Below are positions 1 to 28,663 of a stretch of 28,663 nt of DNA, in pieces (position 1 is the stretch's first letter; each line of letters opens with the position of its first letter). The translations under genes were made by a program, and so were the position numbers. The DNA comes from a virus. The stretch spans positions 1 through 28,663 of the IMG/VR virus record IMGVR_UViG_3300026130_000019; one strand, given 5' to 3'. A model generated the notes under the pieces. The model did no database searches, had not been told where the DNA came from, and saw only the letters and a program-made list of their open reading frames with translations.

Positions 1-2
1 AT

Positions 3-62
3 TTAATTATTAGTGTCGATAGCCAAGATTTAATTATAGATCATTTGAATAAACATGATTAA
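3..62 (+). CDS. 3' end of an unknown gene cut by the window edge
   Basis: Only the last 19 codons are visible, ending in TAA at 60-62. The reading frame is open to the window edge, and its stop overlaps the ATG of the next ORF (ATG at 55-57), the tight packing seen throughout this phage. Nothing in the short C-terminal tail identifies a family. Confidence 0.45.
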   Translation, partial: LIISVDSQDLIIDHLNKHD

Positions 63-222
63 GCCGCATCTTTGGTCCAAATCTATTAACTGCATAGGCG
101 AGATTTATTGGTGGCTAAAGTGTGTAGAAGCCGGTAAAGATTACCATAGTTATGAAACATTGGAAGACGTAATAATTGATCTTACGTTGTGTGAGGATGA
201 TAATGCACAAACTAAAAATTGA
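55..222 (+). CDS. Small unknown protein, 55 aa
   Basis: The ORF runs from ATG at 55 to TGA at 220-222. Its ATG lies inside the end of the preceding ORF and its own end overlaps the start of the methyltransferase gene at 203, as in a translationally coupled operon. The protein is rich in aromatic residues and cysteine near its centre and acidic near its C-terminus. I do not recognise a family. Being small, it could be a chance ORF, but the overlap on both sides and the otherwise empty stretch argue for a real gene. Confidence 0.5.
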   Translation: MIKPHLWSKSINCIGEIYWWLKCVEAGKDYHSYETLEDVIIDLTLCEDDNAQTKN

Positions 223-925
223 AACATTAAACCGCGGAAATATAGAATTATCATTTCAAAACTTTAGTAGATTTGTATGGGTTGCTGGACATCAACTTGG
301 AATTATTCGTGGATATGTAGATGATCCAGAAGAATATTGTAATACAGTATCTAAGACTGTATCAAATAGATTTCAACAAAGAGAAAGCTTAGGGGCGTTT
401 GATAATTTAAATAGTGAATCTATTATTCTTGACATTGGATCTGGTGTTGGAATAATTGATATTGTATTACATAAATATTTAGACGGTGGTAATTTCATTT
501 TAGTAGATGAATCAATCGTAGATCATAATCACGTAGTTTCTCATTGGAGCGACACTCATGGATTTTATAACGATTGGAATTTATTTAAAGATATTGCAAT
601 AAACAGTGGTATTGATATGGCCAATTTTACTTTGCAATCGCCTGGTGTAAAATGGCCAGAAAAAATCGATTTGATAATGTCTAGTCAAAGCTATTTATGG
701 CATTATCCACTAAATGTTTATCTCGACGAATTATTAGATCATCCAAATTCGTCGCTATTATTTGATATATTAAATAGACCTGAAAATAATATGGAAAGAT
801 TAAACATACTCCGAGAATATGAATGTGAATATATTGCTATGAAACCGTTTTTATTTCACTGGTTTGAAAACGAGTTATTATTAGATGAAAATAATAGTGC
901 CGGAAAAATATGCTATTGGAAGTAG
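203..925 (+). CDS. Class I SAM-dependent methyltransferase-like protein
   Basis: The protein has about 240 residues. A glycine-rich SAM-binding motif I, ILDIGSGVGIID, lies about 75-85 residues from the start. A motif II-like acidic end of strand beta2 (FILVDES) follows, and then a motif IV-like stretch (DLIMSSQSYLWHY), which together give the order expected of a Rossmann-fold methyltransferase. I chose ATG 203 because GAGG at 193-196 sits 6 bases upstream; the ORF is also open to TTG 176 and ATG 197. The substrate cannot be read. The gene overlaps the following oxygenase-like gene by 16 bases, so methylation and oxidation may act on the same target, which is inference. Confidence 0.7.
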   Translation: MHKLKIETLNRGNIELSFQNFSRFVWVAGHQLGIIRGYVDDPEEYCNTVSKTVSNRFQQRESLGAFDNLNSESIILDIGSGVGIIDIVLHKYLDGGNFILVDESIVDHNHVVSHWSDTHGFYNDWNLFKDIAINSGIDMANFTLQSPGVKWPEKIDLIMSSQSYLWHYPLNVYLDELLDHPNSSLLFDILNRPENNMERLNILREYECEYIAMKPFLFHWFENELLLDENNSAGKICYWK

Positions 926-1527
926 ATAGATATTACAGATTCATCGATATAGACAATTTAAATGTAATACAAAATAAAGTTTTATCACTTATAACAGATA
1001 TAAGTGTATCAGGATCTATGTTGTTAACATTTACAAATCGTCACGATAAAAATTTATTTAATGATATAGCATCAATCAAAGAAATAAATGAATTTTTGAT
1101 TAAACATAACTTATCCGAGTATATAATGGATTACGTTGTTGGTATACTTAATCCAGATCAAACAATGGATATACACTCAGATCCTTTATATACAGATCCA
1201 GCTACTTTAAAAACTTCAAACAGACAGCGTGTTTTAATACCTATAAAAAACTGTGAAAACACTACTACCTCATTTTATATTTCAAAGGAAAAACCTGAAC
1301 TGAGATACGCTAATGACGCTAATGGTGGGTTGTTACCTTACGATTATTATTCTGAAGAAAAATGCGAATTGCTTGCAGAATTCAAATTAACAAATCCAGC
1401 TTTAATTACAACTGATGTATTACACGGTGTTAAAAACAACACAGACAGTCCTAGAATCAATCTCTGGATAATATTTTCAAACGAAGTAAATTTGGAAGAT
1501 CATTTATGGAAAATTGGAAATATTTAG
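910..1527 (+). CDS. 2OG-Fe(II) oxygenase-like DSBH protein
   Basis: A 205-aa protein with the marks of the 2-oxoglutarate/Fe(II) dioxygenase fold: an HxD pair (H89, D91, in MDIHSDP), a distal histidine (H172, in DVLHGV), and an arginine about ten residues later (R182, in SPRINLW) placed to bind the 2OG carboxylate. A core strand RVLIPIKNC lies between them. Enzymes of this fold hydroxylate or otherwise oxidise proteins, nucleic acids or small molecules; the substrate here is unknown. The gene overlaps the methyltransferase by 16 bases and the next paralogue by 22. It shares the pattern RxRVLxPxxxxE and the distal H...R spacing with that paralogue, so the pair probably arose by duplication. 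Confidence 0.68.
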   Translation: MLLEVDRYYRFIDIDNLNVIQNKVLSLITDISVSGSMLLTFTNRHDKNLFNDIASIKEINEFLIKHNLSEYIMDYVVGILNPDQTMDIHSDPLYTDPATLKTSNRQRVLIPIKNCENTTTSFYISKEKPELRYANDANGGLLPYDYYSEEKCELLAEFKLTNPALITTDVLHGVKNNTDSPRINLWIIFSNEVNLEDHLWKIGNI

Positions 1528-2075
1528 AAATACCTAATTACGATATCATACGAAACAAGTTAGAAAAAATAATACAAAAGTATAAGCATCTATTAAAACA
1601 CGGTGTATTGATAATCAATCGAGAAACACCAGAGCTTGTTGCAGACATTACTATGATAGAAGAACTAATGGATTTTTTAGAAAATAAAAAATGGTTAAGA
1701 TATGTCCACGAATACTCATTAGTTGTAATTGAACCAAATAAAGAATATGGTATACACATAGATGGTAATGCTATTGCACCTTATATAAGCAGACACAGAG
1801 TTCTTTTACCAGTTACATTAAACGAAGGTGTTTACACAAGATTTTGGAAAACAAACGGAGAACCTTGTAAAATACATTACGTTTCAGCTGATGGTGTGAA
1901 ACAAGAATTATTAGAATATGATAAACGAATATGTGAAGAAATAGACAGATACGAGTTAACTAAACCGGTCGTCATGGATTCAATAGTTCCTCATAGCGTT
2001 GATACCAATTTTTATCCTAGTATTAGGATAGCCATAGGAATAAATTTCAATAGAAATATAAATATAGAAAAATAA
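1506..2075 (+). CDS. 2OG-Fe(II) oxygenase-like DSBH protein, paralogue of the gene before it
   Basis: A 189-aa protein with H84 and D86 (YGIHIDGN) as the HxD ligand pair, H163 (VPHSVDTN) as the third ligand, and R174 (SIRIAIG) as likely 2OG-binding arginine. The strand HRVLLPVTLNEG matches its upstream neighbour. Length and layout are those of compact phage 2OG oxygenases. The last 19 bases hold a T4-type late promoter box (2057-2064) that serves the next gene, so transcription can be uncoupled at this point. The substrate is unknown. Confidence 0.68.
   Translation: MENWKYLEIPNYDIIRNKLEKIIQKYKHLLKHGVLIINRETPELVADITMIEELMDFLENKKWLRYVHEYSLVVIEPNKEYGIHIDGNAIAPYISRHRVLLPVTLNEGVYTRFWKTNGEPCKIHYVSADGVKQELLEYDKRICEEIDRYELTKPVVMDSIVPHSVDTNFYPSIRIAIGINFNRNINIEK
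2057..2064 (+). promoter_or_regulatory. T4-type late promoter box TATAAATA
   Basis: This is an exact match to the T4 late -10 box, read by sigma gp55 with clamp gp45 help in T4. It lies at the 3' end of the preceding coding region. A start about 6 bases downstream (near 2070) would give a 23-base leader carrying AAGAGG at 2081-2086, ahead of ATG 2093. Confidence 0.7.
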
Positions 2076-2092
2076 TATTTAAGAGGTCTGGG

Positions 2093-2665
2093 ATGGCTAA
2101 GCATTACGTAACAGTCACAGCTAACAATTTACCTACAATGCAAACAAGTGTGTTAAATGTATTACCGACTGATATGAAAACAACTGCAGGTTTTACTTTT
2201 TTAAATAGACTTGCCAACACTGCAATTTATGATAGTGTTAAAGCAGAAGTTGCTAGCTTTTTGAACGATGAAGGAGTTGCTAACTCGGTATCTGATATAG
2301 CGTTATATGTAATGAATGGTAATTCAACGTTTGACATTCATACTAATATAATAGTTACTGACTTTAATCCGGCAAGATATATTATACCTTTAGAAAATTG
2401 CGACAACGTGTATTATGATTTCTATTCATCTAATACTACGCCAACCACAGTAGATATTTTATTAAGTGATGGATTAAATTCTTATCAAAAATACGAAGCT
2501 AATAATTGTGTGTTTCTAGAATCGGCTCAGTTTAATTCAGTATTATTGACAAACACTATCGCACCTTATGCGCCAAGAAATGCTGGAGCCAATACCGCCA
2601 TTTGTTTAAGTATTTTTCTTGACGGTACACCAAATTTATCTGCTAGTATTCCCGATTATGTCTAG
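2093..2665 (+). CDS. Degenerate DSBH paralogue, probably non-catalytic
   Basis: The 190-aa protein aligns by eye with the two genes before it, sharing FLNR, FDIHTN against MDIHSD, and ARYIIPLENCDN against RVLIPIKNCEN. The catalytic set is broken: HxD has become H83-x-N85, the distal histidine position is APYAPRN (tyrosine in place of H), and the downstream arginine is absent. It therefore probably does not bind iron or 2OG and may be a structural, binding or regulatory pseudoenzyme. It has its own late promoter (2057-2064) and a good Shine-Dalgarno (AAGAGG), unlike its neighbours, which suggests high late expression. Its end overlaps the convergent minus-strand gene by 30 bases. Confidence 0.65.
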   Translation: MAKHYVTVTANNLPTMQTSVLNVLPTDMKTTAGFTFLNRLANTAIYDSVKAEVASFLNDEGVANSVSDIALYVMNGNSTFDIHTNIIVTDFNPARYIIPLENCDNVYYDFYSSNTTPTTVDILLSDGLNSYQKYEANNCVFLESAQFNSVLLTNTIAPYAPRNAGANTAICLSIFLDGTPNLSASIPDYV

Positions 2666-3253
2666 TTTTTTATCAGTCAATTCTATGGCAAAAAATTCTT
2701 GCATACAGTGATTGTATTCGTGCAAGCCTCTATATTTTAAACTACGAATAAGTTGAATATTACCGGTTTGGGTAGCAATACCCGAACCGTCTTTTAGCTT
2801 TTTGCACAGCGTTTTTAATCTAGGTTCATGCGGAAATATTGTAATGAATACTCCAAGTTTATAACTTATTTCGGCATATTCGATTAATCTATCCAATAAA
2901 CCATCTGGCCAAAATAAACGTGAAGGATATTGTTTAGCATATTTCCTTAACCCAAAATGATAAACCGCGCCTTTAATCCAATCTCCAATAATAACAGCTC
3001 CACTAATACATGTTATATTCCCATCTTCTCCATAATGGCAGTCAATATGATCGAAGTCTGTTTCATTCCACTTGATATCTGTGAATCTCCAAATATCTTC
3101 TTTGCGGTGTGCATCTGAATTCATTACTTGTTCATAAGAATAATTTAAATATTCCTTGTTACCACCGCATTCCTCAATTGCACTTATTCTGAATTTAGTT
3201 ATATCAGGATGATGCTTATTGAATTGACGTAAGTATTTTGGCAAAGTATTCAT
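2636..3253 (-). CDS. Probable GNAT-type acyltransferase
   Basis: A 205-aa protein and the last gene of the long minus-strand operon. The middle has the alternating strand pattern of GNAT enzymes (ITCISGAVIIGDWIKGAVYHFG), then a helix with PSRLFWPDGLLDRLIEYAE, and a strand LGVFITIFPHEPRLKTL like the beta5-alpha4 region of acetyltransferases. The classical acetyl-CoA loop Q/RxxGxG/A is not clear, so the call rests on overall pattern. The start overlaps the end of the radical-SAM gene by 38 bases. A transfer step in the same pathway as the oxygenases and radical-SAM enzymes is inferred. It could also be a fold I do not recognise. Confidence 0.45.
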   Translation of the reverse strand: MNTLPKYLRQFNKHHPDITKFRISAIEECGGNKEYLNYSYEQVMNSDAHRKEDIWRFTDIKWNETDFDHIDCHYGEDGNITCISGAVIIGDWIKGAVYHFGLRKYAKQYPSRLFWPDGLLDRLIEYAEISYKLGVFITIFPHEPRLKTLCKKLKDGSGIATQTGNIQLIRSLKYRGLHEYNHCMQEFFAIELTDKKLDIIGNTSR

Positions 3254-4820
3254 CTTTTATTTGTTTGCGTTTTTTGATTGCTGCTATAACTGTATCAGGG
3301 TCGTCTTGTCTCATATGAAGAATTTGATCCTTTGTGTACCCTAGATTAATCATCCTATTATAATTCAAGAACATAGTTAAACTAAATTTTTTATGGGCAT
3401 TCCTTGGGTCCATATAAAAATTATCTACAATTTGATCTGCTTCATACACGTCAAAGAATTCGCCTTTCCATTTATAAAACTCATCTTCACCATATTCCAT
3501 ATCATATTTTTCAGCATCCATTTCCATTTTTGAAACGTTGTTATATTGCCATCCACGTTTGCCTTTAATGAATCCCCAATTTCTCATTTGTTCAGCAGTA
3601 TGTAAACCACTGTCAATTGCAGGGTAAAGCTGTGATAAGTATAATCTATTTACGGAAAAACCATGTAATGGAACATCAGGTCTATGCAACCAATCAAATG
3701 TTTTTTCTAAACTTGCTTGATCTTCATGAGGTAAACCTACTAAGAAATTTGCAGAAGTAAATACGTCATCACCCCAAGCTTCTTCTAATCGATATAAACA
3801 ATCTTTTAGTTTTTCCGGATCTGCGCCTTTGCCTATTGCTCGACCTGCTTGTCTATTAAAAGTTTCAATACCAAAGTTTGCTGATGTAAGACCCATCTCA
3901 TGAAGTTTAGTTATCATGTCTGGATTTGCTGCAATAATATCTAACCTCAAGTGACAACTTAATCTAGGTTTAAACGGTAAAGAAGTAAATACCTCGTGTA
4001 AGTAATCAACTTTCATCATACTGTCGTTTACAGTATCATCAGCTACCATATATCCAACAGTACCAAACTTTTCATAGTTGTAAATTAATTCTTCACGTAG
4101 TATTTCTGGATTTTTATTAAAGTCTCCAAATTTTTTGCCATTCAAATTAAATGCACAGAAATCACATTTGAAAATACAGCCTCTTGCCGTTTCAAGTTGT
4201 AAATCTTCTCCTGGTCTTATATGATCTGATTCGTGCCATGTGATTTTACATGTGGTAAAATCTTCAAATTCATACATTTTATCTGTAATGATTCTGCCCA
4301 GGTGAGATTCAATCCATTTTAGTTGATCTCCATATTTTAAATGACGAGATAACGCAACCGAAGGTCCTTCTCCTTGACCAACAACCCAATAGTCTATACC
4401 TCTGAATTCTTTATGCAGCGCTTTATATCCACCAACGACGATTTTGCATTTTGGGTTAATCATTTTTATTTGGAGAATAAATTCTTCCATTTCATCATCA
4501 GAATGCGGAAACAGCGTTTGGAATACTTGGTTAAGTTGTTTTAACCCGCCAAGAGGTGGTGTAAGCCAAAGCTTCATGTCTTCTTCAAAAGTCAAATGCT
4601 TTCCAAAAAGAGTACTAGCGAATCCAACCCATAATGTTTCTTCGCTAACTTGCGCGTCAATAACTTCACTCACTTCGTCGGGCGTCATGTCGCCAAAAAA
4701 TTCTATTGTTTGAACTGTGAATCCGTTATTTCTCAACTCTGTTGCGATTCTATATGGTCCTGCATATCTACTAAAACCTAGTGGACCATTACAATCATTG
4801 AATATTATTATTTCAGCCAT
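3216..4820 (-). CDS. Radical-SAM enzyme with N-terminal cobalamin-binding-like domain
   Basis: The 534-aa protein has the [4Fe-4S] triad CxxxCxxC at C215, C219 and C222 (ARGCIFKCDFCAF), followed by a TIM-barrel-like core with GTVGYMVADDTVNDS and GLTSANFGIETFN. Residues 1-180 look like a Rossmann-type B12-binding domain, with IVVGGYKAL and WVVGQGEG near its end as in B12-radical-SAM proteins. The usual DxHxxG cobalamin motif is not evident, so the domain may not bind B12. About 150 residues follow the barrel. The protein is clearly paralogous to the one at 7303-8856. The chemistry could be methylation, thioether or C-C bond formation; the substrate is unknown. It overlaps the gene before it by 13 bases. 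Confidence 0.85.
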   Translation of the reverse strand: MAEIIIFNDCNGPLGFSRYAGPYRIATELRNNGFTVQTIEFFGDMTPDEVSEVIDAQVSEETLWVGFASTLFGKHLTFEEDMKLWLTPPLGGLKQLNQVFQTLFPHSDDEMEEFILQIKMINPKCKIVVGGYKALHKEFRGIDYWVVGQGEGPSVALSRHLKYGDQLKWIESHLGRIITDKMYEFEDFTTCKITWHESDHIRPGEDLQLETARGCIFKCDFCAFNLNGKKFGDFNKNPEILREELIYNYEKFGTVGYMVADDTVNDSMMKVDYLHEVFTSLPFKPRLSCHLRLDIIAANPDMITKLHEMGLTSANFGIETFNRQAGRAIGKGADPEKLKDCLYRLEEAWGDDVFTSANFLVGLPHEDQASLEKTFDWLHRPDVPLHGFSVNRLYLSQLYPAIDSGLHTAEQMRNWGFIKGKRGWQYNNVSKMEMDAEKYDMEYGEDEFYKWKGEFFDVYEADQIVDNFYMDPRNAHKKFSLTMFLNYNRMINLGYTKDQILHMRQDDPDTVIAAIKKRKQIKDEYFAKILTSIQ

Positions 4821-5278
4821 TTTAAAACATTCTCAAAGGTCGCTTCATTATTTTGAAACGTAATTCTAAAAACTTTTCTATCATACGGACGAGCAGATAC
4901 TTTGTGCATAGATCTAACATCTACTAAAGCTGTATCATAATAGAATTCGCCATCTTCAAATTCTATAGGTGCAGGATCCGGAGTAAGAATACAATTAATA
5001 GCACACATGGATCCTTCTTGATCTGCATGCCACGGTAAATCTTTGTTTGCTTCAATTAGCAAATAATTTACGATATATTTATCATAAGGCAAATCATAAT
5101 AATCTATAAATTGCTTTGCTATATTTTCTGTTGTTTCATTACTAAACAAAAGCCAAAATCCGTCGAACTGATCTTCTCTGCCGTCCTCTGTTATTTCATA
5201 CTTACCTTTGAGTAATGTATCAAACTCTTTTAATAAAGTGTCTTTAGGAAATATATAGTCTAATTCAATTAGCTTCAT
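4808..5278 (-). CDS. 2OG-Fe(II) oxygenase-like DSBH protein, short
   Basis: A 156-aa, single-domain protein. H84 and D86 (LPWHADQ), H125 (RSMHKV) and R134/R138 make the expected ligand set. Between them lies a block, APIEFEDGEFYYDTALVDV, that is nearly repeated in the next two genes upstream in the operon (5265-5771 and the C-terminal half of 5753-6694). The three form a sub-family with WHxD, a run of small residues, then AP(V/I)xFxxGxxYYxxA. It overlaps its neighbours by 13-14 bases on each side. Confidence 0.75.
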   Translation of the reverse strand: MKLIELDYIFPKDTLLKEFDTLLKGKYEITEDGREDQFDGFWLLFSNETTENIAKQFIDYYDLPYDKYIVNYLLIEANKDLPWHADQEGSMCAINCILTPDPAPIEFEDGEFYYDTALVDVRSMHKVSARPYDRKVFRITFQNNEATFENVLKWLK

Positions 5279-5771
5279 TTATTTTTTCTTTTATTTCATC
5301 AAATGAACTGTCATCGCCATAAAACACAATCCTAAACATAATTCTCGTATTTGGATTGCTTGGCACTCTATGTCTTTTTCTTATATTTAACAAAGCTGCT
5401 TTGTAATACGTCTGCCCTTCTTCAAATTCAACGGGCGCATTATCATTGGATAGCAAAACATTTAAGCCGCACCCAGCAGGTTGCCTGTCAACGTGCCAAT
5501 CTAATTCAGTATTAGGTTCTAACACAATGAATTGTGTAACGAAAGATGCACTAATTCCATAAGCATCACAAAACTCCTTTGCAATTCTATTTAACAAAGG
5601 ATCGTGATGTAGTTTTTCATTTACTTTAAATCCTTTGTAAGTTCCTTCTAATCCTTTGTCATTTTCAAAGTCTTGTGGAGCCCACCAATCTGCCATTTCG
5701 GAATAAGTTGTTTTGAAATAGTCCAATAATTCTTGATTAGGAAATTCATAAGTTACGTGAAATATTGACAT
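5265..5771 (-). CDS. 2OG-Fe(II) oxygenase-like DSBH protein
   Basis: A 168-aa protein with H93 and D95 (LDWHVDRQ), H134 (KRHRVPS) and R143/R147 (RIMFRIVF) as metal and 2OG ligands. The block APVEFEEGQTYYKAALLNI identifies it as a sister of the genes at 4808 and 5753. The first 80 residues vary between sisters and probably shape substrate choice. It overlaps the upstream gene by 19 bases and the downstream gene by 14. Confidence 0.75.
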   Translation of the reverse strand: MSIFHVTYEFPNQELLDYFKTTYSEMADWWAPQDFENDKGLEGTYKGFKVNEKLHHDPLLNRIAKEFCDAYGISASFVTQFIVLEPNTELDWHVDRQPAGCGLNVLLSNDNAPVEFEEGQTYYKAALLNIRKRHRVPSNPNTRIMFRIVFYGDDSSFDEIKEKINEAN

Positions 5772-6694
5772 AAATCTTTGTGCCTTGTATTTCTAAAACT
5801 AATTCTCATTAAAATTCTTTCTTTATCTCTATTAAAAACCGCGTGCTCTTGCATAACATCTAATGCAGCACATTTGTAATAAAAATCTCCTTCACGGAAA
5901 GTTACTGGGGCTGGATCATTTGTCATAATAACATTAACACTTGATCGGCATCTTGTCGCGTCATCTGTATGCCAACTCAATTCGAAGTTCTTATCAATCC
6001 ACATAAATTGCGCAAGTATATCATCTTCAATTCCAAAGTATCTACAGAATCTTTTTGCTTCCTGCATTAACAAAGTATCTGTATCAACACCATAATCATG
6101 TGTTCCGTAAACAGCTAAACCATTTAATGTATTTTTTGTAGTTTTGCCATCTTTACTAAATTCATAGTCTGGTTGTGGACCATGTTTCATTCGCTCGTAT
6201 TCTTGCCACAATAAATCCATATTAAAATCATAATCAATATCTACTACTGGTTTTGGCCAATTTGTTTCTTCTGCTTTATATACTGTTAAGCCAATTCTAG
6301 GTCTAGTCATTCCTTCAACATTATGGAAAGTCTTAACATTTAATTTATGCCATTTAAATGGTTCTATTTTTACTTTTTCAATTAGATTTTGATCTTCGTC
6401 ATAGAAGCAAGTATAAACATCATCACCGCCTGGATCTATAACATAATTATATGCAGCAAATCTATTTGAGTCTTTATGAATAGGTAAACGAGGTGGCCAC
6501 ATCACATGAACTCTTGAAACATAAGATTCATTAAATAGCAATTCACCAAGATATTCCAAGTTACCTTTTGGTTTGAAAATACCGTAATAGCCATTTGTAG
6601 GAACGTGGTGTAAGTTTTGACCTCGATAAATTGTTTCAAATATTTGATTCATATCGATGTCGATAGTTGGTAAATCTAAATATTCAACGTTCAT
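5753..6694 (-). CDS. Tandem two-domain 2OG-Fe(II) oxygenase-like protein
   Basis: The 313-aa protein holds two DSBH domains in a row. The first has H73, D75 (LPIHKDSN), H124 (KTFHNVEG) and R131/R133. The second has H242, D244 (LSWHTDDA), H284 (MQEHAVFN) and R293/R297, plus the APVTFREGDFYYKCAALDV block of the sister genes. The two halves differ more from each other than the second half does from its single-domain neighbours, so this looks like a fusion of two lineages rather than a recent internal duplication. All ligands are present in both halves, so both may be active. Confidence 0.78.
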   Translation of the reverse strand: MNVEYLDLPTIDIDMNQIFETIYRGQNLHHVPTNGYYGIFKPKGNLEYLGELLFNESYVSRVHVMWPPRLPIHKDSNRFAAYNYVIDPGGDDVYTCFYDEDQNLIEKVKIEPFKWHKLNVKTFHNVEGMTRPRIGLTVYKAEETNWPKPVVDIDYDFNMDLLWQEYERMKHGPQPDYEFSKDGKTTKNTLNGLAVYGTHDYGVDTDTLLMQEAKRFCRYFGIEDDILAQFMWIDKNFELSWHTDDATRCRSSVNVIMTNDPAPVTFREGDFYYKCAALDVMQEHAVFNRDKERILMRISFRNTRHKDLCQYFT

Positions 6695-7319
6695 GGCATA
6701 GTCCCATTAAAGTGTCGTAAGCTTCAGCGTCGAATGAAAAAAAGAACGTATATACGTCATCTCCCAAAGATGCTGCAAAGTGTTGTTTAGCTGTATCTGT
6801 AACATATAGTCTGCCAGATTCCAATTCTATTCCTTCGTGTGATTCGTCGTAGTATTCAAATATATATTCATCAACATTATTAGTACCCCAGAATCTTAAA
6901 TAGTTTGTTGGTATATTACAATCAACGTGAGGATAAAAGAACGATCCTTTTTTCCACCATAATATAGCTGAACGAACCATATATTTTTTAACCGGTTCTA
7001 AACAATCAAAACACGGCAAGTCTAAAATCTCAGTTGGTATGCGATAGTCCATGTCGTATAAATTGGTACCGTATTTTTTATTGTACGCATCTTGGGGATA
7101 TATACACGTATCAATGTCCATGTCTAGTAGTCCAGTCATATTAACAACACTTATTCCTTTGCGGAACATTTTTTCTAAATGCTCTTCACCCCAGTCACGG
7201 AACATTGGTTTGTAAGGTTCAATTTGTTCTTCAAAAGCTTTTATGTCAATTTTAAATGGAAGTTCTACAAATGACTTAGTATGTAATTTATAATATTCTT
7301 CTTCATCTATCCAGCGCAT
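6684..7319 (-). CDS. 2OG-Fe(II) oxygenase-like DSBH protein
   Basis: A 211-aa protein with H131 and D133 (FFYPHVDCN) and H180 (DTAKQHFAAS). No arginine follows at the usual place; the last strand is GDDVYTFFFSFD, so the 2OG-binding residue differs from its neighbours or the cofactor is held another way. The N-terminal 120 residues, with two cysteines in LPCFDCLEP, are unlike the other family members here. It overlaps the radical-SAM gene upstream by 17 bases and the tandem gene downstream by 11. The substrate is unknown. Confidence 0.66.
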   Translation of the reverse strand: MRWIDEEEYYKLHTKSFVELPFKIDIKAFEEQIEPYKPMFRDWGEEHLEKMFRKGISVVNMTGLLDMDIDTCIYPQDAYNKKYGTNLYDMDYRIPTEILDLPCFDCLEPVKKYMVRSAILWWKKGSFFYPHVDCNIPTNYLRFWGTNNVDEYIFEYYDESHEGIELESGRLYVTDTAKQHFAASLGDDVYTFFFSFDAEAYDTLMGLCHER

Positions 7320-8856
7320 TAATTAATCCTTCGTGATAGTCTTGAATCCATTTATCATTTTTCTCATAAAGCTCTTGTGGCATATTTCCATACTTTAGCA
7401 TATCAAAACTTTCTTTATGAGTATATCCCAAACTTCTCATTCTAGGATAACTAAAAAAGTTTGTGTTTTCTTCTAATGCTTTATTGAACCCGCTGTTACC
7501 TTTTCTCAATTCTTGTTTCCACTTATTTGAAATTTCTACACATTGATTATAGTTTAATGTATCATGTTCCCAATAATATGGACTAAATTGTAATTTGCGA
7601 ATACCATACTTTTCGTTGTTATTATTAAAGTCATCTTTAGCTTCAGTTCGGTAATCTGGCGGTCTTAAATATAAAACTTCCCATAATATTTTATCTATGG
7701 ATTTTTGATGAACCAAAAAGTCTAATGTATCGTCCAACGATTCAACCGTTTCTCCGACCAGGCCTATAATAAAGCTTCCAAGGATAAACATTTCATCGCC
7801 AGTTTTATCCTTCATCCATTTAACAATATCCTTTATCTTTTGCGGATTTAACCCTTTACCTACAATTTTGGCTGCGGTTGGATTGAATGTTTCAATACCT
7901 AAGAAGACACCCCTGCATCCAGATTCTATCATCATATCTAGCATTTCAGGATATGCTTGGAACATATCAGGTCTACAATAACTAATCCATTCAACTTTAA
8001 AAGGCAAAGAAGTAAATACGTCATGAATCATTTTTACTTTTTCTAAACTATCATTTACAGTATCGTCTGTAAGACTGTATCCGACAGTTCCAAAGTTTTC
8101 GTAGTTATAAATTAACTCCTTTCTTAGTTCCTCTTTGCTTTTTAAGGTAGTACCCATTTTATCAAACATACAAAACTTACAACCAAACTTGCAGCCTTTC
8201 GATATTTCTAATGGAAGCCACTCATTATTTTGGACGTAATCATTGTGATCCCATTGTACTCGTAAACATTCTGTTTTATCGCTGCCAGCATTATTACCTT
8301 CACTTATAAACATAACATTATCTCTGTACTGTACATGCACAAGATTTGTCGTTCCATTTATATAATTTGGCACTGATGATTCACCATATCCGTGAATAAA
8401 GCAATCTATAAGTTTCATTGCCTCAGGCAGTTTTGGCTTATCGGGATCTACAACGTAACGTTTATACCAAACATCAACACTATGACCTCCTACGAAGATC
8501 TTGGCATTAGGAGCAATGAGCTTAAGTTCCATTAGCCAATCAACCATATCTTCGTGTTCTTCAAACCAAAGATTGAAATCGTTTACGCGCTTGTTAGATG
8601 TATTGTTAAGAAATGTTGTGCTAATACCAATAAACTCAGTATCAAGCCCAATAATGCCATCTTCTACATATGAAAAGAAATCGTCTATTTTTAGAAAATA
8701 ATCTACAACAGCAACAGACTTGTCCGGACATTTATTTTTGATAGCTTGCTTTACTGCATATGGTCCTAGATACCTAGACCAAAAACTCCATTTTCCGAGA
8801 CCTTCATTCTTTTCTCTTTTCTCGGAAAAAATATCATTGAGTAAAACTACGTTCAT
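7303..8856 (-). CDS. Radical-SAM enzyme, second paralogue
   Basis: The triad CxxxCxxC lies at C222, C226 and C229 (SKGCKFGCKFCMF) of a 517-aa protein. The core is shared with the 3216-4820 protein: RKELIYNYENFGTVGY, then DDTVNDS, HDVFTSLPFK and GIETFN in the same order and spacing. The N-terminal 170 residues are again B12-domain-like, with KIFVGGHSVDVW and FIHGYGESS but no clear DxHxxG. I chose ATG 8856 because AGGTGA lies 8 bases upstream and the start MNVVLLND then matches MAEIIIFND of the paralogue; a GTG at 8868 is the alternative. It overlaps the first operon gene by 23 bases. Confidence 0.85.
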   Translation of the reverse strand: MNVVLLNDIFSEKREKNEGLGKWSFWSRYLGPYAVKQAIKNKCPDKSVAVVDYFLKIDDFFSYVEDGIIGLDTEFIGISTTFLNNTSNKRVNDFNLWFEEHEDMVDWLMELKLIAPNAKIFVGGHSVDVWYKRYVVDPDKPKLPEAMKLIDCFIHGYGESSVPNYINGTTNLVHVQYRDNVMFISEGNNAGSDKTECLRVQWDHNDYVQNNEWLPLEISKGCKFGCKFCMFDKMGTTLKSKEELRKELIYNYENFGTVGYSLTDDTVNDSLEKVKMIHDVFTSLPFKVEWISYCRPDMFQAYPEMLDMMIESGCRGVFLGIETFNPTAAKIVGKGLNPQKIKDIVKWMKDKTGDEMFILGSFIIGLVGETVESLDDTLDFLVHQKSIDKILWEVLYLRPPDYRTEAKDDFNNNNEKYGIRKLQFSPYYWEHDTLNYNQCVEISNKWKQELRKGNSGFNKALEENTNFFSYPRMRSLGYTHKESFDMLKYGNMPQELYEKNDKWIQDYHEGLINALDR

Positions 8857-9445
8857 TGTTCTTTTCACCTAAAATAACAAAAACCAAATGTATGCGAGTT
8901 TCTCTACTTCCATTCAATGCAGTGTGGTATTTTGAAGTATCAGTCCACCACCATTCATGTTTAGGTAGCTCCATAACTTCATCTTCAATTATCATCTTGC
9001 ATCCAATTTGAGTCTTTAAAGGATAATGAATTCTAGACGTCGGGTCGTAATGCCAACTCATGCACGTTCCCGGGTTATTTTTCATTAACCTAACTCTACC
9101 AACTTCATAATGTTTACTTACTTCATTATAAGCGTTTTCAAAAAGAGTACCTTTAAATGCATCAATAAAATATGTAAAGTCATCTTCATCTAAAGGATTA
9201 TCGTGTGGAGGAACAAAAATTTTTTCGTTACCAGCTTTGTCAAGCTCTTTATACATCTTACTCCAATCATACCACAGACTATTTATGCCTAAATACATGT
9301 CGTTAGGCTTCTCTGGGATTGACGTAAGACAGATTTGATTACCATTACCCCAACTAATAACACCTTCGTCAAGAAGGCGTGTATACTCAGAATAAAGGTC
9401 TAGCTGAGAAAATTTTAGCTTTTTAAAATGCTTCAGTGTATCCAT
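8834..9445 (-). CDS. Aspartyl/asparaginyl beta-hydroxylase-like 2OG oxygenase, first gene of the operon
   Basis: A 203-aa protein. H132 and D134 (MSWHYDPTSRIHYPLKT), H174 (SKYHTALNGS) and R181/R184 (SRETRIHLVFV) follow the pattern of aspartyl/asparaginyl hydroxylases and related phage dioxygenases, including the RIHxPLxT strand and HxxxNxSxxxRxH. Such enzymes often hydroxylate protein side chains, which would fit a protein target, but this is inference. The gene opens the minus-strand operon. A late promoter box ends only five bases before its ATG, and no Shine-Dalgarno fits in that gap. Confidence 0.75.
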   Translation of the reverse strand: MDTLKHFKKLKFSQLDLYSEYTRLLDEGVISWGNGNQICLTSIPEKPNDMYLGINSLWYDWSKMYKELDKAGNEKIFVPPHDNPLDEDDFTYFIDAFKGTLFENAYNEVSKHYEVGRVRLMKNNPGTCMSWHYDPTSRIHYPLKTQIGCKMIIEDEVMELPKHEWWWTDTSKYHTALNGSRETRIHLVFVILGEKNNERSFTQ

Positions 9446-9450
9446 AGAGT

Positions 9451-9458
9451 TATTTATA
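9451..9458 (-). promoter_or_regulatory. T4-type late promoter box for the oxygenase/radical-SAM operon
   Basis: TATTTATA on the plus strand reads TATAAATA on the minus strand. It is the only late-type box found upstream of the eight-gene minus operon. With a start about 6 bases after the box, as deduced for hsp20 in this window, the first base would be the A of ATG 9445, giving a leaderless message. Confidence 0.6.
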
Positions 9459-9469
9459 TAAAAAAAATT

Positions 9470-9498
9470 AAAATAATTTGAAAAAAAGTGTTGACATT
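9470..9498 (+). repeat. 29-bp direct repeat, copy 1, upstream part of an early promoter
   Basis: Positions 9470-9498 and 10972-11000 match at 28 of 29 bases. Each copy has A/T runs in front of a TTGACA -35 box, like an UP element. Conservation stops right after the -35 box. Confidence 0.8.
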
Positions 9499-9519
9499 CG
9501 TTTCAAGAAGATCTATAAT
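9491..9519 (+). promoter_or_regulatory. Strong sigma70-type early promoter
   Basis: TTGACA at 9491-9496, a 17-base spacer and TATAAT at 9514-9519: a full consensus match. It has an A/T-rich upstream block and lies about 30 bases before the first gene of the early plus-strand region. It is back to back with the late promoter of the minus operon. Confidence 0.88.
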
Positions 9520-9550
9520 AGCATCATAAACTAAAGCAAGGAATGAAAAC

Positions 9551-9826
9551 ATGATGAATCTCAAAGCTGGTGACCTAATCAAATCTTACGACTTCTCTAA
9601 GGAAATGCAGCCTGGTTGCTACATGGTAGGTTTGGTTGAGGAAGTTACTGAAACTTCAATCGCATGCAAAATGATTAAATCTTTCTTTGATGGTAAAGAA
9701 TACGACCACGTTTCAAAAGAGTTCCGTACTGTTCCGCAGGGTATGGGTTTCTTTGATGATCGTGACACACGCATTGAATTGATTGCAACTAAAGAAGAAC
9801 TTGAAATGGTAATGGAGGCTGCTTAA
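9551..9826 (+). CDS. Early hypothetical protein, 91 aa
   Basis: First gene after the consensus early promoter; AAGGA at 9538-9542 precedes ATG 9551 (a second ATG follows at 9554). The protein is compact and soluble in appearance, with a beta-rich N-terminal half (CYMVGLVEEVTETSIACKMI) and a short acidic C-terminal helix. I do not recognise a family. Immediate-early position suggests a host-takeover role, as for many small T4 early genes, but nothing in the sequence shows one. Confidence 0.75.
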   Translation: MMNLKAGDLIKSYDFSKEMQPGCYMVGLVEEVTETSIACKMIKSFFDGKEYDHVSKEFRTVPQGMGFFDDRDTRIELIATKEELEMVMEAA

Positions 9827-9957
9827 TGCGCACTTTTAAAGTAAAGGTAAATGGTTCATTTGTAACAACTATCAAGGCTTTTACCGTAGATGAAATCATG
9901 GAACTTGTAGAGGAATTCTATGGTCGTACTGTTAACGTGGAGGTAACTCTTTCATAA
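9826..9957 (+). CDS. Early small protein, 43 aa
   Basis: The ATG at 9826 shares its A with the preceding TAA stop (TAATG), a sign of translational coupling. The 43 residues predict as strand-helix-strand: MRTFKVKVNGSF, a helix VDEIMELVEEFYG, then TVNVEVTLS. It ends 18 bases before the next promoter. Family unknown. Confidence 0.6.
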   Translation: MRTFKVKVNGSFVTTIKAFTVDEIMELVEEFYGRTVNVEVTLS

Positions 9958-9975
9958 TTTTTTTCAAAAAAAGGG

Positions 9976-10003
9976 TTGACAAAAATCCAGCCTAGTGTAT
10001 AAT
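9976..10003 (+). promoter_or_regulatory. Sigma70-type early promoter
   Basis: TTGACA at 9976-9981 and TATAAT at 9998-10003 with a 16-base spacer; an A-tract lies directly upstream. It would drive the gene at 10032 and those after it. Confidence 0.82.
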
Positions 10004-10031
10004 TGATTTATCACCAATAGAGGAATACTGT

Positions 10032-10490
10032 ATGAAACTTGTTATTACTACTCAGTGCAAAGAAAACTACTCTGATAATCCAAATATTCCATATTGGAAG
10101 AATAAAGGCGGTTATGTCTATGTAGTTGAAAATCTGTCAAAACGTAGTATCGAAAAGATTGAGTCTTTCGGTATTCCTACTCTTACTAATCTCATTGAAT
10201 CAGGTAACTCTTATGCTATAGAATATATCATCGATCATGAAATTGTTGATGATGAAGAGGTAGTATTTGAATCTTGGGAAACACAATACTATTTATCTTA
10301 CCAGACTGATAAAGAACGTTGGGTTGCGCGCGCTATTCGTAAGCTTGATGTTTCTGACTTTGATAAGGTCATTGAAACTTGGGTTATGGAACCATGCGGC
10401 GAACGTAGCGAATGGAAAAAAGAATACCGTGCTCGTAAAGACGGTAATTGGTATTCCGCAGAGGAAGCAGTGGAGATATTAAACTTATGA
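10032..10490 (+). CDS. Early hypothetical protein, 152 aa
   Basis: It starts at ATG 10032 behind AGAGGA. The protein begins MKLVITTQCKENY, has strands up to residue 35 (GGYVYVVEN), a strongly acidic middle (EIVDDEEVVFESWE) and a C-terminal part rich in W, K, R and E. It looks like a small conserved phage early protein without a domain I can name. Its TGA overlaps the next gene's ATG. Confidence 0.75.
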   Translation: MKLVITTQCKENYSDNPNIPYWKNKGGYVYVVENLSKRSIEKIESFGIPTLTNLIESGNSYAIEYIIDHEIVDDEEVVFESWETQYYLSYQTDKERWVARAIRKLDVSDFDKVIETWVMEPCGERSEWKKEYRARKDGNWYSAEEAVEILNL

Positions 10491-10795
10491 TGAAAAAACT
10501 CGTTAAAGGAAAAATTGCTGTATTAGTATCATACGGATATGGAGCAGGTTGGTATAGTTGGCACGAAAATAAAGCAATGCTTTTCGATCCTAATATCATT
10601 GAGATGGTTTTAGAAGAAGCTGGCGAAACTGCAATTGCTAAATACTGTCAAGTTACATATCCAGATGAATGCATTAGTGGCATTGAAGGCCTTACTGTAG
10701 AGTATGTTACACCCGGCACAAAGTTCCGTATCGATGAATACGATGGTAGTGAAACTATCATACGCGAAGAAGATGACGACTGGATTATAGCATAG
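10487..10795 (+). CDS. Early hypothetical protein, 102 aa
   Basis: I chose ATG 10487, which overlaps the preceding stop (ATGA), over a more upstream TTG; GGAG at 10472-10475 lies 11 bases before it and a second ATG follows at 10490. The N-terminus has IAVLVSYGYGAGWYSW and the C-terminus is very acidic (REEDDDWIIA). Function unknown. Small acidic early phage proteins are often inhibitors or DNA mimics, but no direct sign of that is seen. Confidence 0.72.
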   Translation: MMKKLVKGKIAVLVSYGYGAGWYSWHENKAMLFDPNIIEMVLEEAGETAIAKYCQVTYPDECISGIEGLTVEYVTPGTKFRIDEYDGSETIIREEDDDWIIA

Positions 10796-10807
10796 GAGAT
10801 TAAGTCC

Positions 10808-10978
10808 ATGAAAAAAGTTAACTCAGCATTCCGCGCTTTTATGTATGACAAATGGTTGGAACACAAGGATGAAATTTTTGAATGGACAAAAGGTATGCCA
10901 GAATACGATGAAAAATATTACTTCTCAAAGCATAAGTGGATGTTGAAAAAAATGTTTAAAGAAAAAAATTCAAAATAA
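10808..10978 (+). CDS. Early small protein, 56 aa
   Basis: ATG 10808 follows AGGAG at 10795-10799. The protein is rich in K, F, W and Y, with a basic C-terminus ending KKMFKEKNSK. It has no recognisable domain. Its last codons run into the second copy of the 29-bp promoter repeat, so that upstream element is partly coding here. Confidence 0.6.
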   Translation: MKKVNSAFRAFMYDKWLEHKDEIFEWTKGMPEYDEKYYFSKHKWMLKKMFKEKNSK

Positions 10979-11000
10979 TTTGAAAAAAAGTATTGACATT
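10972..11000 (+). repeat. 29-bp direct repeat, copy 2, upstream part of an early promoter
   Basis: Second copy of the block at 9470-9498, with one mismatch (G to A just before the -35 box). It overlaps the stop codon of the 56-aa gene. Confidence 0.8.
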
Positions 11001-11021
11001 ACTTTTCGTTTTGATTAGAAT
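10993..11021 (+). promoter_or_regulatory. Sigma70-type early promoter
   Basis: TTGACA at 10993-10998, a 17-base spacer and TAGAAT at 11016-11021. It lies 35 bases before ATG 11056 and carries the same upstream A/T block as the promoter at 9491. Confidence 0.85.
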
Positions 11022-11055
11022 AGTACCATAAATTAATCAAACAGGAATTTATATC

Positions 11056-11355
11056 ATGACTAAGCGCACTTCAGATTCTTATGTTTTTACTGCTGACATT
11101 AATTCTGCCTACGATATGGAGCAGATTGCTGTGCTAAGAAAAGCAGTTAAGATCATGAACAAAGCTGCTAAAGCACGAGGTGAAACTCCTAAACGTGTAG
11201 AATTACGTGGCCGTAAACCAGCTAAGAAAGCTGAAGTTCGTAACTTCTGGACTGGTAAAACCTCTGCACGTTCATACGACTTTGGTGGCAATATTGTTGG
11301 TGGTATCGCCAATGCTACTAAAATTGATGTTTACATCTACGACCGTCGTTCTTAA
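11056..11355 (+). CDS. Basic early hypothetical protein, 99 aa
   Basis: It begins at ATG 11056 behind ACAGGA. A central segment is strongly basic (RVELRGRKPAKKAEVR), followed by a glycine-rich stretch and an end predicted as a strand (KIDVYIYDRRS). The charge suggests nucleic-acid binding, which is inference. No family recognised. Confidence 0.7.
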   Translation: MTKRTSDSYVFTADINSAYDMEQIAVLRKAVKIMNKAAKARGETPKRVELRGRKPAKKAEVRNFWTGKTSARSYDFGGNIVGGIANATKIDVYIYDRRS

Positions 11356-11369
11356 TCGAGGTATTTGTT

Positions 11370-11816
11370 ATGAATAAAGTTGAATACAACAAAACTTTTA
11401 CATTTGAAGTTGATGCGTCATTCGGTCTTTTGTCTAAAGAAGTAATCAATGAAATGTTTAAAGATGGTCGTGTAGCTAGTAAGTTTCTTGAGAATCATAT
11501 TCCTGTTTGGTTTCCTGAACTCGAGTTTGTCGATGCGCATGGCTACGATCATGTCAACAAAGAAACAGGTCGCAAACTTGATGCCAAATGTTTTACTAAA
11601 GGCGGTCTTACCTACGCACCATCTAACATGCTCGGCGGCGGTCGTAAAATTATTAATGAAGTAGCTCATGAGCATGCACATGAAATTGATTACATTGCTT
11701 GCGATATTGTCGACTTCCCTTCTGTTCGTATTCGCTTTGTTAATGGCAGTGATTTGGTTGAGCAGTTTCCAAATTGTAAAATCCCTAAATCAAAACGTGA
11801 GGAGTTCTTTGCATGA
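11370..11816 (+). CDS. Hypothetical protein with a possible PD-(D/E)XK nuclease core
   Basis: A 148-aa protein. The segment FPELEFVDAHGYDHVN, then GRKLDAKCFTKGG, resembles the acidic residue and (D/E)xK pair of PD-(D/E)XK nucleases, here DAK. A later strand, IDYIACDIVDFPSVRIRFV, would sit at the sheet edge. There is also a histidine-rich segment, EVAHEHAHEIDY, so a metalloprotein of another type is possible. Its end overlaps the next gene, also nuclease-like, by 4 bases (ATGA), so the two are translated together and may act as a pair. Confidence 0.55.
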   Translation: MNKVEYNKTFTFEVDASFGLLSKEVINEMFKDGRVASKFLENHIPVWFPELEFVDAHGYDHVNKETGRKLDAKCFTKGGLTYAPSNMLGGGRKIINEVAHEHAHEIDYIACDIVDFPSVRIRFVNGSDLVEQFPNCKIPKSKREEFFA

Positions 11817-12262
11817 GAAGTACAGAGCGTAGAGAACATGCTTTAGTAGCCGGTGAAATTGGCGAAAATTTAGTAGCTAATTTTTTCCCTTTTGCAAACA
11901 AAACTGATGATTGGTATGACCGAGTAAAGGATGGCTTTCTCGGCAATCTTCGTTATGAAGTGAAAACTCTAAGGCTAAATAAAAGGGATCAGGGTTTCTG
12001 GATTGCTGAAAATCAATTTTGGAAACTTGATAATGTTGATGTATTGATCTTTGTTAACATACCAGAAACGCCTGAAGAACAGGCTATTCTTTACCTATTC
12101 AACAATCATAAAGACGAAGAATCGTATACTGAGTTTGAATATAAAGGTAAAGGAATGCGCAATTACAAGTTGACAAATTGTATTGCATTGTGTATTATAG
12201 ATCATGAAACGTCTTTAGAACTATATGAGCATTCTAACAAAATGCGCACCTACAAACGATAG
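11813..12262 (+). CDS. Hypothetical protein with a PD-(D/E)XK-like nuclease core
   Basis: A 149-aa protein. GEIGENLVANFF looks like the leading helix with its acidic residue, YDRVKDGFLGNLRYEVKTLR supplies the D...ExK motif (EVK), and a strand VDVLIFVNIP follows, the usual order for small PD-(D/E)XK nucleases. ATG 11813 overlaps the upstream stop. A sigma70-type promoter lies inside its 3' part (12170-12198). Targets could be host DNA for nucleotide recycling, or unmodified competitor DNA; neither is shown. Confidence 0.58.
   Translation: MRSTERREHALVAGEIGENLVANFFPFANKTDDWYDRVKDGFLGNLRYEVKTLRLNKRDQGFWIAENQFWKLDNVDVLIFVNIPETPEEQAILYLFNNHKDEESYTEFEYKGKGMRNYKLTNCIALCIIDHETSLELYEHSNKMRTYKR
12170..12198 (+). 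promoter_or_regulatory. Intragenic sigma70-type promoter ahead of the nucleotide genes
   Basis: TTGACA at 12170-12175, a 17-base spacer and TATTAT at 12193-12198, inside the 3' third of the nuclease-like gene and about 75 bases before ATG 12272. The spacing and full -35 match make it a likely extra start for the dCMP hydroxymethylase group, but it lies in coding sequence. Confidence 0.55.
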
Positions 12263-12271
12263 GAGTATATT

Positions 12272-12631
12272 ATGTCAAATAATCCAGAATCTGCAAAAGT
12301 TCTCGCTGAATGCGCTGAATTGCAAATGAAAAAAGCTCGTGATTATCAAAATCCAAACTCAACAGTACAGCAAGCTGATTACTACCCTAACGGTGTACAA
12401 TCAATTCATGACGTAATGCATGGTAAAATGCTTCGTATGAAATCTGTAATGGAAGCCATGCGTGGTCAAGATTACGATCCTAACTTTGAATCGCTAGAAG
12501 ACTCTGCTAAGGATCTAATTAACTATGCATCATTCTTTGTTGCATACTGCCGTGGTAAGATTGAAGGCCAAGACGGTACACGCGATATCTTCAATCGCCC
12601 AATTAAAGCAAGTCAGTCAGATGAAGATTAA
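12272..12631 (+). CDS. Nucleotide modification associated domain 1 protein (Nmad1, DUF1599)
   Basis: A 119-aa protein with the features I know for this family: a KARDYxN motif near residue 25, a helical middle with HGKMLRMKSVM, and a C-terminal DSAKDLINYASFFVAY helix with the conserved D..NYA pattern. The family occurs in phages and is linked by genomic context to modified DNA bases; its reaction is not established. Four genes on are dCMP deaminase and, next but one, dCMP hydroxymethylase, consistent with that link. ATG 12272 follows TAGGAG. Confidence 0.75.
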   Translation: MSNNPESAKVLAECAELQMKKARDYQNPNSTVQQADYYPNGVQSIHDVMHGKMLRMKSVMEAMRGQDYDPNFESLEDSAKDLINYASFFVAYCRGKIEGQDGTRDIFNRPIKASQSDED

Positions 12632-12731
12632 GTTAGAAGTAGAAATTGATACCGAGTTAGAAAAAGACCAAGCTCTTCTTATGGAGCTTATTAAGATATT
12701 AGAGGAATACAAAAATGCTAACTGTGAATGA
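12621..12731 (+). CDS. Small acidic protein, 36 aa
   Basis: The ORF from ATG 12621 to TGA 12729-12731 overlaps the end of the Nmad1 gene by 11 bases and the start of the hydroxymethylase gene by 17. The protein is a strand (MKIKLEVEID) followed by one acidic helix. Overlaps at both ends fit coupled translation; an RBS for gene 42 (GAGGA) lies inside it. Confidence 0.5.
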   Translation: MKIKLEVEIDTELEKDQALLMELIKILEEYKNANCE

Positions 12732-13410
12732 TATTCGTCAACACTTTATTGATGAACTTAAAGCTGAACGTTTTACTGTAGATCGTTCTGGCTCAAAGAC
12801 TATTGAAATGCTTGGTGCATCATTCCTCGCTGATGAACCTGCTATCTTTGGTGAAGTAAATCAAGAGTATGTTGATGCTGAATTAGATTGGTACAATAGC
12901 CAATCTACAAATATTAATACACTTGCTGAGATTTATGGTCGTTCACCAGTTGCATGGCAATACTCAGCAAACAAGTATGGCGAAATTAATTCTAATTATG
13001 GTACAATTGTATTCAGTGACAAGTATTATAATCAATTTGAAAATGCATTACGTGAACTACTTCTAAATCCAGATTCACGTCGTGCTCAAATGGTTTACAA
13101 TCGTCCTTCTATTTGGGCTGAATTTGATGAGAATGGTAAGAATGACTTTATATGCACGAACGCCCAAACCTTTTATATTCGCGACAACAAGCTTCATATG
13201 GTCAGCCAAATGCGCTCTAATGATGTCGTATTTGGTTATAAAAATGACTATGCCTGGGCAAGACACCTAATGCAACTTATGGTTGATCGCTACAATATAG
13301 AAAATGCGACTACTGCAGAAACCTTTGGTCCAATTCTTAAAGTAGGCGATTTACATTGGCAAGTAATGAACTTACACGTTTACGAGCGTCATTTTGATTT
13401 GGTGAAGTAA
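12715..13410 (+). CDS. 42: dCMP hydroxymethylase (T4 gp42 homologue)
   Basis: It makes 5-hydroxymethyl-dCMP from dCMP and methylene-tetrahydrofolate, the first step to hydroxymethylcytosine DNA. The protein is close to T4 gp42 along its length: ASFLADEP, NPDSRR, DFICTNAQ with catalytic Cys147 (T4 C148), and MRSNDVVFGYKNDYAW with Asp178. In thymidylate synthases that last position is Asn; Asp is the residue that selects cytosine in T4 (D179), so this is a dCMP rather than a dUMP enzyme. At 231 aa it lacks about 15 C-terminal residues of T4 gp42 (246 aa). In T4 the enzyme works in the dNTP synthesis complex. ATG 12715 is preceded by GAGGA. Confidence 0.93.
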   Translation: MLTVNDIRQHFIDELKAERFTVDRSGSKTIEMLGASFLADEPAIFGEVNQEYVDAELDWYNSQSTNINTLAEIYGRSPVAWQYSANKYGEINSNYGTIVFSDKYYNQFENALRELLLNPDSRRAQMVYNRPSIWAEFDENGKNDFICTNAQTFYIRDNKLHMVSQMRSNDVVFGYKNDYAWARHLMQLMVDRYNIENATTAETFGPILKVGDLHWQVMNLHVYERHFDLVK

Positions 13411-13411
13411 T

Positions 13412-13663
13412 ATGGATAATTTTTCTTTCGACCCAAAAACTGGTAATAAGACTTATTCTATTGATACTGGCATTTATGATATTGATAAAGAATACAATGC
13501 AGCTTACACCATTAAAGTCCCAGACTATAAATGGAAATGCCAATTAACAAAAGGTACTTATTACTTTGTTGAAGAAGGCAAGCAGCCTAATGCTTTTCAT
13601 CGCTTTATGCAAAAACTATGCTTTGGTGTAATTTGGAGAAGATTCGATGCCAACCGAGACTGA
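13412..13663 (+). CDS. Hypothetical protein, 83 aa
   Basis: It starts one base after the gene 42 stop, with GGTGAAG from gene 42's end as ribosome site, and overlaps the MazG-like gene by 17 bases. The protein is mostly polar with many aromatic residues and ends in a basic tail (VIWRRFDANRD). I do not recognise it. Its place between dCMP hydroxymethylase and MazG suggests work in nucleotide metabolism, as inference only. Confidence 0.65.
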   Translation: MDNFSFDPKTGNKTYSIDTGIYDIDKEYNAAYTIKVPDYKWKCQLTKGTYYFVEEGKQPNAFHRFMQKLCFGVIWRRFDANRD

Positions 13664-13949
13664 GTTTGATTCACCTATTAATTTAGGTCAGCAACTTATG
13701 GCTATCACTGCAGAAGAGTGTGGTGAATTAGTTCAAGTGTGTATGAAGATGATGCGTAAGCATGGTCATATTGACGATATGTATTACGATAAGAAATACC
13801 GTGCACAACTTGTAGAAGAAGCAGGTGACGTACTTTGTATGCTTGAACTATTATCTGAACATGGTCTATTTGATTGGCGTGAAATCTATGACCGCGCAGA
13901 TGTTAAACGTGAAAAGCTCAAAGAATGGAGTACACTAATCCATGAATAA
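13647..13949 (+). CDS. MazG-like NTP pyrophosphohydrolase
   Basis: A 100-aa all-helical protein with the two metal-binding motifs of the MazG/dUTPase-like fold: E23, E24 and E27 (ITAEECGELVQ), and E57, E58 and D61 (LVEEAGDVLCM). Such enzymes split nucleoside triphosphates to monophosphate and pyrophosphate. In a phage that replaces cytosine, removing unmodified dCTP would be a fitting job, normally done in T4 by gp56, which is not in this window; this role is inferred. Overlaps of 17 and 8 bases tie it to both neighbours. Confidence 0.82.
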   Translation: MPTETEFDSPINLGQQLMAITAEECGELVQVCMKMMRKHGHIDDMYYDKKYRAQLVEEAGDVLCMLELLSEHGLFDWREIYDRADVKREKLKEWSTLIHE

Positions 13950-14412
13950 TATACTATCTACAGTAAAATGGGATAAGCGCTTTATGCGTATTGCCCGCGA
14001 AGTATCATCATGGAGTAAAGATCCATCGACTAAAGTTGGTGCTGTTATTGTAAACCAAGATCGCAATATTATATCAACTGGTTACAATGGATTTCCGCGT
14101 GGTATAGAAGATTCAATAGATCGTTTGGAAGATCGTGAAGAGAAATATCCTCGCATTGTTCATGGCGAAATGAACGCACTCCTTAATGCACTATACAATG
14201 GTGTATCAGTAAAAGGCGCTACAATTTACGTATGGGGTTTACCTGTATGTTCTGAGTGTACTAAATCTATTATCCAAGCTGGTATTAGTCGTGTAGTGAT
14301 TACCGACATTAAAGATACTAAATGGAAAGAATCTTGGGAAAAACATTCTCAATCTATGCTAAGCGAAGCCTGTGTTTGGATTGATACTATTGAAGAAAAT
14401 AGTTTGGATTAA
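13942..14412 (+). CDS. cd: dCMP deaminase
   Basis: It converts dCMP to dUMP for thymidylate synthesis, as T4 Cd does, using a zinc-activated water. H74 and E76 (VHGEMNALLNA) and C103 and C106 (LPVCSECTKSI) are the zinc and proton-shuttle residues. The N-terminal part, KDPSTKVGAVIV with STGYNGFPRG, is standard for the family. At 156 aa it is a little shorter than T4 Cd. It competes with gp42 for dCMP, so together they set the T to hmC supply. It ends the gene 42 group; a new promoter follows at once. Confidence 0.9.
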   Translation: MNNILSTVKWDKRFMRIAREVSSWSKDPSTKVGAVIVNQDRNIISTGYNGFPRGIEDSIDRLEDREEKYPRIVHGEMNALLNALYNGVSVKGATIYVWGLPVCSECTKSIIQAGISRVVITDIKDTKWKESWEKHSQSMLSEACVWIDTIEENSLD

Positions 14413-14415
14413 GTA

Positions 14416-14444
14416 TTTACAAAATCCTTTCTGTGACTTATAAT
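14416..14444 (+). promoter_or_regulatory. Sigma70-type promoter of the glycosyltransferase/glf operon
   Basis: TTTACA at 14416-14421, a 17-base spacer and TATAAT at 14439-14444. The ORF start at 14443 would lie inside the -10 box, which supports the later ATG 14488 as the true start of the next gene. Confidence 0.78.
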
Positions 14445-14487
14445 GGTCATAAATAAACGCGTGATCATTTTTCATTATGGAGTTTAT

Positions 14488-15585
14488 ATGTCTAAAAAAA
14501 TCTTAATCACAGGTATGAATAAGTTGCAATGCACGAAAGATTTCTTTCTAAATCAGCAGCTTCAGGTTGTACCATCTCATTATTCAGTTATCCGTTGCTT
14601 AGAAGATATGGACTACGAGGTTGAACAAAGACCCGTAGAACTAGGCGAGGACCTTTCTAAATACGATGAGGTAATCGTCTATATCCATAGTATTCAAGCC
14701 TTCTGTCAGTTCCTCTGGGCCGGTCTGTACGCTGTTAAAGCACGCCCTGATTGTATTATTGCTTTTGACGATTGGCAGTTTAACCAGATCTATGGCGCTA
14801 TTGAAACTTATAAAGAAAAGCTAGAAGAAAATGACGAAGGTGTTTTCCGTGATTACCTATTTGATCTATGGCAAGGTAAAGAAGATAAAGCAACTGTAAT
14901 GTCTTATAAAGATGATTACATTGAAGGTTGTCGTATTATTACCAGCAAAGAAAATCGTCTATTGGTAAGTGCATTTACAGGTGGCGATCTTTCTCTTCTC
15001 AATCTAGATTGGAAAGAAGAAAACGTTTATCAGTTCAATCCAAATCCATACCACTTGAATCGTCGCGCTGATAACGGTTATGGTACAGGTGATGTAGGTC
15101 TTGATTCTTTCTTTGGTCAACCAGAAAAAGAATTCAAATGGAACTTTGCTTCGTTAGTTCAAGAGAAAACTCGTAAGTGGCTTAAAGCACAACAACCCGA
15201 TGATTGGAAATGGGAAATTGTTTTCTACGGTGCTAAACGTGGTAAGTACAAATCAGAGCGTAAGACTGAACCAGAAATGGTAAAAGTATTTGAACAGCAA
15301 TGGGGTTGCTTGATGCCAGGTTATTTCCACGCAGGTTCTGGTTGGTGGCGAGCTCGTCCTCTTCAAGTTGCAGATGCTGGTTCTATCATCATTGGTGACA
15401 AACCAGAGATGATGGTATATTATAATGATGAAGCATTAGCAGGTTTACGAGTACAAGATGTAGAAGCTATGGATCTTACTCAGCTCAAAGCTACTGCTAA
15501 AGCTCAACGTGACGCACTATACGATAACCATCCTCTTGATAAAATGATTCAACAGGAAGAAATGAAAAGAGTTCTTGAAGCATGA
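14488..15585 (+). CDS. GT-B glycosyltransferase resembling T4 DNA beta-glucosyltransferase
   Basis: A 365-aa protein with ATG 14488 chosen because GGAG lies at 14479-14482 and the longer frame begins in the promoter. The layout resembles T4 beta-GT: an N-terminal Rossmann half with SHYSVIRCLEDMDYEVE and DLSKYDEVIVYIHSIQAF (in T4 beta-GT, an S-E-T-I-Y...DYDRLIVVNSSINFF run), a second half beginning WEIVFYGAKRGKYKSERK (T4: DVIYGGSFRSGQRESK), and a donor-site region GWWRARPLQVADAGSIIIGD. It would transfer a sugar from a nucleotide to hydroxymethylcytosine in DNA. The donor may be UDP-galactofuranose, since the next gene, joined by ATGA, makes it. The fold call is firm; acceptor and donor are inferred. 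Confidence 0.72.
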   Translation: MSKKILITGMNKLQCTKDFFLNQQLQVVPSHYSVIRCLEDMDYEVEQRPVELGEDLSKYDEVIVYIHSIQAFCQFLWAGLYAVKARPDCIIAFDDWQFNQIYGAIETYKEKLEENDEGVFRDYLFDLWQGKEDKATVMSYKDDYIEGCRIITSKENRLLVSAFTGGDLSLLNLDWKEENVYQFNPNPYHLNRRADNGYGTGDVGLDSFFGQPEKEFKWNFASLVQEKTRKWLKAQQPDDWKWEIVFYGAKRGKYKSERKTEPEMVKVFEQQWGCLMPGYFHAGSGWWRARPLQVADAGSIIIGDKPEMMVYYNDEALAGLRVQDVEAMDLTQLKATAKAQRDALYDNHPLDKMIQQEEMKRVLEA

Positions 15586-16586
15586 AACGTGTACTAGTTG
15601 TAGGCGCTGGTTTTTCCGGCGCCGTCGTTGCTCGCGAGTTGGCTGAGCATAATTATAAAGTATGGGTAATTGATTCTCGTGATCATATTGCTGGTAACGC
15701 GTATGATTACACAAATGAGCATGGTATTCGTGTTCATAAGTATGGCCCGCATCTATTCCATACAAACAACAAAGAAGTATTTCAATACTTAAGTCGTTTT
15801 ACTGAATGGGTTGATTACAAGCATAAAGTTAAGGCTCAGCTTGATGATGGTCGTTATGTAACGCTACCAGTAAATCGCGAAACGAAAGAAATCGTTGGTG
15901 AGGAAAATGTTCTTGATACGTTCTTCCGTCCTTACACTAAAAAGATGTGGGGTGTAGAATTAGATGAGCTTAATCCAGACATCATCAACCGTGTGCCAAT
16001 CCGAGACGATGATAACGAATATTATTTTCCAAACGACGAATACCAAGCAATGCCCAAAGATGGCTATACTGCTATGGTAGAACGAATGTTGGCGCATGAA
16101 AATATTACCGTGAAGCTTAGTACCAACTACGACAAATCTTTGAATCTATTATTCGATCATGTTTTTAACTCAATGCCAATCGACCAATATTTCGATTTTA
16201 AGTATGGCGAACTTCCATACCGTTCAATTAAGTTTGAAACAGTTCATTTACCAGTACCGAAAGCTCTGCCAACTGCTACCGTAAACTTTACTCATGATGG
16301 TCCTAAAACGCGTGTAACTGAATGGAAAAATATTCCTTGTCACGGAGACAATAAATATATCACTACGCTGACGTTTGAAGAGCCATGCGATTATAAAGAT
16401 AATAATATGGAACGTTATTATCCTATTAAAGATCGTGATGGTAAGAATCGTGAGCTATATGAGAAATATAAGAGTGAACAACCTGAGAATATGACCTTCA
16501 TCGGTCGTTGTGGTCTATATGCTTACCTAGACATGCATCAAGCTGTGAACTCTGCATTAGCTACTGTAAGGAAATTTTTATCATGA
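15582..16586 (+). CDS. glf: UDP-galactopyranose mutase
   Basis: The flavoenzyme interconverts UDP-galactopyranose and UDP-galactofuranose. Seen here: FAD dinucleotide motif GAGFSGAVVA (8-17), GNAYDY, YGPHLFHT (54-61), RPYTKKMWG (116-124), FTHDGPKTRVTEW (236-248) and the C-terminal FIGRCGLYAYLDMHQAV, all hallmark Glf blocks. At 334 aa it is slightly shorter than the bacterial enzyme (about 370). It sits between a beta-GT-like glycosyltransferase and a C5-methyltransferase with 4-bp overlaps on both sides. Mutases can also act on UDP-arabinose, so an arabinofuranose product is possible. Confidence 0.95.
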   Translation: MKRVLVVGAGFSGAVVARELAEHNYKVWVIDSRDHIAGNAYDYTNEHGIRVHKYGPHLFHTNNKEVFQYLSRFTEWVDYKHKVKAQLDDGRYVTLPVNRETKEIVGEENVLDTFFRPYTKKMWGVELDELNPDIINRVPIRDDDNEYYFPNDEYQAMPKDGYTAMVERMLAHENITVKLSTNYDKSLNLLFDHVFNSMPIDQYFDFKYGELPYRSIKFETVHLPVPKALPTATVNFTHDGPKTRVTEWKNIPCHGDNKYITTLTFEEPCDYKDNNMERYYPIKDRDGKNRELYEKYKSEQPENMTFIGRCGLYAYLDMHQAVNSALATVRKFLS

Positions 16587-17785
16587 GTGAATTTACCCAC
16601 GCAAGTATTGTACCTCTAATTGGTGGTGAAACCATTGGCTCTCATCGAGCCTTTGGTGCACCTCCAATCCATTTTATGTCATATGAAGCATTTGCTAATA
16701 ATGATCGACATATTCTAAATTATTATAAAAATGAAATTCCATATCACGTTCTAGATAATGGTGGTAGTATTCCAGAACAAAAAGCAGATGTTGTTTCGTC
16801 TGTTTGTCCTTGTGCTGGTCTATCAATGATGTCTCATGGATATGGTGACGACAACCAAAATAATAAATGGATGGTTGAAACCGCAAATCTAATTCTTGGT
16901 AATTACAGACCAAAAGTATTTTGGGGAGAGAATGCTCCAGGCTTTGCTGGTAAAATCGGTAAAAATGTTCGTGAACAACTAAAGCAAATTGGTAAAGATA
17001 ATGGATATACAATGAGTGTATACCGTACCAAATCTTTGCTACATGGTGTTCCACAAGTTCGTGAACGTTCTTTTTACTTTTTTTGGAAAGGTGAAAAGAC
17101 GCCAATCTTTAATTTCTATGATCGTCAATATACACCTATTGAAGATCTAATTCGTGGCGTAAAATCAGATTTTCAAATGGAACCAATTAATAAAAAGAAA
17201 CCATCTGAAAATCCATATTACCGTTATATTCTAGAAGAAATTCACGAAGGTCGCTCTCATACAAATCATTCGCATGAAATCGATCCTACTTCAGCTCGTG
17301 GCGTAGATGCTTTCTCTTACATTGAAAGAGCAGGTCATTCTTATTTGCAGGTTGCAGATTGGATGGAAAAGAATGGTTACGAAAACGAAGTAGAAAAATG
17401 TAAGTACAAGCACGAAAAACTTGCAGGCGGCGGTAGCATTATGCGACGTGGTGTAATTGTTCCTAAGGATCGTATTGGCGCGTTTGTTGGGCATTATCCG
17501 ACAATGCTTACTCATCCCGATGAAGATCGTTTTATTACATATCGCGAAGCAATGTCTATCATGGGCTTGCCTGAGGACTTCGAGTTGGTTGATGCTAGTC
17601 CTAAAGTTGCTAACCATATATGCCAAAACGTACCTGTACAAACAGCTCAGGACATGGCTACAGAGGTTCTGGCATCACTAAAAGGTGAACGTAAATGGGT
17701 TGACACTGACTACATTTTGCAGTATAATAATACCAAGAAAATTGAATACTCGCAGCCAACAACCACTCTTGAGGCATTTCTATGA
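16583..17785 (+). CDS. DNA cytosine-C5 methyltransferase family protein
   Basis: A 400-aa protein with the ordered motifs of C5-cytosine methyltransferases: motif I variant PLIGGETIGSHRAFG (11-25), motif IV SVCPCAGLS with catalytic Cys77, motif VI GENAPG (E116, N117), motif VIII PQVRERSF (157-164) and motif X NVPVQTAQDMA near 349. The region between motifs VIII and X is long (about 185 residues) and would hold target recognition. ATG 16583 overlaps the glf stop (ATGA), with AAGGA upstream. In a phage that places hydroxymethyl on C5, ordinary methylation of its own DNA would be blocked, so the substrate is puzzling. Confidence 0.85.
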   Translation: MSEFTHASIVPLIGGETIGSHRAFGAPPIHFMSYEAFANNDRHILNYYKNEIPYHVLDNGGSIPEQKADVVSSVCPCAGLSMMSHGYGDDNQNNKWMVETANLILGNYRPKVFWGENAPGFAGKIGKNVREQLKQIGKDNGYTMSVYRTKSLLHGVPQVRERSFYFFWKGEKTPIFNFYDRQYTPIEDLIRGVKSDFQMEPINKKKPSENPYYRYILEEIHEGRSHTNHSHEIDPTSARGVDAFSYIERAGHSYLQVADWMEKNGYENEVEKCKYKHEKLAGGGSIMRRGVIVPKDRIGAFVGHYPTMLTHPDEDRFITYREAMSIMGLPEDFELVDASPKVANHICQNVPVQTAQDMATEVLASLKGERKWVDTDYILQYNNTKKIEYSQPTTTLEAFL

Positions 17786-18417
17786 GAAATGATTTTATTC
17801 TAGATTTTGAAACGATCGGTCAGTGCGCTCGCAAAGCGCCTGCCATCGATTGTTCTTATCTTGTGTTTTCTTGGGATAGATTTTTAGAACAACCTTACTC
17901 ATTCCATGAACTATGCCAAATGGCTAAGAAGTCTAAATTGTCTATTGCTGACCAAGTTAAAAACTATGACTTCTCGTACACCGAAGCAGATATGCAATGG
18001 TGGATGGAACAACCAAAAATTGTTCGTAAAAATATTAAACCAAAACCAGATGATCTTACAGTTCCACAATTTATAGAACAATTAATTAACTATCTTCGTG
18101 GATCAGAACATATTAACTATTGGTGGAGTCGTTCTAATACGTTTGATCCAATCATTCTAGAACACCTTGCCATGTCAGTTAACCGTGATAAAGTACTAAA
18201 TGAATTTATTCCTTATTGGAAAGTTCGTGATACCCGTACATTTATCGACTCAAAACTGGACTTTCCAGCTAAAAATGGATTTGTTCCAGTATTAAATGAA
18301 GAAATGTGGACGCTTTATTTTAACGCCCACGATAGTACTTGTGATATTGCGGCGGACGTTCTTCGTCTACAAGCTATTCACAGATTAGAAAATGATTTGG
18401 AGTTAACAGAAATATGA
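17782..18417 (+). CDS. dexA: DexA-like DEDDh exonuclease
   Basis: A 3'-5' DNA exonuclease of the DEDD superfamily, like T4 exonuclease A (227 aa; here 211). Exo I: D8 and E10 (FILDFETIG). Exo II: SRSNTFDP with D122. Exo III: H183 and D188 (NAHDSTCD), the DEDDh form. In T4, DexA is a non-essential early exonuclease thought to help degrade host DNA. ATG 17782 overlaps the methyltransferase stop, and the next gene overlaps in turn by 4 bases. Confidence 0.88.
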   Translation: MRNDFILDFETIGQCARKAPAIDCSYLVFSWDRFLEQPYSFHELCQMAKKSKLSIADQVKNYDFSYTEADMQWWMEQPKIVRKNIKPKPDDLTVPQFIEQLINYLRGSEHINYWWSRSNTFDPIILEHLAMSVNRDKVLNEFIPYWKVRDTRTFIDSKLDFPAKNGFVPVLNEEMWTLYFNAHDSTCDIAADVLRLQAIHRLENDLELTEI

Positions 18418-19265
18418 ACATTCAAGTGACGGTTGACGAACTAAAAAAGTATAAGCTTTTCGTCGGCACTCCAATGTACGGTGGCCAGTGTGCTGGTTCA
18501 TATACAAAGTCATCAACTGATTTGGCTTTGATGTGCGCAGCTAATGGTATCGACGTTAGATTCTATTACTTGTTTAATGAGAGTCTAATTCAACGTGCAC
18601 GTAACTATATTGTAGATGAATTCCTAAGATCTGATTGTACTCATCTCGTATTCATTGATGCTGATATTGCGTTTGATCCACGAGATGTATTAAGTCTATT
18701 GGCTGTACAAATTCAAGATCCAGAAAAATTTAATATCGTTACTGGCCCATATCCAAAGAAAGCTATTGCATGGGAAAAAGTTAAAAAGGCTGTAGAATCT
18801 GGACGCGCTGAAAACCCGTTTGATCTAGAACAATACACAGGTGATTTTGTATTCAACCCAGTTAATAAGTTGAATTCATTTAATCTAGGTGAACCACTTG
18901 AGATTGCTGAAGGTGGCACAGGCTTTATGTTAATTCCTCGTGAAACACTTGAAAAATATGCTGCAGCATATCCTGAGTTGCAATATAAACCAGACCATGC
19001 TCGTACAGATCAGTTTGATGGATCTCGTAACATTACAGCATTCTTCGATTGCATTATTGATCCACAAAGCAAACGTTACTTGTCTGAAGATTATTTCTTC
19101 TGTCGTAAAGCGCGTGAAATCGGAATGAAAGTTTGGATGTGTCCTTGGATGCAACTAAATCATATTGGTACATATATTTTCAAGGGTAATCTTGGAGCTA
19201 TTGGAACTCTAGGCGTATCTGCTACAGCCGATAAAACCAGTAATAAGAAAGCGTACAAAAAATAA
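18414..19265 (+). CDS. GT-A glycosyltransferase
   Basis: A 283-aa protein. The metal/nucleotide motif D82-A-D84 sits in HLVFIDADIAFDP, after an N-terminal strand (KLFVGTPMYGG) and SLIQRARNYIVDEFL. A catalytic-base-like SEDYFFCRKA (223-232) and a likely metal-binding H250 (LNHIG) complete the GT-A layout. It is the fifth and last gene of the operon that begins with the beta-GT-like enzyme. It may add a second sugar or use a different acceptor; the donor is not readable. A fresh promoter for gene 45 follows three bases after its stop. Confidence 0.78.
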   Translation: MNIQVTVDELKKYKLFVGTPMYGGQCAGSYTKSSTDLALMCAANGIDVRFYYLFNESLIQRARNYIVDEFLRSDCTHLVFIDADIAFDPRDVLSLLAVQIQDPEKFNIVTGPYPKKAIAWEKVKKAVESGRAENPFDLEQYTGDFVFNPVNKLNSFNLGEPLEIAEGGTGFMLIPRETLEKYAAAYPELQYKPDHARTDQFDGSRNITAFFDCIIDPQSKRYLSEDYFFCRKAREIGMKVWMCPWMQLNHIGTYIFKGNLGAIGTLGVSATADKTSNKKAYKK

Positions 19266-19268
19266 ATG

Positions 19269-19297
19269 TTGACACTAACTAAAAACTGTAATAGAAT
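19269..19297 (+). promoter_or_regulatory. Sigma70-type promoter for the sliding clamp gene
   Basis: TTGACA at 19269-19274, a 17-base spacer and TAGAAT at 19292-19297. It lies in the gap between the GT-A gene and gene 45, about 36 bases before ATG 19334, so the clamp has an independent start. Confidence 0.82.
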
Positions 19298-19333
19298 TAA
19301 CAAGTATTCTACAATAACAGGAGTATCTATATA

Positions 19334-19996
19334 ATGAAATTTTCTGAAAGCACTCTTACAATCCTTAAGAGTTTCTCAACCATCAACAAATCAATCTTGA
19401 TGAAACCAGGTAAAGTACTACGTACTATTACGCCTGAAAAAACTCTTATGGCTTATGCTGAAATTGGTGATGAAATTCCTGCACAAGCATGTGTATATGA
19501 CTTATCACGTTTTCTTTCAATTCTAGGTCTTTACAAAGATCCGGATGTTGAATTCCATGATAAATACTTTATGATTACTGAAGGCAAACAAAAAACTAAA
19601 TACGCTTTTGCTGATGTGTCAATGATTCACACCGCACCTGATAATACTCCATCGCTTCCGTCAGCTGATGTCCAAGTAACAGTTTCTTGGGATGATCTTC
19701 AGTCTGTATTGAAAGCAGCTGGTGTACTGCAATTCAGCGAAATCGCTTTTGTAGGTCAGGACGGTAAAGTATATCTCAAAGCTGTAGATACATCTTCTCA
19801 GAACGCAGATGATTACGGCATTGAGATTGGTGAAACTGAGGATGAATTTAAGATGATTATTAAAACAGGCAATCTTAAACTTCTTGCTCAAGATTATCAG
19901 GTTACTCTTTGCGCAAAGGGTATCGCTGAATTTAAAGGGGATGTTGCCTCATACCTTGTGGCAATTGATACTAAGTCGACTTATAAGAAAGGATAA
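19334..19996 (+). CDS. 45: DNA polymerase sliding clamp (gp45)
   Basis: The processivity clamp of the replisome; in T4 it also activates late promoters together with gp55 and gp33. The 220-aa protein (T4: 228) keeps the family pattern: an N-terminal LTILKSFSTINKSILMKPG, the strand-loop CVYDLSRFLSILGLYKD, a middle VSWDDLQSVLKAAGVLQ, and a C-terminal YQVTLCAKGIAEFKGDVASYLVAID. AACAGGAG precedes ATG 19334. The late promoters in this window imply that it has the same second role here. Confidence 0.93.
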   Translation: MKFSESTLTILKSFSTINKSILMKPGKVLRTITPEKTLMAYAEIGDEIPAQACVYDLSRFLSILGLYKDPDVEFHDKYFMITEGKQKTKYAFADVSMIHTAPDNTPSLPSADVQVTVSWDDLQSVLKAAGVLQFSEIAFVGQDGKVYLKAVDTSSQNADDYGIEIGETEDEFKMIIKTGNLKLLAQDYQVTLCAKGIAEFKGDVASYLVAIDTKSTYKKG

Positions 19997-20003
19997 TTAA
20001 ACT

Positions 20004-20249
20004 ATGTCTGATGAACAAATGCAAGAACAACAAGTACAGCTATCACTACAAGATATTGCTGCCGTTGTTGAAATGATTGATGTGGTGTCACGTCGTGGTG
20101 CCTTTGCTGGTAATGAACTTGCTGGTATTGGTATGCTTCGTAACAAGATGGAAGTATTCCTTCGTCAAAATGCACCACAAGATGCTGCCGCTAATGAAGG
20201 TGGCCCTGAAGTACCTGCTGACGCTCCCCTGGCCGATAAGGTACAATAA
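20004..20249 (+). CDS. Conserved small protein between clamp and clamp loader, 81 aa
   Basis: Glutamine-rich N-terminus, then a predicted helical core LSLQDIAAVVEMIDVVSRRGAFAGNELAGIGMLRNKM, and a proline/alanine-rich acidic tail. I know a similar gene in the same place in marine T4-like phages, with no assigned function. It starts seven bases after gene 45's stop and ends just before a hairpin terminator, so it should be made with the clamp. Confidence 0.72.
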   Translation: MSDEQMQEQQVQLSLQDIAAVVEMIDVVSRRGAFAGNELAGIGMLRNKMEVFLRQNAPQDAAANEGGPEVPADAPLADKVQ

Positions 20250-20250
20250 A

Positions 20251-20272
20251 AAAGAGGGCGAAAGCCCTCTTT
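20251..20272 (+). terminator. Hairpin terminator between the clamp and clamp-loader genes
   Basis: A perfect 9-bp stem, AAAGAGGGC (20251-20259) with GCCCTCTTT (20264-20272), closes a GAAA tetraloop. The U-run is short and broken by CC, so termination may be partial, which would set clamp above clamp-loader expression. Confidence 0.72.
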
Positions 20273-20308
20273 CCTCTGTTTTACTTTTATATTATGATTG
20301 GTGATTAT

Positions 20309-21262
20309 ATGTCTGTTGATGCAAAAGCTAATGAAGTTTTGTTTGTTGAAAAATACCGTCCTCAAAAAATTGATGATACTATCCTCCCTGAAAAAACAAA
20401 AGCAATGTTCAAAAAGTTCGTTGCTGATGATAGCATTCCAAATCTACTTCTTACAGGCGGTCCAGGCGTAGGTAAGACTACAATTGCAAAAGCCATGCTC
20501 GAAGAAATGGGTTGTGATTACATTGTTAAAAACGGCTCACTTAACGTAAATATTGATACTCTTCGCTACGAAATTTCTACATATGCATCTGCTGTATCAC
20601 TAGCTGGTGGTCGCAAATACGTAATCTTCGACGAGGCTGATTACCTTAATGCTTCGTCTGTTCAACCAGCTCTTCGTAACTTTATTGAAGAATATTCTTC
20701 CAACTGTGGTTTCATCTTTACTTGTAACTTTAAAAATCGTATTATTGAACCACTACGTTCTCGTCTATCTGAAGTTGATTTTACAATTGAAACTTCTCAA
20801 CGTCCAAAGATGGCAGCTCAATTCTACAAACGTGTTCTACAAATTCTTGATAATGAAAATGTTGAATACGACAATAAAGTAGTTGCGAAGGTTATTGAAA
20901 AACATTTCCCTGATTTTCGCCGTGTACTAACTGAGCTTCAATCTTACTCTGCATCAGGTAAAATTGATGAAGGTATTTTTGTTAATCTAAAACAAGAATC
21001 ACTTGACGAATTATTCAAACTACTTAAAGAAAAAAACTTTACTGAAATGCGCAAATGGGTTGCTAAAAACTCAGATCAGGATATGAACGAAATGTTCCGT
21101 CGTATCTATGATATGGCAGGTGACCGCGTTGAAATGCGTTCGCTTCCAGGTTTTGTTGTAACTCTCGCTGATTACATGTACAAAGCAAACTTTGTCGCAG
21201 ATCTTGAAGTTAACATGGTTGCATTCCTAACTGAAGTTATGATTGAAGCCGAGTACAAGTAA
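20309..21262 (+). CDS. 44: Clamp loader large subunit (gp44)
   Basis: The AAA+ ATPase that opens gp45 and places it on DNA. The 317-aa protein (T4: 319) has Walker A GGPGVGKT (50-57), Walker B VIFDEAD (105-111), sensor 1 near FIFTCNFKNR and the arginine-finger region PLRSRLSEV. I chose ATG 20309 with GGTGA just upstream; ATG 20294 is in frame but has no ribosome site. It follows the hairpin at 20251, so it depends on read-through or a weak promoter not identified here. Confidence 0.94.
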   Translation: MSVDAKANEVLFVEKYRPQKIDDTILPEKTKAMFKKFVADDSIPNLLLTGGPGVGKTTIAKAMLEEMGCDYIVKNGSLNVNIDTLRYEISTYASAVSLAGGRKYVIFDEADYLNASSVQPALRNFIEEYSSNCGFIFTCNFKNRIIEPLRSRLSEVDFTIETSQRPKMAAQFYKRVLQILDNENVEYDNKVVAKVIEKHFPDFRRVLTELQSYSASGKIDEGIFVNLKQESLDELFKLLKEKNFTEMRKWVAKNSDQDMNEMFRRIYDMAGDRVEMRSLPGFVVTLADYMYKANFVADLEVNMVAFLTEVMIEAEYK

Positions 21263-21408
21263 TGATAGAAAATGTTATTGTAGCAATAATTTGTTTGGCA
21301 ATGGTGTGGTTCACTTGGTGCACTGTACTTTTAGTTGAAGAAAAAAAGCAACGTCAAATACGTCGTCGTAACGAATGTATGGGTGGTGAAGATGGGCAAG
21401 TGGATTAA
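21262..21408 (+). CDS. Small single-span membrane protein, 48 aa
   Basis: ATG 21262 shares its A with the gene 44 stop (TAATG). Residues 4-25 form a hydrophobic span (NVIVAIICLAMVWFTWCTVLLV) written here only in part as VIVAIICLAMVWF, followed by a basic segment KKQRQIRRR, giving an N-out/C-in prediction. Its end overlaps the zinc-finger gene by 17 bases. A small membrane protein in a replication operon is unusual; its role is unknown. Confidence 0.65.
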   Translation: MIENVIVAIICLAMVWFTWCTVLLVEEKKQRQIRRRNECMGGEDGQVD

Positions 21409-21598
21409 TAAACTAATCAGTAAAAATACGATTGAGTGTTTTTACTGTCAAAAATTAGTTGACAAGAAAAAGGCTTTTAATGTAAAATTAAATACTGCCG
21501 AAGGTCTTCTTACTTTAAAAGCTTGCCCTGAATGTGCAAAAGACGTTAATGACGTTCTTAAAGCAGTTGAGGAAATTAAAAATGACAATGCCTTCTGA
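21392..21598 (+). CDS. Small zinc-ribbon protein, 68 aa
   Basis: Two CxxC pairs, ECFYCQ and ACPECA, separated by about 30 residues, make a treble-clef or zinc-ribbon site; the segments between them predict as strands (AFNVKLNTAEGLLTLKA). I chose ATG 21392, behind GGTGGTGAAG, rather than an upstream in-frame ATG that lies within the membrane-protein gene. The C-terminus is an acidic helix. DNA, RNA or protein binding is possible; no closer call can be made. Confidence 0.65.
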   Translation: MGKWINKLISKNTIECFYCQKLVDKKKAFNVKLNTAEGLLTLKACPECAKDVNDVLKAVEEIKNDNAF

Positions 21599-21830
21599 AA
21601 GAACTCGCGCAGTACTTAATACAGAACAATTTCTTATAAAATTGTGTATTCCAAAACAATCTCCACGAGTGCCAAAAGAAATTCGAGAAGAAGCTCGTAG
21701 ATTGTTAAAGCATTATCCTTCACGATATAATATGCAGCACATTCAAGAAAGCTTTGAAGAAATTAAAGATCCGCAAATGGATGCACTTGATGAATTAGCT
21801 AGATTAGGACAGGAAATAGAAAATGAGTAA
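21582..21830 (+). CDS. Small BPSL0761-like protein, 82 aa
   Basis: The start MTMPSERTRAVLNTEQFLIKL and PRVPKEIREEARRLLKHYPS match, from memory, a small family of unknown function common in proteobacteria and their phages (BPSL0761 type). ATG 21582 has GAGGA at about 21569. Overlaps of 17 bases upstream and 8 downstream place it in the clamp-loader operon. A bacterial-type gene inserted between 44 and 62 suggests acquisition from a host. Confidence 0.6.
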   Translation: MTMPSERTRAVLNTEQFLIKLCIPKQSPRVPKEIREEARRLLKHYPSRYNMQHIQESFEEIKDPQMDALDELARLGQEIENE

Positions 21831-22227
21831 AGATATTAGTCCATTTGATTTTATGAATGCTGCATCTTTTTCTAAGGAAGATCTTATTCGTAATAGTGAA
21901 TTGCCAGAACAAGCAGAAAAGCAATATAACAGTTATCTAGTTAATCGTGGCTTTTCTAATTTTGAAGATACTATTTTGCATGCCAATGAAATGAATATGC
22001 GTCATCATCTTTTTGGTGCTGCTCAATTTGATTACTATAAAGGTGCTCTTCGTAAACGTAAACGTTTTTCAAAGTGGCATAAAGCAGATAAAAGTAAAGA
22101 TTTAGATGCTATTCAAGAAGTATATTCTTGCAATCGAACTGTTGCTAAGTTGTATCTTAAAGCTCTATCTAAAGAACAAATAAAAGAAGTACATAATAGG
22201 CTGATTACCGGTGGACCAGCAAAATGA
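21823..22227 (+). CDS. 62: Clamp loader small subunit (gp62)
   Basis: Partner of gp44 in the clamp loader. At 134 aa it is shorter than T4 gp62 (187 aa) but similar to the short gp62 of marine T4-like phages: SPFDFMNAASFSKEDL at the start, then VNRGFSNFEDTILHANEMN, the basic KRKRFSKWHKADKSKD, and a C-terminal helix AKLYLKALSKEQIKEV. The call also rests on place: after 44 and before regA, the T4 order 45-44-62-regA. Confidence 0.8.
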   Translation: MSKDISPFDFMNAASFSKEDLIRNSELPEQAEKQYNSYLVNRGFSNFEDTILHANEMNMRHHLFGAAQFDYYKGALRKRKRFSKWHKADKSKDLDAIQEVYSCNRTVAKLYLKALSKEQIKEVHNRLITGGPAK

Positions 22228-22289
22228 CGAAAATAATAAATATTCGGGATGGTCATGGTGAACATCAGCATGTAAATAACAAGAATTAA
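22224..22289 (+). CDS. Possible 21-aa peptide between gene 62 and regA
   Basis: ATG 22224 overlaps the gene 62 stop (ATGA), and the frame closes at TAA 22287-22289. The peptide is histidine- and asparagine-rich. The coupling geometry favours translation, but the length leaves it uncertain; it may simply be the start of the regA leader. Confidence 0.3.
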   Translation: MTKIINIRDGHGEHQHVNNKN

Positions 22290-22305
22290 TAAGGTGCTGT
22301 CTATT

Positions 22306-22710
22306 ATGCAAACTGAAGATATTTTTAAAGGAGTCGGTGTTGAGATTACATTACCTTCGCCTGATAGCTTTCTAAAAGTAAAAGAAACTCTTACCCGTAT
22401 TGGTATCTCTTCTCGTAAAGAAAAGAAACTATATCAAACTTGCCATATTCTACACAAACAAGGACGATACGCTATTCTACATTTTAAAGAATTGTTTATC
22501 CTTGATGGTAAAAAAGATACCTTCTCAGAAGAAGATAAAGCTCGTAGAAATACAATTGTAAATCTATTAGCCGAGTGGGATTTGGTTGCTGCAGTTGATG
22601 CAGAAAAAACTAAAGAACCAGTAGCTCAACTAAATCAGATTAAAATTCTTTCTCACAAAGAAAAGAATAACTGGACTTTAGAGGCAAAATACAATATAGG
22701 AAAAAAATAA
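22306..22710 (+). CDS. regA: Translational repressor RegA
   Basis: The RNA-binding repressor of early T4 mRNAs, including 44, 45 and itself, acting at ribosome-binding sites. The protein aligns well with T4 RegA: VEITLPSPDSFLKVKETLTR, IGISSRKEKKLYQTCHILHK, YAILHFKELFILDG and a C-terminal WTLEAKYNIGKK. It has an N-terminal extension of about 11 residues relative to T4, if ATG 22306 (behind AAGGTG) is right. At 134 aa it is slightly longer than T4 RegA (122 aa). Confidence 0.92.
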   Translation: MQTEDIFKGVGVEITLPSPDSFLKVKETLTRIGISSRKEKKLYQTCHILHKQGRYAILHFKELFILDGKKDTFSEEDKARRNTIVNLLAEWDLVAAVDAEKTKEPVAQLNQIKILSHKEKNNWTLEAKYNIGKK

Positions 22711-23223
22711 ATGAATGTTTATAAGGTGATTGAGCATGCTGAAATTCCTCAGTATGCAACTGCAGGTTCGGCCTGTTTTGATGTTAAAGCATGTGTAAAG
22801 AATGGAGATCGTTTAAAATCCTATAATGCTTGGAATAAGGAAATGCCCATCGTGGTAAAAGGTGTCGGTAAAAACCCTGATGCTTTTCAACTTCCACCGG
22901 AAGTGCGTGTTCTTATTCCAACAGGTCTAATTTTCGATATACCAGAAGGTCATGTAATGAAGATGTACATTCGTTCTGGTATAGCACTTAAGAAAGGTAT
23001 TGTACTTTCTAATGGTGTAGGAATTATCGATTCTGACTATGTCGAACAATCTTACATTATGATTACCAACGTATCAGATAGTTTGGTAACTATTGAAAAT
23101 GGAGAACGTTTGGCGCAATGTCTAATTGAAAAAACACTCCAAATGGAGATCACTGAAACTATAGAAAGACCAACTCAAAAATCTGAAAGAGATGGTGGAT
23201 TCGGTAGTACAGGTACAAAATAA
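22711..23223 (+). CDS. dut: dUTP pyrophosphatase
   Basis: It hydrolyses dUTP to dUMP, limiting uracil in DNA and feeding thymidylate synthesis alongside the dCMP deaminase at 13942. The five trimeric-dUTPase motifs are present: AGSACFDV (18-25), RSGIALKKG (88-96), GVGIIDSDY with catalytic Asp107, GERLAQCLIE (131-140) and the C-terminal DGGFGSTG (161-168). At 170 aa it is about 20 residues longer than the usual enzyme, with an insert around residues 28-66. It starts directly after the regA stop. Confidence 0.93.
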   Translation: MNVYKVIEHAEIPQYATAGSACFDVKACVKNGDRLKSYNAWNKEMPIVVKGVGKNPDAFQLPPEVRVLIPTGLIFDIPEGHVMKMYIRSGIALKKGIVLSNGVGIIDSDYVEQSYIMITNVSDSLVTIENGERLAQCLIEKTLQMEITETIERPTQKSERDGGFGSTGTK

Positions 23224-23266
23224 GTATACAGAAATAACACTTTTTTGTATTACATCTGTATACTTA
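23221..23266 (+). repeat. Inverted repeat between dut and the hsp20 late promoter
   Basis: TAAGTATACAG (23221-23231) and CTGTATACTTA (23256-23266) are perfect 11-base inverted arms around a 24-base loop that contains six T's. The left arm includes the dut stop codon; the right arm ends one base before the late promoter box. It could end dut transcription or bind a regulator. Confidence 0.7.
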
Positions 23267-23267
23267 A

Positions 23268-23275
23268 TATAAATA
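23268..23275 (+). promoter_or_regulatory. T4-type late promoter box for hsp20
   Basis: An exact TATAAATA. A start 6 bases after the box falls at 23281, exactly where the first leader hairpin begins with GGGAA. Confidence 0.78.
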
Positions 23276-23280
23276 AAAGT

Positions 23281-23359
23281 GGGAATGCCGATTGGGTTCC
23301 CATTTAAATCGCCGGTTGCATAACGGCACGACAACTCGCTTAATAAAGGAGAATTAACT
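23281..23359 (+). promoter_or_regulatory. hsp20 leader, candidate ROSE-type RNA thermometer
   Basis: The 79-base leader folds by eye into three hairpins. First, GGGAA (23281-23285) with TTCCC (23297-23301). Second, GCCG (23311-23314) with CGGC (23324-23327), extended by TT/AA past a bulged G. Third, CTCGCT (23335-23340) with AGGAG (23347-23351) over the loop TAATAA, with G38 (23338) unpaired. The third hides the Shine-Dalgarno and contains U-C-G-C-U, which matches the U(U/C)GCU consensus of ROSE elements, with the typical bulged G opposite the AGGA. ROSE elements control bacterial small heat-shock genes such as ibpA, the same family as the gene that follows. Confidence 0.6.
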
Positions 23360-23809
23360 ATGACTAATACTCGTAGATTTACTACTGACTTACTAAATGA
23401 CCCTCTATTCATTGGATTTGACCACCTAATGAATAAAATGCAAAACGTCACTCCCGGTCAATCTAACTATCCTCCATATAACATCGTTAAAGTAGATGAA
23501 CACAACTACGCTATTGAATTGGCTGTTGCTGGTTTCTTTGAAAATGAAATTGATATTGAAGTTAAAGACGGTGTACTATTTGTTGAAGGTAAGAAAAAGG
23601 AAAGCGAAGAAGATGCTAAATATCTGCACAAAGGTATTTCAGCTCGCGCCTTCCGTCGAAGCTTTACTCTAGCTGATACAATCGTTGTACGTACCGCTGA
23701 CTTAAGTCAAGGTATTCTTACAATTGATTTAGAGAATGTTATTCCTGAAGAGAAAAAGCCTCGTAAAATTCAAATTGGTAGTTTTGAAAAACAACTCCTA
23801 AATGAATAA
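23360..23809 (+). CDS. Small heat-shock protein (Hsp20/alpha-crystallin family)
   Basis: An ATP-independent holdase chaperone. The 149-aa protein has an IbpA-like N-terminus (NDPLFIGFDHLMNKM), an alpha-crystallin domain from about residue 37 (PPYNIVKVDEHNYAIELAVAG to RAFRRSFTLAD), with the family's GVLFVEGKK strand pair and GILTIDLENVIP (A-x-x-x-G-x-L type motif, here DLSQGILTI), and the end PRKIQIG close to the I-x-I anchoring motif. Hsp20 genes occur in marine T4-like phages, where help with late protein folding or host stress is assumed. Here a late promoter and a thermometer-like leader point to late, temperature-sensitive expression. Confidence 0.93.
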   Translation: MTNTRRFTTDLLNDPLFIGFDHLMNKMQNVTPGQSNYPPYNIVKVDEHNYAIELAVAGFFENEIDIEVKDGVLFVEGKKKESEEDAKYLHKGISARAFRRSFTLADTIVVRTADLSQGILTIDLENVIPEEKKPRKIQIGSFEKQLLNE

Positions 23810-23850
23810 ATAAACTTGCGGGCGATGATTACCGTTTTATAGTCCGCACT

Positions 23851-23879
23851 GGGGAGCGCAAGCTCCCCTTTTTTATTTT
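23851..23879 (+). terminator. Intrinsic terminator after hsp20
   Basis: A 7-bp GC-rich stem, GGGGAGC (23851-23857) with GCTCCCC (23862-23868), closes a GCAA tetraloop and is followed by TTTTTTATTTT. It is the clearest rho-independent terminator in the window. The T-run exists only on the plus-strand side and includes the stop codon of the convergent tape-measure gene. Confidence 0.92.
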
Positions 23880-25627
23880 GGCATGCCGTATGCGTCACCA
23901 CCGTTTAGTATATCGCCGAGTGGCCCTAATACTTGTACACTTGTGGCTTGGTTGCCAGCATGAGTACTGTAAGTATCGCCACCAATAAAGGTAGGTGAAT
24001 TTTGGAAAATAATAACAGGGCTATCTTTAATTGCGCCTGATGCAATACCTTCAGCCATTTTGGCATTAAACGCTGCAGCACCACTTTTCATTGGTGTAAT
24101 ACCATTTAGTATACCCATCTCGACAAGATCATCGACATATTTGCCTGCCATATCCTGTACATTTTTTGCTCTAGAACCTCCAACTAATTCTTTCCATTTA
24201 TCCATAGATGCTAGAGCTTCAGTTGGATTATAACCTTTAGCGTCTAAATCATAAAATGTATCTTTAGCAAAATCTTCTAAGAATTCATCTATCCATTCAT
24301 CACGCGATGCGCCATACTTACGAGAAATATCAAATCTTTCATTTTCGCGTGATCTTGCAAATGCTAGAAGCTCTTCCATAGCACCTTGTTTACCATTCAT
24401 AATATCTTGCACAATTCTATCGCGTTGAGCAGAATTAATACCACCGCCGTCCGTTGGCAGTCTTTCTTGGCCAAGAGCTTCTATCATTGCTGCTTCTGCT
24501 GCAGCTGCTTGACCAATTGCAGCTTCGGACAATGCTAATTGTTGTCTTCTTCTAGATTCTGCTAATGCCTGCGCAACTTTCTGTCTTTCTTGCTCTTCAA
24601 GTTGTCTGTTTTCTATATTAGCTTGTTCAATAATAGCTTCAGATTCTGCTATTTGTCTATTAAATTCGTCCGCGGCTTTATCTTTTTGTTTTTTGATCCA
24701 ACCGTCTATAATACCACCAAGCATAATAGCAGTTGCCGCTACTGCACCGATAAGTGCACCTTTTGGACCAAACATTGCACTTAAACCTAATGCCATGGCT
24801 GCGGCATCTGTTAAACCTTCGGCTCCTTCTTCACTTGCTCCAGCTTCTTTTAACCATCCTGCAATTTCATCACCATAATATACTGCTATGCCGGCTGTTG
24901 CTAAAGCCAATCCCGCCGGCAATGAAGCTAATCTACCTTTTAATCCAGTACCTCCACCTGCAAGTACACCCGAAACAGCGCCTTTTACGCCGGCTGCGAC
25001 CAAGCCACCGCCAACTACAGCGCTTACAACATCGTCCACACCAGTTTCATCGATCCATTTAGTGAAATCGTTAATTTTAGTTGATGCGTTATTAACAGCA
25101 GATGCAAAAGAAGACCATTTAATGATATTCAATTGGTCAGACATTTCTTTCCAATTAGTATTTTTAATACCATCTACCATGCGGTCAAATCCGCCATCAG
25201 TTTGTTCGTTAACATAACCTTTAATAAGATTGTACCCTACGAACAAACCAGCACCAGCCAAAGCCATGTTCTTAATGTTATTTAGATTAAATAGACCATC
25301 TATGGTTTTACCTAAACCATCGCCTATTTTATCAATTGTTTCATCAGTTCTACTTTGAGCTTCACTCTGAGAAGTTGGTGGATCTAATTCTTGTAATTGC
25401 TCTCGAGTCTCTGCTCTTTCGGCGGCCTCTTGAGCAATCCCGAGTTGGGTGCGCATCATCGATGTTTGTTCGACAATGTTAGTAGAAATAGTATTGAAGA
25501 TACCTTCGAATCTATCTAGCTGAATTTTAACAGATCGAATAGAGTTGGTACCCGTATTACGAGTCAACTGTCCTTCGGCCTTTAGTCGTTCAATTATAGC
25601 CTTCGTCTGTTCTGATAATTCTGCCAT
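23873..25627 (-). CDS. Probable tail tape-measure protein
   Basis: A 584-aa protein. The N-terminus is a helical segment (SEQTKAIIERLKAEGQLTRN); residues about 115-320 hold several glycine/alanine-rich hydrophobic stretches (VVSAVVGGGLVAAGV, LIGAVAATAIMLGGII), followed by a long charged coiled coil (about 325-385) and a C-terminal tail with PVIIFQNSPTFIGGDTYS. Hydrophobic spans plus coiled coil are usual for tape measures. The length is almost that of T4 gp29 (590 aa), so a T4-sized tail is likely. It follows a tail-tube-family gene and chaperone-like ORFs, the standard tail order. Sequence likeness to gp29 is not evident; another virion protein is possible. Confidence 0.6.
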   Translation of the reverse strand: MAELSEQTKAIIERLKAEGQLTRNTGTNSIRSVKIQLDRFEGIFNTISTNIVEQTSMMRTQLGIAQEAAERAETREQLQELDPPTSQSEAQSRTDETIDKIGDGLGKTIDGLFNLNNIKNMALAGAGLFVGYNLIKGYVNEQTDGGFDRMVDGIKNTNWKEMSDQLNIIKWSSFASAVNNASTKINDFTKWIDETGVDDVVSAVVGGGLVAAGVKGAVSGVLAGGGTGLKGRLASLPAGLALATAGIAVYYGDEIAGWLKEAGASEEGAEGLTDAAAMALGLSAMFGPKGALIGAVAATAIMLGGIIDGWIKKQKDKAADEFNRQIAESEAIIEQANIENRQLEEQERQKVAQALAESRRRQQLALSEAAIGQAAAAEAAMIEALGQERLPTDGGGINSAQRDRIVQDIMNGKQGAMEELLAFARSRENERFDISRKYGASRDEWIDEFLEDFAKDTFYDLDAKGYNPTEALASMDKWKELVGGSRAKNVQDMAGKYVDDLVEMGILNGITPMKSGAAAFNAKMAEGIASGAIKDSPVIIFQNSPTFIGGDTYSTHAGNQATSVQVLGPLGDILNGGDAYGMPK

Positions 25628-25634
25628 TTATTTA

Positions 25635-25805
25635 CTACCTATTGTTCTTTTCGTTTTGTTTTTCTATGTAGTCTACTAGCATTCCAAAATAGATATCTCG
25701 TTCATAAGGTATCAGGTCTTCAATTTCTTTTATAGAATACTTATGGTGCTGTACCAAAGCGAATATTTGTTTATAATATTCACCTAAATTGATGTGGCAC
25801 AGCAT
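25635..25805 (-). CDS. 56-aa ORF after gp26, gp51-like or frameshifted tail chaperone extension
   Basis: The ORF runs on the minus strand from ATG 25805 to TAG 25635. Its ATG shares an A with the gp26 stop (TAATG). The helical sequence YYKQIFALVQHHKYSIKEIE, then LIPYERDIYFGMLVDYIEKQ, has the look of the short second ORF (T or GT type) found between tail tube and tape measure in many tailed phages, and of short proteins annotated as baseplate hub assembly catalysts in marine T4-like phages. No Shine-Dalgarno lies at a useful distance from its ATG, but a T7 run just upstream places it in the -1 frame of gp26. It may be made mainly as a fusion. Confidence 0.7.
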   Translation of the reverse strand: MLCHINLGEYYKQIFALVQHHKYSIKEIEDLIPYERDIYFGMLVDYIEKQNEKNNR

Positions 25806-26506
25806 TAAGTAAAAAAAGTTCTCAACCCTTCAATTACAAATGTTTTATCATCGCCATTACTGTTAGTGTATTTAATTTCATGACGCAATCTTGGCATGGT
25901 CTCAAAAAAGTTTTGAATACCTGCAATTATATCAGTTGATAGATCGCCCATGAATTCGTCAATCTGCTCATCAGAATAATCTTTAAAATCGTACACTTCA
26001 TCTTCAGATGCGATTTTATCCAAACAAGATACCATAATGAAATAATTAATCAACGGATCTGTAGGATCTAAACCTACAATCTTCATGAATTCATCAATAG
26101 TTGGATATCTTAAAAATAACATCCATTCGTCGTTAATTTTAATTTTGTTTGAATGTGATTCGTTCCTAGTGACAGTAATGTTATCAATGTCAATAGCTAA
26201 TTCTACTTTTTCTTTAGTATCAGGATCGGTAATAGAAAATGTTACTTGGTTATCAACGGATCTTGATCTCAATGCAATTTGGATATATTCTAAATCCATC
26301 ATTGCTAATTCTGACACGTCTTTATCAATCAAACAATTATTAACAACTTGTTTAATTGCCAAGACTTCTTGCAAAGGATCTTTTGATTCCTGTGCAACAA
26401 GTAAGATCTTTTCTTCTTTTACTCTGTACTGACGGTATTTAACTTTTTCGCCAGTTGATGGCAACGTCAACTCAAAAATTGGAAGATCAATTTTAGGTAA
26501 TCCCAT
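25805..26506 (-). CDS. 26: gp26-like T4 baseplate hub / tail assembly protein
   Basis: A 233-aa protein (T4 gp26: 208) with the family's start LPIFELTLPSTGEKVKYRQY, the EEKILLVAQES helix, a middle with LALRSRS-like IQIALRSRSV, and the C-terminal half with PTIDEFMKIVG, then YFIMVSCLDKI and FFETMPRLRHEI. I know this as the T4 gp26/baseplate family. T4 gp26 is needed for hub assembly; its place here, between a tail-tube-family gene and the tape measure and with a frameshift-ready end, suggests a tail-assembly-chaperone role. AGGAG precedes ATG 26506. Confidence 0.82.
   Translation of the reverse strand: MGLPKIDLPIFELTLPSTGEKVKYRQYRVKEEKILLVAQESKDPLQEVLAIKQVVNNCLIDKDVSELAMMDLEYIQIALRSRSVDNQVTFSITDPDTKEKVELAIDIDNITVTRNESHSNKIKINDEWMLFLRYPTIDEFMKIVGLDPTDPLINYFIMVSCLDKIASEDEVYDFKDYSDEQIDEFMGDLSTDIIAGIQNFFETMPRLRHEIKYTNSNGDDKTFVIEGLRTFFT
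25811..25817 (-). promoter_or_regulatory. T7 slippery run, candidate -1 frameshift site
   Basis: On the minus strand the gp26 codons read ACT TTT TTT ACT TAA. The seven T's fit X XXY YYZ, so slipping back one base gives TAC TTA ATG and enters the 56-aa ORF in frame. AAGGG lies 8 bases upstream, where an internal Shine-Dalgarno can promote slippage. The fusion would have about 290 residues. Confidence 0.6.
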
Positions 26507-26523
26507 TATATACTCCTAATAAA

Positions 26524-27294
26524 TTAAAAATAACTCTTGATTCTATTACTGATATTATCGAAATCGTTTCTTGCTTTGTTATATGTATTGACCGCATCTT
26601 GCACAGATTCAGGAATTAGATTTTGTCCAATAACTTGTCCAATATTGCCAACTGCATTTATTAGACTTAATAAACCATTACCACGGCCAAAGCGAGCTGC
26701 AGGATTACCAAATCTTTCGCCTGAATAACGAATAGCGTCATATTGGAAACTTACTGGCAAAACTGAGAAACTATCATTATTTTCCCATGCCAAATCCACA
26801 TCGCCCATTTGAATAGGAAATGCTTTTTCTAATACAACTTCATAGTAACGGCCGGTTTTAGCGTAATCGGATGAATAATGTCTGATAACAATAGTACATG
26901 CATATTCGTCTTTGTAATTAATCTCAAAGGGTAACATACCATCTACCTCAGCAAATGGTCCTGCTGCTGTACTATAGTTAACAATTTGTTGAGCCCAACC
27001 ATGGAAGAATGAAAGAACTTGTTTATCGGAATCTAACATAAAGATTGCTTGAATAGGCTCAGGATTAAAACCCATTGGAAATACTTTACGCAATTGACCT
27101 ACACCTTCGTAAGTTGCGACATTAAAGTTCATTCCCGGAATTGCTACGTTTTTACAGAAGAAAGCAAGATCGCGAGAGTTTGCTCTAGATCTTGTACCTG
27201 GCGCATTGATGATTTGAACTTCAAACAATGAACTACGATCCGGGCCGCCGAACCAATCCATTTGCGATTTGAATTCATTTATTCTGAAAGCCAT
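26524..27294 (-). CDS. Tail-tube-family protein, gp19/gp54-like
   Basis: A 256-aa protein that begins FRINEFKSQMDWFGGPDRSS and continues SLFEVQI, the usual opening of T4-like tail tube and tail-tube-initiator proteins in marine phages, then FFCKNVAIPGMNFN and IFMLDSDKQVLSFFHGW, which are tube-fold signatures. T4 gp19 is 163 aa and gp54 320 aa; the 256-aa size and the helical C-terminal tail (after about 205) fit an initiator (gp54) better than the main tube, but this is not certain. Its ATG overlaps the previous stop (TAATG). Confidence 0.72.
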   Translation of the reverse strand: MAFRINEFKSQMDWFGGPDRSSLFEVQIINAPGTRSRANSRDLAFFCKNVAIPGMNFNVATYEGVGQLRKVFPMGFNPEPIQAIFMLDSDKQVLSFFHGWAQQIVNYSTAAGPFAEVDGMLPFEINYKDEYACTIVIRHYSSDYAKTGRYYEVVLEKAFPIQMGDVDLAWENNDSFSVLPVSFQYDAIRYSGERFGNPAARFGRGNGLLSLINAVGNIGQVIGQNLIPESVQDAVNTYNKARNDFDNISNRIKSYF

Positions 27295-27920
27295 TATCTG
27301 CCTCTTATGATTCTTCTAGAATCTTTGTATACTTGGTTAGCAGTAGCGCCAACAAATTTCTGAGTTGGTAAGAACAATGCGATATCCCATTCGGTCGGGT
27401 TAATATAAGCCGGCTTTGTTCTTACATGAGCGCTCAAGTAATGTTTAATTGTAGGTTTAAACTCTTTAAACTTAGCTGCTCCATTTAAAATGTTATATGA
27501 CGCTTTTAACCTTGTAGTTTCGTTAAAATCTTTATTATTCAAAACAGTATACAACTGATCCATTAGTTTAGCTCTTAAAATGGGTGGCAAATAATGCATG
27601 TTAATTCCTAAGAACCCACCTTTAGCCTTATTTATTGGAAAAACTAATGGAAATCTATCATAATATGGCAACGTGTCTTTATGCTTTGGATCATAAGCAA
27701 ATAGATACATATTGCCCATCATAAAACGATTCGTATTATTACGATCTTCATCTGCACGTATTTCACGAATTAATCTATCGCCTTGTGATCTGTTTCTCTG
27801 AGTACGTGCAATACCCCGTGCTTGTTCACGATACCATTCGCGTGCTTTGGCAGTACGAGCTGGCATTTGACCGCTGCGAATACCTTGTAGTAGAATGTCG
27901 TCGAATACCTTTACTGCCAC
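27294..27920 (-). CDS. Conserved T4-like late protein, 208 aa, function not assigned
   Basis: It starts at GTG 27920, inside the gp4 stop (TAGTG). The N-terminal 65 residues are basic and helical; the core has MGNMYLFAYDPKHKDTLPYY, DRFPLVFPIN, FLGINMHYLPPILRAKLMD, and a C-terminal EWDIALFLPTQKF. I recall similar proteins next to head-completion and tail genes in marine T4-like phages but cannot name it with confidence; gene 2 (DNA end protector), which neighbours gene 4 in T4, is one possibility that I cannot verify. Its place between gp4 and the tail-tube-family gene supports a virion or assembly role. Confidence 0.6.
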   Translation of the reverse strand: MAVKVFDDILLQGIRSGQMPARTAKAREWYREQARGIARTQRNRSQGDRLIREIRADEDRNNTNRFMMGNMYLFAYDPKHKDTLPYYDRFPLVFPINKAKGGFLGINMHYLPPILRAKLMDQLYTVLNNKDFNETTRLKASYNILNGAAKFKEFKPTIKHYLSAHVRTKPAYINPTEWDIALFLPTQKFVGATANQVYKDSRRIIRGR

Positions 27921-28378
27921 TATTTAATTCCTAATTCGTGTTCTGTGTAAATCTTAAATTCCCACCCGCGTTGTGCGCAATATGCTCGAGCTGCTTTCCA
28001 TTTAGCTTCATTGATACCCCAAGTCTTAACCTCGTTAAGATACCTTCTTGAAACTCGACCTGTCTTAGTCTTGTTTTTATTCTTAATATCAGGCGGTCTA
28101 GTTTGTGCCTTGGGTTTAATCTCGATCATAGTCGTCATAGCCTTTCCTTCATGTGTTTTTCTGTGTACAATTACATCAGGAAAGTATCTATGTCTTTTTC
28201 CATCTATTGGTGAATAATATGGTATTGCCACTTCTTCACTTTGCCACCAAATCACATCAGGGTGTTCATCAACAAATCTAAAAAACTTAAACTCCCACAT
28301 CGACCTATAGAAAATTTTAGACGGATCACCCTTATATTTGCCAGGGTTCTTGGGTCGAAACCTTCCATTATAAGCCAA
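27920..28378 (-). CDS. 4: Head completion protein gp4, nuclease-like
   Basis: A 152-aa protein (T4 gp4: 150) needed to finish filled heads. The family blocks are clear: RFRPKNPGKYKGDP, IFYRSMWEFKFFRF, WQSEEVAIPYYSPIDGK, RHRYFPDV and MIEIKPKAQ. The D (YFPD) and ExK (IEIK) residues form a PD-(D/E)XK-type pair, so nuclease activity is possible. The start is TTG 28378, with GAGGTG 5 bases upstream; the protein then begins as T4 gp4 does (MAY-G). It is the first gene of the late minus-strand operon. Confidence 0.92.
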   Translation of the reverse strand: MAYNGRFRPKNPGKYKGDPSKIFYRSMWEFKFFRFVDEHPDVIWWQSEEVAIPYYSPIDGKRHRYFPDVIVHRKTHEGKAMTTMIEIKPKAQTRPPDIKNKNKTKTGRVSRRYLNEVKTWGINEAKWKAARAYCAQRGWEFKIYTEHELGIK

Positions 28379-28397
28379 ACTTCACCTCACAACTCAG

Positions 28398-28405
28398 TAT
28401 AAATA
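28398..28405 (+). promoter_or_regulatory. T4-type late promoter box for the rightward gene
   Basis: An exact TATAAATA. A start near 28411 would give a leader of about 35 bases with AAAGG at 28432-28436 before ATG 28446. Confidence 0.75.
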
Positions 28406-28420
28406 GATTTAGTCATATTC

Positions 28421-28428
28421 TATTTATA
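28421..28428 (-). promoter_or_regulatory. T4-type late promoter box for the gp4 operon
   Basis: TATTTATA on the plus strand reads TATAAATA on the minus strand. A start near 28415 would give a 37-base leader before TTG 28378. It faces the plus-strand late box only 15 bases away. Confidence 0.75.
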
Positions 28429-28445
28429 ACTAAAGGCAATATCTA

Positions 28446-28663
28446 ATGGCAACTACAAATCCTAGCAGATACAAAGAGAAGCAAAGGCAAAAAGGCGTTA
28501 ATAATCACTTAACGTTTCCTACTACGCAGACTGCCCATAGCATTATGTTTGTATTTAAGAAATACGAATACTCATCTTTGTATAGTGGGTTTACCGGTAT
28601 CGATGCTTTTGGATTTGACGCAAATGGAAGATCCAAAGAAGTATTTGGGGATCCTAGAAATAA
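28446..28663 (+). CDS. 5' part of a late, probably structural gene, cut by the window edge
   Basis: Open from ATG 28446 to the end of the window (72 codons seen), behind its own late promoter and AAAGG. The visible part, NNHLTFPTTQTAHSIMFVFK followed by KYEYSS, resembles the opening of baseplate or tail proteins of marine T4-like phages (FP...A..I.F.F..Y), perhaps a gp48-like tail-tube cap. Too little is seen to decide. Confidence 0.6.
   Translation, partial: MATTNPSRYKEKQRQKGVNNHLTFPTTQTAHSIMFVFKKYEYSSLYSGFTGIDAFGFDANGRSKEVFGDPRN

Follow-up and report, generated by a model that had tools for sequence, protein, structure and literature searches.

What would a phage modify with nine oxygenase-type domains encoded almost side by side? 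The question is raised by a viral stretch of 28,663 nucleotides (IMG/VR record IMGVR_UViG_3300026130_000019; hereafter the window, at its full length), in which positions 910-9445 hold, according to the list of open reading frames, eight genes with nine DSBH (2OG-oxygenase-type) domains, interleaved with two radical-SAM genes. The phage is an uncultured T4-like one, and the block is likely part of its hypervariable host recognition cluster; it is also one of a widespread class of viral gene islands, often near tail-fibre genes, that probably decorate something which the virus makes late in infection. The next sections discuss the composition of the cluster, its relatives and the substrates on which it might act.

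Extent and layout of the cluster

Three of the oxygenase genes (O1-O3) lie on the plus strand and the others (O4, O5, the two-domain O6/O7, O8 and O9) on the minus strand, where the coordinates of the reading frames bear out the overlaps of 11-38 bases reported in the initial annotation (Table 1). An overlapping contig from this phage (L003), which shares 99.93% identity with the window over 14.8 kb, reaches 1.1 kb beyond the window start and brings in another DSBH gene, the tenth (O10), together with a fatty-acid desaturase. This end of the cluster was absent from the initial annotation.

Table 1. Features of the oxygenase/radical-SAM cluster (window positions unless a contig is given)
Feature	Position	Strand	Assignment	Basis or remark
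O10, C-terminal end	1-62	+	Tenth DSBH gene, HxD...H	Full 251 aa at L003 14759-15514
Fatty-acid desaturase	L003 15487-15948		Fatty-acid desaturase	Upstream of O10
55-aa ORF	55-222	+	Candidate ORF	Overlaps O10 end and MT start
MT	203-925	+	SAM-dependent methyltransferase	Via homologues
O1	910-1527	+	DSBH oxygenase, HSD...H...R	AlphaFold and Foldseek
O2	1506-2075	+	DSBH oxygenase, HID...H...R, O1 paralogue	Alignment; phmmer 5.8e-16 to O1
O3	2093-2665	+	Degenerate O1 paralogue	Alignment; phmmer 4.5e-12 to O1
Formerly GNAT	2636-3253	-		Homologue at L103 11368-11961, adjoining O10-type genes
rSAM1	3216-4820	-	B12-binding-type radical SAM	PF04055 2.6e-14; PF02310 2.7e-6
O4	4808-5278	-	DSBH oxygenase, HAD...H...R	Alignment
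O5	5265-5771	-	DSBH oxygenase, HVD...H...R, prolyl-hydroxylase-like fold	AlphaFold and Foldseek
O6/O7	5753-6694	-	One protein, two DSBH domains, HKD...H and HTD...H	Alignments
O8	6684-7319	-	DSBH oxygenase, HVD...H	Alignment; HMM link to O9/O10
rSAM2	7303-8868	-	Radical SAM, viral family of rSAM1, other clade	PF04055 1.5e-17
O9	8834-9445	-	Asp/Asn beta-hydroxylase-type oxygenase, HYD...H...R	PF05118
TATAAATA	9458-9451	-	T4-late-type box, significance doubtful	5 nt before O9 ATG

Purifying selection acts on those cluster enzymes for which a test was possible. Against contig L099, dN/dS is 0.02 for rSAM2, with dS near saturation, and 0.13 for O9, and against contig L103 it is 0.18 for the desaturase; O8 (87% identical to its homologue in L099) and O10 have saturated synonymous sites, with pN/pS values of 0.10 and 0.18, respectively. 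Together with the gene overlaps and with the recurrence of sub-modules in other phages described below, this selection supports the earlier description of a dedicated operon. On the O9 side, the block is flanked in the window by DNA-metabolism genes and the flank in L099 is a different one, so that it seems to be transferred as a cassette.

The methyltransferase proposed at the start of the window is supported through its homologues, one of which (3935-4708 in contig L092) matches Methyltransf_23 at 1.8e-4, and these homologues adjoin O4/O8-type genes in L091, L092 and L095. The gene at 2636-3253, which had been read as a probable GNAT, has no match in Pfam, NCBIfam or PDB, and profile comparison with an alignment led by a phage GNAT that Pfam verifies gave none either; this identity was dropped. 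As for the single late promoter invoked for the minus-strand genes, the box TATAAATA lies so near the start of O9 that its use would give a leaderless transcript, and motifs of this type are as frequent in the window as expected by chance. The promoter claim is therefore ambiguous, and the box was abandoned as evidence of timing.

The oxygenases

Because Pfam recognises O9 alone among the oxygenases, the remaining ones were assessed by alignments, models and iterated HMMs. O9 matches Asp_Arg_Hydrox (PF05118) with E 6.2e-10 and 39.6 bits, against a curated cut-off of 22.6, and its family profile places the beta-hydroxylase 7v4f as the closest solved structure (2e-22). O1-O8 give no PF05118 match in Pfam up to E 1 and are joined to the PF05118 type only via the iterated HMMs. 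The AlphaFold model of O1 (pLDDT 85.4) is a confident DSBH model; the great majority of its Foldseek matches in the PDB (best E 1.8e-5) are Fe(II)/2OG oxygenases and related cupin dioxygenases. That of O5 (pLDDT 79.4) has its best matches in PHD2, prolyl-4-hydroxylases (P4H) and AspH, with E of about 1e-5; since these nearest folds are protein prolyl hydroxylases, O5 favours a protein target.

The alignments find HxD...H in eight of the nine window domains, the exception being O3, in which HTN replaces HxD and the distal His is missing, leaving no metal triad. The original count of nine DSBH domains in eight genes, eight with the full metal set, is confirmed, and the models of O1 and O5 have the DSBH fold. 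By fold (O1 and O5) and by triad, these eight domains are predicted to be of the Fe(II)/2OG type, with the corresponding cofactor dependence.

The HMMs of O1, O2, O5, O6N, O8, O9 and O10 pull in overlapping sets of proteins, and one of the two alignments for the O6/O7 domains (A5) matches that of O1-O3 (A2) by hhalign with E 1.8e-4. Iterated HMMs from O1, O5, O8, O9, O10 and further oxygenase-type seeds recruited 205 proteins in the fetched loci, of which 183 carry H-x-D/E...H; three rounds at 1e-5 were used, which permits drift, and the models and motifs agree with the result. O10 is weakly LpxO-like (4.7e-4, 19 bits against a cut-off of 500).

Given the C5-cytosine methylase, UDP-galactopyranose mutase and glycosyltransferase-like genes at 14443-19262, one might suppose that the oxygenases and radical-SAM enzymes act together with them on bases, as a DNA hypermodification system. 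However, no TET/JBP or AlkB match was found among the oxygenases in Pfam, PHROGs and NCBIfam where these were run, and the oxygenases occupy a separate block on their own strand and, in relatives, lie beside fibre genes. A role in DNA modification is considered very improbable.

The radical-SAM proteins and their relatives

Both radical-SAM proteins of the initial annotation are recognised by PF04055 and possess the CxxxCxxC cluster and the radical SAM core. Their nearest family models suggest that they are of the B12-binding class, with class-B relatives such as PhpK: the PhpK family matches rSAM1 at 1.6e-17 and rSAM2 at 4.1e-31, both under the cut-off, and the B12-binding domain reaches 27.6 bits in rSAM1 (cut-off 32.1) and a marginal E of 0.085 in rSAM2, both again under the Pfam cut-off. 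In a tree of 82 relatives, the two proteins fall in separate clades, and this quick tree, with SH-aLRT support only, gives no support to a recent tandem duplication.

In IMG/VR, the family comprises at least 375 relatives (viral stretches); a search at E 1e-5 through a catalogue of 50,697 phage records gave no match. Among 84,980 species genomes of bacteria and archaea, scanned by sequence pattern, the broader scan yielded two strong matches only, Enhygromyxa and one Pseudomonadales MAG; the scan with the rSAM2-clade pattern found nothing, and a bacterial origin was rejected on these grounds. Many viral contigs with this family also hold several oxygenases and desaturases, a chemistry without a known product, and its neighbourhoods further include SPASM-like radical SAM proteins, PP-loop-like enzymes and GNATs.

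Polytheonamide-type proteusin RiPP clusters combine B12 radical-SAM C-methyltransferases with an Fe/2OG oxygenase and a methyltransferase. The enzyme set found here recalls them, with sequence similarity at the superfamily level only, and the cassette might similarly produce a diffusible small molecule or a modified peptide, as proteusin-type or nucleoside-antibiotic clusters do. The nearest solved relatives of O9, a nucleoside-antibiotic beta-hydroxylase and L-proline cis-4-hydroxylase, act on small molecules and thus favour a target of this kind, and a bacterial homologue of the radical-SAM family adjoins genes that, read by eye, appear asparagine-synthetase-like and haem-oxygenase-like. In contrast, neither a carrier protein nor a peptide synthetase was seen within or around the cluster, and inspection of the cluster by eye recognised no precursor-like peptide, the sole candidate being the 55-aa ORF and none being clear. 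A natural-product pathway is judged unlikely.

Recurring sub-modules

Three sub-modules of the cluster recur in other contigs. An O9-type gene lies within about 5 kb of each rSAM2-clade member outside the window (L099, L036, L061 and L055, three of these contigs being related to one another), the order O4-O8-MT is repeated in L091, L092/L100 and L095, and the desaturase adjoins O10 in both L003 and L103. Of all the loci fetched, none is as dense in oxygenases as the window, with eight genes in 8.5 kb as compared to six in the runner-up, a ranking biased by the choice of loci through cluster homology and by HMMs seeded from the window.

Position relative to fibre genes

Two relatives of the desaturase end indicate where such islands reside. 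In L103, a close relative with an O10 78% identical, the island begins about 0.85 kb from a gene for a 2621-aa fibre-type protein, with a fibre-assembly-like gene in between. In the cultured SAR11 phage Mosig (Pelagibacter phage EXVC030M, MT647606), a related island lies at about 55-72 kb, between fibre genes and VrlC; its desaturase shares 76% identity with the one in the phage studied here, about a dozen of its genes match the L103 contig, and the O9 homologue of Mosig sits outside the island. The corresponding region of pelagimyophages was named the "host recognition cluster" and reported to contain tail fibres and radical-SAM cassettes, and an aspartyl/asparaginyl beta-hydroxylase was listed as core to these phages (PMC7029224).

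The link to tail fibres that had been proposed is supported indirectly, through the L103 and Mosig islands, which directly adjoin fibre genes; the window itself ends before any fibre gene and short of the VrlC-neck boundary that defines the host recognition cluster. In seven contigs, distances of 0.85-5.3 kb separate fibre-type proteins from DSBH genes, by an adjacency threshold picked after the data were seen; the background share of genes within 5.4 kb is 23-31% in three of the seven, and a fourth (G009), at 95%, carries no information. A collagen-like Gly-X-Y substrate was rejected, such repeats being absent from the fibres of the relatives.

What the cassette may modify

The genes found at these islands can also be read as acting on the host surface. 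A lipid is favoured by the desaturase and by the adjoining O10, with its weak likeness to LpxO, and the aminotransferase, carbamoyltransferase and epimerase genes of the Mosig island suggest a glycan, to which the sulfotransferase-like gene of L103 and the UDP-galactopyranose mutase and glycosyltransferase-like genes of the window may be added; surface alteration has been proposed for the glycosyltransferases of the host recognition cluster (PMC7029224). The cassette could then alter a lipid or glycan of the host outer membrane, for instance by hydroxylation, desaturation or methylation of lipid A or the O-chain, with the effect of changing receptors and blocking superinfection. However, a single lipid seems a small target for so many distinct small oxygenases, nine or ten in number, O5 is prolyl-hydroxylase-like and the LpxO match of O10 is weak. 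Envelope remodelling would seem possible, if somewhat improbable.

Preferred to it, though only narrowly and at less than even chances, is a co-transcribed late tailoring cassette that modifies a fibre or other virion protein; that the block is a part of the host recognition cluster is a considerably firmer conclusion than this protein target. The genes of the cassette would be expressed late. Its Fe(II)/2OG oxygenases, its B12-type radical-SAM enzymes and its methyltransferase would hydroxylate and methylate the fibre/adhesin, or other proteins of the virion produced at the same time, which might tune the stability of these proteins, or their properties in receptor recognition and neutralisation. 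A purely protein target is partly at odds with the desaturase and with those relatives of O9 that act on small molecules.

A more specific proposal, and a rather doubtful one, is a virus-specific oxidative PTM system, in which hydroxylases and B12 radical-SAM C-methyltransferases would diversify tail-fibre/adhesin proteins beyond the 20 amino acids and the cassettes would be exchanged. If this holds, cassette exchange would change the interaction with the host.

Comparison with known systems

The component enzymes and the type of island are already known. The host recognition cluster of Mosig and other pelagimyophages likewise combines Asp/Asn-hydroxylase-type oxygenases, a desaturase, methyltransferases and radical SAM genes, arranged as runs of overlapping genes next to those for tail fibres. 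Unlike the present cluster, the radical SAM proteins of Mosig are of the MoaA/SPASM type rather than the B12 type, its oxygenases are fewer, and it adds peroxiredoxin and nitroreductase genes to the aminotransferase and carbamoyltransferase ones.

T4-like cyanophages also encode several 2OG-Fe(II) oxygenases per genome, including asparaginyl beta-hydroxylases in P-HM1 and P-HM2, although the accessible part of PMC3037559 gives counts per genome and not one dense operon with radical-SAM partners. The same part puts forward the idea that the multi-copy oxygenases of cyanophages act metabolically, by drawing down host 2-oxoglutarate and shifting nitrogen signalling. Applied here, this leaves the radical-SAM partners, the distinct conserved lineages and the fibre-linked position of related islands unexplained, and it is hardly to be expected. 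Another uncultured T4-like phage rich in radical-SAM genes, an environmental genome with 12 of them, is interpreted in terms of Fe-S metabolism in the accessible part of PMC5332604; the likeness concerns the radical-SAM genes only.

The initial annotation did not recognise an operon of this kind. Its exact density is indeed unusual, and the open-access literature searched contained no description of this density, of the pairing with B12-type radical SAM or of the recurrent modules; however, islands rich in oxygenases and radical SAM are documented in T4-like marine phages (PMC7029224, PMC5332604, PMC3037559) and occur in a cultured phage. This SAR11 phage, with its related island next to fibre genes, makes the question of the substrate directly testable.

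Other oxygenase-rich and radical-SAM loci

Further dense tandem oxygenase clusters are found at L089 and L090, loci fetched by homology, where five DSBH genes were recruited by iterated HMMs seeded from the window oxygenases (the count by motif is higher) and where the first gene is of the type of O10, the tenth oxygenase gene of the window's cluster. At another fetched locus, L084, four paralogous proteins (family F108, 286-396 aa) are encoded near two radical-SAM genes and possibly represent another oxygenase family. The viral contig of L036 carries an island of >40 kb, adjoining fibre-type genes, with about 15 genes having the radical-SAM motif, together with amidinotransferase-like, SGNH-like, epimerase- and glycosyltransferase-like genes, these names being assigned by eye.

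The viral contigs L077 and L059 each encode several fatty-acid-desaturase paralogues, five of them in tandem in L077, and in both a gene of the rSAM1/rSAM2 viral family lies nearby. Next to a bacterial homologue of this family, in Enhygromyxa salina (L125), inspection by eye suggests genes of DUF3050-like (haem-oxygenase-like) and asparagine-synthetase-like type; this may be a natural-product locus.

Other genes of the window

In O3 the metal ligands are gone, yet the reading frame remains open beside the intact paralogues O1 and O2; the protein might serve as a regulatory or scaffold partner. Outside the oxygenase cluster, a C5-cytosine methylase adjoins a UDP-galactopyranose mutase and two glycosyltransferase-like genes, possibly a DNA or glycan modification set.

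Locations of the features discussed
Feature	Location	PHROG
O3	window 2093-2665	
Methylase, mutase and glycosyltransferase-like genes	window 14443-19262	
Glycosyltransferase-like genes (n=2)	within window 14443-19262	phrog_14998, phrog_1574
Oxygenase cluster	L089 7987-12220	
Oxygenase cluster	L090 6549-10729	
F108 paralogues	L084 15120-19585	
Radical-SAM island (L111-L113)	contig of L036, about 54-99 kb
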